This document shows, piece by piece, positions 1-64,000 of a stretch of DNA of 64,000 nt; the first letter of the stretch is position 1, and the number at the start of each line of letters is the position of its first letter. The notes below the pieces were generated by a model that worked only from the letters and a program-made list of their open reading frames with translations, made no database searches and was not told where the DNA came from. The stretch is from assembly GCA_026993785.1 (NCBI GenBank), contig JALWRZ010000003.1, positions 124,001 through 188,000 of the forward strand, read 5' to 3'. The DNA is from DHVE2 group archaeon. GTDB taxonomy: Archaea > Thermoplasmatota > Thermoplasmata > Thermoplasmatales > Aciduliprofundaceae. Position numbers and translations under genes: made by a program.

Positions 1-291
1 GTAGAGAGGGCCAAGAAGGGAGGAAAAATAGGATATCCCATGGCAATGATGGATGTCTCCATGGCCTTTCAGAACATGATGCTCATGGCCTACTCTCTGG
101 GCATAGGTTCCTGCCCCGTACTGTCCTTCAACAAGATAGCCCTCAAGGAGCTTCTGGAAATTCCAGAGCATGTGGACCCCATACTTATAGTGACCTTCGG
201 ATATCCCAAGTTCTGGCCAAAGCCCCCCAGGAGGCGTCCGATAAAGGAGGTGATGCATCTTGACAAGTTTGGAAGACCTTTTGAAGAGTGA
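1..291 (+). CDS. Nitroreductase family protein, C-terminal part (5' end outside window)
   Basis: The open frame runs in from base 1 and encodes about 96 residues. The stretch with PMAMMDVSMAFQNMMLMAYSLGIGSC followed by an IPEHVDPILIVTFGYP-type segment matches the C-terminal half of FMN-dependent nitroreductases, where the 'A.QN..L.A.SLG.GSC' helix packs at the dimer interface and the 'GYP' strand ends the fold. Family members reduce nitro compounds or quinones with NAD(P)H; the substrate here cannot be told. The next gene starts inside this one. The N-terminal FMN-binding half is not visible. Confidence 0.8.
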   Translation, partial: VERAKKGGKIGYPMAMMDVSMAFQNMMLMAYSLGIGSCPVLSFNKIALKELLEIPEHVDPILIVTFGYPKFWPKPPRRRPIKEVMHLDKFGRPFEE

Positions 292-559
292 CGAGTTCAA
301 GCTCTTAAGCTTCCTCATAACCAGTGCTAGGGGTTGTGTGGATGAGCCGCAGCTCTATGGGCCACTTCGCCTGGTGGATGCTGCTGCAAGACTAATAACA
401 ATCTGGGAAAAGGAAGGAAAGGCCCCTCCAGAGATACTGAAGCTTCGAGATTTAATTGAGGAGAAAGAATATAGTGTGATGTATAGCGAGGAGGAATTTA
501 TCCAGTTTTTGGATGAGCTCTCCAAGGAGCTTGCTAAGCTCATAAAGGAGAAAGCGTGA
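260..559 (+). CDS. Small DUF6092-like protein
   Basis: A 99-residue protein with a SITSARG-like helix and an 'EPQLYGPLRLVDAAARLI' core that I associate with the uncharacterised DUF6092 family. It is helical and charged, with no signal peptide or membrane segment. The start is a TTG placed 5-6 bases after a strong AAAGGAGGTG site that lies inside the nitroreductase gene, so the two genes overlap by 32 bases and are translationally linked. It precedes the DUF917 pair by 18 bases and is probably in the same operon. Function unknown; the family call rests on memory of the motif. Confidence 0.6.
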   Translation: MTSLEDLLKSDEFKLLSFLITSARGCVDEPQLYGPLRLVDAAARLITIWEKEGKAPPEILKLRDLIEEKEYSVMYSEEEFIQFLDELSKELAKLIKEKA

Positions 560-577
560 AAAATAGGAGGCGATAAG

Positions 578-1678
578 ATGAAAAAATTAAGCGAGGAGGA
601 ACTAAAGGATATGATACTGGGATGCACAGTCCTGGGCACCGGTGGTGGTGGCGACCCACAAGAGGGCTGGAATATGGTGAAGGAAGCAATGGATCAGGGT
701 AACTCGGTAAATATGGTTGATCTTGATGAACTGCCTGAGGACTCTATAATTGCGGTGCCCTATTTTGTGGGATCAATAGCTCCGGATGTTCAGACGAAAA
801 AAGAGGTAAAAATTGAAGACCCTATAAAGGTGGCGTTTGAGAGGATGGAGAAATATCTGGGAAAGAAAATAGACGCGGTGCTAGCCAGCGAATTAGGTGG
901 TGGAAACACCGGCGTTGCTCTAAGCATAGCGGCAAGATTAAATCGCCCCATCGTAGACGGGGATCTCCTGGGAAGAGCTGCCCCTGAGCTGCACCAGTGC
1001 ACCGTGCACATATTTGGTATACCCATGTATCCCTCCGTAATAGTTACGGAAACCGGTGATATGGTCCTCGTGGAGCAATACGCAGATATAGACGACTACG
1101 AGGCAATAGCCAGATATCTCTCAGTACTGGGTGGCAGATTCTCTGCAGTAGTGGATACCCCCATGAAGGTTAAGGATGCTAAAAATCCTGTGGTGAAAGG
1201 CACATTGAGTTTGAGTATAAAAATAGGTGAGGCAATAAGAAAAGCTAGGGAAGAGAAGAGAGACGCGGTAGATGCTGTAGTCAGTACTCTTTCGGGGTGG
1301 AGAATTTTTGAAGGAGAAGTGCAGAGATACGATTGGCGCAATGAGGGTGGATTTCTAAAAGGCGAGGTCGAAGTGTCTGGAAGCGGAAAATACAAAGGGC
1401 ATACCTTAAAATCCTGGATAATGAACGAGCATATAATGGCGTGGATAGATGAAAAGCCGATTCTTATGCCACCTGACCTTCTGATGTTTCTACGCGATGA
1501 TGGAGAGCCCATAACAAACACCGAGCTGCGGGAAGGTATGAAGGTTAATATTATAGCTGCCAAGGCTCCTGAAAAGTGGAGACTTCCAAATGGTCTAAAG
1601 TACTTTGGACCCAAGAAATTTGGCTTCGATTATGAATATGTTCCCGTAGAAGAGCTTGTGGAGGAGTGGATAAAATGA
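578..1678 (+). CDS. DUF917 domain protein (first of a tandem pair)
   Basis: This 366-residue protein opens with a Gly-rich 'GCTVLGTGGGGDP' loop at about residues 15-27 and has 'ELGGGNTG' and 'PIVDGDLLGRAAPELHQ' segments, all typical of DUF917. Members are often found beside hydantoinase/oxoprolinase-type and amino-acid catabolic genes, but no reaction is assigned. It is cytosolic. The ribosome site AGGAGG lies 8 bases before the ATG. Its stop overlaps the ATG of the next gene (ATGA), a paralogue with the same architecture. A racemase-family gene follows, suggesting joint action on an amino-acid-like or cyclic ureide substrate (inference). Confidence 0.85.
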   Translation: MKKLSEEELKDMILGCTVLGTGGGGDPQEGWNMVKEAMDQGNSVNMVDLDELPEDSIIAVPYFVGSIAPDVQTKKEVKIEDPIKVAFERMEKYLGKKIDAVLASELGGGNTGVALSIAARLNRPIVDGDLLGRAAPELHQCTVHIFGIPMYPSVIVTETGDMVLVEQYADIDDYEAIARYLSVLGGRFSAVVDTPMKVKDAKNPVVKGTLSLSIKIGEAIRKAREEKRDAVDAVVSTLSGWRIFEGEVQRYDWRNEGGFLKGEVEVSGSGKYKGHTLKSWIMNEHIMAWIDEKPILMPPDLLMFLRDDGEPITNTELREGMKVNIIAAKAPEKWRLPNGLKYFGPKKFGFDYEYVPVEELVEEWIK

Positions 1679-2763
1679 GGATTTTAAGCGAGGAGGATCT
1701 GAAAGATATAATTGAAGGCTGCACAGTCTTGGGCACCGGTGGTGGCGGTGACCCGGAAAAGGGCTGGAAGATGATCAAAGAAGAACTTGACAGAGGTAAG
1801 AAATTCACGCTGATGGATCTGAAGGAGGTTCCGGAGGATAAGTTTGTTCCCATGCCCTATTTTGTGGGTTCTCTCTCAGGGAAGAAAGTAAAGCCTGTGT
1901 ATAAAGAGGGTTTGGCAGCACGCTCTTTCAGACTTCTCGAAGAATACATGAAGGAAGATTTTGCAGCGGTGATATCCACAGAGCTGGGTGGTGCCAATAC
2001 TGCCGCAGCTCTCTCCACAGCGGCTAAGTTGAATAAACCTATTGTGGATGGAGACCCTGCAGGGAGATCTGTGCCTGAGCTGCAGCATACCACCTACTAC
2101 ATCGTTGGTATAGAAATGACACCATTCTCGGTGGTAACTCCCTACGGCGATGAGCTCATAGTGCCGCGGGTGAAAGATGATTTTCAGGCGGAAAAGATTG
2201 TGAGGACTATAGCCGCATCCATAGAAACCAATGTAGGTGTGAGCTCGCATCCCGTGAGGGGCTCTCAGCTGAGGAATTCTGTGGTTCCCAATGCCATAAC
2301 CTATGCTCTAAAGCTCGGAAGAGCTCTACGAACTGCGCGAGAAGAGAAGGAAGACCCCATAGAAGCGCTCTTAAAGGCAGGTAACGGGTATCTTCTATTT
2401 CGAGGGATAGCCACCTCCACCTACTGGGCAGATAAGGGCGGATTCACTGTAGGCGAGTTTGTGATGGAAGGAGTGGAAGAGTTCAGAGGCGAGAATTATC
2501 GGGTCAGCTACAAAAATGAGAATATGATAGCATGGAGAAACGGAGAGGTTGATGTAACTGTACCGGATCTCATTTCAGTGCTAACTCCAGACGGGCATCC
2601 GGTAACGAATCCACATGTAGAAAAAAGAAAGGAATACGTGGTGGTAGGTTTTCCGGCGCCTGAACTATGGAGAACTCCTAAAGGTCTGGAAATCTTTGGA
2701 CCAAAATATCTGGGATTGGAGATGGAATATGTGCCCATAGAGAAGAAGCACAGGAGGAGATAA
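1675..2763 (+). CDS. DUF917 domain protein (second of a tandem pair)
   Basis: A paralogue of the preceding gene, with 'GCTVLGTGGGGDPEKGW' near residue 15, 'ELGGANTAAALS', and a 'FGPKYLGLEMEYVPIE' C-terminus parallel to the first copy. I start it at the ATG at 1675, which overlaps the upstream stop as ATGA, because this matches the N-terminus of its paralogue (MRILSEEDLKD against MKKLSEEELKD). The frame itself is open to a GTG at 1666. The two copies differ over much of their length, so this is an old duplication and they may form a heteromer (inference). Reaction unknown. Confidence 0.85.
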   Translation: MRILSEEDLKDIIEGCTVLGTGGGGDPEKGWKMIKEELDRGKKFTLMDLKEVPEDKFVPMPYFVGSLSGKKVKPVYKEGLAARSFRLLEEYMKEDFAAVISTELGGANTAAALSTAAKLNKPIVDGDPAGRSVPELQHTTYYIVGIEMTPFSVVTPYGDELIVPRVKDDFQAEKIVRTIAASIETNVGVSSHPVRGSQLRNSVVPNAITYALKLGRALRTAREEKEDPIEALLKAGNGYLLFRGIATSTYWADKGGFTVGEFVMEGVEEFRGENYRVSYKNENMIAWRNGEVDVTVPDLISVLTPDGHPVTNPHVEKRKEYVVVGFPAPELWRTPKGLEIFGPKYLGLEMEYVPIEKKHRRR

Positions 2764-2765
2764 CC

Positions 2766-3422
2766 TTGAAAATTCTGATAATAAACCCGGTGGGTACGGA
2801 TAGGTGGGACGAAACGGATAAAAAGATTTACGATGGCTTCACCTCACCCACAACAGATGTGGATGTGGTGAGCCTGGAAGAAGGTCCGGGCTCCATAGAA
2901 AACCGGCTCGCGATGACCGAGGCTATACCCCATGTTTTGAAGAGGGCAAAGGAGCTTCACGGGGCCTACGATGGAATGATAGTTAATTGCTGTCTGGATG
3001 TTGGCGTGGATGTAATAAGGTCTATTATAGACACCCCAACAGTAGGCCCCTGTGAAGCCTCCCTCGCAATAGCCACCACCATGGGAAAGAAAATAGGCAT
3101 AGTGACTGTCTCGAAAACTGCCATAGAGCTTTTCGAGGAGATGGTGATAAAGTACAGGATGGAGAAGAGGGTAGTGAGCATACGGGGAATAGATATAACT
3201 GTGCCGCAGATAGAGGAGGATGTTGAGAGAACCATAGAGCTTCTCAAAGAGGAGATAAAATACGCTATAGAAGACGGTGCAGACGTAATAGTTCTTGGAT
3301 GCACAGGTCTTGCAGGCTTTGCAGCCAAACTTCAAAGCTATTTCTCAATTCCCATTCTGGACCCGGCAGCCTGTGCAGCGAAGATTCTGGAAGATATCGT
3401 GGAACTAAAGAACCTCTCCTAA
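2766..3422 (+). CDS. Asp/Glu/hydantoin racemase family protein
   Basis: This 218-residue protein has the two-lobed racemase signature: 'IVNCCLDVGVDVIRS' with the first catalytic-type Cys near residue 77, 'VGPCEASLAIA' with another Cys near residue 94, and 'IVLGCTGLAG' with the second-lobe Cys near residue 179. Families with this layout interconvert aspartate, glutamate or hydantoin stereoisomers without a cofactor. Start is TTG at 2766, two bases after the DUF917 stop, with AGGAGG just upstream. It is the third gene of the DUF917-DUF917-racemase unit. No hydantoinase or carbamoylase gene is visible, so the substrate is open. Confidence 0.85.
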   Translation: MKILIINPVGTDRWDETDKKIYDGFTSPTTDVDVVSLEEGPGSIENRLAMTEAIPHVLKRAKELHGAYDGMIVNCCLDVGVDVIRSIIDTPTVGPCEASLAIATTMGKKIGIVTVSKTAIELFEEMVIKYRMEKRVVSIRGIDITVPQIEEDVERTIELLKEEIKYAIEDGADVIVLGCTGLAGFAAKLQSYFSIPILDPAACAAKILEDIVELKNLS

Positions 3423-3483
3423 TTTCTCTATTTTTACCTCAGAAATAATATATAGGGTGGAAACATTAGGGACGCAAAAGGTG

Positions 3484-4098
3484 ATGAGTATGCCTCTGAA
3501 ATTTGATGAAATAGTGGAGTTAAGAGTGCTAACAGGTCAAGTGGTGGGATACAGAGCGTTGGAGGGATATACCCGCGTGGCCTTTGTGGCCATGAAAAAT
3601 GTTCTTTGCACAGCGATAGCTTCCTCGATGGAATCTTCCTATATCTCTGCGACTGGTGGAGAGTGCAGGTATTTTGTTATCGATGAAAATTATGATACCC
3701 TTGCGGATGAGCTGCAGAAATATAAACCAAATTTAATAGCTGTGTTTATTGGAGGCTCTAAGGATTTTGAAGCCCTTCGGGATGTCCTTTATTCTCTTTT
3801 CACCGCGCTAGCCGAAAGGGAAATAGACACCGATTATCTCTTCCATCTTTACACCTTTGTGAAGGTAGGACTTGAACCACTTCAGAGCGATGAGAAAATA
3901 AGAAATTATCTTGCCGATAAGAGAATGATGGCCTATACCGCAAATTTCGACGAAGGCCTTGTAGAAATTCGAGAGCTTTACATCTCCGAGGATGAGATTT
4001 ACAGCGAGGTGATAGAGGAATATCCCATATCCTTCCGTCATACCAGGATATTCAACCAGGGATTGAAGGGCCGAGTTATAAAATTTGAGGAGGAGTGA
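3484..4098 (+). CDS. Unknown cytosolic protein upstream of a phosphoesterase
   Basis: About 204 residues with no signal peptide, membrane segment or motif I recognise. It has alternating strands and helices ('LIAVFIGGSKDFEALRDVLYSLFTALAER'). The frame opens at GTG 3457, but a TATA-like AATAATATATAGG lies at 3444-3456, so transcription should begin near 3477 and the ATG at 3484 (or 3490, preceded by AAAGGTG) is the better start. It ends one base before the metallophosphoesterase ATG, whose ribosome site GAGGAGG is within this gene, so the two are co-translated. Function unknown. Confidence 0.65.
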   Translation: MSMPLKFDEIVELRVLTGQVVGYRALEGYTRVAFVAMKNVLCTAIASSMESSYISATGGECRYFVIDENYDTLADELQKYKPNLIAVFIGGSKDFEALRDVLYSLFTALAEREIDTDYLFHLYTFVKVGLEPLQSDEKIRNYLADKRMMAYTANFDEGLVEIRELYISEDEIYSEVIEEYPISFRHTRIFNQGLKGRVIKFEEE

Positions 4099-4099
4099 A

Positions 4100-4807
4100 A
4101 TGAGGGTCCTGATATTAAGCGATATCCATGGTAATATAGAGGCCCTGAACGCCGTATTGGAACAGGAGAGCTATGATGCCGTATGGTTCTTAGGAGATCT
4201 AACGGATTACGGCCCCGACCCGGATATGGTTTTAGATACCCTTAAGGATATAAAACCGGAGGTGTGGATATCGGGAAATCACGACTATGCCAATGCCTTC
4301 GGGGTGGATTGCAAATGCGGTGAAAAGACTCACGATTTAAGTGTTTACACTCGCGAAAACATATCTCAGAGAAAGCTCACCAAGGAGGATATACTATTCC
4401 TGAGAAGCTTGCCAATAAAGAAGGAAATGCAGAGAGATGGTAGAGCGTACTATTTCGTGCATGGATGCCCTGCCAACCCTCTTTATGGCTATATGTTCGA
4501 TTTCATGCCCGAATGTATGCGCAACGAGCTCGGTGGAAAAATTACCGTGGATTACCTATTTTTTGGGCATACTCATTTTCCAGTGAGTGGGAAATATCAG
4601 GAATTACAATATCTGAATCCAGGCAGCGTGGGACAGCCCAGAGATGGTGATCCAAGAGCATCCTATGCCATCTGGATCGATGGGCGAATAGAACTGCATC
4701 GCCTCGCTTATCCTGTCGAAAGAACCATGGAGAAGATAAAATCTCTGATAAAGAACAAAGATTATAGAGAGAGGCTGCTCTTTATACTCAAAAATGGAAA
4801 AGTTTGA
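4100..4807 (+). CDS. Metallophosphoesterase (YfcE/MJ0936-like phosphodiesterase)
   Basis: A 235-residue calcineurin-fold protein with the metal-binding series in order: 'SDIHGN' at residues 7-12, 'GDLTDYGPDP' near 38, 'GNHDYA' near 62, 'VHGCP' near 126 and 'FGHTHFP' near 160. The family hydrolyses phosphodiesters or small nucleotides with two divalent metals; the substrate is not evident. I prefer the ATG at 4100 over the TTG at 4085 because the conserved first strand begins at once and GAGGAGG lies 6 bases upstream. It ends two bases short of the convergent valS gene. Confidence 0.88.
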   Translation: MRVLILSDIHGNIEALNAVLEQESYDAVWFLGDLTDYGPDPDMVLDTLKDIKPEVWISGNHDYANAFGVDCKCGEKTHDLSVYTRENISQRKLTKEDILFLRSLPIKKEMQRDGRAYYFVHGCPANPLYGYMFDFMPECMRNELGGKITVDYLFFGHTHFPVSGKYQELQYLNPGSVGQPRDGDPRASYAIWIDGRIELHRLAYPVERTMEKIKSLIKNKDYRERLLFILKNGKV

Positions 4808-4809
4808 AT

Positions 4810-7386
4810 TCACAAAATAAGAACCACAGCATCCGCCACTGTCAACACGGTAACTTCTTTCCCGTGGTAAACCTTGCTCTTCTGCACTTTTACCATTTCC
4901 TCTGTTATTTTCACGCCACTCACTTCTGCCTGACCCTGCTGTATCTTCTCCCATAGCTCCTTGGGATCTGAGGATTTAATGTAGTTCACAATATCCCTGG
5001 CCTTTTCCCGGTACTTGGGGCCTATCACCGCAAAGTTGGGTTGCAGAGAAGTAACAACTTCTTCCACCTCCCCCTGCATCTCCTTTGAAACCCTGCAGCT
5101 AAATGTTCCCGCAATGTCCTCTATACCTTCCTTCACTCCTTCAATCACCAGCTCCTGAATCTCTTTTCTATTCGTATTCTTCCATGCTCTTATTTCCGCG
5201 ATGATTTCTTTTATTTTCTCCCCTTCCTCCAACGCGAGGGTATCCACGAATAGTGGCTCCGGCCAGGATGTGAGATGTATGCTCTTCTCTCCCACGAATC
5301 TCCTGTAATGCTCTTGATAGATATCCTCGGTGATATGGGGCATGATGGGAGCGAACATTTTCACGATGCCCAAGAACACATGGTAAAGGGTGTACTTCGT
5401 TGCTTCCTCGCTTAACCTGTGTTTGACCATCTCCACATAATGGTCCGCGAAGACATTCCACATGAAATTCTCAATCTCCTTTATTGCACGGTCGTATCTG
5501 TAATTGTCCATATGCTCCGTAACTTCCTGCACCACCTGTGAGTATCTGGATATTATCCATCTGTCCATGAAATGCAGTTTTTCTCTGGGAACCTCGGCTA
5601 TGCCATCCTTTATAGCGTTACCCACGAACTTGCCAAGGTTGTGAAGCTTGATTACTACTTTTCTGCCGCGGATGGTGTCCTTATAACGGAATGGGGTATC
5701 CTCGCCTGGAGTGCATTTGGCTGCAAAGAAACGAAGGGCATCTGCGCCATACTGATCAATTATTTCCAGAGGATCCACCACATTGCCCCAGGAGGTGTGC
5801 ATTGGTCTTCCATCTGGCGCGAGGATGAAGCCATCTATGAATATATCCTCCCAGGGTTTCTCTCCGGTCACTGTTTTACAGCGCAGAAGCGAGTAGAATG
5901 CCCATGTGCGTATTATATCGTGACTCTGGGGTCTCAAACTCATGGGATAGAGTTTCTTGAACATCTCCTCATCCCGGGCCCAGAAAGCATTGTAGAGCGG
6001 GGAAATGGAAGAATCAACCCAGGTATCAAAGACGTCCTCTGTGCCCTTCAGAGGAGCACTGCAAATTGGGCATTTATCGTAGGGCGGAGGATCCACTGTG
6101 GGGTCCACATGCCTGTCCATCTTGAGCAGATCTTCAAATTTGGGCACAAACGCGTGGCCATTCTCACACTCCCATATGGGAATAGGCGTGGCAAAGTATC
6201 TCTGCCTTGAGACCACCCAGTCCCATTCCAGGGAATCGATCCATTGGTATAGGCGTTTCTTCATCCATTCGGGATACCAGTTAACTTCATCCGCCGTTTT
6301 CTTTATCTCTTCCTTCAAATCCTTGATTTTGATGAACCACTGCTCCTTGTTGATGAGCTCTATGGGCGTATGACAGCGCCAGCACACGCCTACATTCTGC
6401 TCTATCTCCTCCTGCTTGACAAGGAGTCCCTCTTTTTCAAGATCCTCGATGATGGCTTTTCTAGCCTCCTCCACAGACATGCCGGCGTATTTTCCCGCTA
6501 GCGAAGTCATCTCACCCCTATCGTTTATTCCCTCCAAAAATTGAAGATTGTACTTATAAATCCATTCCAGATCATCCTTGTCACCCACAGAGCAAATCAT
6601 AACTGCGCCACTACCAAATTTCGGATCAACTTTTTCATCAGCCACAATCTTAACCTTCTGCCCGTAAATTGGCACGATGGCATGCTTGCCCACAAAATCG
6701 CGATATCTTTCATCCTCCGGATGCACCGCAACCATCTGACATGTGCATAATAGCTCGGGGCGCGTGGTGGCGATAACAATCTCGCCACCCTCCTCCACCT
6801 GGAAGCGTATGTAATTAAGCTTCGTTTTTCTCCTCTGATACTCAATCTCTGCATCTGCAATTGCAGTTCCGCATCTTGGGCACCAGTTAACCGGATGCTT
6901 CGCTTTATAAACCAGCCCCTTCTCAAACATCTTTATGAAGGAGAGCTGAGTTATTCGCCTGTAATAGGGGGCGTCCGTCTGATAATATATGCTCGGATCC
7001 ATAGCCTCGCCAAGAATCTTGAACTGGCGGATCATCTCCCCTATGTTTTGATTTGCGAATTCCTCGCATAGTTTTATGAACTCCTGCCTAGGGGTCTCGC
7101 GCATCTTTATCCCGTACTTCTTCTCCACGTTCACCTCGATGGGCATGCCGTTGACATCGAAGCAGAGTGGGTAGAAAACGTTGTAGCCGCGCATCCTCTT
7201 GTATCTGGCAATAAAATCTATATGCGCATAATGCACCGCGTGTCCAATATGCAGTTTGCCGCTGGCATATCTCGGCGGGACATCTATGCTGTAAATGGGC
7301 TTATCGCTTTTAGGGTCAAATCTGTAAATTTTTTCTTTCTCCCAGAAATCCTGCCACTTTGCCTCGCGCTCTTTGAAATCGTACAT
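4810..7386 (-). CDS. valS: Valyl-tRNA synthetase with an aberrant KMSKS loop
   Basis: This 858-residue class I synthetase charges tRNA-Val. Visible are the HIGH motif (residues 46-49, 'KLHIGH'), the 'NWCPRCGTAIADAE' zinc-binding segment, the CP1 editing domain with 'ATTRPE', the 'WVVSRQRYFATPIPIW' segment typical of archaeal ValRS, and an anticodon-binding C-terminal domain. The signature KMSKS loop is replaced by Met-His-Thr-Ser-Trp at residues 529-533 (5788-5802) before the usual 'GNVVDPLE'. It is presumably essential, so the change is likely tolerated rather than a sign of decay. A TATA box centred near 7413 and an ATG at 7386 indicate a leaderless transcript. Length is normal for the archaeal type. 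Confidence 0.93.
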   Translation of the reverse strand: MYDFKEREAKWQDFWEKEKIYRFDPKSDKPIYSIDVPPRYASGKLHIGHAVHYAHIDFIARYKRMRGYNVFYPLCFDVNGMPIEVNVEKKYGIKMRETPRQEFIKLCEEFANQNIGEMIRQFKILGEAMDPSIYYQTDAPYYRRITQLSFIKMFEKGLVYKAKHPVNWCPRCGTAIADAEIEYQRRKTKLNYIRFQVEEGGEIVIATTRPELLCTCQMVAVHPEDERYRDFVGKHAIVPIYGQKVKIVADEKVDPKFGSGAVMICSVGDKDDLEWIYKYNLQFLEGINDRGEMTSLAGKYAGMSVEEARKAIIEDLEKEGLLVKQEEIEQNVGVCWRCHTPIELINKEQWFIKIKDLKEEIKKTADEVNWYPEWMKKRLYQWIDSLEWDWVVSRQRYFATPIPIWECENGHAFVPKFEDLLKMDRHVDPTVDPPPYDKCPICSAPLKGTEDVFDTWVDSSISPLYNAFWARDEEMFKKLYPMSLRPQSHDIIRTWAFYSLLRCKTVTGEKPWEDIFIDGFILAPDGRPMHTSWGNVVDPLEIIDQYGADALRFFAAKCTPGEDTPFRYKDTIRGRKVVIKLHNLGKFVGNAIKDGIAEVPREKLHFMDRWIISRYSQVVQEVTEHMDNYRYDRAIKEIENFMWNVFADHYVEMVKHRLSEEATKYTLYHVFLGIVKMFAPIMPHITEDIYQEHYRRFVGEKSIHLTSWPEPLFVDTLALEEGEKIKEIIAEIRAWKNTNRKEIQELVIEGVKEGIEDIAGTFSCRVSKEMQGEVEEVVTSLQPNFAVIGPKYREKARDIVNYIKSSDPKELWEKIQQGQAEVSGVKITEEMVKVQKSKVYHGKEVTVLTVADAVVLIL

Positions 7387-7408
7387 GGTTGGGTGTAAAG
7401 ATGAGGAG

Positions 7409-7417
7409 ATATAAAAA
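7409..7417 (-). promoter_or_regulatory. TATA box of valS
   Basis: On the minus strand this reads TTTTTATAT, centred about 27 bases upstream of the valS ATG. That distance equals the usual archaeal TATA-to-start-of-transcription spacing, so the mRNA is expected to begin at or next to the start codon. Confidence 0.65.
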
Positions 7418-7436
7418 AATTAGTAAAATTCAGGGG

Positions 7437-8636
7437 TCAAACTTCTCGTAGAATTACAGTAATCCCGCTTATTTCCTTCAATAGCTGTATATATTTTTTC
7501 AGCATCCCTGTATCTGAATAACTATATGCCTGATAAAAAATAGCCACTATTATTTTGTTTATATCTTCTCGATATTCTCTTACCCTTTGAACAGTTTCTC
7601 TAAGATGAGCTCTAGAAGGATTATATTTAAGCTCAATACCGATATCATTTTTTATGTCGTATATATCAATTCTATCTCCCGAGGGCAATTTGTATTGAGA
7701 AATAAAGTGTGTATCAATATTCCTACAATTAAAAAATCCTGACAAATAGGCTAATAATTGCTTTTCTATATCGGATTCATTGGAATTCCATTTTAGAATA
7801 GGTATGAATTTATGTGATATCAAATCTACTAAAATATTGAACACCTCTTTTGAAGATATTGCCTTTGAAACTTTCTTATCCATGGATTTATGAATGATAT
7901 GTGAGGCCAAATCATCAATTAAAACACTTCTATCGATTTTCTTTGGATTTTTCTCTTTCCACGGGTAAATATTTAATTTTTCGGAAAGATCTACCAAGTC
8001 TTCAAAATACATCACAGATAACACATCTTTAGGAGTTAATCCGTATGCCATCATATTCTTGGCCAGCTCTTTCTTGGTGCCGGAAACTTTTAGTCCATAA
8101 ACTCGACAAATATGCTGAAGATGATATTTACTCAAATATTTACTGAGGAACTCTTCAAATTCAACATTTTGGGGAGGCTCCAAAAGGGTAAGCATATCTA
8201 GTAAATCACTCCAAATGTCTTCTGGAATTACCCAATAAGTTTTAGTATCTTTCTTAACCTTAAAAACAATACCATAAGATTCTAAGATTTTCAACCAAGA
8301 ATTTACTTTATTTCCATATTTTTTTCCTTAATTTTTTAATTTCCCAGATGCCAAAATCACACGAAGGATCTCCCTCAGCAAGAGCCTTAATAAACTCTTT
8401 GAAGTCCTGAGGTAAATAGATTAAAAATTGAGTTAAACTGTTCTTAGGTATCTCTACAATCCAATAATCATTAGGAAAATAGGTTCTAATCTTGTTCACC
8501 AACTCCTCTGGAGATAATTTTGAGAAGTTTTCAACTTCCAAATTTTTGCAATATTCACTAGCCTTCTCTTAGGTAATTCTCTCAAAAATTCTATCATAGA
8601 CTTATTTTGTAGTGGGCATTTCTCAGCTTTCATCAT
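7437..8636 (-). pseudogene. SAP / winged-helix / PD-(D/E)XK nuclease gene split by two homopolymer frameshifts
   Basis: Three frames join into one 399-codon reading frame from an ATG at 8636 if one A is added to the A5 run (minus strand) at 8543-8547 and one removed from the A7 run at 8319-8325. The joined protein has a SAP/Rho-N-like helix pair at residues 26-50, a winged-helix-like region at 80-140, a SAP-type motif 'YGLKVSGTKKELAKNMMAYG' at 180-199, and a restriction-endonuclease fold with D324 and E335-L-K337 ('IDIYDIKNDIGIELKYN'). This predicts a DNA-binding nuclease. The two separate pieces (8541-8308 and 8294-7437, the latter from TTG) are open without correction. It sits 26 bases behind the TOPRIM-like gene. 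Whether the shifts are read errors, decay or programmed slippage is undecided. Confidence 0.7.
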
Positions 8637-8662
8637 TTTTTAGTAGTGGGCATAAGATATAT

Positions 8663-9157
8663 TTATTTTTTGCTAGAAAAGAATGACTCAAGGAGGTCCT
8701 TTAGAATTTTTATTCTCTCACTTCTATTCTCCAAATCTCCTAAGAGCTTTTCAAATTTTCGAAGATGGATATTTATGTTCTGGTGCAGTCTATTTCCATC
8801 TGAAGGAAGACCATAATATTCTATTGATATTTTTAACTCCTTGGTAGAGGCAATTATCCACTCCTCTAGCCTGGGTGAAAGAATTATCACTAGATTATCT
8901 CTTCTCTCATCTCTTAAAACCTTGATGCCAAATTTGTGATACCTATCCAGATTTTGAGATGCGTTAATTAATCTTTTAATATAACTTGGCTGGGGACTCT
9001 CTGGATCCTCATCAATGAGGCCTATATTTCCTGTAGATTTTTCCAGTTTTCTGCACACGTTGCCCTTAGAACCCGCATGCCTGATGTATTTCTTTGGAAT
9101 TCCTAATTTCCTCACTAAGAGTTCATCAGGGTTGCATTCCACGAAAATGTAGGACAT
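8663..9157 (-). CDS. TOPRIM-like partner protein of the AAA ATPase
   Basis: A 164-residue protein with an acidic layout suggestive of a TOPRIM fold: Glu7 on the first strand ('YIFVEC'), then 'NIGLIDEDP' with D49 and D51 after the third strand. TOPRIM domains bind metal and cut nucleic acid, as in OLD-family and RloB-type proteins. I start at ATG 9157, with GGGGGAG 5-8 bases upstream overlapping the ATPase stop; a GTG at 9163 also fits. The pair 'SMC-like ATPase then small TOPRIM protein' looks like an OLD/Gabija-A nuclease split into two chains (inference). Base composition is clearly more AT-rich than valS. Fold call moderate. Confidence 0.55.
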   Translation of the reverse strand: MSYIFVECNPDELLVRKLGIPKKYIRHAGSKGNVCRKLEKSTGNIGLIDEDPESPQPSYIKRLINASQNLDRYHKFGIKVLRDERRDNLVIILSPRLEEWIIASTKELKISIEYYGLPSDGNRLHQNINIHLRKFEKLLGDLENRSERIKILKDLLESFFSSKK

Positions 9158-9159
9158 TA

Positions 9160-10140
9160 TCACTCCCCCAAGAACAGATCTACGTTGAAAAATATATCGG
9201 ATCCTAAATCTAGTATCTCTTCCATAGCCTCTTTATCCAGCAATTTTACCTTGGTTTGATGGTCTGCGAAGTACACTACAAAAACATTGATATCCTGTAA
9301 AGGTGTCTTTTCGATTACTGAAATCAAGAAGTAGGGGTTGTGGGTTGAGATGAAATATTGATTATTGCTATTATCCAAACCTATTCTCTCCGCCAGATAT
9401 TTGGTGTAGTAGGGGAACGCATGCGCCTCAGGTTCTTCAAGCACAAGCACCGAATCTTTGTTTGATTCCATAGCAATTAGATAGAATATTGTTCTTTGAA
9501 GGGTATCTGATATTACAGAATAAGGATAGCTTATGAGTACATCCTCTAGGAATTTCACTACTTCTATCTTATTTTCCTGAGGTTTCAATGCAAGTCTCAA
9601 ACCATAATCTGATAAAATCTCTGCCACGAGAGATTTCAAATTCCTATGTGTTAATAACACCGATAGGAGATTTTCACCTGAAGGAAGTAGGTAATCCGGC
9701 TTTTTAGAAGGAAATTGATGCAATATTCTGAATCTGTAAAATTTAAATCGTTGGAGACTCTCTCTTAATTTTGGAAGATTGATGCTCTTTATTATCTCTC
9801 CTGAAAAATCCAATTTCATGGTGTCGGATAATTTCTCATTTCTATCCTCTGCGGTTAGTAGAAATTGAGAATCACGGAACTCCAGCACATATCTTATGGC
9901 TCCTGCATATATCTCTACCTTTTCTTCAAGGTTATTATCAAAAAATAGATTTGTTATGTTCTCAAATCTCACAAAATCTTTCAATTTTCCTCCGTAGCCC
10001 CCTGCAGAGAGAAATCCTATTGCCTCTAGGAGATTGGACTTACCCACATTGGGTTTCCCTATGAAAATATTTACCCTTTTACACTCGATGTTCAGATTCC
10101 TGATCGACTTAAAATTTTGAATTTTAAGGGTTTTAATCAT
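9160..10140 (-). CDS. SMC/OLD-like AAA ATPase of a putative defence operon
   Basis: About 326 residues. It begins with the typical 'IKTLKIQNFKSIRNLNI' strand, Walker A 'GKPNVGKSN' near residue 28, and late in the chain 'VLVLEEPEAHAFP' (Walker B with the ABC-type EPE/H) followed by 'FISTHNPYFL' (H-loop). This is the AAA_15/AAA_21 type found in OLD-like nucleases and RloA/AbiL-like defence ATPases. The TATA box at 10156-10165 puts the transcription start near 10135, favouring the ATG at 10140 over the GTG at 10149. It overlaps the TOPRIM-like gene and heads the three-gene operon. The low-GC base use suggests acquisition by transfer. Confidence 0.8.
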   Translation of the reverse strand: MIKTLKIQNFKSIRNLNIECKRVNIFIGKPNVGKSNLLEAIGFLSAGGYGGKLKDFVRFENITNLFFDNNLEEKVEIYAGAIRYVLEFRDSQFLLTAEDRNEKLSDTMKLDFSGEIIKSINLPKLRESLQRFKFYRFRILHQFPSKKPDYLLPSGENLLSVLLTHRNLKSLVAEILSDYGLRLALKPQENKIEVVKFLEDVLISYPYSVISDTLQRTIFYLIAMESNKDSVLVLEEPEAHAFPYYTKYLAERIGLDNSNNQYFISTHNPYFLISVIEKTPLQDINVFVVYFADHQTKVKLLDKEAMEEILDLGSDIFFNVDLFLGE

Positions 10141-10155
10141 AAGAGACACCGGAAG

Positions 10156-10165
10156 TATATAAATA
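10156..10165 (-). promoter_or_regulatory. TATA box of the ATPase/TOPRIM/nuclease operon
   Basis: Minus-strand reading TATTTATATA, centred about 21-26 bases before the ATG at 10140. It supports a near-leaderless message starting the three-gene unit that runs to 7437. Confidence 0.55.
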
Positions 10166-10262
10166 TCTCAAAATATAAAGATTGCTATTCAGAAATATTC
10201 CAGAAGTAAGCAGTTCTCTTTGTGATAGCAGTCTAGCTCATACCCCGTCCTTAAAAAATAAA

Positions 10263-10571
10263 CTAAGTTATAAAAATCCCTGCTATTACAGCTATCCACC
10301 ACAGCTCCAGGAAAAGGAAATTGGATGCAGGAAGGGAAAAAATTAGCCAGAGCACAAGAAAAGAATAGGCTGCGAGGGTAAAAATCACATGAAGGGCTAT
10401 CGCTGCGGTGTTCTTTCTCTCTCCAAATTTCATCCACCCGGTGGGAAGTGGAAGCCAGTCGAAGAATGCGGCAATTATTGCGAGATACCATATATTAAAT
10501 ACAACTGCAGGGATGAAAAATAGTCCGGCCAGAGCTACGCAGAGCAAAGTTTTGGTTCTGTTTTTCATCAT
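10263..10571 (-). CDS. Small multi-pass membrane protein
   Basis: About 102 residues from ATG 10571 (MMKNRTKTLLC) with roughly three to four hydrophobic helices, an internal amphipathic 'DWLPLPTGWMKFGERKN' loop and no soluble domain. The frame is open further upstream to 10712, but that part would overlap the start of the divergent AAA+ gene and its promoter, so I take the shorter form. Family not recognised. It lies between the defence-like operon and the AAA+ gene and could belong to either or neither. Confidence 0.55.
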   Translation of the reverse strand: MMKNRTKTLLCVALAGLFFIPAVVFNIWYLAIIAAFFDWLPLPTGWMKFGERKNTAAIALHVIFTLAAYSFLVLWLIFSLPASNFLFLELWWIAVIAGIFIT

Positions 10572-10613
10572 GAAATAATAAGTACCCCATCCTATAGAAG
10601 TTTGTCGCCAATA

Positions 10614-10623
10614 TTTTAATATT
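10614..10623 (+). promoter_or_regulatory. TATA box of the orphan AAA+ gene
   Basis: TTTTAATATT about 30 bases before the ATG at 10648, inside a nearly palindromic AATATTTTAATATT run. The spacing fits a leaderless start. Confidence 0.45.
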
Positions 10624-10647
10624 CCTCCATACTGTAAGGGTAATAGA

Positions 10648-12060
10648 ATGAAGAGAAAAAGATATATCAGAATTGCAAAGATACCCGAGATTCCGAAGGA
10701 GCAGCTTAACAACTGGATGAGATATGTTATTCAAAACACAGAAGATGTGGCCCAGCTTGAAGCTCTGATATATCTGCAGAAGATGCAGCGTGCCTGGACA
10801 CAGAGAAATGCTAAGGAATGGCTCATAGCCAAAACCGGAAGCTACGGGATCTTGGGAAGATTGAAAAACACGGGGCTTATGAAAGAGGTAGGGGAAGAAG
10901 GCGGAGCAAAGCTCTATTCTCTGACGGCCCTGCAGGATATAGAGAAATGGCTAAGAGAATATCGGGGCGGTAAAATCCGGCTGACCACTGAAGAGGCAAT
11001 GCGGGAGTACCAGGATGTTGTTCTTCAGCTCCGTAGTGAGTATGAGTTCTTTATAAAAAATGTTAAAGAGGAAGATATTGAGATCTGGGTCAAGGAGATA
11101 AGTTCCGTAGAGGATATTGTGCATTATACTAAGAGTATTATGGGCGAGATGCTTTATATGGATGCACTTCTCCCTATCATTCAGCAGTATTCCATGGCCA
11201 ATATGGACATATACTCTTCTGCCAATCTAGAGAGAAAGATAAATCAAACGGGATTCTCGCTGGCATATTTTGGAGAGCCGGGCACAGGTAAGACCTTTGC
11301 CACCGATGATCTGCTTCGAGGCAAGGAAGAGAAGGGAGTTCCTCCACATGGAATCATAGGACGTCTCCGCTATGCTCAGGGAATGACGCCGAAAATGTTT
11401 ATCGCAATTTTAGAGGCATATCAAGATTATCCTGTGGACTGGGTTATTCCTGAGTTTCGCGATTTTTTCAGTTATCGGGGTATGGTGGAAAAGCTAAAAC
11501 TTGTAATGGAGCGCAGGGAGGTTAAAGATGAGACCCGCAACGGAATAATTGGACCCTATAAAGTTACGAGTTTTTTCATAGTTAATTATAACACAGAAAT
11601 CACAAGGGGGCGATGGAAAAACACCATGGGAGACCCCAATTTCAGCGCCGTTGAAGACAGAATGATATGCAAACTATTTCTCAATACTTCACAGCGAAGA
11701 AGGCTTATATGGGAAAATATGAAGAGAATTGCCAGCGGCAAAGTAGATTACTATCTTGCTGATACCTTGAGGAGACATATAACGTACACCTATCATCTTC
11801 TCCAAGAGAAAAGGCCTAAGGTGGTAATTGAGGAGGAGGACTTCATAAAGCTGGGTGATGAGATAGCGGAGGAGATAGATAGAAGAGAGGCTCCTGTGAG
11901 TCTCAGAATCGTTGATAGGGCACTGCAGATAGCCGCCTCCGCATCTTTGGTAAGCTACCTTAAAAATAGAGAGGATGAAATCTGGGTGGACAAAGAAAGT
12001 CTAAATCTGGCAAGAGACTTTGTTCTGCAGGAAATAGATACCCGGGCGTTAAAGGCATGA
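10648..12060 (+). CDS. Orphan AAA+ ATPase with N-terminal helical/HTH-like region
   Basis: This 470-residue protein has an N-terminal helical domain (about 1-110, with a winged-helix-like 'GSYGILGRLKNTGLMKEVGEE.GAKLYSL'), then Walker A 'GEPGTGKT' near residue 214, a sensor-1-like 'FFIVNYNTEI' and an 'AVEDRMICK' arginine-finger-like segment. The expected Walker B acidic pair is seen only as 'VDWVIPEF', so catalysis may be altered. MoxR-like or replication-type ATPases in plasmids and viruses look similar, but no subfamily is recognised. It stands alone between a membrane gene and a GC-rich noncoding patch beside tRNA-Ala, a plausible place for an integrated element (inference). Confidence 0.75.
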   Translation: MKRKRYIRIAKIPEIPKEQLNNWMRYVIQNTEDVAQLEALIYLQKMQRAWTQRNAKEWLIAKTGSYGILGRLKNTGLMKEVGEEGGAKLYSLTALQDIEKWLREYRGGKIRLTTEEAMREYQDVVLQLRSEYEFFIKNVKEEDIEIWVKEISSVEDIVHYTKSIMGEMLYMDALLPIIQQYSMANMDIYSSANLERKINQTGFSLAYFGEPGTGKTFATDDLLRGKEEKGVPPHGIIGRLRYAQGMTPKMFIAILEAYQDYPVDWVIPEFRDFFSYRGMVEKLKLVMERREVKDETRNGIIGPYKVTSFFIVNYNTEITRGRWKNTMGDPNFSAVEDRMICKLFLNTSQRRRLIWENMKRIASGKVDYYLADTLRRHITYTYHLLQEKRPKVVIEEEDFIKLGDEIAEEIDRREAPVSLRIVDRALQIAASASLVSYLKNREDEIWVDKESLNLARDFVLQEIDTRALKA

Positions 12061-12074
12061 GAGTGAGGAGAGAA

Positions 12075-12140
12075 GTTATAGCCCGAGGGAGCGACGGAGA
12101 GTTCATCGCCCCAATGCTCCCCCCGCCGGTTTCTCGGGCA
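12075..12140 (-). ncRNA. Candidate small structured RNA
   Basis: On the minus strand a TATA box GTTTATAA (12162-12169) predicts transcription from about 12140. Exactly there begins a GC-rich hairpin: GCCCGAG (12139-12133) pairs with CTCGGGC (12087-12081), and an inner GGGAGC/GCTCCC stem is nested inside. GC-rich islands in AT-rich archaeal chromosomes are often RNA genes. I cannot assign it to SRP, RNase P, C/D or H/ACA RNA. It ends just past the stop of the AAA+ gene, on the opposite strand. Confidence 0.35.
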
Positions 12141-12490
12141 AAGATGCTATTTTTTTCCATCTTATAAACTTTTCCCACGAAGGGGGCGGAGCCCCCTTTC
12201 TAAACCCCCGGAGGGGACTGACGCCCCCTCTCTACACCCCCACGGGTTTTGTTGGTTGCTGGAAGTACTATAAACCCACTGAAAATCTCCAACAGTGTCT
12301 GGTCGCAGGAGGGAATGGGAACCCGCTGGTGGTTCCTGCCTACTCTCTACACCCACACGAAGGGAGTTTCACCCCCTCTCTACCCCCACGGGAGTAAAAA
12401 TCTGAAGAAGTTTGCGAGTAGGCCCTATATACATTCCTGGGAGTTTCTACAGCTTCCCTGCACCTAATAAAAATTTAGAAAAAGGGCTTA
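12141..12490. repeat. GC-rich degenerate repeat patch upstream of tRNA-Ala
   Basis: No credible gene lies here. The stretch has short direct and inverted repeats: CACGAAGGG at 12175-12183 and ACGAAGGG again at 12356-12363; CTCTCTACACCC-type units near 12228, 12342 and 12376; CCCCCACGGG at 12236-12245 and 12383-12392. Perfect hairpins include GGGGGC-GGA-GCCCCC (12183-12197 region) and GGAACC...GGTTCC near 12318-12336. It is far richer in G+C than its surroundings. It could be a palindromic repeat family, remnants of an integrated element next to the tRNA, or RNA-coding sequence. The short frames across it look like chance. Confidence 0.5.
12162..12169 (-). promoter_or_regulatory. TATA box of the candidate small RNA
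   Basis: Minus-strand GTTTATAA, with its centre 26 bases upstream of the first base of the GCCCGAG hairpin. No convincing protein frame follows it. Confidence 0.35.
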
Positions 12491-12491
12491 G

Positions 12492-12565
12492 TGGACCGGG
12501 CGGGATTTGAACCCGCGGCCTCCACCATGCCAAGGTGGCGATCTTCCGGGCTGATCTACCGGCCC
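12492..12565 (-). tRNA. tRNA-Ala (anticodon GGC)
   Basis: On the minus strand a full cloverleaf: acceptor GGGCCGG pairing with CCGGTCC (including the G3-U70 pair that marks alanine tRNAs), D-arm with GATC...GATC, anticodon stem CCACC/GGTGG around loop TTGGCAT (anticodon GGC), T-arm GCGGGTTCAAATCCCGC and discriminator A. CCA is not encoded. A TATA box (12591-12599) lies about 30 bases upstream. Confidence 0.95.
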
Positions 12566-12590
12566 AGCAGTTGGAGGTATATGAGAAGGA

Positions 12591-12599
12591 TATATTAAT
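12591..12599 (-). promoter_or_regulatory. TATA box of tRNA-Ala
   Basis: Minus-strand ATTAATATA about 30 bases before the 5' end of the tRNA, a normal archaeal spacing. It overlaps the 3' end of the kptA gene. Confidence 0.5.
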
Positions 12600-13359
12600 T
12601 TTTACTTCTTTGTCTTTCCATTCTTTCCTTTTCCCGCTGAAGCTTTCTCTCTCTCCTCCTCTTCTCCTCCTCTATTCTTTCCAACTCCTCTGGGGATAGT
12701 TCCACTTCTTGCTTTTCCGCCATTTTAACGAACTTGGGTGGGATTTCCTGTGCTATATACACCGTTTTGGCGGCTGCGTATATCTGATAACCCTCTTCGA
12801 TAGCTCCCTTGGCATCCACCTCCAAGATTAGAGGGTCATCCACACGATGTCTGCCTGCTATGTATGCATCCTTGTATGTTTTACTTAGATGCACCCATTT
12901 TCTATCTCCAGGTCTCAGCCCCATTTCCTGTATAAATTCCAGCTCCTCCTCAGTGGTGGGGTAATAGAGAACATCAGGAATCCCTTCAGTTGGTAGATCG
13001 GATAGGTCAACTTTTATTGAATGTCCATAGGTGGCCCTTACTCTCTTGTTCTCCATATCTAACTGATACCTTCCCTTATCATCGGTGAGCACGAGGGCTA
13101 TGATATGCTTTATTTTAAGCCATCTGAATCGGCGATGCTTTCTCTTTATTCCCTTGACTATCTCGTAAATAGGAGCCCACCCATGCTCATCCAGCCTTAC
13201 CCCAAATTTTTCAGGAAAATGTCTTAAAATGCCTGTGAGCATTCTGCTTATAGCTGTCAGCTCCCAATCATTGAGAAGAAACTTCCCCTCATCTCCACAT
13301 ATGGGACATTTATCCCCCCGAAATGGCCCATGCTTCTCGCATTCTCTCAATTGAACCAT
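12595..13359 (-). CDS. kptA: RNA 2'-phosphotransferase KptA/Tpt1
   Basis: About 254 residues. The enzyme transfers a 2'-phosphate from RNA to NAD+. The N-terminus holds a Cys/His zinc-ribbon-like 'CEKHGPFRGDKCPICGDEG', as in other archaeal KptA proteins, followed by the KptA core: 'RMLTGILRHFPEKFGVRLDEHGW', 'RATYGHSIKVDL' (the R-x-x-x-GHS loop), 'WVHLSKTYKDAYIAGRHR' and 'LILEVDAKGA'. A basic, Glu/Arg-rich coiled-coil tail of about 40 residues follows. I start at ATG 13359 with AGGTG 6 bases upstream; 13365 is an alternative. A 9-bp inverted repeat flanks its TATA box, suggesting regulation. Confidence 0.85.
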   Translation of the reverse strand: MVQLRECEKHGPFRGDKCPICGDEGKFLLNDWELTAISRMLTGILRHFPEKFGVRLDEHGWAPIYEIVKGIKRKHRRFRWLKIKHIIALVLTDDKGRYQLDMENKRVRATYGHSIKVDLSDLPTEGIPDVLYYPTTEEELEFIQEMGLRPGDRKWVHLSKTYKDAYIAGRHRVDDPLILEVDAKGAIEEGYQIYAAAKTVYIAQEIPPKFVKMAEKQEVELSPEELERIEEEKRRRERKLQREKERMERQRSKN

Positions 13360-13372
13360 TACCATCACCTTT

Positions 13373-13416
13373 ATGTGTGGAGATACCAATTTGAGATATA
13401 AATGTTATCCACACAT
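13373..13416 (-). promoter_or_regulatory. kptA promoter: TATA box flanked by a perfect 9-bp inverted repeat
   Basis: ATGTGTGGA at 13373-13381 and its exact complement TCCACACAT at 13408-13416 enclose a 26-bp spacer containing the minus-strand TATA element (about 13396-13404, TTTATAT). The arms therefore sit on both sides of where TBP/TFB should bind and near the transcription start. A dimeric repressor bound there would block the promoter. No regulator gene is adjacent. Confidence 0.45.
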
Positions 13417-13440
13417 TCTTTTGCACATTTTTGCACCCTC

Positions 13441-13450
13441 AAATTTAAAT
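13441..13450 (+). promoter_or_regulatory. TATA box of the DUF59 gene
   Basis: AAATTTAAAT centred about 28 bases before the ATG at 13474, consistent with a leaderless message. Confidence 0.5.
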
Positions 13451-13473
13451 ACCCCTTGGAAATCTTCTAAAAT

Positions 13474-13773
13474 ATGGTTACCGAAAAGGATATTTGGAAT
13501 GAACTCAAGAAGGTAATTGATATGGAGCTGGGTATAGATGTGGTAAACCTGGGATTGATTTATGAGGTGAAGGTCATTGATGGCAAGAAGGTGTATATAA
13601 AGATGACCATGACAACTCCCACCTGCCCTCTGGCCAATGCTATTATCGCGGATGTCTATCATAAAGTAAAGGATATCCCTGGAGTGGAGGATGTGGATAT
13701 AGAGCTCACCTTCGATCCACCATGGAATCCGGATATGATGTCTCCGGAAGCAAAGAAATTGCTGGGTCTGTAG
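13474..13773 (+). CDS. DUF59/MIP18 family metal-sulfur cluster assembly factor (SufT-like)
   Basis: This 99-residue single-domain protein has 'DPELGIDVVNLGLIYEV'-type sequence (here 'DMELGIDVVNLGLIYEV'), 'MTMTTPTCPLANAI' with the conserved Cys near residue 51, and 'VELTFDPPWNPDMMS'. It is the archaeal DUF59 protein linked to Fe-S protein maturation and to PaaD/MIP18. The conserved Asp-Pro of the first motif is changed to Asp-Met. It stands alone, divergent from kptA, with its own TATA box and a leaderless ATG. Confidence 0.88.
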   Translation: MVTEKDIWNELKKVIDMELGIDVVNLGLIYEVKVIDGKKVYIKMTMTTPTCPLANAIIADVYHKVKDIPGVEDVDIELTFDPPWNPDMMSPEAKKLLGL

Positions 13774-14075
13774 CTATTTACTCCTTTAATTGTGAGTGGA
13801 TGGATCATTATGGACAACTCCTCACTCCTCAAAAGAGCAAATGAGAGTATAATAAGATTGTGGTAATATACAGATATGTCTTTCAGTATACTTTCATGAA
13901 TAAGGTATATGCCATATCTGTCGATATTTTCTCCGATACATATATATATCGGCAATTCCTGATATATTTATTGTGATTAAAATATTGTGATTAAAATGAA
14001 AGGGGATATTGCACTACGGACATACTATAGGAAGGGGCTATTCCTCTTGGTTGGTATAGAGAGGGAGGTGAGAAT
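13774..14075. other. AT-rich intergenic region with a tandem repeat and a hairpin
   Basis: About 300 bases with no gene I can support. It holds a 14-base unit TATTGTGATTAAAA repeated directly twice (13969-13996) and a perfect CCGATA/TATCGG inverted repeat (13933-13952) with an AT-rich loop. The 3' end carries GGGAGGTGAG, the ribosome site of the next gene. The tandem unit could be a regulator-binding site for the exported-protein genes that follow (inference). Confidence 0.4.
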
Positions 14076-15007
14076 ATGAGAAAGGAAAGAAAAATATTTT
14101 ATGGCATCTTTGCTGGAATAATGGCAATTGCAGTAATTGGAGCTATATTTTTTCCCTCCACACAAGAAGCTAATCAAGAAAATTTCCACTATCTATCTGG
14201 ACCAGCGGGAGCATATGTTTATAAAGGAGAGATAAAGATAAACGATAGTGCATCTATACCTCATATTACCACTGTCCAAGGCTAGTATTCAATCATAAAA
14301 ATTTTAATCGTGACGATGTGGAAAAAATCGCAGAGTTACTGGGAATTAAAAATGGAGTGATTAGGGAGTATTCAGATCGCTTCAGTATGAGCAATGGTGA
14401 TGATAGCTTAACAGTGTATAAGAATGGTTATCAGATAGTGTATACCAAAGAGTATGTGGAGATGATAGATGTAAAAATTTCAGAGAAAGAGCTTGTGGAT
14501 ATAGCCAATGGATACCTTGATAAACTTGAGGCGTATCTTCCCCAGAATGTGGAGATAAAAGTTCATGGGGTATTTAATGATAGATTCGAGGCCACTACCT
14601 TTGATAATGGCACAACCATAGAAACATATTACACCAAGAGTGTTATTTACGACTGCTATTTCCAAGGCTATTTTGTCGGATTAAAACTAAGAGTGGAAAT
14701 TGATCATAAGGGAAATCTAGTGGGGTTTGTAAGTATGCCTGTGAAGGTAACCAAGAATGGTGAAAGAGAGATATGCACATTCGGAGAGGTACATAAATGG
14801 CTGAGGACACAGGGACTCGCAGTTACAGTGCCTCCCAAACTTATAAAATCCGTTGAGATAAAGGATGTGAAATTAGGAATACTCCCTGTTCCAAAAGGTA
14901 ATAGTGGAGAATTTACACCCGCATATATAATAAGTGTGCATATAGAGGGTATAGATCCCGTGGCAAACGATGACTACACTCTGAGCATAGGAGGAATCTG
15001 CAGATGA
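14076..15007 (+). pseudogene. Exported/membrane-anchored protein of unknown family, broken by one frameshift
   Basis: The first frame (14076-14285) gives a 69-residue N-terminus with a membrane anchor or signal (residues 7-28, 'IFYGIFAGIMAIAVIGAIFF') and stops. A second frame, open from 14249 to 15007, reads on without a start as 'YYHCPRLVFNHKNFNRDD' and then a 230-residue domain with alternating strands. The two join smoothly if one base is gained or lost between 14249 and 14283, with no homopolymer there. If they are separate genes, the second would have to start at GTG 14318 with no ribosome site. Family unknown; the repeated two-strand pattern is faintly PepSY-like. The stop overlaps the next ATG. 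Confidence 0.6.
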
Positions 15008-15486
15008 AGATGCTTGGGAAAGTAATGCTCGCAGTAATAATAGCCGCTGCGGTAATAATCTCATCTATTTTTCTCTACAATATTTTTTTCGAAAGACCCC
15101 CACCAATGCCTCCGCGGAGGCAAATTGCCTTTGTAAATTGCACCTATTACATATACCCCAACGGAACTTATGGGATTGTTAATATCACAAAGGTGATACG
15201 CCTTGAGAATGTGGACCTGAAAATGAATTATTTTCGTCTAATAGTTATGGGAAACATTACTGCAAATACGACGATAAATATTAGGGTAGTGGACAAAGAT
15301 GGGCTCCTGAGCGAGGGAGACCAGTTTTTAGTATCGGTGCATAATGGTAACATCACCAGATTCGTGCTGTGTTGTGAGTTTTATGGCAAGACAAAGGATG
15401 GAGAGGAGATAAGATGCTCTCAACCTCTCTGGGATAGCAAATATGGCCCGATGCTCTCTAAAGCAGAAGAGCAAAATCATTTATGA
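15004..15486 (+). CDS. Small membrane-anchored exported protein, unknown family
   Basis: A 160-residue protein with an N-terminal membrane segment (about residues 7-28), a Pro-rich linker 'ERPPPMPPRR' and an extracytoplasmic domain with several N-glycosylation-type sequons (NCT, NGT, NIT, NTT) and four Cys residues that could form disulfides. It starts at ATG 15004, overlapping the upstream stop, with AGGAGG 11 bases earlier. It is co-translated with the broken exported gene. It overlaps the convergent purQ by ten bases. Function unknown. Confidence 0.7.
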   Translation: MKMLGKVMLAVIIAAAVIISSIFLYNIFFERPPPMPPRRQIAFVNCTYYIYPNGTYGIVNITKVIRLENVDLKMNYFRLIVMGNITANTTINIRVVDKDGLLSEGDQFLVSVHNGNITRFVLCCEFYGKTKDGEEIRCSQPLWDSKYGPMLSKAEEQNHL

Positions 15487-16238
15487 TGTAGCAGAGATTT
15501 GAATATATAGTATCCATCCCCAACTTCTCTTTTTTTCCTTGTCCAGTCAGGGTGCTGATACCAGTGGAACGCTCTTTCGGGATGGGGCATTATGCCCATA
15601 ACATTCCCATAGGAGTTCACAAGAGCTGCGATATCATTCAAGGAGCCATTGGGGTTCCAGGGATATTCCGCCTTTCCTCCGGATGGGGATACGTATCTGA
15701 ACACCACCTGCCTATTTTCCTCAATTTCCTCAAGAATCTTTGAGGTAGTGAAGAATTTTCCTTCTGCATGAGCTACCGGCAGGGCTATAAGCTCAGGCAC
15801 CTCCTTTGAAAAGGATGTATCGCGCTCTTTGCGCAGGTAAACCCATCTGCACTCAAATCTATTGGAATCGTTCACCATGAGCGCGGCCTCAGGAACCTCG
15901 CTTATTCCATCCACACCGGGAAGCAAACCAAGCTCGATGAGAATCTGGAAACCGTTGCAGACCCCTATTATTCTCTTATTTTCATCCTCCACAAATTTCT
16001 TCAGTTCCTTCCATGCTATTGCCTTAAGTCTCGCGGCGAAAATTGAGCCTGCACGGACATAATCTCCCGCAGAAAAGCCACCGGGAATGAAGAGGATGTC
16101 ATAATCTTCAAGTCTCTTCTTTCCCCTCTTCACAAGATTGAGATGCACATACTCCACATCCTGATTGAAATGCTTAAAGGCCGCATAACTTTCCTCCTCG
16201 CAGTTTGTCCCTTCAATTTGAAGCACTGCCACCTTCAT
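15477..16238 (-). CDS. purQ: Phosphoribosylformylglycinamidine synthase, glutaminase subunit
   Basis: A 253-residue class I glutamine amidotransferase that supplies ammonia to PurL in purine synthesis. Seen are 'VLQIEGTNCEEE' at the N-terminus, 'FIPGGFSAGDYVRAG', the nucleophile elbow 'GVCNGFQIL' (Cys near residue 93) and the His/Glu pair in 'GIMPHPERAF' near the end. I start at ATG 16238: GGTGAG overlapping the purL stop is a good ribosome site, while the upstream ATG at 16253 lies within purL. It is the third gene of purS-purL-purQ. Confidence 0.95.
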   Translation of the reverse strand: MKVAVLQIEGTNCEEESYAAFKHFNQDVEYVHLNLVKRGKKRLEDYDILFIPGGFSAGDYVRAGSIFAARLKAIAWKELKKFVEDENKRIIGVCNGFQILIELGLLPGVDGISEVPEAALMVNDSNRFECRWVYLRKERDTSFSKEVPELIALPVAHAEGKFFTTSKILEEIEENRQVVFRYVSPSGGKAEYPWNPNGSLNDIAALVNSYGNVMGIMPHPERAFHWYQHPDWTRKKREVGDGYYIFKSLLHHK

Positions 16239-16242
16239 AATC

Positions 16243-18549
16243 TCACCCCACATAGTCGCGGAGAGCCGCTCTCCAGCGTTCCCTCATTATGTTTAGATGC
16301 ACATTAAACAACCAGCGAGAATCATCTCTTACCCGCAAAGTATTTCCGCTTACCACCCCAATCTTCCTCGCCTTTACTATGCTTTCAAATTCCTTTTCTT
16401 TTCCTCTCTGCACCTCGCATAGCCACCTCGTGGCGCTCTCTGAAAAGAGCTTGAAGTCTGCACGCATGAAGCCCAGGGGAGCGAGGTCCAGCTCAGCCCC
16501 AATGTTGCCGCCCAGGCACATCTCAGCAGCGGCTATGGCGAGGCCTCCCTGGGATATGTCATGGCACGCGCGAATTACTCCTTTCTTCATGGCTTTTAAT
16601 AGTTCCTCGCTTCTTTTTCTCAATTCCTCTAAATCAACCTCGGGAACCGTGGTGCTCTTTGCTCCTATGAGGCGATAGTACTCGCTGCCCCCCATCTCCT
16701 CCTTTGTTTCACCCACAAGGTAAATGGGATTTCCCTCCTCCTTGAAATCGGAGGTGACGGCGTATCTTATATCATCTATTATTCCCACCGCCATAAGAAC
16801 GGCTGTTGGGGGAATATTCTTCCCGAAGGCTTCGTTGTAGAAGCTAACGTTTCCAGAAACATAGGGTATGCCCAGAAATCTGGCAGCCTCGCCCAGTCCG
16901 CGGCAGGATTCTACAAACTCGCCCATAATCTCCTCCTTCTCAGGATTGCCGAAATTGAGACAATCGGAGAAGCTATGGGGTCTGGCACCTACGCTTACAA
17001 GATTGCGTACTGCCTCATCTACCGTGTAAAGAGCGGCTTTATAGGGATCTATCTCTCCCAGCTGAGGGTTGGCAACGGTGGTTATCGCAATACCCTTCCA
17101 TGAATCGTACAGAGGCTTTATGATGGCGGCGTCACCATGGCTCTCATAGCCTATCACACCCTGCAGGGGCTTTATCACCGTTCTACCCTGAACCTCATGG
17201 TCATACTGCCTGATAATCCACTCCTTGCTTCCTATGTTGAATGAGGATAGTAGCCGGAGAAAGATTTCCCGATAATTGGGCTCCACAGGGAGCTCTTGCA
17301 TCTTTTCCACTTTCTTTATTTTGTAGGGTCTCTCATATTCCACGCCCGCAGTCACAAATTTTAGAGGCAGGTCCAGAACCTTTTTACCATGCCAGTAGAG
17401 CTCTAAATTCTCTCCCTCTTTTGTCTTTCCTATCATGCTCATCTCCACATCCCATTTCTCGCAGATTTCCCTCAATCTATCTAGATCCTTCTCTTCCATG
17501 GCTAAGAGCATTCTTTCCTGGGATTCACTTACCCAGATCTCCCAGGGTGCCATGCCCTCTTCTTTAAGAGGAACTTTATCAAGGTATATCTCCGCAGTTA
17601 CACCTCCGGAGTAGCACATCTCGCCCACAACACTACCAAGACCTCCACCGCCCAGGTCCTTCATCCCCTTTATTATCCCCATCTCATTTGCCTCTAAAAT
17701 AACATGAATAAGCGGTTCCTTTAGAATGGGGTTGCCAAGCTGCACCGCCTGACGCTCCTCCTCGCTCTTCTCACCCAATATGCGTGATGCGAAATTCACC
17801 CCGTGGATGCCATCTCTACCTGTTCTGCCACCAACCATGACGAGAAGGAGCGAGGGCTTATCTACACGGCTCCTCACAATCTTGTCTTTTCTTACTATGC
17901 CAAGGCATCCGGCATTCACGAGTATATTGTTCACAAACCCTTCATGAAAGTAAGTCATGCCAGCAACCGTGGGTATGCCTACCCGGTTGCCATAATCTCT
18001 TATGCCCGCCACCACACCGTTCAAAAGGTATCTGGGATGCTTTATCCCCGGATTGAGTTTCTCGTAGGGATAGTCAGGAGGAGCAAAGAAGAGGGGATCC
18101 ACGAGAGCTATGGGCTTGGCACCCATGTTTAGAATATCTCTTATTATTCCTCCTACTCCGGTGGCGGCGCCTCCATATGGCTCTACAGCACTGGGATGAT
18201 TATGGCTCTCAATCTTGAACACATAGGCGTGGTTTTCATCGAATTCTACAACACCTGCATCGTCCTGCATCACTATCAGCGCATGCTTGGATGGTATCCC
18301 GAAAATATACTTGCGAAGAACTTTCTTGGAGGATTTATATGAGCAGTGCTCGCTCCAGCCCTGGGCAATAGCGTGAATCTCCACATCCGTGGGGTTTCTA
18401 CCGAGGGATGCAAAGAAATCTTTTAGTCTCCTCATTTCTTCCATACTCAACGCCAATCCCATGCTCTCGCTTATTTCCATCAGCTCATCATCCGTCGCAT
18501 GGAGGATATCTATCTCATAAACTCCAGGATAGAGCTCCCTGGCCCTCAT
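16243..18549 (-). CDS. purL: Phosphoribosylformylglycinamidine synthase, large subunit
   Basis: This 768-residue small-type PurL catalyses the ATP-dependent conversion of FGAR to FGAM. Motifs are 'WSEHCSYKSSKK' near residue 65, 'GVGGIIRDILNMGAKPI', 'GGRTGRDGIHG', 'MKDLGGGGLGS', and the second half's 'ACHDISQGGLAIA'. Archaea and Bacillus use this form with separate PurS and PurQ. It overlaps purS by ATGA and adjoins purQ, indicating one transcript and a stable complex. Confidence 0.96.
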   Translation of the reverse strand: MRARELYPGVYEIDILHATDDELMEISESMGLALSMEEMRRLKDFFASLGRNPTDVEIHAIAQGWSEHCSYKSSKKVLRKYIFGIPSKHALIVMQDDAGVVEFDENHAYVFKIESHNHPSAVEPYGGAATGVGGIIRDILNMGAKPIALVDPLFFAPPDYPYEKLNPGIKHPRYLLNGVVAGIRDYGNRVGIPTVAGMTYFHEGFVNNILVNAGCLGIVRKDKIVRSRVDKPSLLLVMVGGRTGRDGIHGVNFASRILGEKSEEERQAVQLGNPILKEPLIHVILEANEMGIIKGMKDLGGGGLGSVVGEMCYSGGVTAEIYLDKVPLKEEGMAPWEIWVSESQERMLLAMEEKDLDRLREICEKWDVEMSMIGKTKEGENLELYWHGKKVLDLPLKFVTAGVEYERPYKIKKVEKMQELPVEPNYREIFLRLLSSFNIGSKEWIIRQYDHEVQGRTVIKPLQGVIGYESHGDAAIIKPLYDSWKGIAITTVANPQLGEIDPYKAALYTVDEAVRNLVSVGARPHSFSDCLNFGNPEKEEIMGEFVESCRGLGEAARFLGIPYVSGNVSFYNEAFGKNIPPTAVLMAVGIIDDIRYAVTSDFKEEGNPIYLVGETKEEMGGSEYYRLIGAKSTTVPEVDLEELRKRSEELLKAMKKGVIRACHDISQGGLAIAAAEMCLGGNIGAELDLAPLGFMRADFKLFSESATRWLCEVQRGKEKEFESIVKARKIGVVSGNTLRVRDDSRWLFNVHLNIMRERWRAALRDYVG

Positions 18550-18791
18550 AGCTCCTCAACCCTCATCTCGTAATCGTGAATCACGGGGTTCACTAGAAGC
18601 TTTCTTATCATTTCTTCCACTTCCCTTTTCCCCTCCTCCAGTGGCTTATCAAGATATATCTCGTAGTATTTGGCTACTCTCACCTCTTGAATGTCTTTAA
18701 AGTTGAGAAGCTCCAGACTGTGCTTGATGCTCTTTCCCTCAGGATCATCAACGCCCTGCTTATACCTCACAATTATGGTGGCCTTAAGCAT
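18546..18791 (-). CDS. purS: Phosphoribosylformylglycinamidine synthase subunit PurS
   Basis: An 81-residue structural subunit that bridges PurL and PurQ. The sequence 'VRYKQGVDDPEGKSIKHSLELLNF', with 'VRVAKYYEIYLDK' following, is the PurS signature. It is the first gene of purSLQ; a weak TATA-like TTAAGTAT around 18811-18818 sits about 26 bases before the ATG. Confidence 0.93.
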   Translation of the reverse strand: MLKATIIVRYKQGVDDPEGKSIKHSLELLNFKDIQEVRVAKYYEIYLDKPLEEGKREVEEMIRKLLVNPVIHDYEMRVEEL

Positions 18792-18827
18792 ACTGGGAAT
18801 ATAAAGAGGTGATACTTAACCTTTCCA

Positions 18828-19880
18828 TCAGGGAGGTGGCGGCGGTGGTGGGCGCAGGTATCCAAGCCAGTATCCGCAGTTGGGACAGTAGCTAAAGTCC
18901 TCCTCTACAGGATAACCGCATCTCGGGCATTTTTTCTTCTCTCTTATGCATGCGTAGATGAATAGGGGTGTGAACACAACGGAAAGCGTACCCAGGATTA
19001 CAAGGTACCAGGAAATACCTTCTTCTCCAACAGATTCCTTCACCAGACCCTCGGGAGGGTTATAGCCAGAATAGTGCCAGTTACCAACCGGCAGTATTGT
19101 AAGATTTTCTATGTCTATACCTGCTTCTTCAGGAGATATACCTATCCAGTAATGTATGGTCTCAACTCTCCCAATATCTAAAGATATAGAAGTGGAACCA
19201 GTGGATTCCGCGTAGTAATATTTCCTTCCTTGATACATATAGTAATCCCTGAGGAACTGGGAGAAAGGACTTCTATCGTTTTTTATATTCACCCCCACAG
19301 CCACATGACCCTGGACGCCCATATAATGCACTTCCATAACAAAGAGAACCGCGCGATAACCCAGAATATCCAGTAAGGTGTAAAGAAGTATGGATTTGTC
19401 CTCGCAGTCTCCTCCGTAAAGCAGGGTCTCCAGAGGGAATTTATAATAGTCCATAAATCCTGTGGCAGAGTAATCATCCACGTAGGGAATCTCCTGCACG
19501 AAGGACAAGATGAAGTTTCCCTCAGTGAGATTGTCAAAACCTCTCTCTTTTGAGAGATTATTTAGTGCCTCTGCCAGCATTTTAATGTAAGGATCATCAG
19601 GGGTAACAAAGTACTGGAAATAAGAGTAATTTGAGGCTATCCTATATCCACCAGGTAACCTGGCATAGTAATCATAGCGAGATTGAGGTAGGTAAAGAAC
19701 AATGCTGTTACCATTCACCTCTATCCTGCTTTTATTGCCAACATAAAGCTCGAGGGTGTATTCTTCATCTAGAAATTCCCAGGTATACTTTACAAATTTT
19801 TCCACACTCCCCTTTCCATGGACCAGGGGGAAGGTGAAGAGGAGCATTACCAGAATAAGGAAGGTGAGAAACTTTTTCAT
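18828..19880 (-). CDS. Exported transglutaminase-like protein with C-terminal zinc ribbon
   Basis: A 350-residue protein with a signal peptide (residues 1-22), then a transglutaminase-like domain: catalytic-type Cys in 'LLYGGDCEDKS' near 158, His in 'VQGHVAVGV' near 190, and a downstream 'YYAESTGS'. One membrane helix (about 288-310) is followed by a cytoplasmic zinc ribbon 'CPRCGYP...CPNCGYW' and a run of seven prolines at the end. Predicted to be a cell-surface cysteine peptidase or crosslinking enzyme. It overlaps the next upstream gene by four bases. That gene ends in a similar zinc ribbon, so the two likely share a complex (inference). Confidence 0.75.
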   Translation of the reverse strand: MKKFLTFLILVMLLFTFPLVHGKGSVEKFVKYTWEFLDEEYTLELYVGNKSRIEVNGNSIVLYLPQSRYDYYARLPGGYRIASNYSYFQYFVTPDDPYIKMLAEALNNLSKERGFDNLTEGNFILSFVQEIPYVDDYSATGFMDYYKFPLETLLYGGDCEDKSILLYTLLDILGYRAVLFVMEVHYMGVQGHVAVGVNIKNDRSPFSQFLRDYYMYQGRKYYYAESTGSTSISLDIGRVETIHYWIGISPEEAGIDIENLTILPVGNWHYSGYNPPEGLVKESVGEEGISWYLVILGTLSVVFTPLFIYACIREKKKCPRCGYPVEEDFSYCPNCGYWLGYLRPPPPPPP

Positions 19881-20449
19881 TGCCTATCACCTCCCAGTGG
19901 ATAGCGACACCGAGGACAGTAGTTCCAGGATGAGTTTATCGGAGCGCCGCAGTAGGGGCAGCGAGAATCATATTTAGGTCTCTCTTTATCTCTTCTGATG
20001 GAAAGAAGCAGCAGAGCTAGAGATAGAACGGAAAGCAGGGAGCCAAGAATGATAAGATTCTCCATCTCTTTTCTACCATACGAAAAGGTTATTTCTGCAT
20101 CACCTTTTGTGTTGAAATTGGCAATCAGAACATAATAATCTCCATCCTTAGGAGCAGTAAATTTTATCGCTATATATTTACCGGAAGCGGTGTAATAGCA
20201 GGCTGTGAAATTTCCATCTTCCATGGCAGCCTGATAACCAGTTTCGTTGGCGATGTAAATCGTGAATACATCCAGGTATTCAAACACAAATTCCCTAGTT
20301 TCATTGGCTTTCATGTGAAAAGAATATGCGACATAATTGCCGGGAGCAAGAGATACCGGCTGGGAATAGGGATTATAAATTCCTCCAAAGAGAATAAGAG
20401 TGAATCCCCCGATGAAGATTATCAGCGATACCACTTTGCGAGAATTCAT
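19877..20449 (-). CDS. Membrane protein with extracellular domain and C-terminal zinc ribbon
   Basis: 190 residues: N-terminal membrane segment (7-26), a beta-rich extracytoplasmic domain of about 100 residues with several sequons (NET, NFT) that resembles a jelly-roll/PPC-like 'T.KDGDYYVLIANF' domain, a second membrane helix (about 133-150), and a cytoplasmic zinc ribbon 'CPYCGAP...CPRCRYP'. It overlaps the transglutaminase-like gene by four bases and is co-transcribed with it. Function unknown. Confidence 0.7.
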   Translation of the reverse strand: MNSRKVVSLIIFIGGFTLILFGGIYNPYSQPVSLAPGNYVAYSFHMKANETREFVFEYLDVFTIYIANETGYQAAMEDGNFTACYYTASGKYIAIKFTAPKDGDYYVLIANFNTKGDAEITFSYGRKEMENLIILGSLLSVLSLALLLLSIRRDKERPKYDSRCPYCGAPINSSWNYCPRCRYPLGGDRQ

Positions 20450-20600
20450 AGATTACGAGTAATAAACCCCTAAATATTAACCTTTTCCATCTTTTTAAAC
20501 CCCCATTAAATACAAATTTGTTAATAATTAAGTGTTTGATGAAAAAATCTTCCCAAAGGAAGAGAAGTGTAAAGGGGCACAAAACATCCCTACCTCACAG

Positions 20601-20673
20601 TGCAGGCGCCGGGATTTGAACCCGGGCTAAGGGCTTGGAAGGCCCTTGTGCTGCCAGACTACACTACGCCTGC
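20601..20673 (-). tRNA. tRNA-Gly (anticodon TCC)
   Basis: Minus-strand cloverleaf with acceptor GCAGGCG pairing with CGCCTGC, anticodon stem AGGGC/GCCCT enclosing loop CTTCCAA (anticodon TCC), T-arm CCGGGTTCAAATCCCGG and discriminator A. CCA is not encoded. A TATA box lies at 20698-20706, about 29 bases upstream. Confidence 0.95.
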
Positions 20674-20697
20674 CCAGAAAACTGAATATTCAACCAA

Positions 20698-20706
20698 TAT
20701 ATAAAA
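20698..20706 (-). promoter_or_regulatory. TATA box of tRNA-Gly
   Basis: Minus-strand TTTTATATA, centred 29 bases before the mature 5' end of the tRNA. Confidence 0.6.
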
Positions 20707-20756
20707 ATTTGGTGTCTCACATTTTATTCGTGTTTATCGAGAAAAAGAAAAAAGAG

Positions 20757-23546
20757 TTAGAGGTAGAAATCTCTGCTAACGGGTATGTACACCGGCAAAG
20801 AGATTTCTAGGGTGTAAGTGGAAGGCATAGATATGTGGGGCACCTGGATAATTGCTCCTCTAGGTAGTATATCTTTGGAGCCGGTGGTGAAGCTGAAGGA
20901 GTAATCATTCTCCATATAATTTCCATTGATATCTCTGGCGGTCTTTCTTATGGTAACCGTGTATTTGGTATTCGGCTGGAGATTTCCGCCGCCACCGCCT
21001 GTAGTGTAATGCACCAGGAACGATGTATCATAGCCACTGAAGGAGTACCAAGTTCCCTGCTGATTCTGCTCCGTAATACCATCAGGATACATGTCACTGG
21101 CCACTGCGCCCCATCTGTAGCGGTTGTTTCCATCCCCGCCAGGCATGCTGAGCACAAGCCCGTACTGTCCTGCGGCAAGATGGACAGGAGTTGAGAAGGT
21201 GAATTTCACCCAGGAGCCGCTGGTTGAAACCTGTGAAGCAGATACTGAGGTGCTTCCATACACTGTGCCTGTGGGATAGCCGTTGCTATCCAGCGCCCTT
21301 ATCTGCAGGGTGCAGTCGTAGGGTGGATAACCCTCCTTCCACATATAGATCTCCACATAGCTCACATCACCGCTTTCAGGCATGGTGAAGGTCTGGGCGG
21401 TGGTAATATCTGCGTACACGCTTCCTCCCACGCTGCCTTCCTGGGAGTTTCCGATAACTTTCTCCGCCCTAACGCGGGAGGAGGTATAGTGAATCAGGAA
21501 CGACGCATCGTAGCCACTGAAGGAGTACCAATATCCATTTTGTTTCTGCTCCAGGATGCCGTTGGAATAGACATCCCCACTTACCACTCCCCATCTATAT
21601 CGATTATTCGCATCTCCGCCATTCATGCTGAGCACCAAGCCATAGGTCACACCGCCTCTCAGATGCACAGGCGTGCTAAAGGTAGCAGTGACCCAAGAGA
21701 GGGAGGTGGATACTTGGGATGGGGATATATAGGCAGTGCCAAGAACACTACCCGTGGGATAACCATTGCTGTCAAGCTCAACTATATCAATCCTGCAATT
21801 ATTTGGCGGATTTCCAACCTTAAGCATATAGATGTCCACGGATGTAACATCACCATCTCTGCTCAGGGTGAAGGTTTGAGCGGTTGTATATGCATAATAC
21901 ACGCTCGCTAGTAAGGTACCTTCCTGTGAATTGCCCTCGGTGTATTCATTTCCGCCACCACCAAGCTGTAGAATGATCTCGGAGGAATCGGCTCCTGTAG
22001 TGACTGTATAATCCACAGATGGAGTGATGCTCAGGGCGTTTTTAACAGATTCCACATCCATCTTTGCGCTGAACTTAATCTTTATCTGACTCAGGGTTGT
22101 AGGCACGTTAGTAGCTCCATTTTCCGGATAAGTGCTCACCACATAGGGATGCTCCGGCGTTGGTCCAGGGCCTCCGGAATACGTATTCCTAACGGTTCCG
22201 GGAACATAGGCAGGGACATCTGGAGACTCGCTAGATACATCTGTGGGGTTGCCGGGATCATATCCGTTAGCGTAATACTCTATTTTGAATGAGGAAACTG
22301 TGCCGGAAGAATATCCTCCGATTTTCAGATAGAAGTTGTGTGCCCCATTGTTCCAGTCATTCTCAAATTCACTGAGATCCATGCACATGAAGCTTGGCAA
22401 CCGATAGTTGCTTCCTTTCCAGTAAGCCTGACGGGAGCCGCTATTTTCAAGCCCTATGGTTACGGTGTCCTGCCGTGTGGGTGCGCTGCTAAACTTCCAA
22501 ACAGCGAGAAGATGCGGATTGTTGGGCTTGGAAGCTACAGGTCTATAAGCGAGATTGGAGGCAAGATGTGTAAATGCATTGTATGTGAGCCAGTAAAAGC
22601 CATGGTCGCCCCACGATGTGCCCCAGGAATTCACCACGAGAAAAGCACCTTGGTCACCGTCATCATATACGCTATCGTCATAGCCCACAATGGTTTGTGC
22701 ATGGTTGGGACTGCCCTGATAGGACTGGTATTCATACCAGGAGATTATATAATTTCCATCACTGAATCCGTAGTTGTAGGCGTTGGCATTGATGGCAAAT
22801 ACCACAAGAGAGCCACTATCTATCCAGGATTTCACCACATTGATATTTGTCACGGAAGTTGTCTGATAGCCATCAATTCTTCCTATTGGAGCCTCTCTCC
22901 AGGCCGCCTCGTCACCCCAGGAAATCAGGTCCTGATCGCTGTAGGGCATTGTTGCCAAGGAAGGTTCACCCAAAGTCTTTATAACATCGTAGTTATCATC
23001 GAAGAAAGAGCCGCTATCCTGCCCTCCATTAACTTTATTGTAGCTCCAGGCAGGGCTCATTATATGATGGATGTTGCCGTTGTGTGTGTCTCTCCAATCA
23101 TGTAGTTTGGCCTGCAAGAACGTGTTGCTGTAGTAACTGGTTGCCCAGGCTGCGCAGGAACCCTGCTGTCCCTGATTGCCCACGGGCGGGAAATAGGGGC
23201 TTGTGGAGAGATCCGCCGATGCCCTTGGCTTATAATTCTTCACAGATTCCACATACTGGACCTTTCCAATCATATCGATGTATTCTTCCAGCGTTGGAGG
23301 TGCAAAACCTGTTCCGTGGCCATCGATAATCACGTTATAATTCTTGTTGGGATCTCTAACACCGATATTTTTCATCAACTGCATAATGTCCTTGTAGTCC
23401 ATGGGCCTGGTGACGTATCTTACTCCAGGTACATTGGGTTTCTTGGGATGCACACCTGTAGCTGCTGTATTCCCTGCCACCACGACAAAAGTGGTGGCCA
23501 TCAATAGCGCTATAATAAGCGCTACTAAGATCTTTCGACTAAACAT
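20757..23546 (-). CDS. Secreted papain-like (C1 family) cysteine protease with split Ig-like domain
   Basis: A 929-residue protein with a signal peptide (1-30), a pro-region, and a C1 peptidase domain: oxyanion Gln125 and nucleophile Cys131 in 'VGNQGQQGSCAAWATSY', His in 'PNHAQTIVGYDD' near 285, Asn in 'VVNSWGTSWGDHGF' near 310. After a linker comes a Big_5-type Ig fold ('VSTYPENGATNVP') that is interrupted by two tandem repeats of about 130 residues ('QTFT...DV..V.IYM', 'YRWG', 'WYSFSGYD.SFL.HY') between Gly-rich linkers and then resumes with 'LQPNTKYTVTI' and 'FSFTTG'. It probably digests peptides outside the cell. Start is ATG 23546, about 26 bases from a TATA box. Confidence 0.88.
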   Translation of the reverse strand: MFSRKILVALIIALLMATTFVVVAGNTAATGVHPKKPNVPGVRYVTRPMDYKDIMQLMKNIGVRDPNKNYNVIIDGHGTGFAPPTLEEYIDMIGKVQYVESVKNYKPRASADLSTSPYFPPVGNQGQQGSCAAWATSYYSNTFLQAKLHDWRDTHNGNIHHIMSPAWSYNKVNGGQDSGSFFDDNYDVIKTLGEPSLATMPYSDQDLISWGDEAAWREAPIGRIDGYQTTSVTNINVVKSWIDSGSLVVFAINANAYNYGFSDGNYIISWYEYQSYQGSPNHAQTIVGYDDSVYDDGDQGAFLVVNSWGTSWGDHGFYWLTYNAFTHLASNLAYRPVASKPNNPHLLAVWKFSSAPTRQDTVTIGLENSGSRQAYWKGSNYRLPSFMCMDLSEFENDWNNGAHNFYLKIGGYSSGTVSSFKIEYYANGYDPGNPTDVSSESPDVPAYVPGTVRNTYSGGPGPTPEHPYVVSTYPENGATNVPTTLSQIKIKFSAKMDVESVKNALSITPSVDYTVTTGADSSEIILQLGGGGNEYTEGNSQEGTLLASVYYAYTTAQTFTLSRDGDVTSVDIYMLKVGNPPNNCRIDIVELDSNGYPTGSVLGTAYISPSQVSTSLSWVTATFSTPVHLRGGVTYGLVLSMNGGDANNRYRWGVVSGDVYSNGILEQKQNGYWYSFSGYDASFLIHYTSSRVRAEKVIGNSQEGSVGGSVYADITTAQTFTMPESGDVSYVEIYMWKEGYPPYDCTLQIRALDSNGYPTGTVYGSTSVSASQVSTSGSWVKFTFSTPVHLAAGQYGLVLSMPGGDGNNRYRWGAVASDMYPDGITEQNQQGTWYSFSGYDTSFLVHYTTGGGGGNLQPNTKYTVTIRKTARDINGNYMENDYSFSFTTGSKDILPRGAIIQVPHISMPSTYTLEISLPVYIPVSRDFYL

Positions 23547-23565
23547 ACTGCCACCCAAAGTAGTT

Positions 23566-23578
23566 GAATATTTTTTAA
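23566..23578 (-). promoter_or_regulatory. TATA box of the papain-like protease gene
   Basis: Minus-strand TATTAAAAAATAT, centred about 26 bases before the ATG at 23546; this agrees with choosing that ATG rather than the TTG at 23558. Confidence 0.5.
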
Positions 23579-23663
23579 TACTTTAGTGTTTTTGACATTT
23601 TTATTCAGATGGTAATTTGGTCTAGAAAGTTTCCAAAAATTAATGGATATTTCCGAAGGAAAG

Positions 23664-23673
23664 CTTAAATATT
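23664..23673 (+). promoter_or_regulatory. TATA box of the Ku/ligase operon
   Basis: CTTAAATATT centred 25 bases before the Ku ATG, so the message is probably leaderless. Confidence 0.55.
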
Positions 23674-23693
23674 GGTAAATTAATAATAAATTT

Positions 23694-24449
23694 ATGAGAG
23701 CACTATGGAAAGGGTCGATAACCTTCGGATTGGTAAATATTCCTGTCAAAATTTACAGCACATCCGAGAGCAGGGGTATAAAATTTAGACAGCTCTGTGC
23801 CAAGTGCCACACTCCCATAAAATTGAAGAAATATTGCCCAAATCACGGAGAGCTTAGCAATGATGAGATTGTTCTGGGCTATGAGATAGAGAAGGGAAAA
23901 TTTGTGGTGGTGGATGAGGAGGAGATAAAGAAATATATTCCCAAGAAAACGGATGAGATAAAGATAATAGAGTTTGTGGATCGCGATTCCATAGATGAGG
24001 TTCTCAAGGATAAAAAATACTACATAGTGCCGGATAGCGGAGGTGTTGATGCCTATTTTCTCCTTCAGTACGTGCTTGATATAACCAACAAGGCGGCTAT
24101 AGGTAGATTTGTGATGAGAAACAAGGAGTATGTGGGCGCCATAATCCCCTATAGGAACGCTCTGCTTCTTGTAACCTTGCACTATAAGGAGGAGGTGCGC
24201 ACACCCGAGGAATTCGAAATTCTCAAGAATCCTCCGGAGCTGGGAGATGAAGAAATAGAGCTTGCCAAATTGCTTATAAACAAGTTTTACAAGGAGTTCA
24301 AGATAGAGGAGTTCAAGGATGAGTACTCAGAGAAGCTCATAGAGGTCATAAAAGCTAAAGCGAGGGGTGAAGTTATGGAGGTGCAGATAGAGGAGAAGAA
24401 GCCGGAGAAGAAGAATCTCATAGAGTTGCTTAAGGCGAGTGTGGAATAA
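23694..24449 (+). CDS. ku: Ku DNA end-binding protein
   Basis: This 251-residue protein begins 'MRALWKGSITFGLVNIPVKIY', the hallmark of prokaryotic Ku, and carries the 'LCAKCHTPIKLKKYCPNHG' segment seen in many Ku proteins. Ku homodimers encircle double-strand break ends and recruit the ligase in non-homologous end joining. A Lys/Glu-rich tail ends the chain. The DNA ligase gene follows by one base, forming a minimal NHEJ operon. NHEJ genes are patchy in archaea and probably spread by transfer. Confidence 0.95.
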   Translation: MRALWKGSITFGLVNIPVKIYSTSESRGIKFRQLCAKCHTPIKLKKYCPNHGELSNDEIVLGYEIEKGKFVVVDEEEIKKYIPKKTDEIKIIEFVDRDSIDEVLKDKKYYIVPDSGGVDAYFLLQYVLDITNKAAIGRFVMRNKEYVGAIIPYRNALLLVTLHYKEEVRTPEEFEILKNPPELGDEEIELAKLLINKFYKEFKIEEFKDEYSEKLIEVIKAKARGEVMEVQIEEKKPEKKNLIELLKASVE

Positions 24450-24450
24450 A

Positions 24451-25377
24451 ATGTTCATGCTTGCCAAGATGGGAAGCCAGGAGCTCTTGAGAAGCAAGGA
24501 TTATATATTTGAGCCCAAACTGGATGGAACCAGGGCCATGCTCATAAAAGAAGGAAAGACCATGCGTTTCATAAATCGCCGGGGCTACAACATAACCAGG
24601 AGATATCCGGAATTGAGGAATGAGAATCAGTTGCGCTGTGAGAGCTGCAAACTTGATGGAGAAATCATAGTTTACAATAGCCACGGATTGCCAGATTTCC
24701 ACCTTCTGCAGCTCAGAGATCTTGTGGATTCTTCCAAGGATATCAGAATAAGGTCGGAGCTTTATCCGGCCACATTTGTAATCTTTGATATAGTTGAGAG
24801 AAATGGTGAGGATTTAAGGAATCTCCCTCTTCTCGAGAGAAAGAGAATTCTGCAGGAGGTAGTAATTGAAGACGAGAGATATCAGATAATTCCTTACACC
24901 GAGAATGGTGAGAAGCTCTGGGAGATAGTGAAGAAGATGAATATAGAGGGTGTGATGGCAAAGAGAAGGGATTCAAAATACCGGGAAGGGAGGCATGAAG
25001 ACTGGCTCAAGATAAAGTACTTCAAGACGGTGGATGCTATTATTGTCGGCTACACGCCTGGAAAGGGGAAAAGAGAAGACACCTTCGGCGCTCTGCTTCT
25101 GGCCCTATACTCTAAGGAGGGCTTGAGATCTGTGGGCAAAGTAGGCACAGGATTCGATTCCACGCTCTCTCACTATCTTCTTTCAAAATTCAAGGAAGAT
25201 GAGGTGAATGTTTTGAATCCTCCCCCCTATGAGGTAAGATGGGTCAAACCGGAGCTGGTTTGCGAGGTGCAGTATCTGGAGGTCACTCCTGATGGAAAGC
25301 TTCGGGCCCCCTCATTTAAGAGACTCCGATTTGATAAGGGGCCAGAGGAATGCAGGTGGGAGGATTTGCATTGGTAA
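24451..25377 (+). CDS. ligD: ATP-dependent DNA ligase of the NHEJ (LigD-like) type
   Basis: This 308-residue ligase has the adenylation lysine K23 in 'EPKLDGTRAM', motif 'RRGYNITRRYPEL', motif III 'ATFVIFDI', motif IV 'IEGVMAKRRDSKY' and motif V 'DWLKIKYFK', followed by an OB-fold ('GTFGALLLALY'-like, 'GKVGTGFD'). It matches the ligase domain of LigD alone, with no primase-polymerase or phosphoesterase domain. I start at ATG 24451, directly after the Ku stop; the frame is open to a GTG at 24439. It seals ends held by Ku. Confidence 0.92.
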   Translation: MFMLAKMGSQELLRSKDYIFEPKLDGTRAMLIKEGKTMRFINRRGYNITRRYPELRNENQLRCESCKLDGEIIVYNSHGLPDFHLLQLRDLVDSSKDIRIRSELYPATFVIFDIVERNGEDLRNLPLLERKRILQEVVIEDERYQIIPYTENGEKLWEIVKKMNIEGVMAKRRDSKYREGRHEDWLKIKYFKTVDAIIVGYTPGKGKREDTFGALLLALYSKEGLRSVGKVGTGFDSTLSHYLLSKFKEDEVNVLNPPPYEVRWVKPELVCEVQYLEVTPDGKLRAPSFKRLRFDKGPEECRWEDLHW

Positions 25378-25440
25378 AAATGTTGAATCAAGAGGCAAAG
25401 ATTTTTTATTTGGGGTGATATTATCCCTGCGGTGATGCGC

Positions 25441-25821
25441 ATGATACCTGAAGATTTGAAGTACACAAAAACCCACGAGTGGGTTAAGGTTGAGGGAAAT
25501 AAGGTAAGAATGGGAATAACCTACCATGCTCAGGAACAGCTCCACGATATTGTGTATGTGGAGCTGCCGGAGGTGGACACAGAGGTAAGTAAGGGTGATA
25601 CGCTGGGAGTAATAGAGTCCGTTAAGGCTGCAAGCGATTTCTATGCCCCCGTATCTGGGAAAGTGGTTGCGGTGAATAACGAGGTTGCAGATCAACCGGA
25701 GCTTCTCAATCAGGATCCTTATAAGAACTGGCTCGTGGAGATCGAGATGAGCAATCCTGATGAGCTCAATGAGCTTCTCAGTCCAGAAGAATACAAAAAG
25801 CTATTAGAGGAAGAGAGTTGA
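25441..25821 (+). CDS. gcvH: Glycine cleavage system H protein
   Basis: About 126 residues with the lipoyl-bearing Lys62 in 'GVIESVKAASDFYAPVSG' and the usual 'YTKTHEWVKVEG' N-terminus. GcvH carries the aminomethyl intermediate between P and T proteins. I start at ATG 25441 (MIPEDL); GTG 25432 and ATG 25435 are alternatives in frame, and GGTG at 25431 serves as a ribosome site. The P-like genes are 10 kb away (35955-38954) and are divergent. No gcvT or lipoate ligase gene is in the window. Confidence 0.93.
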   Translation: MIPEDLKYTKTHEWVKVEGNKVRMGITYHAQEQLHDIVYVELPEVDTEVSKGDTLGVIESVKAASDFYAPVSGKVVAVNNEVADQPELLNQDPYKNWLVEIEMSNPDELNELLSPEEYKKLLEEES

Positions 25822-26402
25822 AGGCCAAAGATTACTATTACAGGGAGGCCAGGAGGCTCGGTTACAAAAGCCGTGCCTCCTTCAAACTTCTGCAGATCAA
25901 TGAAAGATTTTATCTTTTGAAGAGGGGATACAGGGTTCTGGATCTTGGAGCGGCTCCTGGTGGCTGGTCTCAACTCTCTCTGGAGCTTGTTGGCGCCGAA
26001 GGCCTTGTTGTTGCGGTGGATATAAAACCGGTAAAAATTAAAGGTGTGGTTTTCATAAGAAAAAATGTGTTTGATGAGGACATAGTCGCTCAGCTAACAA
26101 ATTATGCGCCTTTTAATGTAGTTCTATCCGACATGTCTCCGAATATTTCCGGGGTATCTTCCTGGGATCATGCCAGATCCTTAGAGCTTGCGGAAAGGGC
26201 GTTGGACATCGCTATTCAGGTTCTCAAGGAGGGAGGTCATTTTCTCACCAAAATATTTCAGGGGGATATGGAAAGAGATTTCAGAAGAAAATGCGAGAAA
26301 TACTTTGAACTTGTTAAGGCCCACAAACCAAAGGCATCCTTACCTCAAAGTGCCGAAATTTATTTTGTATGCAAGAGATTTAAGTCCCTAAGAACCCCGT
26401 AG
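25818..26402 (+). CDS. rlmE: 23S rRNA 2'-O-ribose methyltransferase RlmE/FtsJ
   Basis: A 194-residue SAM-dependent methyltransferase: 'DYYYREARRLGYKSRASFKLLQI' with the first catalytic Lys region, SAM motif 'VLDLGAAPGGWSQ' near residue 43, 'DMSPNISG' with the catalytic Asp, and 'GGHFLTKIFQG' with the catalytic Lys. It modifies the 23S A-loop in bacteria and archaea. The TTG start at 25818 overlaps the gcvH stop; the family N-terminus begins right there. It ends inside the convergent TraB-like gene (43-base overlap). Confidence 0.9.
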   Translation: MKAKDYYYREARRLGYKSRASFKLLQINERFYLLKRGYRVLDLGAAPGGWSQLSLELVGAEGLVVAVDIKPVKIKGVVFIRKNVFDEDIVAQLTNYAPFNVVLSDMSPNISGVSSWDHARSLELAERALDIAIQVLKEGGHFLTKIFQGDMERDFRRKCEKYFELVKAHKPKASLPQSAEIYFVCKRFKSLRTP

Positions 26403-27001
26403 AGTCTCTCAAGCTCAACGATAACAAGTATTTTTCTCTCCTCTCTTTGAGCAACGATATCCCTAATTCTTTTTGCCATGTATTTTTCCCTTTCTCTCTC
26501 AATCTCCCTGAAGGGAGCCAGTTTGTTTACCTCCGCGTCCCACATCATCACAAATTCCTCGGGAGTTTTTACGTTGAATTTCTTCTTGGCAAGTCTCTTT
26601 TTGCGCATATTGGAAAGCAGGATATGGTAAAACTCCACTTTCTTCAAATATAGATCGCTGTACTTCTTTTCAGGCATATCCAGGGGGAGCATTTCTATGT
26701 TTCTCTCCTTGGATAGAGCAAAGGCCTCTAAGTAAGTTGGGACTGGCAGACCTACCTCTCCAAACTTCTCAAGTTTGAGCCCGTATATTACTTCATACTC
26801 ATCCGGATATATATCAAAGGGTTTTGCAAGATAGGAACGAAGTCCTTCCAGCTCTTCTGGAGAAATGCCTAAGAGTAAAAGTTCTGGCTCGAATTCCGCG
26901 GTCAGTTTTCTTAATAAAGCTCTCTCCTTCACCAGGCCTTTAATTGTGCCGAAAAATAGCAGGTTTTTGCCTTTAAATTCATACCGCAAAATCCTTTGCA
27001 T
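26360..27001 (-). CDS. TraB/GumN-like protein (tentative)
   Basis: 213 residues, soluble, with 'GTIKGLVKERALLRKLTAEFEPELLLLGISPEEL' near the N-terminus and 'EREREKYMAKRIRDIVA...KILVIVELERLYGV' near the end. The second segment resembles the 'ER...YM...I...VVGAGH' part of TraB proteins, although the conserved Gly-His is missing. Start ATG overlaps the upstream HTH gene stop (TGATG), so the two are co-expressed. Function unknown; may simply be an archaeal orphan family. Confidence 0.5.
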   Translation of the reverse strand: MQRILRYEFKGKNLLFFGTIKGLVKERALLRKLTAEFEPELLLLGISPEELEGLRSYLAKPFDIYPDEYEVIYGLKLEKFGEVGLPVPTYLEAFALSKERNIEMLPLDMPEKKYSDLYLKKVEFYHILLSNMRKKRLAKKKFNVKTPEEFVMMWDAEVNKLAPFREIEREREKYMAKRIRDIVAQREERKILVIVELERLYGVLRDLNLLHTK

Positions 27002-27942
27002 CAGAGCGCGCTCCTTTCCCTCACCATCTTCTTTATCTCTTCTCTATTTTCCACTTCCATCAGCTCATCCTTGCCAATCAGGGGTATGCCCTCTATCTCT
27101 TCATATCTGGCCTTGTTTACAACGATGAAGGTATCCTTCTCCAGGATCTTTCTCAGGATCTTGAAATTCATGGCCTTGTATTTCAGATTCCGGGTGTCTC
27201 TGGTTACCCCTGTAAGCAGCACATCTCTATCATCCCTGCTGAGTACTTCGAAGGGGCATTTGAGGGTAAGATATACATCGTAGCCGATGCGCATAAGCTG
27301 CTCGTAGACCTCTGCGATTTCACCACCCTGCTTTAATCTCTCTCGGGGATACTTCTCCTCCTGAAGCTCTCCAAAGTGAAGAGGATCGAGAGGCTCGATC
27401 AGCTCCTCGCCTAAGTACTCCTCGAGCTTAAGGGCTATATCCACCACAGCGCTCATACCTTCCTCGTAGAGCTGTATGGCTTTTCTGGAAACACCGGCGA
27501 TTTCAGCGAGATGCCCAAGAGACAGGCCTCTCTGCTCCCTTATTCGCCGCAGAACCTCACCCCTCATCTTGACATAAAGGCCCCCTGGAGACGCGTAAAC
27601 GAAGGGCTTGATATCCTCCAGAATGAAATCCCTGAAGGTGCCAAGGGACACTATGGGAATGCCGTGGCGGGAGTAAATCACACCATCGAGAATAGGGCCC
27701 ATTGCGCTCTTCTCCCCTATAACTAAAGGAGAAGCTTCCAGCTCTTTTCCTAAAATCTTCAGCTCCCTTGCCACCTCATTTCGCAAAGCGTCTATATTTA
27801 TCAGGCTCTTAAGAATGAGGATAAGCTGCTCTCTTCTTGCTATTAAATCGAAGCTTATGCTCTTAAATAGAGGCTCACCTATCTCAAATCCACCTTTTCG
27901 AAGTATTTCCCGAATTTCGTTGAGCATCCTGTTTTTCTCCAT
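27001..27942 (-). CDS. Archaeal HTH-type transcriptional regulator (MF_00584-like)
   Basis: 313 residues. The N-terminal half has 'SFDLIARREQLILILKSLINID' and 'SPLVIGEKSAMGPILDGVIYSRHGIPIVSLGTF', a restriction-endonuclease-like domain common to this archaeal family; then comes a Cro-type helix-turn-helix at about 125-160 ('LRRIREQRGLSLGHLAEIAG', then 'VSRKAIQLYEEGM'). These proteins are widespread in euryarchaea and uncharacterised. The ATG at 27942 is about 28 bases from a TATA element (27968-27977), so the start is leaderless. It forms a two-gene operon with the TraB-like gene. Confidence 0.82.
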   Translation of the reverse strand: MEKNRMLNEIREILRKGGFEIGEPLFKSISFDLIARREQLILILKSLINIDALRNEVARELKILGKELEASPLVIGEKSAMGPILDGVIYSRHGIPIVSLGTFRDFILEDIKPFVYASPGGLYVKMRGEVLRRIREQRGLSLGHLAEIAGVSRKAIQLYEEGMSAVVDIALKLEEYLGEELIEPLDPLHFGELQEEKYPRERLKQGGEIAEVYEQLMRIGYDVYLTLKCPFEVLSRDDRDVLLTGVTRDTRNLKYKAMNFKILRKILEKDTFIVVNKARYEEIEGIPLIGKDELMEVENREEIKKMVRERSAL

Positions 27943-27992
27943 CACGGCACTAAATAAATTACGCTCCTATATATTTTTTTCCTCACCTTTTT

Positions 27993-28119
27993 CCCAAGCT
28001 ATTTTGTTTTTTTGCGAGAGCTTGGGGCCGTCGGGTGTTGATTTCGCCCAACTGAATAGCACAGTTGTATTTATCCGTACAGCGCAGGATCACAGTACCT
28101 AATGAGATTATGGATCACA
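27993..28119. other. Intergenic patch with inverted repeats, possible structured RNA or regulatory site
   Basis: Between the HTH regulator and the surface-protein cluster. CCCAAGCT (27993-28000) and AGCTTGGG (28019-28026) form a perfect 8-bp stem with an 18-base loop. CAACTG (28049-28054) and CAGTTG (28062-28067) form a second stem, and GGATCACA occurs twice (28087 and 28110 region). The section 28014-28050 is GC-rich against its surroundings. It may be an RNA gene, an operator for the divergent regulator, or a scar of a mobile element. Confidence 0.3.
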
Positions 28120-28140
28120 ATAATAGGCAATAGACAAAAT

Positions 28141-28149
28141 TTTTATATT
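28141..28149 (+). promoter_or_regulatory. TATA box of the surface-protein cluster (first unit)
   Basis: TTTTATATT centred 25 bases before the ATG at 28170 but only 13 before the ATG at 28158. With the spacing seen elsewhere in the window, this favours 28170 as the leaderless start. Confidence 0.5.
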
Positions 28150-28169
28150 AGATAAACATGACAATAAAC

Positions 28170-28844
28170 ATGCAAAGAAGATATGCTATACTGAATGTTA
28201 TTACACCTATTATAGTTTTACTTATTATTGGGACTTACTTATATTTATCCCAACCACCGGAGCTCAAGGTGGAGGAGGGATATGATACGCTTCATCTTCC
28301 GTATTATCCTTCTGGCGCGTATTATCCCCACAAAACCGCATATGCAGAAACAATAATTAACGGTGCCAATATTTTAAACTTCAGTGTTAGCGTATGGAAG
28401 GTAGATACGGGCAATTTATCCCGGTACGATCCGTACTATGAAGATCATATAGTAATATTCATCGAGCTTGCAGCGAGCACACATTTCAAAGATGATTTAA
28501 AGATAGATTATTTTGAGTTCCGCGCAGTGGAATTAGGTGGGGTGAATGCCACAGATAACACACAAAATTTTCAGTTGAGCAGCATCAAAAAGGAAAATCT
28601 TACTGTCTGGCCGGAATCAAAGTGCAATTATGGGAGTTGGGGCACAGAACCCATATATTCAGGATTTGATGCAAATGGTAAGAATTTCACTGTGGAGGAG
28701 GAAATTCTCTGGGAGATACCACACCACAATTATGGAAATAATTACACATTGAGAGTTCAGGCAATCCTGGGAATGTACGGTCAAAGGATTCCCGCTACGA
28801 TTGATATAGAATTATCTGGATTTGCGGAGGGTGAGGAAGAATGA
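28170..28844 (+). CDS. Membrane-anchored surface protein, shared 'KVDTG/LWEI' domain, copy 1
   Basis: About 224 residues: an N-terminal membrane segment (residues 6-25) and an extracytoplasmic domain. The domain shows 'SVSVWKVDTGNLSRYDPYYED' followed by a hydrophobic strand, and near the end 'VEEEILWEIPHHNYGNNYTL' and 'RIPATIDIEL'. The same ordered motifs appear in the proteins at 29811 and 30437, so this is a paralogous family. Sequons (NFS, NLS, NAT, NLT, NYT) point to a glycosylated surface protein. The stop overlaps the next ATG. Family not recognised. Confidence 0.7.
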   Translation: MQRRYAILNVITPIIVLLIIGTYLYLSQPPELKVEEGYDTLHLPYYPSGAYYPHKTAYAETIINGANILNFSVSVWKVDTGNLSRYDPYYEDHIVIFIELAASTHFKDDLKIDYFEFRAVELGGVNATDNTQNFQLSSIKKENLTVWPESKCNYGSWGTEPIYSGFDANGKNFTVEEEILWEIPHHNYGNNYTLRVQAILGMYGQRIPATIDIELSGFAEGEEE

Positions 28845-29593
28845 AAAAGAAAATGAAAGGTCTGCTAATCGGAATAGGAGTAGTGATAGTGGTGGCAATT
28901 CTTTTAGGTGCGTATTTTGCCTCGCAGCCAAAGGTGAAGTGGTGGAAACCCGAGAAGGAGATGGAAAAGCCCGTGTTGAATAGCTATCCCTCGATGATCA
29001 CAGTCTATAGAAACTATTCCAAAGAAGATTATACCTTAGATTTAGATAAATACGCAGGAAATTTCTCCACCGACAAAAATTTTGAAGTTGGTATAATATT
29101 GAAATGTCGTAGTTATGAATATTTCTTGGATGATTACGATGAACTTCGTGGAAATCTTACCGCATACGCAGAGCGTCTGAGCGGGGATTACATACTGCAG
29201 AAATTGGTAATAAGTTATCAATATGGAAGCGAGAAAGAATATGAATACACGGAGATTTTCTATGGTGATAGAGGGCCTAAACATTTTCAAGGAACAAATC
29301 TCTGGTTCGATGTAAGTTACAACAGGCGTGGTGGAGACAATATGATATATCAATGGATGCACAATCATCAAATGGTGGGTGTGAATAAAGATGAGATAAA
29401 CGCAGATTTTTACGGAATAAGCTGTTCACCAGTGATATTTCTCGATGACTCACTCTCACAGCATCTTAACCACACAATAATCTTCACGGTGACGGCATAT
29501 TACGGCCATCCCACGCTCTTAGGATGGTCGGATATGCATGAGTTGAAAACGCAGGTAGTTTTAAAAATAGTCGCAGGAGGTGAAAAAGAGTGA
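28841..29593 (+). CDS. Membrane-anchored surface protein of the same cluster
   Basis: 250 residues with an N-terminal membrane segment (about 7-26) and an external domain rich in Tyr and sequons. The layout is like its neighbours (anchor, short linker 'KVKWWKPEKEMEKPV', beta-rich domain), but the 'KVDTG' and 'LWEI' motifs are absent or too diverged to see. It overlaps the upstream gene by ATGA and is followed, with a one-codon overlap, by a 26-codon membrane frame. Function unknown. Confidence 0.68.
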   Translation: MKKKMKGLLIGIGVVIVVAILLGAYFASQPKVKWWKPEKEMEKPVLNSYPSMITVYRNYSKEDYTLDLDKYAGNFSTDKNFEVGIILKCRSYEYFLDDYDELRGNLTAYAERLSGDYILQKLVISYQYGSEKEYEYTEIFYGDRGPKHFQGTNLWFDVSYNRRGGDNMIYQWMHNHQMVGVNKDEINADFYGISCSPVIFLDDSLSQHLNHTIIFTVTAYYGHPTLLGWSDMHELKTQVVLKIVAGGEKE

Positions 29594-29670
29594 GGAAAGT
29601 GGTGGGAATTCTGGTTTTAGTGCTGTTTCTGGGAATAGTAATGTTAAGGCTTGTTTATAGAGCATTATAG
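29590..29670 (+). CDS. 26-residue single-pass membrane peptide
   Basis: A GTG at 29590 overlaps the preceding stop (GTGA) and lies 6-9 bases after a strong AGGAGGTG. It opens 26 codons, MRKVVGILVLVLFLGIV...RAL, forming one hydrophobic helix with a positive N-terminus. The translational coupling and clean hydrophobic pattern argue for a real mini-gene rather than chance, but it is short enough that this remains uncertain. Confidence 0.4.
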   Translation: MRKVVGILVLVLFLGIVMLRLVYRAL

Positions 29671-29766
29671 AAAGATAAGAAAGTAAGAAAGAAAGACATA
29701 GATTTATAAAGAAAAAATTATCTTTTAAATATCTTTTTAAAATACTTCCATGATAAATAGAAAAAA

Positions 29767-29778
29767 GTTTTTATAATT
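29767..29778 (+). promoter_or_regulatory. TATA box of the second surface-protein unit
   Basis: GTTTTTATAATT about 38 bases before the ATG at 29811, which also has AGAAGGTGA as a ribosome site, so here a short leader of about ten bases is likely. Confidence 0.45.
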
Positions 29779-29810
29779 GAACTACCTTAGAATGGTAAGA
29801 AGGTGATAAC

Positions 29811-30440
29811 ATGAAAAATGCCAAAGTTGCTTTGACAATTATATTGCCTTTACTCCTTATTGCAGGCGGAGGTTGGTACTATTTTACCGAACCTCCTTCT
29901 AACTTGGAGATTAGAGAAGGTACAGCAAAACTTGTGCTGCACCATATAGAAAATGGAAGAACCTTATGGAATGATACCACAACTTATGCTATTACTCGAG
30001 TAAACAGTAATAGCGAATTAGAATTGGGTGTGAGTTCATACTGGATAGATAGAGGGGGCGGGGTTGAGGATGTATTCTTAAATCTTTATATTCTTGGAAA
30101 TTTTTCAGAAGATATTAATATTAGTACATTAAAGATATCGGCCAAAGGAGAAGCATATACTGATAATGTGGGTTTTTTGATAGGTGCTAATAAGGAGAAG
30201 GGTCTGAAAATGTGGTCCGTTGATAGAATAGTTCCAGGTAGCAGTGGAAACTCCACGTGTTTTGTGGGATATGATGTGTATTCTCACAATTTTCAAGCAT
30301 CTATAGAAATTCTATGGGAGATATTAGGTGCGAAAAATGATACCACATATGGATTGATCATCACTGCTATTGTCTATGTTTCTTTCGAAAAAATCCCAGT
30401 AACTCTTAATGTGGTTGTAGAAGGAGGTGAGAAATTATGA
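29811..30440 (+). CDS. Membrane-anchored surface protein, shared domain, copy 2
   Basis: A 209-residue relative of the protein at 28170: membrane segment (4-22), then an external domain with 'LGVSSYWIDRGGGVEDVFLNLYI' aligned to the 'KVDTG' strand and 'FQASIEILWEILGAKNDTTYGL' plus 'KIPVTLNVVV' aligned to the 'LWEI' end. Many sequons. Its stop overlaps the ATG of the 804-residue protein that has the same domain at its N-terminus. Codon use is strongly AT-rich. Function unknown; surface or adhesion role inferred from location only. Confidence 0.7.
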   Translation: MKNAKVALTIILPLLLIAGGGWYYFTEPPSNLEIREGTAKLVLHHIENGRTLWNDTTTYAITRVNSNSELELGVSSYWIDRGGGVEDVFLNLYILGNFSEDINISTLKISAKGEAYTDNVGFLIGANKEKGLKMWSVDRIVPGSSGNSTCFVGYDVYSHNFQASIEILWEILGAKNDTTYGLIITAIVYVSFEKIPVTLNVVVEGGEKL

Positions 30441-32851
30441 AAACTAAGTTGGGTATTATCGCTTTATTGGTAGTTTTTCTATTATTTGCTCTATCAATAT
30501 ATGTTTCAGAAGTAAGTGGAGCAACAATATATTATGCAGCGGATGGAAAGGTTATAGTGTATCATAAGTTTGTAAATGGAAGCACAGGTATCGAGAGATA
30601 TGAATATGGAGATTCAAAAATAATAATTCAGAATGAGGGTATCTCTTTCACAGTAGAGATATTTAAAGTGGATACTGGTGGAGGTTTTACCGACGTATTT
30701 CTAAATATTTCTGTGGCTGGCTCTTCTGATGTTATGAAATATTCACATGGAAATTTCTATGGCTATGTGAAGCCCTATATGGTTGTAATAAACGCATCTC
30801 AGGGTGATGTACCTAGGAATGCTATGGTAGGTTTCTATACAGCAGCTGATCGTGGTTATAATGTATATGGTGAAAAGAAAGATCCTCACAATGATACCGT
30901 TAATGATTTTATGAAGTTAGGAGTTTCATACGCAGCTGGTGTGTTAATAAATTCTGGTATTGGAGTTGCTTTGGATCTATTAGAAATAATGCCTGAGTTA
31001 TTGGGTTCTACGGGTATTCATGATGTACTTGGTGCAAGGGGTCCCTATAAAACAGCAACAATGGTTTTATATCAGAGAGGATATAAAACCTATGATAATC
31101 CAGATACCAGCGATAATTGGTGGAGTAAAATGGGATACACAGCTTATGCTATGCATACTCAAATAATATGGGAACTCCCAACTTCTGAAAAATCATATAC
31201 CTTACATTTAAGTGTACAAAATATTATGGGTAAATGGATGGAGATGTTTCCTTTGGACAATATAGATGACTATCCTCCTACACAAACGTGGTATAGTGCA
31301 AAGTCAATGATAGATATTACTATTAAAAATGGGCAGATAAAATACTTTGATGCACATACCGAAAATGTGGATGGTGAGAGCACGACAACATTTTATACAA
31401 AAGATTACACTCCTTCTTGGGAATCCGATGAACTGAGTTACTATGTCTCTCCTGTGTTAAGAGTGAGAGCATCCACTTATAATAGTGTTCCTTTAAACTA
31501 CGAGGTAGATTGGGGAGATGGCACAAACTCCTCGGTGTATAATGTACCCTCTGGTGAATACTATCCTTTCAATCATAACTATTATCCTAGGAGACATGTG
31601 GGTGAGAGTAGAAGTTACACTATTAGAATAAGAGCATATACAGCCGATTATTATGGAGGGTGGAGCGAAACAAAGACAATAGATATTACGGTGATAAACA
31701 ATGGAAAAATGAATGATGATGGAGGCGGTGGCGGCTGCCCGTTCCTCTACACCTACAGCGGGGATAACTGGCGAGAGGAGAACAACGTGCTTGTATGGGC
31801 CGAGAACGCAACCAGGCCATTTTTAGAGACGGGAGATTTCTATCTATTCAATGCTACAGAGAATAATGATAGGGTAACGATAGGCATAGGAGAGCCAGGA
31901 GAGGATGCGGATTACATAGATGCGGTAAAGCTGTACAAAGTTAATGCTCCTGAGGGCTATGAGGTGGCAGAGAGCTATACCGGCATGGTTTACGCGTACA
32001 GAGAGGTAGAGAGCGGAATAGCGAAAGATAACCATGGGGAGAATGTTACCTTGCTGATTGGCGAGGAGGATGGCAATTACTGGATAGGCGATAAGGGAGA
32101 TTATGTGGATATCACACTGAATCTGAGCAGCGAGAATCTGCTTGTTATACGGGGGATAGATAATCCTCAAGAATCTACTGGTAAACTACGTATGACGAGA
32201 TCTACCATACTGGTATACGCCAATGTGAGCAACGAATGGATAAAGTTGGGAGAGATAAAGGTAAGGCATAACCTGCATACCAATGTAGTTAACTTGGATC
32301 TGTTGCATCTCCTGCTGGGAGATAAGGTAGAGCTTAGATTCGAGATGCGGGATCGCAACGGCATAGATTTCATAGGCGTGGCGCATGATTACAGACTGGC
32401 ATCGCTTGAAAGAGTGAATCTTGAATATTCGAGTTACGGATACGAGAATATAACCGAGGTGGATGGCAACTATCTTCGCTTGAATCCGGGAGACTTTGTA
32501 AGGCTGAGCTTTGAGAGCGAGGGAGATGGCCTGTATCTCCTGGCAATCTACGGATTCTATTTCAATCATGAGATGATTGGCAAGGGCATAGGAATAGCGA
32601 GAGCGGATGAGGTGAATATAGCGGAAGCGAAGTTGCAGGGTAATCTTTCTGCGGGAGTGAACTATGTCCTGCTTCCATTGCTAGAGAATTACAATGGAAT
32701 ATGCAGCATAATGTGGTACGTGGATGGCACATATGTACCAGGCGATAAGCCAGTGGTAAGCTTTGATGCAGGAGTGCATACGATAGAGCTACGGATACTC
32801 CGCAGCTCTGGTGCCTGGGAGAGCTACTCTCTCCAGCTCTCCATTTCTTGA
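30437..32851 (+). CDS. Large secreted protein: shared domain + PKD-like domain + C-terminal beta module
   Basis: 804 residues. Signal peptide (1-30); the cluster's shared domain ('FTVEIFKVDTGGGFTDVFLNISV' near 75 and 'HTQIIWELPTSEKSYTL' near 240) carrying a roughly 100-residue insertion; a PKD-like domain near 340-425 ('YEVDWGDGTNSSVY'); a Gly-rich hinge 'DDGGGGGCPFLYTYSG' near 430; then a C-terminal module of about 370 residues with 'NVLVWAENATRPF'. No C-terminal anchor is seen. Before the hinge the codons are AT-rich like the neighbouring genes; after it they resemble the chromosomal average, suggesting a fused or recombined gene. Function unknown. Confidence 0.75.
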   Translation: MKTKLGIIALLVVFLLFALSIYVSEVSGATIYYAADGKVIVYHKFVNGSTGIERYEYGDSKIIIQNEGISFTVEIFKVDTGGGFTDVFLNISVAGSSDVMKYSHGNFYGYVKPYMVVINASQGDVPRNAMVGFYTAADRGYNVYGEKKDPHNDTVNDFMKLGVSYAAGVLINSGIGVALDLLEIMPELLGSTGIHDVLGARGPYKTATMVLYQRGYKTYDNPDTSDNWWSKMGYTAYAMHTQIIWELPTSEKSYTLHLSVQNIMGKWMEMFPLDNIDDYPPTQTWYSAKSMIDITIKNGQIKYFDAHTENVDGESTTTFYTKDYTPSWESDELSYYVSPVLRVRASTYNSVPLNYEVDWGDGTNSSVYNVPSGEYYPFNHNYYPRRHVGESRSYTIRIRAYTADYYGGWSETKTIDITVINNGKMNDDGGGGGCPFLYTYSGDNWREENNVLVWAENATRPFLETGDFYLFNATENNDRVTIGIGEPGEDADYIDAVKLYKVNAPEGYEVAESYTGMVYAYREVESGIAKDNHGENVTLLIGEEDGNYWIGDKGDYVDITLNLSSENLLVIRGIDNPQESTGKLRMTRSTILVYANVSNEWIKLGEIKVRHNLHTNVVNLDLLHLLLGDKVELRFEMRDRNGIDFIGVAHDYRLASLERVNLEYSSYGYENITEVDGNYLRLNPGDFVRLSFESEGDGLYLLAIYGFYFNHEMIGKGIGIARADEVNIAEAKLQGNLSAGVNYVLLPLLENYNGICSIMWYVDGTYVPGDKPVVSFDAGVHTIELRILRSSGAWESYSLQLSIS

Positions 32852-32870
32852 TTTTTAACTCTATTTTTAT

Positions 32871-32884
32871 CTGGGGATTCCCCA
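32871..32884. terminator. Hairpin between convergent genes
   Basis: TGGGGA-T-TCCCCA is a perfect short inverted repeat in the 100-base gap between two convergent genes, flanked by T-rich tracts (TTTTTAT and CTTTATCTTTTCC). It may help end transcription from either side. Confidence 0.35.
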
Positions 32885-32954
32885 TCTAGTGTCTTTATCT
32901 TTTCCTAAAACCTTTATTTATCTACTATGATTGTGAGCCGCTGGAAGCTTAGGC

Positions 32955-33623
32955 CTAAACAACTCCCCTTTTCTTCCTTATCCTTCGAGCCACGAGATAG
33001 GGAATTAGCACCATAATGGAAATTACAAGGATACCCAGGGTAAGATATCCTGCGATTTTCCAGAGAGCGTAGGGGATAACTTTCTCCTGATTATTCGGTT
33101 TTCCCGGCGTGGGATGCGGCTCCACATAGAAATCCTGGGTAAAGTTGCCTGTGTAGGGCAAATCCCTGTATCTCGCCCAGGACCAGTTGAGAGGCAGATA
33201 TCTCTCCTCAATATCCGCGATGTCTTTGTGAGTTCCGTTCTTTTCAAAAATTTCCAGATTTCCTGCGTGGATTAGAACGGTGCCTTGGTATACATTGGAG
33301 ATATTTACTCTCCAGTAACGGGTGAAGTTCTCTACTGAGGGAGTTATCACTAGGTAACCCCCTGGCTTAAGTTCCACCGGCGGAAAAGAAAATACACAGT
33401 AAACATGGGTAAATGTGTATTCCCAATCTTTGAGGAGGATTCCGTTGCGGGTGGGATTGTATATTTCGAACCAAACAGCCTTTGGGTCTGTGGTGTTGAA
33501 GGCCAGCTCGTTTATGACGAGGGAGTAATCTCTCTTTTCTGTCTCTCCGCTAGTGTGCATTGCGAAACCTGGGAAGAGAAGAAGAGCGAGCAGAAGGGCA
33601 ATAATTCTCTTCATTTTTCTCAT
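32955..33623 (-). CDS. Exported lamin-tail domain (LTD) protein with C-terminal membrane anchor
   Basis: 222 residues: signal peptide (1-27), then a lamin-tail domain with 'LVINELAFNTTDPKAVWFEIYNPT' and 'LLKDWEYTF...PPVELKPGGYLVIT', typical of the LTD Ig-like fold in secreted prokaryotic proteins; 'HPTPGKPN' closes the domain. A membrane helix (about 190-212) with a basic tail anchors it. LTDs often accompany secreted nucleases or mediate binding, but none is attached here. Confidence 0.8.
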   Translation of the reverse strand: MRKMKRIIALLLALLLFPGFAMHTSGETEKRDYSLVINELAFNTTDPKAVWFEIYNPTRNGILLKDWEYTFTHVYCVFSFPPVELKPGGYLVITPSVENFTRYWRVNISNVYQGTVLIHAGNLEIFEKNGTHKDIADIEERYLPLNWSWARYRDLPYTGNFTQDFYVEPHPTPGKPNNQEKVIPYALWKIAGYLTLGILVISIMVLIPYLVARRIRKKRGVV

Positions 33624-33641
33624 ACAAAGAAAATAAAAAAA

Positions 33642-35015
33642 TTAAAGGATTTCGCGGAGAGTGCGTTCGATAATCTCTCCGGCGATGTTGATATGATCTT
33701 CCTCGATAACCAGTGGCGGGCGGAACCTTATTCCCTTGGCCCCGGTCTTCAGGGAGAGCAAACCGTTCTTGTAAGCTCTGGAGAAGAACTTGTCCCTAAG
33801 TTCCGTTGTGGCGAGATCAAAGGCATCCATCAGGCCCCTGCCACGCACATTGCTAACCGTGTCTGGGAACTTCTCCTCTATCTCATGGAGCATCTTTAGA
33901 ATGACTTCACCCATCTTGGCCGCGTTATCTATGAGATTATCCTCGTGAATTACTTCCAGAATCCTTGTGGCCTTCACCATATCCACTATGTTTCCTCCGA
34001 AGGTGGAGTTTATTCTGCTGGAGACCTTGAAGACATTGTCCTCAACTTCATCCACCTTGGGGCCGACCATTATACCGCAGACCTTCATCTTCTTACCGAA
34101 AGATATTATGTCAGGCTGCACATCGAACCATTCATGGGCCCACCACTTACCTGTGGTACCCACGCCGGTCTGCACCTCATCTATGATGAACATAATGTCG
34201 TTCTTTCTGCATATCTCCTGTACCTTCTGAATGTATTCTTTGCGGAAATGGTTATCGCCACCCTCACCCTGGATGGGTTCCATTATGAAAGCGGCTATAT
34301 CCTCGCCATATTTATCGATGGCTGCCTGTATCTCTTCCAGGCTCTTTTTCTCGAGCTCTTCCACTTTTTTAAGATTTTCACCCTCTAAGGGGAAGGTTAT
34401 CTTGGGATTCGTCACACGGGGCCACTCGAACTTGGGGAAGTACTTGGTTTTATTTGGATCGAAGGTGTTGGTGAGCGCGAGAGTATAACCGCTCCTCCCA
34501 TGGAATGCCTCGCGGAGATGAATGACCTTAAGCCTCTGGGTATTATCCCCCTTTCCCGCGGCTATATTTTTGCGAACCCTCCAATCGAATGCTGTTTTAA
34601 GGGCATTCTCAACAGCAAGGGCACCTCCAGAGACGAAGAAGAAATACTTGAAATAGGGTGGGGTGGCAAGCCTGGAGAGGGTATCCACAAACTCCGCAAA
34701 CTCCACCGTGTAGATATCACTGTTTGTAACCTTATTTATGGCGGTCCTCTGCAATTTCTTAAGGAATTCCGGCTCAAACATCTTGGGGTGATTCATTCCC
34801 AGCGCGCTTGTGGCGAAGAATCCAAAGAAATCGAGATAATATTTGCTGTGTCGGGCATCGTAGAGCCACAGCCCATGGCTTTTGTCAATGTCAAGCACCA
34901 TATCCAGGCCATCGGTCAAAATTCTTTCTCCTAAAATTTTATGAACTTCTTTGGGCGTTATCATACTCCACCCATGGCTGCCACGAATATATAGATTTTG
35001 GTTTTTATCTTCCAT
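33642..35015 (-). CDS. lat: L-lysine 6-aminotransferase
   Basis: This 457-residue class III PLP aminotransferase begins with the LAT-type signature 'VHKILGERILTDGLDMVLDIDKSHGLWLYDA' and 'YYLDFFGFFATSALGMNHPKM'. The PLP region 'FIIDEVQTGVGTTGKWWAHEWF' and the Schiff-base Lys in 'ISFGKKMKVCG' are intact. LAT moves the epsilon-amino group of lysine to 2-oxoglutarate, giving 2-aminoadipate semialdehyde. The gene stands alone, with a TATA box at 35031-35042 about 24 bases before the ATG. A lysine-6-dehydrogenase-like gene at 54792 could make the same product. Confidence 0.88.
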   Translation of the reverse strand: MEDKNQNLYIRGSHGWSMITPKEVHKILGERILTDGLDMVLDIDKSHGLWLYDARHSKYYLDFFGFFATSALGMNHPKMFEPEFLKKLQRTAINKVTNSDIYTVEFAEFVDTLSRLATPPYFKYFFFVSGGALAVENALKTAFDWRVRKNIAAGKGDNTQRLKVIHLREAFHGRSGYTLALTNTFDPNKTKYFPKFEWPRVTNPKITFPLEGENLKKVEELEKKSLEEIQAAIDKYGEDIAAFIMEPIQGEGGDNHFRKEYIQKVQEICRKNDIMFIIDEVQTGVGTTGKWWAHEWFDVQPDIISFGKKMKVCGIMVGPKVDEVEDNVFKVSSRINSTFGGNIVDMVKATRILEVIHEDNLIDNAAKMGEVILKMLHEIEEKFPDTVSNVRGRGLMDAFDLATTELRDKFFSRAYKNGLLSLKTGAKGIRFRPPLVIEEDHINIAGEIIERTLREIL

Positions 35016-35030
35016 AAGCTTATTTTCGTC

Positions 35031-35042
35031 AAAAATTTATCT
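35031..35042 (-). promoter_or_regulatory. TATA box of lat
   Basis: Minus-strand AGATAAATTTTT, centred about 24 bases before the ATG at 35015, supporting a leaderless message. Confidence 0.45.
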
Positions 35043-35156
35043 AAATGCGCAATTTTTATACTTAACCTATTAAAATTGAGGAGGTTTTCAGAAATCTATA
35101 AATATTCCCACCCGCATAAGCGTTATTTGCATCTGAAAGAAAATGTGAGGTGAAAA

Positions 35157-35942
35157 ATGATGAAGGAAGATGTGTGTAAACCTCTCTCCTTGGAGGGAAG
35201 GGTTGCCGTTGTAACAGGTGCTGCCTCAGGTATAGGTTTTGGCATTGCAAAGAAACTTGCGGAAGCCGGGGCATTCGTAGCTCTTCTGGACATCAACGAG
35301 GAGCAGGGAAAGAAGAGGGAAGAGGAGATAGTGAAATCCGGTGGCAGAGCCAGGTTCTATCGGTGTGATGTAACCTCCAATGCCCAGTGTCAAGAAGTTG
35401 CAGAGAAGATATACAGAGAATTTGGCAGAGTCGATTATCTAGTCAACTGCGCCGGCGTGATAGTGCGCAAAAATGTAGTGGAGCTTAGCGAGAAGGAATG
35501 GGACTTGGTTCTAGACGTCACCCTTAAAGGAGTTTATATTGCATCCCACAATTTCATTCCCTATATGATAAAGACTGGTGGCGGCAGCATCGTCAATATA
35601 GGTTCTGGATGGGGTCTCAAGGGTGGACCAAATGCTGCCGCTTACTGCGCTGCCAAGGGCGGCGTGGTAAATTTAACCCGCGCTATGGCCATAGACCACG
35701 GAAAGGACAATATAAGGGTGAATTGCGTTAGTCCAGGTGACATAGATACCCCCATGCTGCGCAACGAGGCAAAGCAGCTGGGGATTCCTTGGGAGGAATT
35801 TCTGAAGGAAGCTGCCGATAGGCCTATAGGGAGGATAGGGACTCCCGAGGATGTGGCCAACGCCGTGCTCTTTCTCCTTTCGGATATGGCATCGTGGATA
35901 ACGGGAGCGACTCTTGTGGTTGATGGCGGAGGAATAGCTTAA
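35157..35942 (+). CDS. SDR-family NAD(P)-dependent oxidoreductase
   Basis: 261 residues, classical SDR: cofactor loop 'VTGAASGIGFGIAKKL' near 21, 'NCAG' near 96, catalytic Ser in 'NIGSGWG' and Tyr-x-x-x-Lys in 'AAYCAAKGG', and 'NCVSPGDIDTPM'. An acidic residue after beta-2 ('LLDINEE') favours NAD+. It heads the SDR - GcvPA-like - GcvPB-like - AcoX-like operon, with GGAGGTG linking it to the next gene, so its substrate is likely part of that pathway, perhaps an amino or hydroxy acid (inference). A TATA element TATAAATA lies near 35096. Confidence 0.85.
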   Translation: MMKEDVCKPLSLEGRVAVVTGAASGIGFGIAKKLAEAGAFVALLDINEEQGKKREEEIVKSGGRARFYRCDVTSNAQCQEVAEKIYREFGRVDYLVNCAGVIVRKNVVELSEKEWDLVLDVTLKGVYIASHNFIPYMIKTGGGSIVNIGSGWGLKGGPNAAAYCAAKGGVVNLTRAMAIDHGKDNIRVNCVSPGDIDTPMLRNEAKQLGIPWEEFLKEAADRPIGRIGTPEDVANAVLFLLSDMASWITGATLVVDGGGIA

Positions 35943-35954
35943 GGAGGTGTGAAA

Positions 35955-37376
35955 ATGGAAGAAAGGAGTATTGAAAAAATAGGACACCCGTATATTCCCA
36001 ACTCGCATCCAGCGGTACAGAAGGAGATGCTGAAGGAGATAGGGGTGGCAAGCATAGACGAGCTTATAGATAAGGTCATACCCAGGGAATTGCAGTATCG
36101 TGGTCCCCTGAATCTTCCTAAACCACTTCTTTCTGAATACGAGCTGAGGAGGCATGTGGAGGGCATATTATCTAAAAATAGGACATGCGGGGATTATCTA
36201 TGCTTCTTGGGTGGAGGTACCTGGCCCCACTATGTACCTGCCATATGTGATGAGATCGCATCCCGGGGCGAATTTTTAACGGCGTATGCCGGAGAGCCCT
36301 ATGAAGATCATGGCCGCTGGCAGGCACTCTTTGAATATGAGAGCCTTATGGCTGAGCTGCTGGATATGGATGTGGTTAGCGTTCCAATTTACAGCTGGGG
36401 GCACGCGGCGGGAACTTCTCTACGAATGGCAAGCCGCATCACGGGAAGAAAAGAGGTGCTGGTGGTGGACACCATATCTCCTGAGAGGAGGAGAATAATA
36501 GAGAATTACCTGGAGCCCCATGTGAAGATTCGCTGGTTGAAGCATGACCCCTCTTCAGGATTCGTTGATCTTGAGGATTTAAAGAATAAAATATCGGAGA
36601 AAATCGCAGCTGTGTACTTCGAGAACCCTTCCTATCTGGGCTTCATAGAGCCTCAGGGTAAGGAGATATCTGATATCGCGCATGAGAAGGGCTCGCTTGT
36701 GGTTGTAGGCGTTGATCCCAGCTCCTTAGGAATTCTTGAACCGCCGAGCCATTACGGTGCGGATATAGTATGCGGGGAATTGCAGCCCTTAGGCAATCAC
36801 ATGAACTTCGGAGGCGGTCTGGCCGGTTTCGTGGCAACCAGGGACGAGGAAAAATTCGTTAAGGAGATACCCTACCGAATATTCGGAATTGCCCATACCG
36901 TTGTGCCAGGAGAGTATGGCTTCGGAGACGTGGCTTTTGAGAGAACCTCATTCATGGTTCGAGAGACCCCAGGTGAATCCAAGGAGTTTGTGGGCACCGC
37001 CACAGCTCTATGGGGCATAGTTGCGGGGGTATACCTTGCTCTCATGGGTCCCAGAGGAATGAGAGAGCTTGGAGAGACAATAGTGAAGAGGGTTAGATAC
37101 GCCATTCATAAGCTCTCTCAGCTCCCCGGAGTCAAGGTTCCTAAATTCAATGCGCCACATTTCAAGGAGTTTGTGGTAGATTTCAACTCCACAGGTATGA
37201 AGGTGAAGGAGATTAATGAGAAGCTCCTGAAAAAGGGAATAATCGGAGGCATAGACCTCTCTAAGAATTTCCCAGAGCTAGGTGAAGCGGCGCTTTATTG
37301 CGTGACCGAAATACATACCCGGGAGGACATTGACAGGCTCTACGAATCCCTTGCCGAGATTCTGGAGGTGAGCTAA
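35955..37376 (+). CDS. Divergent glycine dehydrogenase subunit 1-like protein (GcvPA homologue)
   Basis: 473 residues of the PLP-dependent P-protein alpha type. The start 'HPYIPNSHPAVQKEMLKEIGVASIDEL' and 'PLSEYELRRHV' fit GcvPA. The normally invariant central stretch is changed: 'FLGGGTWPHYVPAI' in place of FLGAGAYDHYVP, and 'TAYAGEPYEDHGRWQ' where GcvPA has TAYTPYQPE-SQGTLQ. 'MDVVSVPIYSWGHAAG' replaces the usual 'ANASMYDGATA'. So the glycine pocket and subunit face have altered, and it may act on another amino acid. ATG 35955 follows AAGGAGGTG. The GcvPB-like gene begins one base after its stop. Confidence 0.75.
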   Translation: MEERSIEKIGHPYIPNSHPAVQKEMLKEIGVASIDELIDKVIPRELQYRGPLNLPKPLLSEYELRRHVEGILSKNRTCGDYLCFLGGGTWPHYVPAICDEIASRGEFLTAYAGEPYEDHGRWQALFEYESLMAELLDMDVVSVPIYSWGHAAGTSLRMASRITGRKEVLVVDTISPERRRIIENYLEPHVKIRWLKHDPSSGFVDLEDLKNKISEKIAAVYFENPSYLGFIEPQGKEISDIAHEKGSLVVVGVDPSSLGILEPPSHYGADIVCGELQPLGNHMNFGGGLAGFVATRDEEKFVKEIPYRIFGIAHTVVPGEYGFGDVAFERTSFMVRETPGESKEFVGTATALWGIVAGVYLALMGPRGMRELGETIVKRVRYAIHKLSQLPGVKVPKFNAPHFKEFVVDFNSTGMKVKEINEKLLKKGIIGGIDLSKNFPELGEAALYCVTEIHTREDIDRLYESLAEILEVS

Positions 37377-38954
37377 ATGGGTGTAGTAAGATTAAGAAAA
37401 AATTTTCACCAGGCTAAATGGGATGAGCCCATAATTTTTGAGATGAGCAGGGAAGGAGAGCGTGGTATTCTCGTTCCATCCGTGGATGCGGAGATAGAAA
37501 GGGTTGCGGGGGATGCCCTGTCAACCATACCTGAAAATATGAGAAGGAAGGAGAAGCCTAATTTACCTGAGGTGGCGCAGGTAAGGGTGTTAAGGCATTA
37601 TCTCAGGCTATCGCAGCAGACCCTGGGTGTGGATGTCAATATCGACATAGGACAGGGCACATGCACCATGAAGTACAGTCCCAAGATAAATGAGATGCTC
37701 GTCCGCTCTCCCAAAGTTACGGAATTGCATCCATATCAGCCGGAGGAGACGGTGCAGGGTGCGCTTGAAATAATATACAGACTTGATCATATGCTCCGCG
37801 CTCTCTCCGGTTTCTCCCGTTTCGTGTTTCAACCTGGCGGTGGTTCCCACGCTCTTTACACCATGGCATCCATAATTTACAAGTATCACCAGGTAAAGGG
37901 CAATGACCACAAGGATGAGATAATAACTACGCTTCTCTCTCATCCATCCGACGCTGCCACAGCGAAACTGAAGGGATTCAAGGTCATAGATATCCCGCCG
38001 GACCCGGAGACGGGGTTGCCTGACATGGAAGCCTTTGAAGCGGCAGTATCTGAGAGAACTGCAGGCATGATAATCTGCAACCCTGAGGATACGGAGATAT
38101 TCAATCCCAGGATAAAGGAGATGACCTCATTGGTTCATGAAGTTGGAGGTATATGCGCCTATGACCAGGCCAATGCCAATGGGCTTCTTGGATATGTGAG
38201 GGCCATAGACCTGGGCTTCGATCTTGGCTTCTACAATCTGCACAAGACTTTCTCCTCACCCCATGGCTGTGGTGGTCCAGGATTAGGTGCAGTGGGCGCC
38301 ACGAAGGAACTCGAATCTTTTCTGCCTGTGCCTGTGGTGGACTATGATTCCTCGCAGGACAGGTACTATCTCAACTACGAGCTACCCAACACCATAGGAA
38401 AGGTGAGGGAGTTCTACGGGGTTTTCCCTGTGGTTCAAAGGGCATATTCCTGGCTCATGAGCCTTGGAGATGAAGGTGTAAGAGAAGTTGCCAGGATAGC
38501 CATATTAAACAACAACTATGTGATGAGCAGGATCCTCAAGGAGGTGCGGGGCGCAGACATATCTTTCCCTAAGACCAGGTATCGTGTGGGCCAGGTGAGA
38601 TACTCTTTCAAGAAACTTGCGGATGAGACAGGCGTGACTGTGGAGGATGTGATAAGAAGAATGACAGATTTCGGTTTCCACCTATGGACAAGTCATCATC
38701 CATGGATTGTTCCTGAGCCTTTCACCATCGAGCCAACCGAATCCTACTCCAAGGAGGACCTTGATGAGTACATTGAGGGACTGAAAACCATAGCACAGGA
38801 GGCATATGAAAATCCTGATAAGGTGAAAAATGCGCCCTATAACGGTGTGATTCACAGAATTGAAGATATGAGCTTCTTCGAAGATCCGGCCCGGTGGGCA
38901 CCCACCTGGAGGGTATATCTTCGAAAGCATCGAGGTGAGGGGGTGCGAAAATAA
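37377..38954 (+). CDS. Divergent glycine dehydrogenase subunit 2-like protein (GcvPB homologue)
   Basis: 525 residues. It keeps the PLP lysine in 'YNLHKTFSSPHGCGGPG', 'HPYQPEETVQGALE', 'GTCTMKYSPKINE' and 'LPVPVVDYD'. It differs at positions that are nearly constant in GcvPB: 'GVDVNIDIGQGTCTMKY' for GVDTGFYPLGSCTMKY, 'LLSHPSDAATAKLKG' for DSAHGTNPASAAMAG, and 'ICNPEDTEIFNPRIKEM' for the usual NPNTLGLFE. With the GcvPA-like partner it probably forms an alpha2beta2 PLP enzyme, a decarboxylase by analogy; glycine as substrate is doubtful. Its stop overlaps the likely start of the next gene. Confidence 0.75.
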   Translation: MGVVRLRKNFHQAKWDEPIIFEMSREGERGILVPSVDAEIERVAGDALSTIPENMRRKEKPNLPEVAQVRVLRHYLRLSQQTLGVDVNIDIGQGTCTMKYSPKINEMLVRSPKVTELHPYQPEETVQGALEIIYRLDHMLRALSGFSRFVFQPGGGSHALYTMASIIYKYHQVKGNDHKDEIITTLLSHPSDAATAKLKGFKVIDIPPDPETGLPDMEAFEAAVSERTAGMIICNPEDTEIFNPRIKEMTSLVHEVGGICAYDQANANGLLGYVRAIDLGFDLGFYNLHKTFSSPHGCGGPGLGAVGATKELESFLPVPVVDYDSSQDRYYLNYELPNTIGKVREFYGVFPVVQRAYSWLMSLGDEGVREVARIAILNNNYVMSRILKEVRGADISFPKTRYRVGQVRYSFKKLADETGVTVEDVIRRMTDFGFHLWTSHHPWIVPEPFTIEPTESYSKEDLDEYIEGLKTIAQEAYENPDKVKNAPYNGVIHRIEDMSFFEDPARWAPTWRVYLRKHRGEGVRK

Positions 38955-40072
38955 AGAAGCTCGGTCTAATTGTGAATCCCATTGCAGGCATGGGTGGCAG
39001 GGTCGGCCTTAAGGGTACCGATGGCTGGGAAACGGTAGAGAAAGCCATAAAGCTGGGTGCCAAACCCTGGGCCTCGGAACGCGCCAAAAGAATGCTCAGA
39101 GAACTGACTCCTTTAAGAGAAGAGATTCTTATCCTCACCTATCCCGGTGAGATGGGTGAGAATGCGGCCAGGGAAGCAGGCTTTCGTGTTGAGCTTGTGG
39201 GAACCATAGAAGGAGAGAGAAGCACCGCTGAGGACACCAAAAGAGCGGCAAGAGAGATGCTGAAAAGAAATGCTGTCCTGCTTCTTTTTGTGGGAGGCGA
39301 TGGAACTGCCAGGGATATATATGACGCTATAGATCTCTCTATTCCTGTGATAGGAGTTCCTGCAGGAGTCAAGATGTATTCCGCGGTATTTTCCACGGGA
39401 CCGGAAAGGGCAGGTCAGCTGGCTTTGAAATATCTCAGGGGAGAAATAAGAGATGTGGAAGAAAGGGAAGTGATGGATATTGACGAGGAGAAATTCAGGC
39501 AGGGAATATTTGCAGTGCGGCTCTATGGCTATCTTAAGGTCCCCTATCATCGGAGATATGTGGTGGGTGGAAAATCTCCAACATCTGCCACTGAGCGAAT
39601 GAATCAGGAGGCTATAGCTGTGGATATCTTGGAGAATATGGAGAAGGATACCTACTATTTGATAGGTCCGGGAACAACGGCCAAGATGATACTAAAAAAG
39701 CTGGGATGCGATTACACCCTCTTAGGCGTGGATATAATTTACAATGGAAAACTGGTGGCTAAGGATGCCAACGAGAGGGAGATACTCCGCACCATAAGGG
39801 GTAAAAGAGCCAAGATTGTGGTTAGTCCCCTTGGAGGACAGGGCTATCTTCTGGGACGCGGTAACCAGCAGATTAGCGGTGAGGTGCTTAAAGAAGCTGG
39901 CGGAAAAAAGAGCATCATAATAGTGGCAACGCAAAATAAGATACTCGCCCTTCACGGAAAACCTCTCTTGGTGGATACCAACGATAGGGAAATGGATGAA
40001 CTGCTCAGCGGATGGTATCCTGTTGTTATTGGCTACCATGAGAGGATGATGTATCGCGTAGCTCCTGGCTAA
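38951..40072 (+). CDS. ATP-NAD kinase / AcoX-like protein, possibly starting at ATA
   Basis: About 373 residues of the NAD-kinase/diacylglycerol-kinase superfamily: 'LGLIVNPIAGMGGRVGLKG' at the start, the 'FVGGDGTARDI' nucleotide loop near 110, 'VIGVPAGVKMYSAVF', and a C-terminal 'VSPLGGQGYLLGRGNQQ'. The COG3199/AcoX branch is often linked to acetoin-type catabolism and its reaction is uncertain. The first beta strand (KKLGLIV) lies upstream of the first usual start, GTG 38972. In frame there is only ATA at 38951, overlapping the GcvPB-like stop as ATAA, with GAGGTGAGGGGGTG just before. Either ATA is the start or the protein is shortened. Confidence 0.75.
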   Translation: MKKLGLIVNPIAGMGGRVGLKGTDGWETVEKAIKLGAKPWASERAKRMLRELTPLREEILILTYPGEMGENAAREAGFRVELVGTIEGERSTAEDTKRAAREMLKRNAVLLLFVGGDGTARDIYDAIDLSIPVIGVPAGVKMYSAVFSTGPERAGQLALKYLRGEIRDVEEREVMDIDEEKFRQGIFAVRLYGYLKVPYHRRYVVGGKSPTSATERMNQEAIAVDILENMEKDTYYLIGPGTTAKMILKKLGCDYTLLGVDIIYNGKLVAKDANEREILRTIRGKRAKIVVSPLGGQGYLLGRGNQQISGEVLKEAGGKKSIIIVATQNKILALHGKPLLVDTNDREMDELLSGWYPVVIGYHERMMYRVAPG

Positions 40073-40082
40073 CCTTTTTCCT

Positions 40083-41192
40083 TTATTTTGCCTCACGCAG
40101 AGCCTTGCTCACATTTTTCAAGCCTTGCTCAAGCTCCTCCTCGCTCGGCCATCCAAAGCCCAGGCGGAAATAAAGGTCGTCCATGTTGAACCAGTGCCCT
40201 GGAGCAAGGAAGGTTCTGTATTTTTTCCTCAGAATGGAATAAAATTGAGGGGTTATAACTCCAGCTGTCTTCTTGATTCTTGGGAAACAAACTGCACCGC
40301 TTTTTGGAGGTATCCATTCCACGAGTTCTTCCTCTTCTATCCATTCTTCAACAATTTTCAGATTCCTTTTCACGTGCTCTATATTTTTCTTTAAAAGCTC
40401 CTCCCTTTTCAAGACCTGGAGGGCAATCAATTCATCCACCACGGAATTGCAGATATTGATCTGCTCCTTGGTGGCTATGAACTGCTTCATAAGCCCTCTA
40501 TCTTGGGTGAGCAACCATCCAATCCTTATTCCTGGAGTTCCGTATGCCTTGGATAGGGAGCTCACGCTTATGGCATGGTGTGAAAGAGAAGCAGCGGAGG
40601 GTAACTTCTTTTGGTAGCTCAATTCCCGGTACGTTTCATCCATTAGAAGATAGCATCCGCATTCCTCAACAAGCTCCAATATTTCCTTTAGCTCATCCTC
40701 GCTTATCATGGCTCCTGTGGGATTATTGGGATAGGTAATACTCACGAGCTTAGTATTTGGGGATATGAGGCTTCTCAGCTCATCCATATCAAGCTCGAAG
40801 TTTTTCTCAAATCTCAAACTCAGCAGTTTTTCATTGCATCCCAGGGATTTGGGTACCTCGTAATTGGAAGGGTAATTGGGATGAAGAACTACAACCTCAT
40901 CACCGGGCTTTAGAAGCGTTGCCTCCACCACAAACAGGGCCTCGGCTGCACCATTAGTAACGAGTACATCCTCGCCAGAAATATTTGGATAATGGGATGC
41001 GATTATCTCTCTCAATTCTTCATTTCCCCCGTGGGGACCATACGATAGAAGAAGTTTCTTAAGGGAATTTGCGTTCACAAAAAGCTCCAGGGGTTGATCT
41101 GGCACGGAGCTTTCCGCGAGATTGTAAACAATTTTTTCATACCCGAACTCCTCTGGGGACTCCTTTTCTATGGCCATTCTTCGGAACCACAT
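40083..41192 (-). CDS. Class I/II PLP-dependent aminotransferase
   Basis: 369 residues of fold-type I: 'NLAESSVPDQPLEL', 'YGPHGGNEELREIIA', 'VTNGAAEALF', 'YPNNPTGAMIS' (Asn contacting PLP), 'LLMDETYREL' (Asp and Tyr), the Schiff-base Lys in 'SSLSKAYGTPGIRIGW', and Arg in 'YFRLGFGWPS'. The substrate cannot be read. It is convergent to the AcoX-like gene and divergent from the corrinoid cluster. The start at 41192 (TG-rich MWFRRMA) is uncertain; ATG at MAIEKE is equally possible. Confidence 0.85.
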   Translation of the reverse strand: MWFRRMAIEKESPEEFGYEKIVYNLAESSVPDQPLELFVNANSLKKLLLSYGPHGGNEELREIIASHYPNISGEDVLVTNGAAEALFVVEATLLKPGDEVVVLHPNYPSNYEVPKSLGCNEKLLSLRFEKNFELDMDELRSLISPNTKLVSITYPNNPTGAMISEDELKEILELVEECGCYLLMDETYRELSYQKKLPSAASLSHHAISVSSLSKAYGTPGIRIGWLLTQDRGLMKQFIATKEQINICNSVVDELIALQVLKREELLKKNIEHVKRNLKIVEEWIEEEELVEWIPPKSGAVCFPRIKKTAGVITPQFYSILRKKYRTFLAPGHWFNMDDLYFRLGFGWPSEEELEQGLKNVSKALREAK

Positions 41193-41294
41193 AAAAGATG
41201 AGGTGCCTGTGGCTATATTAATTTTTTGTCCAAAGATGTAAAGTATTTTTTATAGTGCTTCAATGACTCTCAAATTGAATCTTCAGGGAGAAAA

Positions 41295-41305
41295 GTTTTT
41301 ATATT
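41295..41305 (+). promoter_or_regulatory. TATA box of the corrinoid methyltransfer cluster
   Basis: GTTTTTATATT centred about 27 bases before the ATG at 41327. It implies a leaderless first gene followed by ribosome-site-driven downstream genes. Confidence 0.55.
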
Positions 41306-41326
41306 CGGAGTTCCTAAAAGCCTCGG

Positions 41327-42385
41327 ATGCGGAGAGTAGCCATAATAGGGCCTAAAAAAATAGCAAGCATCGTTGCAAAATTTTTGGAGGGGCAGGAGGT
41401 GGAAATCCGCGTTTTTTCGGAGGAGATATTATTCCAGGGGGATGCAGCGGGAGAAATAGGTGGAGATGTTGTGATAATCGTAGCCCTGTGGGGTGAGAAG
41501 GGATACGAAGCGCTCTTAAATCTTGTAGGGAATAGAGTGAATGTAATATCTCTATTTCCCTATACGGTAGGAAGAGAAGAGATTCATAGGGTGGCCCTGG
41601 AAAACAATGCAATTGTGATACTTATTCCCGCTTCCTTCTGGGGCCTCGCTCACCTGCTGATTGGAGCGGCAAGAGCGATGCTTGGAAGAATCAATGAGCT
41701 TTGCCTATATGGGGGTAATATTGCAGCCAATTTCAATCCCCATCTTTTGATGACTGCAGGGTGGAATACTCAAGAATTTATTGAAATTTATAGGAGGCCT
41801 GCAAAATTCATTTTAAGCGGGTCTATCGTTCTTCTGGATCCCTTGGAAAGCTATGTCGGGAGGATAAATATCAAGGGCGTAGGTGAGCTCGAATATTTCC
41901 CCGTGGATGCTCTTACCCCTGTATTGGATAGTTTCCCCAACCTTCGATTTGCCCGGAGCTATGCCCTGAACTGGCCCGGCCACTGGGAATTTATGAGGGG
42001 TCTTAAAAAGAGGGGGTTGCTTCCAGAAGCCCCTGGGAAGGGAGAAGCCAATAGCTATTTAAAGGAGCTCCTCGAAAAAAATGGGGCGAAGGAGGAGGAT
42101 ATACACATTCTACTTCTGGAAGCATACAGAGGGAGAAAGGGTGTTAAATTCCTGCATGTGGCGAGAGCTGGGGAGACGGGGAGAGCATTTGAATTGGTGA
42201 TGGGTATTTTCATTGCATCATTGGCCTGGAAGCTTCTTGAAGGTAAGATATCCCAAAAAGGGGTGGTCTTACCCCATGAGTTAGGGTTCAGAGAAGAAAT
42301 CTCTGTGCCGATCTTGGAAAATTTCGCGCTTAATGGAATACCCGTAAAGGAAGAGTTTATAACAAGAAAAAAGGAGGTGATGTGA
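41327..42385 (+). CDS. Saccharopine-dehydrogenase-like protein with degenerate NAD loop
   Basis: 352 residues. The C-terminal part has the saccharopine/lysine dehydrogenase-type substrate domain ('SYALNWPGHWEFMRGLKKRGLL', 'GETGRAFELVMGIFIA', 'GVVLPHELGFREEI'). The N-terminal Rossmann strand reads 'RRVAIIGPKKIASIVAKFL', where the usual G-x-G-x-x-G/A turn has become G-P-K-K-I-A, so nucleotide binding may be lost or altered. Its stop (ATGTGATG) overlaps the start of the corrinoid protein gene, a strong sign that it works in the same pathway. It could be a structural or regulatory partner rather than a dehydrogenase. Confidence 0.65.
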   Translation: MRRVAIIGPKKIASIVAKFLEGQEVEIRVFSEEILFQGDAAGEIGGDVVIIVALWGEKGYEALLNLVGNRVNVISLFPYTVGREEIHRVALENNAIVILIPASFWGLAHLLIGAARAMLGRINELCLYGGNIAANFNPHLLMTAGWNTQEFIEIYRRPAKFILSGSIVLLDPLESYVGRINIKGVGELEYFPVDALTPVLDSFPNLRFARSYALNWPGHWEFMRGLKKRGLLPEAPGKGEANSYLKELLEKNGAKEEDIHILLLEAYRGRKGVKFLHVARAGETGRAFELVMGIFIASLAWKLLEGKISQKGVVLPHELGFREEISVPILENFALNGIPVKEEFITRKKEVM

Positions 42386-43137
42386 TGAGTGCCAAGAGTG
42401 CAGAAGAGGAAAAGAGGGAAAAGGAGCTATACGATGCCATAGTAGATGGGGACGAGGAACTGGCAGTCGAGGCAAGCAAAGCGCTGGTGGAAGAATTCAA
42501 GAGGGACCCCAGAGATGTGCTCAACAACGTGATGTTGCCTGCGCTTAGGTATGTGGGCGAGCTTTACGAGAAGGGTGAGTATTTCATAGCGGATATGGTA
42601 ATCTCGGCTGAAGCGTTTAAAAAAGCCATGAACGAAGTGATATTACCTCTTTTCCGTAAGAATAAAGAGAGCTCGGCACGCATAGTATGCGTATTCGGTA
42701 CCGTACAGGGAGATATTCATGACCTTGGAAAGAATTTGGCTGCGAGCATATTTACGTCGGAGGGCTTTGAGGTCATAGACTTGGGCACAGATGTTCCACC
42801 GGAAAAATTTGTAGAGAAAGTTAAAGAAACATCTGCGAAGGTTGTCGGGTTGAGCGCCCTAATGACCACCACCATGCCCAACCAAAAGAAGGTCATAGAT
42901 TATCTGAAAGAGAGCGGTTTGAGGAATAATGTGATAATCATCGCCGGTGGTGCACCTATAACGGAGGAATGGGTCAATGAGATAGGCGCGGATATCTGCG
43001 GTAATGATGTTTTTAAGGCTCTTAGAGAGGTCAAGGCACTGCTGGGTCTCGAGGTGTTGTCCCAAACCGCAGAAGAGGGAGAAAAGGTCATGGTTAAGTC
43101 GGTAAAGAGAGGTGGTGACAAAGATGCCGCTTCCTGA
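42385..43137 (+). CDS. Methyltransferase cognate corrinoid protein
   Basis: About 250 residues, the MtbC/MttC/MtgC type: a four-helix cap (about 15-100), then the B12-binding Rossmann domain with the Co-ligating His in 'GDIHDLGKN' near 112, 'GLSALMTTTM' and 'IAGGAPITEEW'. It shuttles a methyl group between the substrate methyltransferase and an acceptor. ATG 42385 follows AAGGAGGTG. It overlaps the MttB-like gene by 14 bases, giving a 1:1 pairing of methyltransferase and corrinoid protein. Confidence 0.92.
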   Translation: MSAKSAEEEKREKELYDAIVDGDEELAVEASKALVEEFKRDPRDVLNNVMLPALRYVGELYEKGEYFIADMVISAEAFKKAMNEVILPLFRKNKESSARIVCVFGTVQGDIHDLGKNLAASIFTSEGFEVIDLGTDVPPEKFVEKVKETSAKVVGLSALMTTTMPNQKKVIDYLKESGLRNNVIIIAGGAPITEEWVNEIGADICGNDVFKALREVKALLGLEVLSQTAEEGEKVMVKSVKRGGDKDAAS

Positions 43138-44566
43138 GGTATCCATCCTAACTAAAGAGGAAAAGGAGCTGATTCATTCCAAAGCTCTGGAACTTCTAGG
43201 AGAAGTAGGGATGAGAATAAGAGATCCTGAGATAGTGAAGTTTCTGCTGGATGCTGGGTGCAAGAGTAAGGATGAGAAAAGGGTAATATTCCCCGAGTCT
43301 CTTGTGGAAGAGTCGCTAAAAACGGTGCCGAAAAAGTTCACACTTTACAACAGGGAAGGAGAAGTAGTGGCAAATCTAGGTGAGGGAACGAGAATATTCG
43401 CGCCGGGTTCTGCGGCAATAAAGATTCTGGATTTTGGAGCTAAAGAGCCCCGTTTGCCATTGCTATACGATTTGAAAAATCTTGTGATTCTAGTGGACTC
43501 TCTTAAAAATATAGAGGCCCAGAGCACAGCTCTTGTGCCTGATGATGTACCCAATGCTATAAAGGACGCGGTAAGGCTATATGTGATTTTGAAATATTCC
43601 AACAAGCCTATAGTGACCGGTGCATTTACCATAGAGAATTTGACGTTGATGTTCGAAATGATGAAGGCAATACGAGAGGATTACGCAGAAAAACCCTGGG
43701 CTATTTTTGATGTAACTATTTCTTCCCCCCTTACCTGGAGCGAAATTACTGTGAGAAATCTTTACGATCTCTCTAGGGAGGGAATTCCTGCAGAGATAAT
43801 CTCCATGCCTCAGATGAGTGCAACGAGCCCCGCGACTATTGCCGGTAGTCTTGTGCTCCATCATACAGAGATACTGAGCGGTATCACCATATCACAACTG
43901 ATTAATCCTGGTGCACCCGTGATATATGGAGGCTCCACAGCCATATTACAGCCCAACTTTGCATTGCCATTGATCACGGCACCAGAAAGCATACTTCTTG
44001 CCTGGTCTTACCGCGAAATGGCCCGATATTTAGGCGTACCTGCGCACACCTATTTAGGCTTGAGCGATAACAAGGTGATAGATTACCAGGCGGGAGCTCA
44101 GAGCATGTACTCTGCACTGGCCGCCGTGGTTGGAGGATTCGATATAATCTCGGGTCCTGGAATGATGGAAAATGAGCTTGTTCAGAGCTTGGAGAAGCTT
44201 GTGCTGGATAATGAAGCTGCAGGAATGGTGAAGAGAGTGTCCCAAGGCTATCAAATGGGAGAGGAGCAGCTGGCTGTGGACATAATAAAGAAAGTGGCGG
44301 AGCTGGATAAGCATGAGTTCTTATCCCAGAAGCATACCAGGAAGAATATCAGAAAAGAGTTCTATTTCCCGGACCAAAATATATGGGATGTTTCCTCCCG
44401 CGACAGGTGGGATGGTCAAGATTCCCTGCACCGTGCCCATACGATGGTGGAGAAAATACTGAAGGAATATGAGCCCCATGTTCTTCCATCGGATAAGCTT
44501 GAAAAGCTCAATAGTGTATATGAGAAACTCTGGAACAAAATCTCGGAGAAGCCAAAATACGTGTAA
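43124..44566 (+). CDS. MttB-family methylamine/betaine:corrinoid methyltransferase, without pyrrolysine
   Basis: About 480 residues, full-length MttB superfamily: 'HSKALELLGEVGMRI', 'TGAFTIENL', 'SPLTWSEITVRNLYDL', 'YGGSTAILQPNFALPL', 'SDNKVIDYQAGAQSMY', 'GGFDIISGPGMMENEL'. The frame has no internal stop, so unlike methanogen MttB it lacks pyrrolysine and belongs with the glycine-betaine/proline-betaine/carnitine demethylases. The true substrate is unknown. Preferred start is ATG 43124 with GAGGTGG upstream; GTG at 43112 or 43115 also fits. The ferredoxin-type activator gene follows by 18 bases. Confidence 0.9.
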   Translation: MPLPEVSILTKEEKELIHSKALELLGEVGMRIRDPEIVKFLLDAGCKSKDEKRVIFPESLVEESLKTVPKKFTLYNREGEVVANLGEGTRIFAPGSAAIKILDFGAKEPRLPLLYDLKNLVILVDSLKNIEAQSTALVPDDVPNAIKDAVRLYVILKYSNKPIVTGAFTIENLTLMFEMMKAIREDYAEKPWAIFDVTISSPLTWSEITVRNLYDLSREGIPAEIISMPQMSATSPATIAGSLVLHHTEILSGITISQLINPGAPVIYGGSTAILQPNFALPLITAPESILLAWSYREMARYLGVPAHTYLGLSDNKVIDYQAGAQSMYSALAAVVGGFDIISGPGMMENELVQSLEKLVLDNEAAGMVKRVSQGYQMGEEQLAVDIIKKVAELDKHEFLSQKHTRKNIRKEFYFPDQNIWDVSSRDRWDGQDSLHRAHTMVEKILKEYEPHVLPSDKLEKLNSVYEKLWNKISEKPKYV

Positions 44567-44583
44567 AGGAAAAGGTGTAATTG

Positions 44584-46341
44584 GTGCGCACTGGAATGCA
44601 TAGAATAAAGTTCATTCCCGATGGAAAGGAGATATTCGCAGAGGAAGAGGAGAGTGTATTCAGCGCGGCAATGAAAGCCGGAGTGGATACAGGCGGTGTT
44701 TGTGGGGGCAGAGGATTCTGTGGCAAGTGCAAGGTAAGAATAATAGGAAAAGTTACACCTTTAACTCCTGCAGAAAAGAAGTTTCTCACAGAGAAAGAAG
44801 TGAGTGATGGGATAAGACTCGCGTGCCAGGTTCATCCCCTTGGAGATATAGAAGTCATCTCCATGTATAATAAAATAGTGAAACTTGCAAAGATGGGCTA
44901 CGAGCCGGATATTCCTCTGAATCCTGCAGTATCTTTGCAAATTTTAAATGGAAAAGCAGCGGTAGAGTACTGGCGCGATGGCCATAGGGAAACACTGGAG
45001 ACTATTGAGCTAAAAGATGGGGATAAAATTTATGGACTTGCCGTGGACATTGGTACCACCAAGATAGTGATTTATCTGATGGATTTGATTACGGGAGAAA
45101 TACTACTCACCAATGCCGATGAGAATCCCCAGACCATTTTCGGTGCCGATGTTATGACCAGGATAATGAAATCCCTTGAGCTTGGTGTGGATAAATTGCG
45201 CAGGATGCTTATAGCCCATCTCAACCGCAAGCTACTTGATTTTGAAAGAAGAGGAATTGAGAGGGCAAGAATCTACGAGATTGTTGTGGTTGGAAACAGT
45301 GTGATGCATCACTTTTTTGTGGGCAGAGATGTTAGACCCCTGGCATACTCGCCCTATAAATTGAAAAAGAAGGAAGCAGAGTATATCCCGGCGAAAGAGC
45401 TAAAATTAAGAGTAAGCGCCCATGCTCACGTATATCTTCCCCCGTTGGTGGAGAGCTTTGTAGGATCCGATTCCCTGGTAGGAGCATATCTTATGCGTTA
45501 CAAATCCGCTAAGAGATATATATTCATAGATTTGGGTACCAACGCTGAGGTATTTTTATCCTATGAAGGAGGTATGCTGGCAACCTCAGGTCCTGCAGGC
45601 CCGGCATTTGAAGGAATGAACATAAAATATGGAATGCGTTCGGCGGTGGGAGCCATAGAGGGAGTTGCCATAGATCCTGAAACGCTGGAGCCCAGTATAA
45701 AGGTTATAGGAAACACAAAACCCTGTGGTATCGCAGGCTCCGGTCTCATAGATGCTGTTGCAGAGATGCTCAAGAATGGAATCATAGATTACGGTGGCAG
45801 GTTCAGAGTGAAAAATCATCCCTACATTCGGGAAGAAGGGGGCAAATTGGAATATATCCTTTCAAAGGATGGCTGCGATGGAAAGATTATAACACTCACC
45901 CAGAAGGATATAAGGGAATTACAGCTTGCCAAGGCAGCTGTTCAAACTGCAATACACATGCTCTTAAGAAAGGCAGGACTAAGCTCCATGGATATGGAGA
46001 AAATTTATGTGGCTGGGAGCTTTGGACTCTATATTAATCCACAGAATGCAATGTTTATAGGACTTTTGCCTGAGGTGCCCTTGGACAGAATTGAGCTTGT
46101 GGGCAACACTGCAGGTTCAGGAGCTAGGATACTTCTCAAAAACAGAGATGTAAGGGAGGATCTGGAGAATTTTGCCAAGAAGGTGCAGCATGTGGACCTG
46201 GTGAGAGAAAGCGATTTTCATGAAATTTTTATTAATTCCACGTATCTTCCCTCAGGATACGTTGAGGATTATCCGGGAATTATAAAGACCCTGGAGAAGG
46301 TGCTGGGTAAGCCCAGAATTAAAAAAGTCAAAAAGATGTGA
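44584..46341 (+). CDS. Corrinoid activation protein (RACo/RamA-like, 2Fe-2S + ASKHA, DUF4445)
   Basis: About 585 residues. N-terminal plant-type [2Fe-2S] domain with 'GGVCGGRGFCGKCKVRI' and a fourth Cys in 'RLACQ', a linker, then an ASKHA ATPase with 'GLAVDIGTTKIVIYL' near 155, 'IDLGTNAEVFLSY' near 315, 'CGIAGSGLIDAV' and 'VAGSFGLYINPQNA'. Such proteins use ATP to reduce inactive Co(II) corrinoid back to Co(I), in keeping with the two genes before it. GTG 44584 is 6 bases after AAAGGTG; ATG 44596 begins the conserved part. It ends four bases from a convergent methyltransferase gene. Confidence 0.9.
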   Translation: MRTGMHRIKFIPDGKEIFAEEEESVFSAAMKAGVDTGGVCGGRGFCGKCKVRIIGKVTPLTPAEKKFLTEKEVSDGIRLACQVHPLGDIEVISMYNKIVKLAKMGYEPDIPLNPAVSLQILNGKAAVEYWRDGHRETLETIELKDGDKIYGLAVDIGTTKIVIYLMDLITGEILLTNADENPQTIFGADVMTRIMKSLELGVDKLRRMLIAHLNRKLLDFERRGIERARIYEIVVVGNSVMHHFFVGRDVRPLAYSPYKLKKKEAEYIPAKELKLRVSAHAHVYLPPLVESFVGSDSLVGAYLMRYKSAKRYIFIDLGTNAEVFLSYEGGMLATSGPAGPAFEGMNIKYGMRSAVGAIEGVAIDPETLEPSIKVIGNTKPCGIAGSGLIDAVAEMLKNGIIDYGGRFRVKNHPYIREEGGKLEYILSKDGCDGKIITLTQKDIRELQLAKAAVQTAIHMLLRKAGLSSMDMEKIYVAGSFGLYINPQNAMFIGLLPEVPLDRIELVGNTAGSGARILLKNRDVREDLENFAKKVQHVDLVRESDFHEIFINSTYLPSGYVEDYPGIIKTLEKVLGKPRIKKVKKM

Positions 46342-46345
46342 GGGA

Positions 46346-47368
46346 CTATCTCTTTTGGGCCCAATCTCTGGCAGCCTTGACAATCATCTTGATATTTTCA
46401 GGTTTGGAGTGGGCAGGTACATCGCATCCACTGCTCAAAATGTGTCTAATTCCCTGGGTCTTTTGCAAAGTTTCCATGCTTATTTTATACACATTCTCCG
46501 CGGTGTCTGTCTGCAATTCTACGGTTCCCACATTACCAAGAGAGATTATTTTCTCATTTCTTTTCAGCGGTTCTGCGATATCCACCTGCTTATCTATGCT
46601 CAAAATATGGACCCCGGTATCAAGCATGGAGTTCAAAAGATGGTTCGTATCCCCACATATGTGGAGGGCAGATAAGATACCTCTCTTGTTTATGTGAGCA
46701 GCCAAATTCATCAGGAATTTTTTAACGGTGGAATCGAACATACGGGGGGAAAGCAAAGCACCCACAGGCTCAAGGATCATTATAAGTTCTGCGCTGGAAT
46801 CCATCAGGGCATCTATATAGAGTTGAACAATTCTGGACGCCATTTCCATCAGTTTTACAATATGTTCGGGATCTCTCTTTACCTTCTTCAGGACCTTGGT
46901 GACACCGAATGTCTGGGATAGCAGGGTAAGGGGCCCTGATACATATGCCGCTATAAGAACATCTTCAAGATTTTCATGCATCAAATTGACCGCGTCGAGA
47001 TTCGCTTTTATTCGAGGGAAATCTAAGAATGAGGATAGTCCATTTTCTAGAGTTTCCTCCGCATTCTCGTAAGGCAAGGTGGTGCCTACGGAAGGCACCC
47101 CGCCATCCCAGAATACTTTTGCTCCTAGGGCTTCAGGTTCCAGTGTGAGATCCATAAAGTTGAATAGAATGTAGAGATCGTAGAAAGATGCTGCTTTGAT
47201 TTGGAGCTCTGCCATCAGTTTCCCATTATTTGCCGCATCCTGTATCTTCTTGTTGAAGAGTATGGCGGAATGAAATCCCACAAGGGGCGAAGACACTATA
47301 TTTTCGCAGCTTCCGTTTTTGACAACTTCAAATACGCAATCCTTTTTTGTAAGCCCCATACCTGGCAT
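46346..47368 (-). CDS. UroD-family methylcobamide methyltransferase (MtaA/MtbA-like)
   Basis: About 340 residues. The TIM-barrel UroD/MtaA family has a zinc site: 'ALHICGDTNHLL' gives His and Cys near 240, and 'LSSGCDVP' near 318 gives the third Cys, as in methylcobamide:CoM methyltransferases. It also has 'PLVGFHSAIL' and 'YVSGPLTLLSQTFG'. It would take the methyl group from the corrinoid protein to a thiol or other acceptor. The frame is open to 47536, but a TATA-like TTTTTATG near 47400 and the family length favour ATG 47368. It faces the activator gene convergently. Confidence 0.82.
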   Translation of the reverse strand: MPGMGLTKKDCVFEVVKNGSCENIVSSPLVGFHSAILFNKKIQDAANNGKLMAELQIKAASFYDLYILFNFMDLTLEPEALGAKVFWDGGVPSVGTTLPYENAEETLENGLSSFLDFPRIKANLDAVNLMHENLEDVLIAAYVSGPLTLLSQTFGVTKVLKKVKRDPEHIVKLMEMASRIVQLYIDALMDSSAELIMILEPVGALLSPRMFDSTVKKFLMNLAAHINKRGILSALHICGDTNHLLNSMLDTGVHILSIDKQVDIAEPLKRNEKIISLGNVGTVELQTDTAENVYKISMETLQKTQGIRHILSSGCDVPAHSKPENIKMIVKAARDWAQKR

Positions 47369-47549
47369 ATAGGGGCATCGGTTAATAAGGATTTCGAAAA
47401 AGAGCATAAAAACTATGCGTGGGTTACTGTTAAATTCAAATATGGAGAAATACATAAAAATCATATCAATAATAAACGATGAAATCTTTAGTTTACATCC
47501 CAATTTCACCGAAAAATTTTTAAGGAGATAGTTCATATCTTTCCCCCGT

Positions 47550-49178
47550 ATGCCTGAAAAAGAAGAAATCTTTGTGAGGAGGGCATCAGGGCTTGTCAGA
47601 GAACTCAGCTGGTTTGACGTACTTATCTGGTCTTTGGCAGGACCTGCAGCGTCAGGTATGACATACTATGCTGTGAAAATGCTTGGTGACCCCACGGCAT
47701 ACGGGGGCAACGAGGTTCTGGCATTTTTCCTGGCGGGCCTGATGTTTCTACCCATAGTGATTGCAGCAATGGCCATAGCATCCTCTTTTCCGAGGTCCAG
47801 CTCCCTTTATGTCTTCGTTTCCAGAGTTGTGCACCCAATAGTGGGCTACATACCGTTCTGGTACTATGTGGTGATGAGCCTAACGCTATCTGCGGGCTTC
47901 TTGATGGTTCTGGGGATTAAAGCCATGGCGGGTGCATTTGCGGTGGCAGCCATAGGGAGTAACGACACGCATCTATTATCTATTGCAAAAACCTTAACGC
48001 ATCCAACCACGGGCTTCTACATTTCGGTGCTGATGATTGTGATCCTATGGATCTTCAACTACTTCGGTGTGAAGACAATAAAATGGAGCATGAGAATAAT
48101 AACAATAATTCCTCTGACAATCACCATCTTTGTACTGGGTGGAATGGCCTTTGAGGGACCCAATGCAGCAATGCATGGCTTTGACAAGATATTCGGTGCA
48201 GGAGCAGCTCAGCAGGTGATGAACGCAGCCTTCAAGGGTGGTACCTACTTCGGCACCTCAATAGACCCACTTGTCTCAGTGGGTGTGGGAATGGGTACCT
48301 ATGGAATGCTTCTATGGACTCTCTGGGCCTGGACCGCGCTGGAGACCGTGACCTTCGTGGGAAGCGAAGTTAAGAACCCAGGTAAAAGCTACATAAAGGG
48401 TTACATTGCAGGATGGATAGCAGTGCTTATCCTCTATTTGGTAAATGCTGCAGTGGTCCCATGGTCCGGCAACTACGATTTCCTTGCTGCTTACTCATAT
48501 CTGGCTGGCAACTATCCGGATGTTCTCACTAAGATGTTCCCAGTATTCCAGGGAATGTATCCACCTGCAGGATCAGTACCTTTGGTTGCTGCGTTGATCT
48601 GGCCGACACCTGCTATAGCTATTACCATAGGTATCGCGTATTTCCTGTGGTACTTCAACACCTCGGCAGTTCTGTGGGTAGGTGCAGTGAGAGGTCTCTT
48701 CTCCATGGCCTTTGATAGGCTTCTCCCAGAGAAGATGACCCATGTGTCAGCAAGATGGGCTGCACCAACCTGGGCAAATCACATCACTTTCCTTTTGGCC
48801 TTCCTGGGTGCACTTCTGGGTCTACTTGATTCCATGGGTTCAAATCTTGCTACTGGCGCGCTGGCAGTGCTTGATTTCGGCGGTCTGATATTCGTTGCAC
48901 CTGTAGGTCTTGCACTTCTGATGCTGCCGTGGTGGAAGCCCGAGCTTTACAAGAGAATGACAGTTCAGTCCAAGGGACTGCTGGTTACCGTTGGTGTCAT
49001 ACTGTTCATACTTGGCTGGTGGATGCTGCTGTTCACCGCCTACTACGATGCCACCATACAGCTCATGAATACTCTTGTGGCAGCCATAGGTATCATAGTG
49101 TTCGTTGCCATGGTGGCGATCAACAAGAAGAAGGGTATACCGGTAGAAAAGGTATTCTCCGAAATACCCCCAGCATAA
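47550..49178 (+). CDS. APC-family amino acid/polyamine permease
   Basis: 542 residues with 12-13 membrane helices. The first, 'LSWFDVLIWSLAGPAASGMTY', carries the unwound Gly-rich helix TM1 of APC transporters, and 'WAWTALETVTFVGSEVKNPGKSY' is the TM6 signature. It imports an amino acid or amine. Its place beside the corrinoid genes suggests that it takes up their substrate (inference). TATA-like AAATTTTTAAGG near 47513-47524 is about 28 bases before the ATG. Confidence 0.88.
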   Translation: MPEKEEIFVRRASGLVRELSWFDVLIWSLAGPAASGMTYYAVKMLGDPTAYGGNEVLAFFLAGLMFLPIVIAAMAIASSFPRSSSLYVFVSRVVHPIVGYIPFWYYVVMSLTLSAGFLMVLGIKAMAGAFAVAAIGSNDTHLLSIAKTLTHPTTGFYISVLMIVILWIFNYFGVKTIKWSMRIITIIPLTITIFVLGGMAFEGPNAAMHGFDKIFGAGAAQQVMNAAFKGGTYFGTSIDPLVSVGVGMGTYGMLLWTLWAWTALETVTFVGSEVKNPGKSYIKGYIAGWIAVLILYLVNAAVVPWSGNYDFLAAYSYLAGNYPDVLTKMFPVFQGMYPPAGSVPLVAALIWPTPAIAITIGIAYFLWYFNTSAVLWVGAVRGLFSMAFDRLLPEKMTHVSARWAAPTWANHITFLLAFLGALLGLLDSMGSNLATGALAVLDFGGLIFVAPVGLALLMLPWWKPELYKRMTVQSKGLLVTVGVILFILGWWMLLFTAYYDATIQLMNTLVAAIGIIVFVAMVAINKKKGIPVEKVFSEIPPA

Positions 49179-49201
49179 GGGGGTCTTTTATTATTTTTTT
49201 A
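49178..49201 (+). terminator. T-rich end after the permease gene
   Basis: GGGGGTC followed by TTTTATTATTTTTTTA directly after the stop codon. Archaeal transcription ends at such T-tracts; no strong hairpin is present. Confidence 0.4.
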
Positions 49202-49268
49202 TTGATCGTAAAATAATAATGGGAAATCTTTAAAAAATATGAAATCATAGTCATAGGAGGTGAATAAA

Positions 49269-50219
49269 ATGGCGAGGATATTCTTTTCCGTGGATGTCCA
49301 CGGATCCACCTTAGTTTGGAGAAAATGGCTTACAGCTGCAAAGATGCACAAAGTGGATGTTTTAATCCTGGCAGGAGATTTAACAGGGAAGGCATTGATT
49401 CCTATAATAAAGCAGAAGGATGGAAGATGGCGAGCCACATACTTTGGAAGAAAATGGATATTCAAGACAGAGGAAGAGATAAAGGAGTTTGAGGAGAAAC
49501 TGGAAGGTTCTGGGCCATATTACGTTCGTATTACAGAGAAAGAGCTTGAGGAGCTGCAGAACGATCCAAAGAAGGTCGAGGAGATAATAAACGAGAAGAT
49601 GATAGAGCGCATGAGAAACTGGATGGAACTGGTGCTTAAGCATGTGGATGTGGAGAAAACCATGGTTGTGGTGATGCCTGGTAACGATGACGAGCTTATA
49701 ATCGATGATGTAATAAAGGAATACGAGGACAGGGGGATAATCTATCCTCTGGGCAAGGTTCTGGAGATAGAAGGACACGAGATGGTGTCATCGCCCTATG
49801 TGAATCCCACCCCTTGGAACACACCCAGGGAGATGAAGGAGAAGGAACTGATGAAACATCTTCAGGGCCTTATTAACAAGATGAGCGATCCCCACAATGG
49901 CATTTTCAATTTCCACTGCCCACCCTATGGCACGCATCTGGATCTTGCACCCAAATTAACCAAGGATCTTAGGCCTGTGGTGGTAGGGGGCATGGTGGAA
50001 TATCAGCATGTGGGATGCAAATCAGTGCTCAAGCTTGAGAAGAAATACCAGCCAATTCTCGGATTGCATGGGCACATACATGAATCAGCGTCTATTGAGA
50101 AGGTAGGAAGAACCCTTGTGGTAAATCCGGGCAGCGAGTATGGTGAGGGTGTGCTCAAGGCCTATGTGATAGAGGTAAGTAAGAAGGGCGTGGATAAATA
50201 CTGGCGTCTTGAGGGATAA
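49269..50219 (+). CDS. Metallophosphoesterase with family-specific insertion
   Basis: About 316 residues of calcineurin type: 'SVDVHGSTLVWRKW' near 5, 'LAGDLTGKALIP' near 33, 'MPGNDDELIID' near 138, 'FHCPPYGT' near 215, 'GLHGHIHES' near 263 and 'NPGSEYGEG' near 283. A 70-residue insert after the second motif ('RATYFGRKWIFKTEEEI') is unusual. I start at ATG 49269 with GGAGGTG 6-8 bases upstream. The nucleotidyltransferase-like gene follows by two bases. The pair may act on one nucleotide or phospho-substrate (inference). Confidence 0.85.
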   Translation: MARIFFSVDVHGSTLVWRKWLTAAKMHKVDVLILAGDLTGKALIPIIKQKDGRWRATYFGRKWIFKTEEEIKEFEEKLEGSGPYYVRITEKELEELQNDPKKVEEIINEKMIERMRNWMELVLKHVDVEKTMVVVMPGNDDELIIDDVIKEYEDRGIIYPLGKVLEIEGHEMVSSPYVNPTPWNTPREMKEKELMKHLQGLINKMSDPHNGIFNFHCPPYGTHLDLAPKLTKDLRPVVVGGMVEYQHVGCKSVLKLEKKYQPILGLHGHIHESASIEKVGRTLVVNPGSEYGEGVLKAYVIEVSKKGVDKYWRLEG

Positions 50220-50221
50220 AA

Positions 50222-51082
50222 ATGTCCCCGTTAACTGATAACGAGGGAGAAGGTCCTGCACATTTCGTTGTGATGCCGCCAGAGGAGTTTATTAAGGAAG
50301 CAGTGGACATTGTTACCAGGGCGCAAAAGAGGAACACAATAATAAGAATCCTAGGGGGATGTGCCATCTACATACATTCACAGCACATACCGGAGGCAAT
50401 GCAGCTCTACGATAAGATAAAGAGATTCGGCGAGGGAAAACCCATCTTTACTGATCTGGATCTCATTGCATATAGCAAGCAGAGAAAAGAGGTGATGGAT
50501 TACTTCGAAAAGGAGCTCAAATTCAAATTCGACCCGAGTATGCGAATCTATATGATAAAGAGGCTTATCTATTTCCATCCCAAGGGTTACTACGACGTGG
50601 ATGTATTCTTTGACAAATTGGAGTACAGCCACGATGTGGTCTTTGGCAGCAAGCCAGGCAAGGGCAGATTAGAACTGGATTTTCCCACGATATCTCTCGC
50701 AGATCTGGTGCTTGAGAAGCTGCAAATTCATCAGATTAATCTCAAGGATCTCATTGATCTCATTGTTCTGTTTTTTGGCCACGAGGTCGGAAGCACTGCC
50801 AAGAAGGAAGTCATAGATGGGAGCTATGTAGCGAAGATACTGGCAGATGATTGGGGCTTCTGGTACGATGCCACCTCCAACTTAAAAAAGGTGAAGAAGG
50901 CGGCGAAGAATTTCAAGGAAGAGGGCAAGTTAACCGAGGAGGAGTATTCCACGGTGATAAAGAGAGTGGATAAGCTTATGAAGATGATAGAGGCAGAGCC
51001 CAAGACAAGGAAATGGAGAAAGAGAGCCAAGGCGGGGACTTCCAAGCCTTGGTATCGGGAAGTGGAGGAAGTGGTGAGATAA
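50222..51082 (+). CDS. Nucleotidyltransferase-like protein
   Basis: 286 residues. 'RILGGCAIYIHS' and 'FTDLDLIAYSKQRKEV' followed by 'YYDVDVFFDKLEYSHDV' give the Gly plus the Asp-x-Asp and third-Asp pattern of a Pol-beta-type nucleotidyltransferase, as in AbiEii-like and aminoglycoside-adenylyl-like proteins. The C-terminal third is helical and Lys-rich ('LKKVKKAAKNFKEEGKL'). It is tied to the preceding phosphoesterase by a two-base gap and precedes the arginine-catabolism genes. No HEPN or antitoxin partner is adjacent. Function unknown. Confidence 0.65.
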   Translation: MSPLTDNEGEGPAHFVVMPPEEFIKEAVDIVTRAQKRNTIIRILGGCAIYIHSQHIPEAMQLYDKIKRFGEGKPIFTDLDLIAYSKQRKEVMDYFEKELKFKFDPSMRIYMIKRLIYFHPKGYYDVDVFFDKLEYSHDVVFGSKPGKGRLELDFPTISLADLVLEKLQIHQINLKDLIDLIVLFFGHEVGSTAKKEVIDGSYVAKILADDWGFWYDATSNLKKVKKAAKNFKEEGKLTEEEYSTVIKRVDKLMKMIEAEPKTRKWRKRAKAGTSKPWYREVEEVVR

Positions 51083-51094
51083 GGGGTTGCCAAG

Positions 51095-51886
51095 ATGGAT
51101 AGGCTATTCAATCGTGTACTAGTGAGACCTCCCGGGGAGAGCTATAAGAGATGCGTATCCACAAATCCCATGCATCACACAATAGATGTATCTCTGGCAA
51201 AGAAGCAGCATAGGGAGTATGTTAAGATATTGAGAGAGAATGGCATAGAGGTGATAGAACTTCCAGTGCTGGAAGATCATCCAGATAGCGTGTTTGTGCA
51301 GGACACCTCAATAATAGGAGAATCCTCCAAGACTGCCGTGCTCTGCAGATTTGGAGAACCCTCGAGAAGGGGTGAAGAGAGGAGTGTGAAAGAGTATCTC
51401 AAGAAAGAGGGTTTTACAACTATTGGGATTAAAGCGCCGGGCACGATAGAAGGCGGAGATGTTTTGGTGACCGATGCAGGTGTGGTTTTCATTGGCGAAT
51501 CCGTAAGAACGAATCCTGAGGGGATAAGACAATTTGCGGCCGCCCTCCCTCATGTTAGGGTTGTGAGCATAAAACTTACCAAGATATTCCATCTCCTTTC
51601 CGGCGTGAATTATCTGGGCAAGAAAAGAATCGCGATATCTCCCCATGTGGTTGATCCCTCCTATTTCCAGGGATTTAAACTTATAGAGATACCCGAGGAT
51701 GAGCTTTACGCCAACAACATGCTGTATTTGGGTGAAGAAAGAGTTCTCATACCCGCAGGATACCCCAAAACTAAGGAAAAGCTAAAGAGGCATGGATTCA
51801 AGCCGATAGAGGTGAATGTCTCGGAGTTCTGGAAAGGTGACGGAGGCGTAACCTGTCTTAATTCGCCGTTTTATTTGCCTCTTTAA
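51095..51886 (+). CDS. DDAH-family guanidino hydrolase, copy 1 (probable citrulline-forming enzyme)
   Basis: 263 residues, the length of dimethylarginine dimethylaminohydrolase, not of arginine deiminase (about 400). The triad fits PaDDAH closely in position: Glu119 in 'TIEGGDV', His166 in 'IFHLLSG', Cys254 in 'GDGGVTCLNSPF'. 'EERVLIPAGYP' and '[12 protein letters not shown]' are also family hallmarks. Members hydrolyse a substituted guanidinium to citrulline. Being followed by a carbamoyltransferase and carbamate kinase, it most likely feeds citrulline, from arginine itself, into ATP synthesis (inference). It follows the nucleotidyltransferase-like gene by 12 bases. Confidence 0.82.
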   Translation: MDRLFNRVLVRPPGESYKRCVSTNPMHHTIDVSLAKKQHREYVKILRENGIEVIELPVLEDHPDSVFVQDTSIIGESSKTAVLCRFGEPSRRGEERSVKEYLKKEGFTTIGIKAPGTIEGGDVLVTDAGVVFIGESVRTNPEGIRQFAAALPHVRVVSIKLTKIFHLLSGVNYLGKKRIAISPHVVDPSYFQGFKLIEIPEDELYANNMLYLGEERVLIPAGYPKTKEKLKRHGFKPIEVNVSEFWKGDGGVTCLNSPFYLPL

Positions 51887-51940
51887 TTTGCAACAAGAAT
51901 AAAATGCGAGGTCTTTAAAATGAATAAAAGAGGGGATAGT

Positions 51941-52903
51941 ATGGAGTATAATTCGAAGGTTTGGAGAGATTTTAAGTTTCAAAAGCATCGGAATTTTCTA
52001 TGTCTTCAGGAATACAGTCCAGAGGAAATCGAAGCAATAATAAAGGTATCAGAGCAGATGAAACTGTGGGAAATGCTGGGAGAGGAGCATCATGTGCTGC
52101 GTGGCAGGACCATGGCTATGCTCTTCCAGAAGCCATCCACAAGAACCAGGGTGAGCCTGGAGGTGGCGATGTATCAATTAGGTGGATATGCCCTATATCT
52201 CAATGCCCAGGAACTGCAACTCCGGCGTGGTGAGACCATTGCAGATACGGCGAGGGTTCTAAGCGGGTATGTGGATGCCATTGCTGCCAGGGTGTACTCC
52301 CATCGGGATGTGGAAGAACTGGCAGAGTATAGCAGTGTACCGGTAATCAATGCCCTGAGCGATTTCTCGCATCCCACCCATGCACCAGCGGTGTTTATGA
52401 CCATCAAGGAAAAACTGGGTAGAGTTAAGGGAATAAGATACGTGTATGTGGGGGATGGAAATAACATGTGTCATTCCCTCATAGTAGTTGGAACAAAATT
52501 AGGTGCGGAGGTGGTGGTTGCCACACCCGAGGGCTATGAACCTGATTCAAAGGTTATAGAGTGGGCAGAGAAAAACGCTGCAGAGAGTGGTGGAAATTTT
52601 GAACTGTTGCATGATCCGGTAAAGGCCGTTAAGAATGCGGATGTGATTTACACGGATACCTGGGTTTCCATGGGTGATGAAGCTGAGGCAGAAGAAAGGA
52701 GAAAGGTATTTGCACCTTTTCAGGTTAACAGAAAACTTGTGATGCATGCTACGCCAAATTACCTGTTTATGCACTGTCTTCCTGCGCATAGGGGGGAGGA
52801 GGTTACCGATGAGATAATAGATTCAGAGCACAGCGCCGTGTGGGATGAGGCGAGAAACAAGCTACCGGTTCAGAAGGCCATACTCTCCCTGGTAATCCCA
52901 TAA
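51941..52903 (+). CDS. argF: Ornithine carbamoyltransferase-like enzyme with altered HPxQ motif
   Basis: About 320 residues: '[12 protein letters not shown]' binds carbamoyl phosphate, '[12 protein letters not shown]', '[16 protein letters not shown]' is the SMG ornithine loop, and '[10 protein letters not shown]' holds the catalytic Cys. The second carbamoyl-phosphate motif, usually HPCQ, reads His-Pro-Thr-His ('[10 protein letters not shown]'). In this setting it would run citrulline + phosphate to ornithine + carbamoyl phosphate. I prefer ATG 51941, preceded by AGAGGGG; ATG 51920 is the upstream option. Carbamate kinase follows by 11 bases. Confidence 0.85.
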
Positions 52904-52914
52904 GAGGGGGTTTA

Positions 52915-53874
52915 ATGAAAAAGATACTTGTAATAGCCCTTGGTGGAAACGCCATTCTTCAAAGAGATGAGAGGGGCACCTTTGAAGAGCAGATGAACAA
53001 TGTGAAGCATGCCATGGCTCAGGTTGCTGAGATCATTTCCCGATTCAGGGAATATCAGGTGGTTCTAAGTCATGGAGGAGGTCCCCAGGTTGGTAACGTG
53101 CTGCTTCAGCAGGATGCTGGAAACACGCTCTACGGGATACCGCCGCAGCCCATGCATGTTTGTGCGGCCATGGCCTACAGTCAAATAGGGTATATGATGC
53201 AGCAAACCCTCACAAATGAGCTGAAAATGAGAGGTGTGGATACTCCTGTGGCTACCATACTAACCCAGACCGTGGTGGATATAAATGATCCTGCGTGTAA
53301 AAAACCATCCAAGCCAGTTGGGCCCTTTTACGATGAGACCACGGCTAAAGAAATGGCCATAAAAATGGGGTGGAGTGTAATCGAAGACGCTGGAAGGGGA
53401 TGGAGGAGAATAGTTGCATCTCCAGAACCCAAGGATATCGTGGAGAAGGAAATCATCAGGGCACTGGTGGCAAGAGGCTTTACTATAATTGCCGCAGGAG
53501 GCGGGGGTATCCCTGTGATAAGGGAGAATGAAATGATAAGGGGAGTGGATGCCGTAATCGATAAGGATTTGGGTGCCGAGAAACTGGCAGAAATTGTTGA
53601 GGCAGAAGTTCTTATGATTCTCACCGATGTAAATGGCGCAGCTCTTCGTTATGGGAGTTCCGAGGAAGCATGGCTCGGTGAAGTGTCCCTGAAAGAGCTT
53701 AAGAGGTATTACGAGGAGGGTCATTTCAAATCCGGCAGCATGGGTCCCAAGGTTTTAGCCGCAATAAAGTTCTTAGAGCATGGTGGAAAAAGGGTCGTGA
53801 TAGCCTCCCTGGATATGGCTGTGGATGCTCTAAAAGGCAAAACGGGTACGCAGATAGTTCCTGGAGGTGTTTAA
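52915..53874 (+). CDS. arcC: Carbamate kinase
   Basis: 319 residues: '[21 protein letters not shown]', '[12 protein letters not shown]', '[10 protein letters not shown]', '[14 protein letters not shown]', 'LTDVNGAAL', and '[28 protein letters not shown]'. It makes ATP and bicarbonate/ammonia from carbamoyl phosphate and ADP, the energy-yielding last step of arginine fermentation. AGAGGGGG lies 5-6 bases before the ATG. The second DDAH-family gene overlaps its end by eight bases. Confidence 0.95.
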
Positions 53875-54682
53875 GACGGACAGACTTTTTGATATGGCCA
53901 TAGTCCGTCCTCCTAGCAAAAGTTATTTGAATTGCGTATCTAGCAACCCTCATCGGAGTAAAATAAATCTGAATCGGGCAATAAGACAGCACAGAGAATA
54001 TAAGAAAATTTTGCAGGAGCATGGAATAAGGGTAATAGAATTAGAGCCCTTGGAAGAATATCCCGATAGCTGTTTTGTTCACGATGCCGCGCTGATTGCC
54101 TATGAAAGAAAGATGGTAATTCTCCACAGATTTGGGATAGAATCTAGAAGAGGAGAAGAGCGCTCTATCGAGGAGTTTTTCAGAAAAAATATGCCGGAGA
54201 TGGAGATAAAGAGAATTGAAGCTCCAGGTATTTTAGAGGGTGGCAATATTGTGGTTACGGATAGAGACCTTATATTTGTGAGCGAAACTCCACGAACAAA
54301 TAGGGGAGGGATTCATCAGCTTTCCAGATTTTTGCCCGATATGGAGATAAAACGCATACCTCTCTCAGGAGATAATCCCCTTCTCTTCCATCTGCAGGCC
54401 GTGTGCCAGTATTTGGGAAATGAAACGGTAGTACTAACTTCCCAGTATGTTAATCCAAAATTTTTCCGTGGATTCAATATAATAGAGATTCCTCCAGAGG
54501 AGCTTTATGCCAATAACATGATTAATCTCGGAAAGGGCAAGATCCTCATACCTCAGGGGTATTCCCGCACCGCAAAGCTTCTTGAAAGAGAAGGCTACGA
54601 AACGATAGAGATAGACATCTCCGAGTTCTGGAAGGGAGATGGAGGCCTTACCTGTCTATTTTTACCATTTTTCAGGATTTAG
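53867..54682 (+). CDS. DDAH-family guanidino hydrolase, copy 2
   Basis: 271 residues, a paralogue of the protein at 51095, with Glu124 in 'ILEGGNIV' (EGGN rather than EGGD), His175 in 'LLFHLQAV' and Cys263 in 'GDGGLTCLF'. The triad is intact but the first motif, the active-site flap ('[11 protein letters not shown]') and the C-terminus differ, so the two copies may prefer different guanidino compounds, for example arginine against a methylated arginine or an intermediate (inference). The GTG start lies inside arcC, after GGAGGTG. The next gene has its own TATA and ribosome site. Confidence 0.8.
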
Positions 54683-54791
54683 GATAAAATCTTGCAACAA
54701 AATTCCCTTTTCTGGGCAAAATATTCAAGGAGGAAAGTTTAAATAATTCCTCAGGCATATCTTCCGCCGTCTGAAAGGAGTGTGATAAAAA

Positions 54792-55922
54792 ATGAAGGTT
54801 ATAGTATTAGGCGGAGGGCTTGTAGGTGGACTCATTGCCAGGGACCTTGCCAAGGATTTTGAAGTGACGGTGGCTGATGCGAGCAAAAAGAGAATAGAAG
54901 AACTTAAAAAAGAGGGAATAAATGGAATCGTAGCTGATTTATCCAAACCGGAGAACATAAAGGAAGTTGTAAAACCCTATGATCTCGTTGTAGGAGCATT
55001 GCCGGGTTCTCTGGGGTATATGATGCTCCAGGCGGTGATAGAGGCAGGGAAAAACATCGTTGATATCACCTTCACCCCGGAGAATACCTTAGAGCTGGAT
55101 CCCCTTGCCAAGGAAAAGGGTGTGACCGCTGTTGTGGACATAGGGGTTGCTCCTGGAATAAGCAATCTCACTGTTGGATATGCGGACAGCCAGCTGGATA
55201 AGACGGAGAGCGTTCTCATTCTGGTAGGCGGATTACCTGTAAAGAGGGAATGGCCCTATGAATACAAGATAGTTTTCTCTCCCTACGATTTGCTTGATGA
55301 GTATCTTCGTCCTGCCAGGGTTGTGGAATGTGGCAAGATAGTTGTGAAACCTGCTCTTTCGGAAGTTGAGCTTGTGGAGCTTCCCGAGATAGGTACCCTT
55401 GAGGCGTTTAACACGGATGGACTGAGGAGTTTGCTCTACACAATAAAAGCTCCTACGCTTAAGGAGAAAACGCTTCGTTATCCCGGCCATGCGGAGAAGA
55501 TGAGAATGCTCCGTGAAACAGGATTTCTGAGGAAGGATTTTGTGGAGGTAAATGGCGTTAAGGTGAGACCCATAGATCTGACGGCAAAGCTGCTCTTTCC
55601 CATGCTTGAATTGAAAGAGGGAGAGATGGAATTCACGGTGCTTCGGGTAATTGTGGAGGGCATTAAGGACGGAAAGAGAATGAGATACACCTACGATCTC
55701 CTGGATTACTATGATAAGGAGAAGAAGGAAACTTCCATGGCGAGAACCACAGGATTCCCGTGTGCAATAACGGCAAGGATAGTGGCTAATGGGGAGTATA
55801 GAAATCCAGGCGTGAATCCTCCAGAGTATCTTGGAAAGCATCCCGAGATATTCAGAAAGATATTGGAAGAGCTGAAGAAGAGGAATGTTGTGGTGAAAGA
55901 GAAGGTGGAAGTTATAGAGTGA
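54792..55922 (+). CDS. Saccharopine dehydrogenase family, lysine 6-dehydrogenase-like
   Basis: 376 residues: intact Rossmann loop 'VIVLGGGLVGGLIARDL', 'VADASKKRIEEL', 'VVGALPGSLGYMMLQA', 'NIVDITFTPE' and 'VVDIGVAPGISNL'. The architecture matches bacterial L-lysine 6-dehydrogenases, which deaminate the epsilon amino group with NAD+. Its neighbours concern ornithine, so a diamine acid such as ornithine or its racemised form is an alternative substrate. TATA-like GTTTAAATAATT near 54735 and AAGGAGTGTGA before the ATG suggest its own promoter. The racemase gene starts one base after its stop. Confidence 0.82.
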   Translation: MKVIVLGGGLVGGLIARDLAKDFEVTVADASKKRIEELKKEGINGIVADLSKPENIKEVVKPYDLVVGALPGSLGYMMLQAVIEAGKNIVDITFTPENTLELDPLAKEKGVTAVVDIGVAPGISNLTVGYADSQLDKTESVLILVGGLPVKREWPYEYKIVFSPYDLLDEYLRPARVVECGKIVVKPALSEVELVELPEIGTLEAFNTDGLRSLLYTIKAPTLKEKTLRYPGHAEKMRMLRETGFLRKDFVEVNGVKVRPIDLTAKLLFPMLELKEGEMEFTVLRVIVEGIKDGKRMRYTYDLLDYYDKEKKETSMARTTGFPCAITARIVANGEYRNPGVNPPEYLGKHPEIFRKILEELKKRNVVVKEKVEVIE

Positions 55923-55923
55923 G

Positions 55924-57006
55924 ATGAGCAGTGGGTATCCCAGGATCGAGATAAATCTTCCTGCCATCGAGGAGAACGCTAGGAAGCTTGTAAGCTTCGG
56001 AAAGGATAGAGGTTTCCAGATTGCCGGAATCACCAAGGGTGTTTGCGGAGATATCAAAATCGCGCAGGTCATGGTGGATTCGGGCATAGAAATTCTTGGC
56101 GATGCAAGGATTCAGAATATAAGGAGATTGAGAGAGGCGGGAATAAAAGCGAAATACATGCTAATCCGGGAGCCCATGCTTAGCGAAATTGAGGATGTGG
56201 TGAGATACGCCGATTATTCTGTGAACTCGGAAATATCAACCCTGAGAGAAATTTCAAGAATTGCTCGAGAACATGAAAAGCTACACAGTGTTATAGTCAT
56301 GGTGGATGTGGGTGACAGAAGGGAGGGGCTCCTTCCCTCCCAGGTGGATATTTTTCTTGAAAAGATAAGGGAACTACCAGGTATAGAGATCGCAGGCTTT
56401 GGGACAAACATGGGCTGCTTTGGAGGTGTGCTACCCACCTATGAAAATCAGAAAAAATTGGTGGAAATAGGAGAAAGAGCACAGAAAATTCTTGGGTATG
56501 ATGTGGAGATAATTTCCACGGGAGGTACTGTCGTTCTTTCTTTAGCCGAAAAGGGACAGCTACCTGAAGGCATAAATCAGATGAGAATAGGGGAAGCCAT
56601 ACTTCTCGGGACATCCACCACAGACAACAGAGTAATTTCCTGGCTCCGACAGGATACCTTTACCATAAAAGCGGAAGTGATAGAGCTCAATGAAAAACCC
56701 TCGCTGCCAGAAGGTCCCCGCGGCCTGGATGCCCTGGGAAGGGAGAAAAAATTTGAGGATAGGGGGATAAGGAAAAGGGCCATCGTGGCTCTTGGTGCCC
56801 AGGATGTGGAGATAGATGGTTTGGAGCCTCTTTCTCCCGGGCTGGAGATTCTGGGTGGTAGTAGCGACCACATAATTCTCGATGCGCAAAATGCAGAGAT
56901 ATCTGTGGGAGATGTGGTATCCTTCTCTTTAAAAAGGCCCTATCAGTACACGGTTATGCTGAGAGCCATGACCTCTCCCTATGTGGAGAAATTCTATATT
57001 TCCTGA
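55924..57006 (+). CDS. orr: Alanine-racemase-fold amino acid racemase, ornithine racemase-like
   Basis: 360 residues of fold-type III PLP enzymes: 'PRIEINLPAIEENARKL', the PLP Lys in 'GITKGVCGD' near 38, 'NSEISTLREI', 'VMVDVGDRREGLLP', 'GFGTNMGCFGGVLP', 'ISTGGTVVLSL' and 'INQMRIGEAILLGTS'. The GDRREG and TN.GC.GG pattern is that of ornithine racemase (Orr) of amino-acid-fermenting clostridia. It would turn L-ornithine, the product of the preceding carbamoyltransferase, into the D form, or act on lysine. No aminomutase genes are visible. Tightly coupled to the dehydrogenase upstream. Confidence 0.78.
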   Translation: MSSGYPRIEINLPAIEENARKLVSFGKDRGFQIAGITKGVCGDIKIAQVMVDSGIEILGDARIQNIRRLREAGIKAKYMLIREPMLSEIEDVVRYADYSVNSEISTLREISRIAREHEKLHSVIVMVDVGDRREGLLPSQVDIFLEKIRELPGIEIAGFGTNMGCFGGVLPTYENQKKLVEIGERAQKILGYDVEIISTGGTVVLSLAEKGQLPEGINQMRIGEAILLGTSTTDNRVISWLRQDTFTIKAEVIELNEKPSLPEGPRGLDALGREKKFEDRGIRKRAIVALGAQDVEIDGLEPLSPGLEILGGSSDHIILDAQNAEISVGDVVSFSLKRPYQYTVMLRAMTSPYVEKFYIS

Positions 57007-57074
57007 ATCTTTCTCTTCTTGATATTTTTTGCAATTTTCAGCAAAAGAATTAAATGGGATTTCTCGTTCTCCAA

Positions 57075-57090
57075 CTGAACACATGTTCAG
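57075..57090. promoter_or_regulatory. Palindromic candidate operator of nadXAC
   Basis: CTGAAC-ACAT-GTTCAG is a perfect 6-bp inverted repeat with a 4-base centre. It lies about 25 bases downstream of a TATA-like AATTAAAT (57048-57055) and ten bases before the nadX ATG, so it covers the predicted transcription start. That is where an archaeal repressor acts best. A NAD- or aspartate-sensing repressor is a fair guess; no regulator gene is next to it. Confidence 0.5.
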
Positions 57091-57099
57091 GTGAAAGAT

Positions 57100-57831
57100 A
57101 TGAGGATAGGGATAATAGGCTGTGGAAATATAGCGCATCAAATTGCGAGGAGACTAAAGGTGCACGCGGTATATGATATTCAGCGGGAAAAATGCAGGGA
57201 TCTTGATGCAAAGATTTGCAATGATTTGGAGGAATTGATTGGGGAAAGTGACCTCATAGTGGAGGCCGCATCTCCTGATGCTGTGAAGGAATATGCTATG
57301 AAGATAATTGAGGCAGGGAAAAGTATGGTGATTATGAGCATCGGTGGTCTTGTGAATAGGGAGTTCCGAGATGCCCTATTTTCCCGTGCCAGGGAAAAAG
57401 GTACCAGAATTTATCTTCCCTCTGGAGCCATTGGAGGGATAGATCTCATAAAAACTGCTAAGCTCGGAGGCCTGAGAAAGGTAACCCTTAGAACAATAAA
57501 GAATTCCCATACCCTTGGATACCAAGTGTCTGAGAGAACCCTTATTTTCAAAGGGAAGGCCAGCGAAGCCATAGAGAAGTTTCCCAAGAGTGTGAATGTA
57601 TCAGTGCTGCTATCCATAGTGAGTGGTATGGATATCGATGTGGAGGTCTACGCAGATCCGCAGGTGAAGGAGAATATTCACGAGATATATGTGGAAGGAG
57701 ATTTTGGAACGGCGGAGATAAGGGTGAGAAACAAACCCTCCCCCGATAATCCCAAAACCAGTTATCTGGCGGCATTATCGCCCGTATATCTTCTCTCCTC
57801 CCTGGAGGATGTGGTAAGGATGGGGGTGTGA
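57100..57831 (+). CDS. nadX: L-aspartate dehydrogenase
   Basis: About 243 residues: 'MRIGIIGCGNIAHQIARRL' Rossmann start, 'IVEAASPDAVKEYA', 'VIMSIGGLV', 'YLPSGAIGGIDLIKTA' and a catalytic-region 'NVSVLLSIVSGMDIDVEVYADP'. NadX oxidises aspartate to iminoaspartate with NAD(P)+, replacing NadB. It is the first gene of nadX-nadA-nadC. ATG 57100 is chosen over GTG 57091 because it begins the Rossmann strand and has AGGTGA upstream. Confidence 0.93.
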   Translation: MRIGIIGCGNIAHQIARRLKVHAVYDIQREKCRDLDAKICNDLEELIGESDLIVEAASPDAVKEYAMKIIEAGKSMVIMSIGGLVNREFRDALFSRAREKGTRIYLPSGAIGGIDLIKTAKLGGLRKVTLRTIKNSHTLGYQVSERTLIFKGKASEAIEKFPKSVNVSVLLSIVSGMDIDVEVYADPQVKENIHEIYVEGDFGTAEIRVRNKPSPDNPKTSYLAALSPVYLLSSLEDVVRMGV

Positions 57832-57834
57832 AAA

Positions 57835-58722
57835 ATGGATTTGAGGGAGGAAATAGAGAAACTTAAGAGAGAGAAAAATGCGGTTATACTGGCCCACAAC
57901 TATCAGCGGGGAGAGGTTCAGGATATAGCTGATTTTGTTGGAGATTCCTTAGAGCTTGCCAGAAAGGCAACGCGTATAGACGCGGAGCTTATAGTTTTTG
58001 CAGGCGTGGATTTCATGGCGGAAACTGCCGCCATACTAAATCCGGATAAGAAGGTTCTTATTCCCTCACGCCTGGCAACCTGTGAGATGGCGAGATATCT
58101 AACCCCTGAGATAATGGATGAGTATCGAAGGAAATATCCTAAAGGGGCTGTGGTTCTCTATGTGAACTCCACCGCTGCGTGCAAGGCCAAGGCCGATATT
58201 ACCTGCACCTCTGCCAATGCGGTTAAGGTGGTAAATTCTCTGGATGCGGAAGTCATACTTTTTGGCCCGGATGCAAATCTCGCTGCCTATGTGGCTAGAC
58301 ATACGAATAAGAGGATAATACCCATGCCTCCCAACGGCCACTGCTACGTGCATACGAATCTTGGCGTTGAGAATATACGCAGGGACGGTGTTCTTATGGT
58401 GCACCCTGAGTGTTCCACTGAACTGCAGGAAATTGCTGATGTTATTGCCAGCACAGGAGGCATGGTGAAATTCGCCGCCCAAAGCTCCGCTAAGAGATTT
58501 GTAGTGGCCACAGAGAGGGATATGGTATATCGCCTTAAGAGAGATTTTCCCGATAAGGAGTTTGTACCCGCCTGGCCCATGGCCATATGCCTGGGGATGA
58601 AACAGATAACCCTGGAGAATGTATACAGGAGCCTTAAAGAGGAAATCCACGAGATTCGCGTTCCCGAGGAAATCGCCGAGAAGGCGAGAAGGGCGATACA
58701 GCGGATGCTGGAGGTATCGTAA
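57835..58722 (+). CDS. nadA: Quinolinate synthase
   Basis: 295 residues: '[24 protein letters not shown]', then the three cluster cysteines in '[10 protein letters not shown]' (near 83), 'HPECSTEL' and '[15 protein letters not shown]' that hold the [4Fe-4S] cluster. It condenses iminoaspartate with dihydroxyacetone phosphate to quinolinate. '[25 protein letters not shown]' is conserved in the family. Start is four bases after nadX. Confidence 0.96.
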
Positions 58723-59528
58723 TGTTCTGGCTCCTTTATCAAGAGGACACGCAATATGGAGATATAACCTCAGAGACCGTGATTCCAAAGGATGTGCAAG
58801 CCCTTGCGAGAGTGGTGGCCAAGGAGAGATGTGTTCTGGCCGGTATGGAGTATCTTAAAGAGAATCTTCGCAGGTTAGAATTGGAGGTAGAAGCCCTAGA
58901 GGATGGCATGGAAGTCCATGCGGGAGAAGTAGTCATGCGTCTCTATGGCAACGCTCGGACAATTCTCAAGGTTGAGAGAACCCTCCTAAACATTCTGGGC
59001 AGGATGAGCGGCGTGGCAACGGAAACAAAGAAAATCGTTGATAAGGTGCGGAGAATTAATCCTCATGTGAGGATTGCGGCCACAAGAAAGACGCTGTGGG
59101 GGTATCTGGATAAGATGGCCGTAAAGATCGGTGGTGGAGACACCCACCGCTGGAATCTTGGGGATATGGTTCTTATAAAGGATAATCATCTTACCCTGAT
59201 TCCCCTGGAAGATGCAATAAAAGCCGCTAAAAAGGTGAGCTTTACAAAGAAGATAGAGGTGGAGGTTGAGAGTGAAGAAGCAGCATTGAAGGCCGCAAAA
59301 CATGGTGCAGATATAATTCTCCTGGACAACATGTCCCCGGAGGAGGTTTGCAGAATAGCCAAAAAACTGAGAAATTATCCGATTCTAATAGAAGTTTCAG
59401 GGGGTATAACTCCCGAAAATGTGGAGCGATACGCAGCCTGCGATATAGATATCATCTCCATGGGCTATCTCACCCATTCAGCCAGAAGTATAAATTTCTC
59501 ATTGGAAATAGAAAAAAGAAATTATTGA
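58722..59528 (+). CDS. nadC: Nicotinate-nucleotide pyrophosphorylase (carboxylating)
   Basis: 268 residues: '[17 protein letters not shown]', '[15 protein letters not shown]' with the catalytic Arg/Lys region ('VERTLLN'), '[30 protein letters not shown]', 'IEVEVES' and '[11 protein letters not shown]'. It converts quinolinate and PRPP to nicotinate mononucleotide. The usual TRKT-PG-R reads [19 protein letters not shown]. The ATG overlaps the nadA stop; the end overlaps convergent ilvD by seven bases. Confidence 0.95.
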
Positions 59529-61192
59529 GGTGGCTCGGAAAGCATAACGGCTCCCTCTGCCGCGGATTTCACCATCGCTGCATATCTCTGCAGATATCCC
59601 CGTACTATTTTTTTCCGGATGATCCAGTTCTTTTCTCTCCTCTTCAGCTCATCCTCGGGAATGATGAGATCAACCCTTTTGCTTTTCAGATCTATCTTTA
59701 TTGGATCTCCATTTTCCACGAGGGCTATGGGTCCACCTTCTGCTGCTTCCGGCGCTACGTGTCCTATGGCCAATCCTCTTGTGGCACCTGAGAATCTACC
59801 GTCGGTGATTAGGGCTACCTCTCTATCTAAGCCCATACCTGCAATTGCTGATGTAGGTGTTAACATCTCTCGCATCCCCGGTCCGCCCTTGGGGCCCTCA
59901 TAGCGTATTACCACTACATCTCCGGGTTTTATCTCTCCATTGAGTATAGCTTCTGTGGCCTCTTCCTCGGAATTGAACACCTTCGCATTTCCCTGGAATG
60001 TTGAAGAATCTAAGCTCACCGCAGATAGCTTTAGCACCGAGCCCTTAGGTGCCAGCGTGCCGCGAAGAATCATTAGCGAGCCCCTTGCAGCATAGGGTGA
60101 ATCTACGCTTTTTATAACATCCCTTCTCAGAACACTGCTTGCTTCCAGTAACTCTCTCACGCTTTTGAGTGCTACCGTGGGACGCTTGAGATGAATGAGA
60201 CCCTTCTTGGAGAGTTCCTTCATAACCGCAAGCACTCCGCCGGCTTCGTATAAATCAACGACCCGATGTATTCCGCTGGGGCTGAGCTTGGCAAGCGTGG
60301 GAGTTCTCTCGCTGACCTCATCGAAGATATCCAGTTCTAAATTCACTCCTGCTTCCCTGGCTATGGCCGTTAGATGAAGCACCGTGTTTGTGGAGCCTCC
60401 GAGGGCCATGTCCACGGCGATTGCGTCCTGAAAAGCTTCATAGGTTAGAATCTCTCTGGGTGTTAGTTGCTGTCTTGCCAGGGAAACTGCCAGCATCCCC
60501 GTTTGTTTTGCGATCCTCAATCTATGGGCATAAACCGCAGGCGCCGTGCCGTTATAGGGAAGCGATATTCCCAGGGCTTCGCTAAGGGCATTCATGGTAT
60601 TCGCGGTGAACATGCCTGCGCAGCTTCCGCATCCGGGACAGGCGGTCATTTCTATTCTCTTAAGCTCTTCCAGTGTAATTTTTCCTGCCTTGTACGCACC
60701 CACAGCCTCGAACACATCCTTCACATCAATAACACGGCCCTGATATTTTCCCGGCAGCATTGGGCCTCCAGATACAAAGATTGAAGGTATATTGATCCTC
60801 GCTGCGGCCATAATCATTCCGGGAATGATCTTATCGCAGGACGCAACCAAGACCATGGCATCGAAGTTGTACGTGCTAGCTATGATTTCCACACTATCTG
60901 CTATTAACTCCCTCGAGGGGAGCGAATATTTCATTCCCCCATGGTTCATGGCTATTCCATCACATATCCCTATGGTGTTGAACTCCATAGGTGTGCCACC
61001 TGCATCCCTTATGCCAGCCTTTACCGCATCTGCCACATTTCTCAGATGTATATGACCTGGAATTCCTTCATTGAAGGAGTTAATCACCCCTATGAGAGGC
61101 CTATCAAGCTCCTCATCCGTCAATCCCAGGGCGTAAAGAAGCGAGCGATGCGGTGCCCTTTCAATCCCCTTTTTGATTGTATCACTTCTCAT
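59522..61192 (-). CDS. ilvD: Dihydroxy-acid dehydratase
   Basis: This 556-residue Fe-S enzyme of valine, isoleucine and leucine synthesis has '[29 protein letters not shown]' and '[26 protein letters not shown]' with the cluster cysteines, '[13 protein letters not shown]' and '[17 protein letters not shown]'. It overlaps the end of cimA by 11 bases and is the last gene of leuD-leuB-cimA-ilvD. Confidence 0.96.
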
Positions 61193-62768
61193 TTTTCATC
61201 CCTCCAGAACGATACAGGAAATAGCCCAGGCTATCCACTAGGGCATTCCAGCTTGCCTCCACTATGTTAGTAGAAGCCCCCACGGTGCCCCATCTATGCG
61301 AGTTTCCTGCAGATTCGATGAGAACACGAACCTTGGAGGCGGTGCCCATATTGCTTTCAAGAACACGAACCTTGTAATCCACAAGCCTAACCTTTTCCAG
61401 TTCGGGATAGAAGTTGTTAAGCGCTTTGCGCAGCGCCAGATCCAACGCATTCACAGGTCCATTTCCCGTAGATGCTGTATGTATTTCCCTGTCATTTACC
61501 CTTATCCTAACTGTTGCCTCGGTTATGGGTTCTCTGTCGGGGAAGAGCTCTATTACAACTCTTGCCAGGTCCAGCTCAAAGGGTGGTTTGTATTTTCCCC
61601 GCATCCTGCTTATCAAAAGCTCCAGAGAAGCCTCAGCACCTTCAAAATAGTAACCATCGTATTCCAGCGCTTTTATCTTCTCCACTATTTTTCTAGCCTC
61701 GCCACCATCCATCTTCATCCCGAGCTCCCTCGCCTTGTAAAGAAGATTGCTCTTTCCCGAAAGCTCAGATACGAGAACCCTTCTCTTATTGCCCACGCTT
61801 TCCGGTGGGATATGTTCGTAGGTTCTGGGCTCTTTCATAACCGCACTAACATGTATGCCGCCCTTGTGGGCAAAGGCGCTCCTCCCCACGTAGGGTTGAT
61901 TGTTGGGAATCTCTCTATTGGCAAGCTCCGCCACGAATCTTGCGAGCTCTCCCAGCTTCTTCAGCTTATCCCTGCCTACCACTTTCACCCCATATTTTAG
62001 CTCCAGGGCCGGTATTATGGAGATGAGATTGGCATTGCCGCATCTCTCTCCGTAGCCGTTAATGGTTCCCTGTATATGCGTGACCCCCGCCTCGAAGGCC
62101 ATCAGCGAATTCGCCACCGCCAGCTCGGAGTCGTTGTGGGCATGAATACCCAGAGGCACGTAAATCTCATTTTTAACCTCTTTCACTATTTTCCCAATTT
62201 TAGAGGGGAGAGTTCCGCCATTGGTATCCGCTAGAACGATTCTATCGGCGCCACTTCTCTCTGCGGCCTTTATGGTTCTTATCGCGTATTCTCTATTGCT
62301 TCTGTAGCCATCGAAGAAGTGCTCCGCATCGTAAATCACAAATAAGCCATGCTCTTTCAGATACTCCACACTATCCTCTATCATCCTAAGGTTCTCCTCC
62401 AGCGAGGTTTTGAGGGCTCTTGTCACATGGAGGTCCCATGTCTTGCCGAAGATCGTCGCCACGGGGACATCTGCCTCAACTATATAATTGAGACTGAAAT
62501 CCCTCTCTGCCTTTATATCCGGTCTCCTTGTGCTTCCAAAGGCAGCTATCTTCGCATGAGTTATAGAGAGCTCTTTCACCCTACGGAAATACTCAAGGTC
62601 CTTGGGATTGGAACCGGGCCATCCACCTTCTATATAATCTATGCCGAATTCATCCAGCTTCTCGGTGATGCGAAGTTTATCCTCCAGGGAAAATGAGATT
62701 CCTTCCATCTGCGCACCATCTCGAAGCGTGGTGTCAAAGAGTTCGATATTAGAACCAGACAACGTCAT
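61182..62768 (-). CDS. cimA: (R)-citramalate synthase
   Basis: About 528 residues: '[27 protein letters not shown]' is the hallmark of the TIGR00977 citramalate synthases, followed by '[40 protein letters not shown]' (metal and substrate residues) and a C-terminal LeuA-dimer regulatory domain. It condenses pyruvate and acetyl-CoA to start isoleucine synthesis without threonine. GGAGGTG lies directly before ATG 62768, so TTG 62762 is a possible real start. It overlaps leuB by about 20 bases. Confidence 0.92.
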
Positions 62769-63804
62769 CACCTCCCAGGAAATTTATGAGCCATTGACCA
62801 ACCTGCTGGGTGCTTAACCTTCCGCCCATATCTGGTGTTACATGGCCTCCACGCACTGCCGATTCCACGGCAACCTCTATTTCTTTTGCCTCCTTCTTGA
62901 ATCCCAGGAAATCCAGAAGCATGGAGCCTGCCAGAATCGTGGCTAAGGGATTTGCGATGCCCTTTCCCGCTATATCCGGAGCAGAACCGTGCACGGGCTC
63001 AAACATGCTTAGTCCATCGGGATTGATGTTCCCCGAGGCGGCAAGGCCCAGGCCACCCACAAGCTCTGCGGTGAGATCCGTTAGTATATCTCCAAATAGA
63101 TTGGGCGTGACGATCACATCAAATTTCTCGGGGCTGCGCACGAGTTTCATAGCCACGGCATCCACATATTCATGCTTTTTCTTTATCTCAGGATATCTCT
63201 CGCCCATCTTCTTAAATACCCTCTGCCAGAGGTCATGGGCGTAGGTAAGCACATTGCTCTTATCGCACAGGGTCACGCTTTTTCGCCCGTGGCCGCGCGC
63301 GTATTCAAAGGCATACCTTATTATTCTTTCCACCCCGCGATATGTGTTAATCATTTCCTGAACTGCGACTTCCCGTGGTGTATTTTTGTAGAGAAATCCT
63401 CCAGAACCGCAATACAGGCCCTCTGCGTTCTCCCGGATAAACACCAGGTTGATGTCCCCCGTCTCCCTATTCTTTAGAGGTGTGAATCTCTCATCTATGA
63501 GCTTGGCAGGCCTGAGATTCACATACATGTCGAAATGGAAGCGCAGTCTTAGAAGTATGCCCCTCTCCAAAATTCCCGGCTTCACCCGAGGATCCCCTAC
63601 TGCGCCCAGAAATATGGCATCGAAGTCGGAAAGGGTATCAAGGGCATCTTCGTCCAGTGTTATCCCTGTTTTCAGATAGTATTCTCCACCGTAGGGAAAC
63701 ACCTGGAACTCGATGGGAAGTTGCAGAGATTCAAGTACCCCAAGCGCCACAGGTATAATCTCTCTGCCTATCCCATCACCGGGTATTACGGCTACCTTTT
63801 TCAC
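62749..63804 (-). CDS. leuB: 3-isopropylmalate / methylmalate dehydrogenase
   Basis: About 351 residues of the decarboxylating dehydrogenase family: 'KKVAVIPGDGIGREI', 'LRLRFHFDMYVNLRPAKL' with the substrate Arg cluster, 'FIRENAEGLYCG', 'KSNVLTYAHDLWQRVF', 'VTPNLFGDILTDLTAELVGGLGLAASGNIN' and 'FEPVHGSAPDIAGKG'. It may serve both leucine and citramalate routes. I use GTG 63804, which follows GAGAGGTG by six bases; GTG 63813 is also open. It lies between leuD and cimA. Confidence 0.92.
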   Translation of the reverse strand: MKKVAVIPGDGIGREIIPVALGVLESLQLPIEFQVFPYGGEYYLKTGITLDEDALDTLSDFDAIFLGAVGDPRVKPGILERGILLRLRFHFDMYVNLRPAKLIDERFTPLKNRETGDINLVFIRENAEGLYCGSGGFLYKNTPREVAVQEMINTYRGVERIIRYAFEYARGHGRKSVTLCDKSNVLTYAHDLWQRVFKKMGERYPEIKKKHEYVDAVAMKLVRSPEKFDVIVTPNLFGDILTDLTAELVGGLGLAASGNINPDGLSMFEPVHGSAPDIAGKGIANPLATILAGSMLLDFLGFKKEAKEIEVAVESAVRGGHVTPDMGGRLSTQQVGQWLINFLGGDDVVWF

Positions 63805-64000
63805 GGTTGTCACCTCTCAACCTTCTCTTTGTGTATTCCACCAGCCCACCGGCACGGAGGATTTCCATAAGGAAGGGCGGAAATGCCTTGAATCGAAAAC
63901 TTTCTCCGCTACTCAAATTCCTTATCTCCCCATTCTCCAGGTCTATTTCCAGAATATCGCCACTTTTTATCCTCTCCACCGCCTCTGGAGCCTCGATTAT
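63776..64000 (-). CDS. leuD: 3-isopropylmalate dehydratase small subunit, C-terminal part (5' end outside window)
   Basis: The frame enters from the window edge. About 74 residues are seen, with 'IKSGDILEIDLENGEIRNLSSGESFRFKAFPP' and 'LRAGGLVEYTKRRL', matching the end of LeuD/aconitase small subunits. The large subunit LeuC isomerises isopropylmalate with it and is presumably just outside. Its tail overlaps the start of leuB by about 29 bases and ends in a basic 'RGDNREKGSRNTR'. Confidence 0.85.
   Translation of the reverse strand: MIEAPEAVERIKSGDILEIDLENGEIRNLSSGESFRFKAFPPFLMEILRAGGLVEYTKRRLRGDNREKGSRNTR

Follow-up and report, generated by a model that had tools for sequence, protein, structure and literature searches.

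A two-gene ATPase–TOPRIM cassette of a Thermoplasmatota archaeon as a candidate split OLD-type system resembling PARIS

In the window, i.e., the whole stretch of 64,000 nucleotides analysed from the 1.66-Mb genome of a Thermoplasmatota archaeon presumably related closely to Aciduliprofundum, the minus strand between positions 7437 and 10140 holds three genes, as an earlier note on this DNA had stated and as is borne out by the gene calls. The first two of them, with a probability of roughly 0.7, constitute a mobile, split OLD-type ATPase–TOPRIM cassette that would work like the PARIS system, most likely in conflict with viruses; our best reading assigns it to an archaeal branch that is so far uncatalogued. 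Judging from gene recurrence, the unit is composed of genes 1 and 2 and not of all three genes.

An ATPase gene and a TOPRIM-like gene

Gene 1 (9160..10140, minus strand, ATG at 10140) codes for an ABC/AAA_15-type ATPase of 326 amino acids and is separated by two bases from gene 2 (8663..9157, minus strand, ATG at 9157), to which a TOPRIM-fold protein of 164 amino acids is assigned; a gap of 26 nt leads to gene 3 (7437..8636, minus strand). The GC content of the three genes amounts to 0.31–0.37, compared with 0.48 for valS and 0.45 for the window, so that they are, as previously remarked, AT-richer than valS. A TATA-like TTTATATA, i.e., a pattern match whose support is positional, is situated 16–23 nt upstream of the gene 1 ATG (10156..10163, minus strand). 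This pattern is not enriched in the window, with eight occurrences compared with 7.35 expected by chance, and gene 3 possesses an AT-rich TATA-like stretch of its own (8657-8665), about 25 nt upstream of its ATG at 8636; thus, a single TATA box serving all three genes, as proposed in the earlier note, is not supported.

Gene 1 contains the Walker A (GKPNVGKS), Walker B (VLVLEEPEAH) and H-loop (STHNP) motifs of an OLD-family ATPase, which, together with a C-loop-like SDTLQR, are invariant across three copies. Its Pfam matches to AAA_15 (1.7e-16) and AAA_21 (1.3e-11), both over the curated cut-offs, agree with the AAA_15/OLD-type assignment that had been made from Walker A, EPEAH and STHN. Among the PADLOC profiles, AriA gives the best score (8.5e-20), followed by GajA (3.5e-19), HEC-01A (3.4e-16) and AbiLi (3.8e-14); the scores are about equal for AriA, GajA, HEC-01A, NsnB and AbiLi. 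In a sequence search, the N-terminus resembles RecF and Rad50. The AlphaFold model of gene 1, built on a three-row alignment, was poor (pLDDT 44) and was left unused. Based on these motif and profile data, gene 1 is a full OLD-type ABC ATPase without a nuclease domain of its own, and we propose that it is the sensor/regulator subunit of the ATPase–TOPRIM pair.

At the curated level, gene 2 was matched by no family of Pfam, NCBIfam, PADLOC or PHROGs, and a sequence search gave no match among PDB sequences. Its AlphaFold2 model, based on eight sequences, is confident (pLDDT 91.9); Foldseek alone returned no hit for it at E<=0.001, after which 996 solved chains were re-aligned to the model with VIA-align. 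The best 13 rows obtained in this way are exclusively OLD/GajA chains, aligned in their TOPRIM region (Z 9.5-7.0), followed by Pyrococcus PH0156 (Z 6.8), MoaB/MogA (6.5) and retron Eco2 (6.3); the first clearly unrelated fold appears at Z 6.5, compared with 9.5 at the top. Because the Foldseek result is non-significant and a Z near 9 is moderate, the evidence from individual residues matters. In 12 diverse gene 2 members, E7, C8, D11, H27, K31, D49, D51, Q56, P95, L97 and E98 are invariant, and E7, D11, D49, D51 and E98 correspond to the acidic ones among the metal ligands of the OLD proteins from Thermus scotoductus (E377, D381, D431, D433, S478, E480) and B. pseudomallei (E400, E404, D455, D457, T506, E508) (PMC7049728, PMC6755086). 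The i/i+4 and DxD spacings are shared with both reference proteins, and 49 residues lie between the first D of DxD and the last E, as in the Thermus OLD; in the 12-sequence alignment of the gene 2 family, conservation does not extend to the Ser/Thr of the OLD metal-B site. Hence, by prediction, the OLD two-metal acidic set (E, E/D at i+4, DxD, E) is present in gene 2. The length of exactly 164 amino acids and the E7 and D49-x-D51 pattern reported in the earlier note are found as described, and the structure search, in which Foldseek alone gave no significant hit, came out in favour of the suggested fold. On the basis of the VIA-align ranking and the residue conservation, gene 2 is taken to be a TOPRIM-fold protein, and it is predicted to act as a two-metal nuclease effector with E7, D11, D49, D51 and E98 as ligands.

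Recurrence and probable transfer of the pair

The pair is found adjacent, in the order ATPase followed by TOPRIM, at 18 loci, comprising the window and 17 others. Carriers include Thermoplasmatota—among them two genomes of the window's own genus—Thermococci, Chloroflexota, the unplaced bacterium AUK276 and the Geoglobus ahangari pleomorphic virus 1. A neighbourhood survey, which had been suggested as a check on the three-gene arrangement, thus confirmed the recurrence of genes 1 and 2 but not that of the trio; a homologue of gene 3 lies beside the pair at none of the 17 other loci (search at E<=1e-3; same-genus contigs and the virus record by listing). Nor was co-occurrence with defence islands, likewise proposed as a check, seen for most of the other copies, which have housekeeping genes on either side and no recognisable defence island.

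At E<=0.001, gene 2 has matches, a few of them weak, in 7/292 Thermoplasmatota genomes, 4/301 genomes of the Chloroflexota sample and 6/115 genomes of the phylum containing the Thermococci, and the gene 2 of another Thermoplasmatota family shares 27-29% identity with that of the window. In the contig scan, a single gene 2 sequence gave no matches, whereas an alignment query detected eight loci; in the plasmid set and the viral contig set, no match to gene 2 was obtained. The virus-borne pair corresponds to gp15-gp16 of the Geoglobus ahangari pleomorphic virus 1 provirus (BK065157.1) and is located between two HxlR-type winged-helix genes, which are possible regulators (L053:2662-4816). Three Thermococci loci (L041, L043 and L109) carry the pair at one common site (L109:4504-7874), which is bordered by an amidohydrolase gene on one side and a macro-domain-like gene on the other. 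Decayed pairs are present in the Chloroflexota sample: G348 carries an internal stop, the ATPase frame of G499 is split, and G537 retains a remnant, namely a short ORF (L061:1453-1863) in which the initial ATPase residues run into the middle part of the TOPRIM protein and which is apparently left over from a deletion.

Within the genus, valS is 88% identical, while the ATPase shows 57-61% identity among same-genus copies, 62-65% to Thermococci and 36-37% to a same-phylum family (f22); on account of these values, the same-genus copies look independently acquired. In Chloroflexota and Thermococci, too, the pair is more AT-rich than the genes around it. In the window, the genes occupy a variable interval (7387..10647) that extends from valS to a conserved AAA gene (10648-12060) and whose cargo differs among relatives. 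The latter gene codes for a 470-aa P-loop protein adjoining valS which is kept at 71-77% identity across the family and for which all Pfam matches are sub-threshold. In one relative (G009, L082), the interval is empty (~100 bp); in a second (G007, L081:3943-4956), it holds one 337-aa orphan gene with a GC content of 0.35 and no Pfam match; in a third (G011, L079:164-3110), it contains genes for an N6_N4 methylase and a D12 adenine methylase along with a winged-helix gene and a 214-aa ORF lacking any Pfam match, likely constituting a restriction-modification block. From these three states, the interval can be described as a variable site with restriction-modification-like cargo. Composition, phylogeny and the empty site taken together, the pair looks transferred, in line with the earlier suggestion of transfer, and the comparison with strains lacking the insert, which had been recommended there, yielded the empty site beside valS in G009.

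The pair among OLD-family and related two-gene systems

In PARIS, the class 4 OLD system, ATPase and TOPRIM are encoded by neighbouring genes; AriA keeps AriB sequestered, and once a phage protein has triggered its release, AriB cleaves tRNA (PMC12409363, PMC12796447). Adjacent, separate ATPase and TOPRIM genes are likewise present at the 18 pair loci. AriA is the best-scoring PADLOC model for gene 1, but GajA and others score similarly, and none of the 12 gene 2 members matched AriB in PADLOC at E<=1 or had a curated-level Pfam match. Since the AriA match is non-specific and an AriB match is lacking in gene 2, the pair was not filed as PARIS. It further differs in the small size of gene 2 and in its occurrence in archaea, Chloroflexota and an archaeal virus, whereas class 4 (split) OLD systems are reported from bacteria only in a recent OLD survey; the same survey found a role in the cell cycle, and not in defence, for Cran1, an OLD protein of archaea (PMC12796447).

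The nearest TOPRIM fold is that of class 1 OLD proteins (P2 Old and the Thermus scotoductus OLD), which have the same acidic metal ligands as gene 2 and, like the pair, occur alone in varied neighbourhoods. In OLD classes 1-3, however, ATPase and TOPRIM reside on one polypeptide, whereas they are encoded by two genes at all 18 loci. That the OLD architecture is distributed over two chains here, as the earlier note had surmised, is supported by the strict co-conservation of the two genes, by the fold predicted for gene 2 and by the agreement of its metal-binding residues with those of OLD proteins. The class 2 protein GajA of Gabija is similar in both ATPase and TOPRIM in sequence and fold searches; no UvrD-like GajB helicase lies directly beside the pair in the window or at the other loci, and given this and the two-chain layout, Gabija was rejected as an assignment. 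HEC-01 and AbiL of PADLOC also consist of an ATPase and a partner gene, and most of gene 1 is covered by its matches to HEC-01A and AbiLi; yet, HEC-01B was matched by only one of the 12 gene 2 members (E 0.032), while for AbiLii, no match was found in the gene 2 family. A genome search with HEC-01B was silent, but as its controls were silent as well, it carries no information.

Gene 3, alternative readings and proposed mode of action

From its frames, relatives and Pfam matches, gene 3 corresponds to a SAP / winged-helix / SAP / PD-(D/E)XK protein, which in the window is spread over three frames (8496-8639, 8308-8568 and 7437-8327) with breaks near 8545 and 8315, across both of which continuous relatives align. 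As both breaks are at or beside short A/T runs, which make the two causes indistinguishable, the frame shifts may be true mutations or assembly errors. Matches to SAP_new25 (7.5e-8) and Tox-REase-9 (8.3e-8), both over cut-offs, come from the downstream 285-aa stretch alone, and the C-terminal E-D-ExK pattern is kept in relatives; hence, the nuclease-like end and the SAP motifs noted earlier were recovered, but not a single reading frame. Gene 3 has both Pfam matches in common with SAP-containing PD-(D/E)XK proteins and differs from these in additional winged-helix-like and SAP-like regions and in being broken here. A phylum search gave matches in 71/292 genomes, mostly short SAP stretches in long proteins which do not define the family. 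One relative with SAP/SAP/ExK composition (G011, L032:1874-5592) is arranged divergently next to HerA and NurA, and another (G014, L030) adjoins a helicase of the Lhr type; these surroundings hint that the gene 3 family has a part in DNA repair.

The same strand, the short intergenic gap and the AT-richness of all three genes would be in keeping with a defence operon of three genes, the SAP/wHTH/PD-(D/E)XK protein serving as a second nuclease alongside the ATPase–TOPRIM pair. We consider this very improbable, given that gene 3 is missing at the 17 other pair loci, that its relatives stand elsewhere, by HerA-NurA or an Lhr-type helicase, and that it is frame-broken twice in the window. For these reasons, it was rejected as a member of the system, and the idea of a third nuclease joined to a split OLD was not sustained; from the sequence comparisons, gene 3 lies beside the pair as a gene in its own right, which is broken at present.

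That the pair itself serves DNA repair or replication, in the manner of RecF/RecR or of Cran1, and not defence is unlikely, albeit the least so of the alternatives. TOPRIM also occurs in RecR, and this, the N-terminal likeness of gene 1 to RecF and Rad50 and the archaeal precedent of Cran1—by analogy with which a non-defence role is possible—speak for it; however, the spread of gene 2 is patchy, and the pair is transferred, virus-borne and sometimes decayed. RecR TOPRIM domains are not known to act as nucleases, while gene 2 keeps all acidic OLD metal ligands. Slightly less probable still is a toxin-antitoxin-like addiction module of mobile elements, in which the ATPase would silence a toxic TOPRIM protein and which would be kept by selfishness and not by antiviral benefit. 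The two-gene layout, the virus-borne copy between two HxlR-type regulators and the stand-alone insertion amid housekeeping genes would fit such a module, but it explains an ABC sensor ATPase no better than PARIS-type defence does, and its mechanism overlaps with that of the PARIS-type reading.

A PARIS-like cassette is, thus, the reading that we prefer. A sensor ATPase controlling a two-metal nuclease is suggested by the split layout shared with PARIS and by the intact predicted metal ligands, and it is by analogy that we infer complex formation, triggering, nuclease activity, substrate and antiviral role. In this scheme, the ATPase would form a complex in which the TOPRIM protein is kept inactive. 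On a viral or foreign-DNA signal, the ATPase would change, and the TOPRIM protein would then cleave nucleic acid, either DNA or tRNA, by means of two Mg ions, so that the invader or the infected cell is stopped. The cassette travels among archaea and bacteria and is also carried by at least one virus of archaea, for which it would serve to exclude competing viruses. A defence role is plausible, considering the kinship to OLD, the virus-borne copy and the DNA methyltransferases at the orthologous site. A bolder proposal, which we offer tentatively and on balance lean against, is that the pair represents the first archaeal class of split OLD systems. This class would combine a novel family of TOPRIM effectors with an ATPase of their own, would have arisen independently of bacterial PARIS, and would be employed against competing viruses both by host cells and by a pleomorphic virus of a hyperthermophile.

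Little is known about non-CRISPR immunity of thermophilic archaea, and the predicted nuclease subunit encoded by gene 2 is missing from family libraries. The pair is of moderate interest because it occurs in archaea and in a virus and because its effector family is uncatalogued; being compact and transferable, it offers a small system in which the use of PARIS-like immunity by archaea, and the target of the cleavage, can be tested.

Follow-up and report, generated by a model that had tools for sequence, protein, structure and literature searches.

This locus raises the question of how the arc pathway, classically formed by ArcA, ArcB and ArcC, might be entered in an archaeon whose ornithine carbamoyltransferase (OTC) and carbamate kinase (CK) genes are flanked by two DDAH-like cysteine hydrolases, DDAH1 and DDAH2. 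Within the window, the stretch of 64,000 nucleotides analysed here, all four genes of the cassette are intact, contiguous and on the same strand, in the order originally predicted (Table 1). DDAH1 and OTC are separated by 33 bp, and OTC and CK by 11 bp, while the first 8 bp of DDAH2 are also the last 8 bp of CK; these short gaps and the overlap argue for a functional unit, the genes of which are probably co-transcribed. The reading favoured here, with a probability of about 0.58, is that of a horizontally acquired, catabolic arc-type cassette with a DDAH-type entry step, yielding ATP via citrulline.

Table 1. Genes of the cassette, its neighbours and the third DDAH-like gene (window coordinates unless a contig is given)
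Feature	Position	Strand	Evidence or context
APC-family amino acid permease, upstream of cassette	47550..49178	+	family search
DDAH1, DDAH-like cysteine hydrolase, 263 aa, triad E119/H166/C254	51095..51886	+	ORF, profile and PDB matches
Cassette OTC (ornithine carbamoyltransferase), 327 aa	51920..52903	+	TIGR00658 434.6 bits
Cassette CK (carbamate kinase), 319 aa	52915..53874	+	TIGR00746 406.6 bits
DDAH2, DDAH-like cysteine hydrolase, 271 aa, GTG start, triad E124/H175/C263	53867..54682	+	
Saccharopine/lysine dehydrogenase-like	54792..55922	+	PDB 3abi (PH1688) E 1.8e-72
Ornithine-racemase-like PLP enzyme (Orr family)	55924..57006	+	NF040742 394.6 bits, below cut-off 480
Third DDAH-like gene	contig 3: 265503-266270, ~87 kb away		beside cysteinyl-tRNA synthetase-type gene

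The host genome (1.66 Mb, 99.84% complete) contains no ArcA. The search for arcA elsewhere in the genome, proposed with the original prediction, used the arginine deiminase (ADI) family and matched only DDAH1, DDAH2 and the third DDAH-like gene, and a sample of 293 genomes from the phylum gave a single ArcA-like match, below the cut-off and in a genome of another family. OTC and CK each occur twice in the genome, once in the cassette and once as a copy common to the family, and there is a separate, complete arginine-biosynthesis set: the second OTC, together with ArgG, clustered with LysX-type genes, ArgH, CarA and CarB. As the anabolic set is complete without the cassette, the latter appears to be extra, and most likely catabolic; the cassette CK was considered as an anabolic source of carbamoyl phosphate, and this is ruled out by CarAB. 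Hence the idea that DDAH-type hydrolases replace ArcA had the right frame, with no ArcA and an extra OTC and CK beside a complete anabolic set. Its claim to be the first such replacement in an archaeon is weakened by the arginine synthetase ArcE, which already substitutes for ArcA in Thermococcales, where arginine is broken down with a gain of ATP (PMC13260591). A search of the genome with the ATP-grasp family PF02655, made as a guess at ArcE and without bearing on that enzyme, returned only LysX-type and PurD-like proteins.

The assignment of the two hydrolases to the DDAH type was borne out. In the PDB, Pseudomonas aeruginosa DDAH (3rhy) is matched at E 8e-48 by DDAH1 and 3e-42 by DDAH2, and the proposed catalytic residues are present and align with its triad. 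The structure of DDAH1 as modelled with AlphaFold2 (mean pLDDT 94.8) had P. aeruginosa DDAH as its top structural match in Foldseek (TM 0.87-0.90), followed by human DDAH1 and ArgZ, then by amidinotransferases and arginine deiminase. Both proteins combine a Cys/His/Glu triad and a DDAH-like pentein fold with a length inside the ~255-280 aa range of DDAHs, well short of the ~400 aa of ArcA, and they score just 54.5 (DDAH1) and 31.4 bits (DDAH2) against the cut-off of 489.1 for the ArcA model TIGR01078. The NCBIfam equivalog cut-offs for dimethylargininase were also missed by far (188.6 against 340 and 165.2 against 450 bits), meaning that sequence settles the family of these enzymes, and not their substrate. 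The third DDAH-like gene, which is itself conserved across the family of the host, encodes Asn where P. aeruginosa DDAH has D60, carries the motif HLGG and falls in a separate clade.

The phylogeny of the two copies that the original prediction had called for places DDAH1 and DDAH2 in one archaeal clade (97/94), sister to canonical DDAHs, with the DDAH1 of this genus nested in a Thermococcus-containing group (99/90). Of 94 sampled Thermococcus-order genomes, 10 carry an orthologue of DDAH1 and one other a partial gene; orthologues also occur in MAGs of Methanomethylicota, Culexarchaeota, Baldrarchaeota and Thermoprotei. Identity to Thermococcus OTCs is 71% for the cassette OTC (75% on a partial match), against 54-59% for the copies of its own family; for the cassette CK, the figures are 64-66% and 46-50%. 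Horizontal acquisition of the cassette is the best explanation. In Thermococcus, OTC and CK are known to degrade citrulline (PMC13260591), and their closeness to the cassette enzymes supports the catabolic reading.

The cassette is genuine, and rare as an archaeal version of the arc pathway. Just one more OTC-CK-DDAH2 cassette was found, on a 4-kb contig binned as 'bacterium' (JALTIG010000099.1), probably a mis-binned relative, with 92, 84 and 84% identity to the OTC, CK and DDAH2 of the window. No DDAH gene adjoined OTC or CK among the best 30 loci from a 390-genome sample of the phylum, DDAH1 mostly not being beside them in other genomes, and a literature search that lay mostly outside subscription journals found no report of an archaeal DDAH gene clustered with both.

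In the proposed pathway, DDAH1 and DDAH2 would act at the guanidino carbon of a substrate of the arginine type, giving citrulline and an amine. The cassette OTC would then phosphorolyse citrulline to ornithine and carbamoyl phosphate, from which, with ADP, the cassette CK would form ATP, CO2 and ammonia; the ornithine may next be used by the dehydrogenase-like and racemase-like enzymes encoded alongside. The direction of flux, the substrate and the fate of ornithine are those that we infer. Arginine fermentation as such is known in archaea, through ArcA in Halobacterium (PMC5052871, PMC13260591), an ADI pathway in Ferroplasma (PMC5473848) and ArcE in Thermococcus (PMC13260591). Compared with the classical systems, such as arcRACB of Halobacterium or an operon on a Roseovarius plasmid, the cassette has clustered OTC and CK genes of the same families, and the reactions predicted to lead from citrulline to ATP are shared as well, whereas the place of ArcA, with its HxD motif, is taken by the two smaller DDAH-type hydrolases, and the active sites of OTC and CK are altered. 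The ArcE-ArcB-ArcC system of T. kodakarensis likewise swaps ArcA for another enzyme and has an OTC and CK close to those of the cassette (PMC13260591), although its first step, by ArcE, is energy-conserving, whereas DDAH-type hydrolysis is not. Were the favoured reading true, DDAH-type enzymes would be a third entry, after ArcA and ArcE, to the energy pathway through citrulline, ornithine and carbamoyl phosphate. A DDAH-like fold also serves arginine breakdown in cyanobacterial ArgZ/AgrE (Foldseek E 3e-20), but this is a bifunctional protein of ~700 aa with 24% identity. It yields ornithine directly, so OTC and CK are not needed.

What the hydrolases act on is best approached through their guanidino pocket. 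With P. aeruginosa DDAH they share ~37% identity and, besides fold and triad, the arginine-anchoring residues: DDAH1 and DDAH2 each retain the equivalents of its D60, D66, R85 and R132, and residues of this type contact the amino, guanidino and carboxylate groups (PMC11659421). The difference lies at its E65 and K164. These are Gln and Leu in DDAH1s (Q69 and L168 in the window; Gln and Met in one case) and His and Gln in DDAH2 (the latter being Q177, two residues past H175), rather than the Glu with Lys, Thr or Ser of canonical DDAH sequences (Thr or Ser in archaeal DDAH-like genes) or the Arg and Asp of an archaeal ArcA-like protein, which has the motif HLD. In arginine deiminases, an Asp two residues past the catalytic His stabilises the guanidino group, whereas DDAHs have Lys at that position, making room for the dimethylamino group (PMC11659421); the window enzymes have HLL (DDAH1) and HLQ (DDAH2). 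To judge from these alignments, the pair of residues at 65 and 164 looks like a specificity switch, and the window hydrolases fit neither of its known states, so that neither known specificity would be predicted for them. The P. aeruginosa gene itself stands in a ddaH-ddaR-antiporter locus for methylarginine catabolism, and in the bacterial loci examined the neighbours of ddaH are a basic amino acid antiporter and either DdaR or a sigma-54 regulator, with no adjacent OTC or CK.

The alternative that survives best, though an unlikely one, is that the DDAH-like enzymes are arginine deiminases, which convert free arginine to citrulline and ammonia as the non-orthologous first enzyme of an ordinary ADI pathway, used perhaps for acid resistance besides ATP. 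Such a role would suit a genome without ArcA, in which the rest of the cassette equals ArcB and ArcC, and it is consistent with the retention of the residues that bind arginine by its alpha-amino and carboxylate groups, with the loss of the DDAH Glu/Lys pair, and with the ADI pathways of related acidophilic archaea (PMC5473848). However, Leu and Gln stand in place of the HxD Asp, and Thermococcales, among which DDAH1 also occurs, use the ATP-conserving ArcE for free arginine (PMC13260591), so that a wasteful hydrolysis of arginine would be of little use there. The free-arginine option offered in the original prediction is thus not established, as the HxD Asp and the DDAH Glu/Lys pair are both missing. 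The clade of the hydrolases, the lost deiminase Asp, and the breakdown of arginine by ArcE in Thermococcales, where DDAH1 also occurs, instead favour methylarginine. Hence the most likely substrate, at even odds, is an N-methylated arginine from digested protein, with free arginine rather improbable and another guanidino acid more so. If the substrate is a methylated arginine, a protein modification would be used for energy by archaea living on the protein debris of hydrothermal vents. The clade also supplies natural, probably heat-stable variants with which to study the choice between arginine and methylarginine in guanidino-modifying enzymes.

Poorer still are the prospects of the view that a different guanidino compound is the substrate of the hydrolases, with OTC and CK being mere neighbours or engaged in another carbamoyl transfer. 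In Phaeobacter, a DDAH-family gene lies directly 3' of a 5-guanidino-2-oxopentanoate decarboxylase gene (L130:2321-4762), so the family does serve other guanidines, and this arrangement suggests that some proteins annotated as 'arginine deiminase family' act on 4-guanidinobutanal or a derivative. The lack of an adjacent OTC and CK beside DDAH1 in most genomes points the same way. Against this stand the invariance of the positions that receive the alpha-amino and carboxylate ends of arginine, the ornithine motif DxxxSMG retained by the cassette OTC, and the functional unit to which the short gaps and the overlap point.

The cassette OTC and CK are clear members of their families, scoring above the respective cut-offs of 280.85 and 358.25 bits, and the OTC has the STRTR, DxxxSMG and HCLPA motifs. 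It nevertheless has HPTH for HPCQ and ARNKLP for AENRLH. Of the 70 columns conserved to 95% or more in 24 other OTCs, 10 are changed in the cassette OTC, against a median of one altered column when each reference was left out in turn. All 10 changes are identical in the second cassette copy (JALTIG010000099.1), the sole other one found. Among them are Q154H, within the HPxQ motif, and R314K, close to the C terminus, at positions that correspond, when matched by motif, to Gln140 and Arg328 of Mycoplasma penetrans OTC, which are listed in the carbamoyl-phosphate pocket (PMC3474736), meaning that the usual Gln and Arg of this pocket are absent. The cassette CK has HGGGPQVG for HGNGPQVG (N55G), where all 22 references have Asn, and its QPMD..SQG segment is altered too; the other cassette copy shares the active-site changes of the CK as well. 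The CK changes are weaker evidence, as its altered columns (6 of 64) are within the range of divergent CKs, and the HGNGPQ loop is said to touch phosphate via its backbone (PMC3474736). The OTC changes could reflect use mainly in the catabolic direction, or a fit to an N-substituted carbamoyl group, and the altered sites of both enzymes could signify another substrate or reduced function. A dedicated methylarginine fermentation that keeps the methyl group on the carbamoyl moiety, running from N-methylcitrulline via N-methylcarbamoyl phosphate to ATP, CO2 and methylamine, and in which the hydrolases, the OTC and the CK are each adapted to that N-methyl group, is very improbable.

Downstream of the cassette, the dehydrogenase-like gene, with its own TATA-like site (TTTAAATA at 54738), possibly encodes an enzyme acting on ornithine. 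In most DDAH1-bearing Thermococcus genomes, DDAH1 is convergent with a homologue of this dehydrogenase (~40%), and on a contig from the same genus as the window a racemase homologue directly follows DDAH1; this recurring company suggests that DDAH1 feeds ornithine-type metabolism. An ornithine aminomutase, sought to explain the racemase, gave no match, and neither did the control. The APC permease is kept upstream of DDAH1 in another locus and is a possible importer of the substrate, and Thermococcus DDAH1 is near an NhaC-type antiporter in all checked loci whose contig extends far enough.

Further upstream, at 42382-47536, lie genes for a corrinoid protein, an MttB-like methyltransferase, a RACo-type reductive activator and an MtaA-like methyltransferase (minus strand), a cluster probably for demethylation of quaternary amines or methyl compounds; the MttB-like gene has no in-frame stop, and so no pyrrolysine. 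The passage of released methylamines to this cluster was considered, and nothing was found tying it to the operon. Another diamino-acid catabolic gene, for L-lysine 6-transaminase, is at 33642-35015 on the minus strand (TIGR03251 639.9 bits, above cut-off). A PLP enzyme at 40083-41192, on the same strand, is akin to two families with hydroxyarginine as substrate, GntC and capreomycidine synthase, with all matches below their cut-offs.
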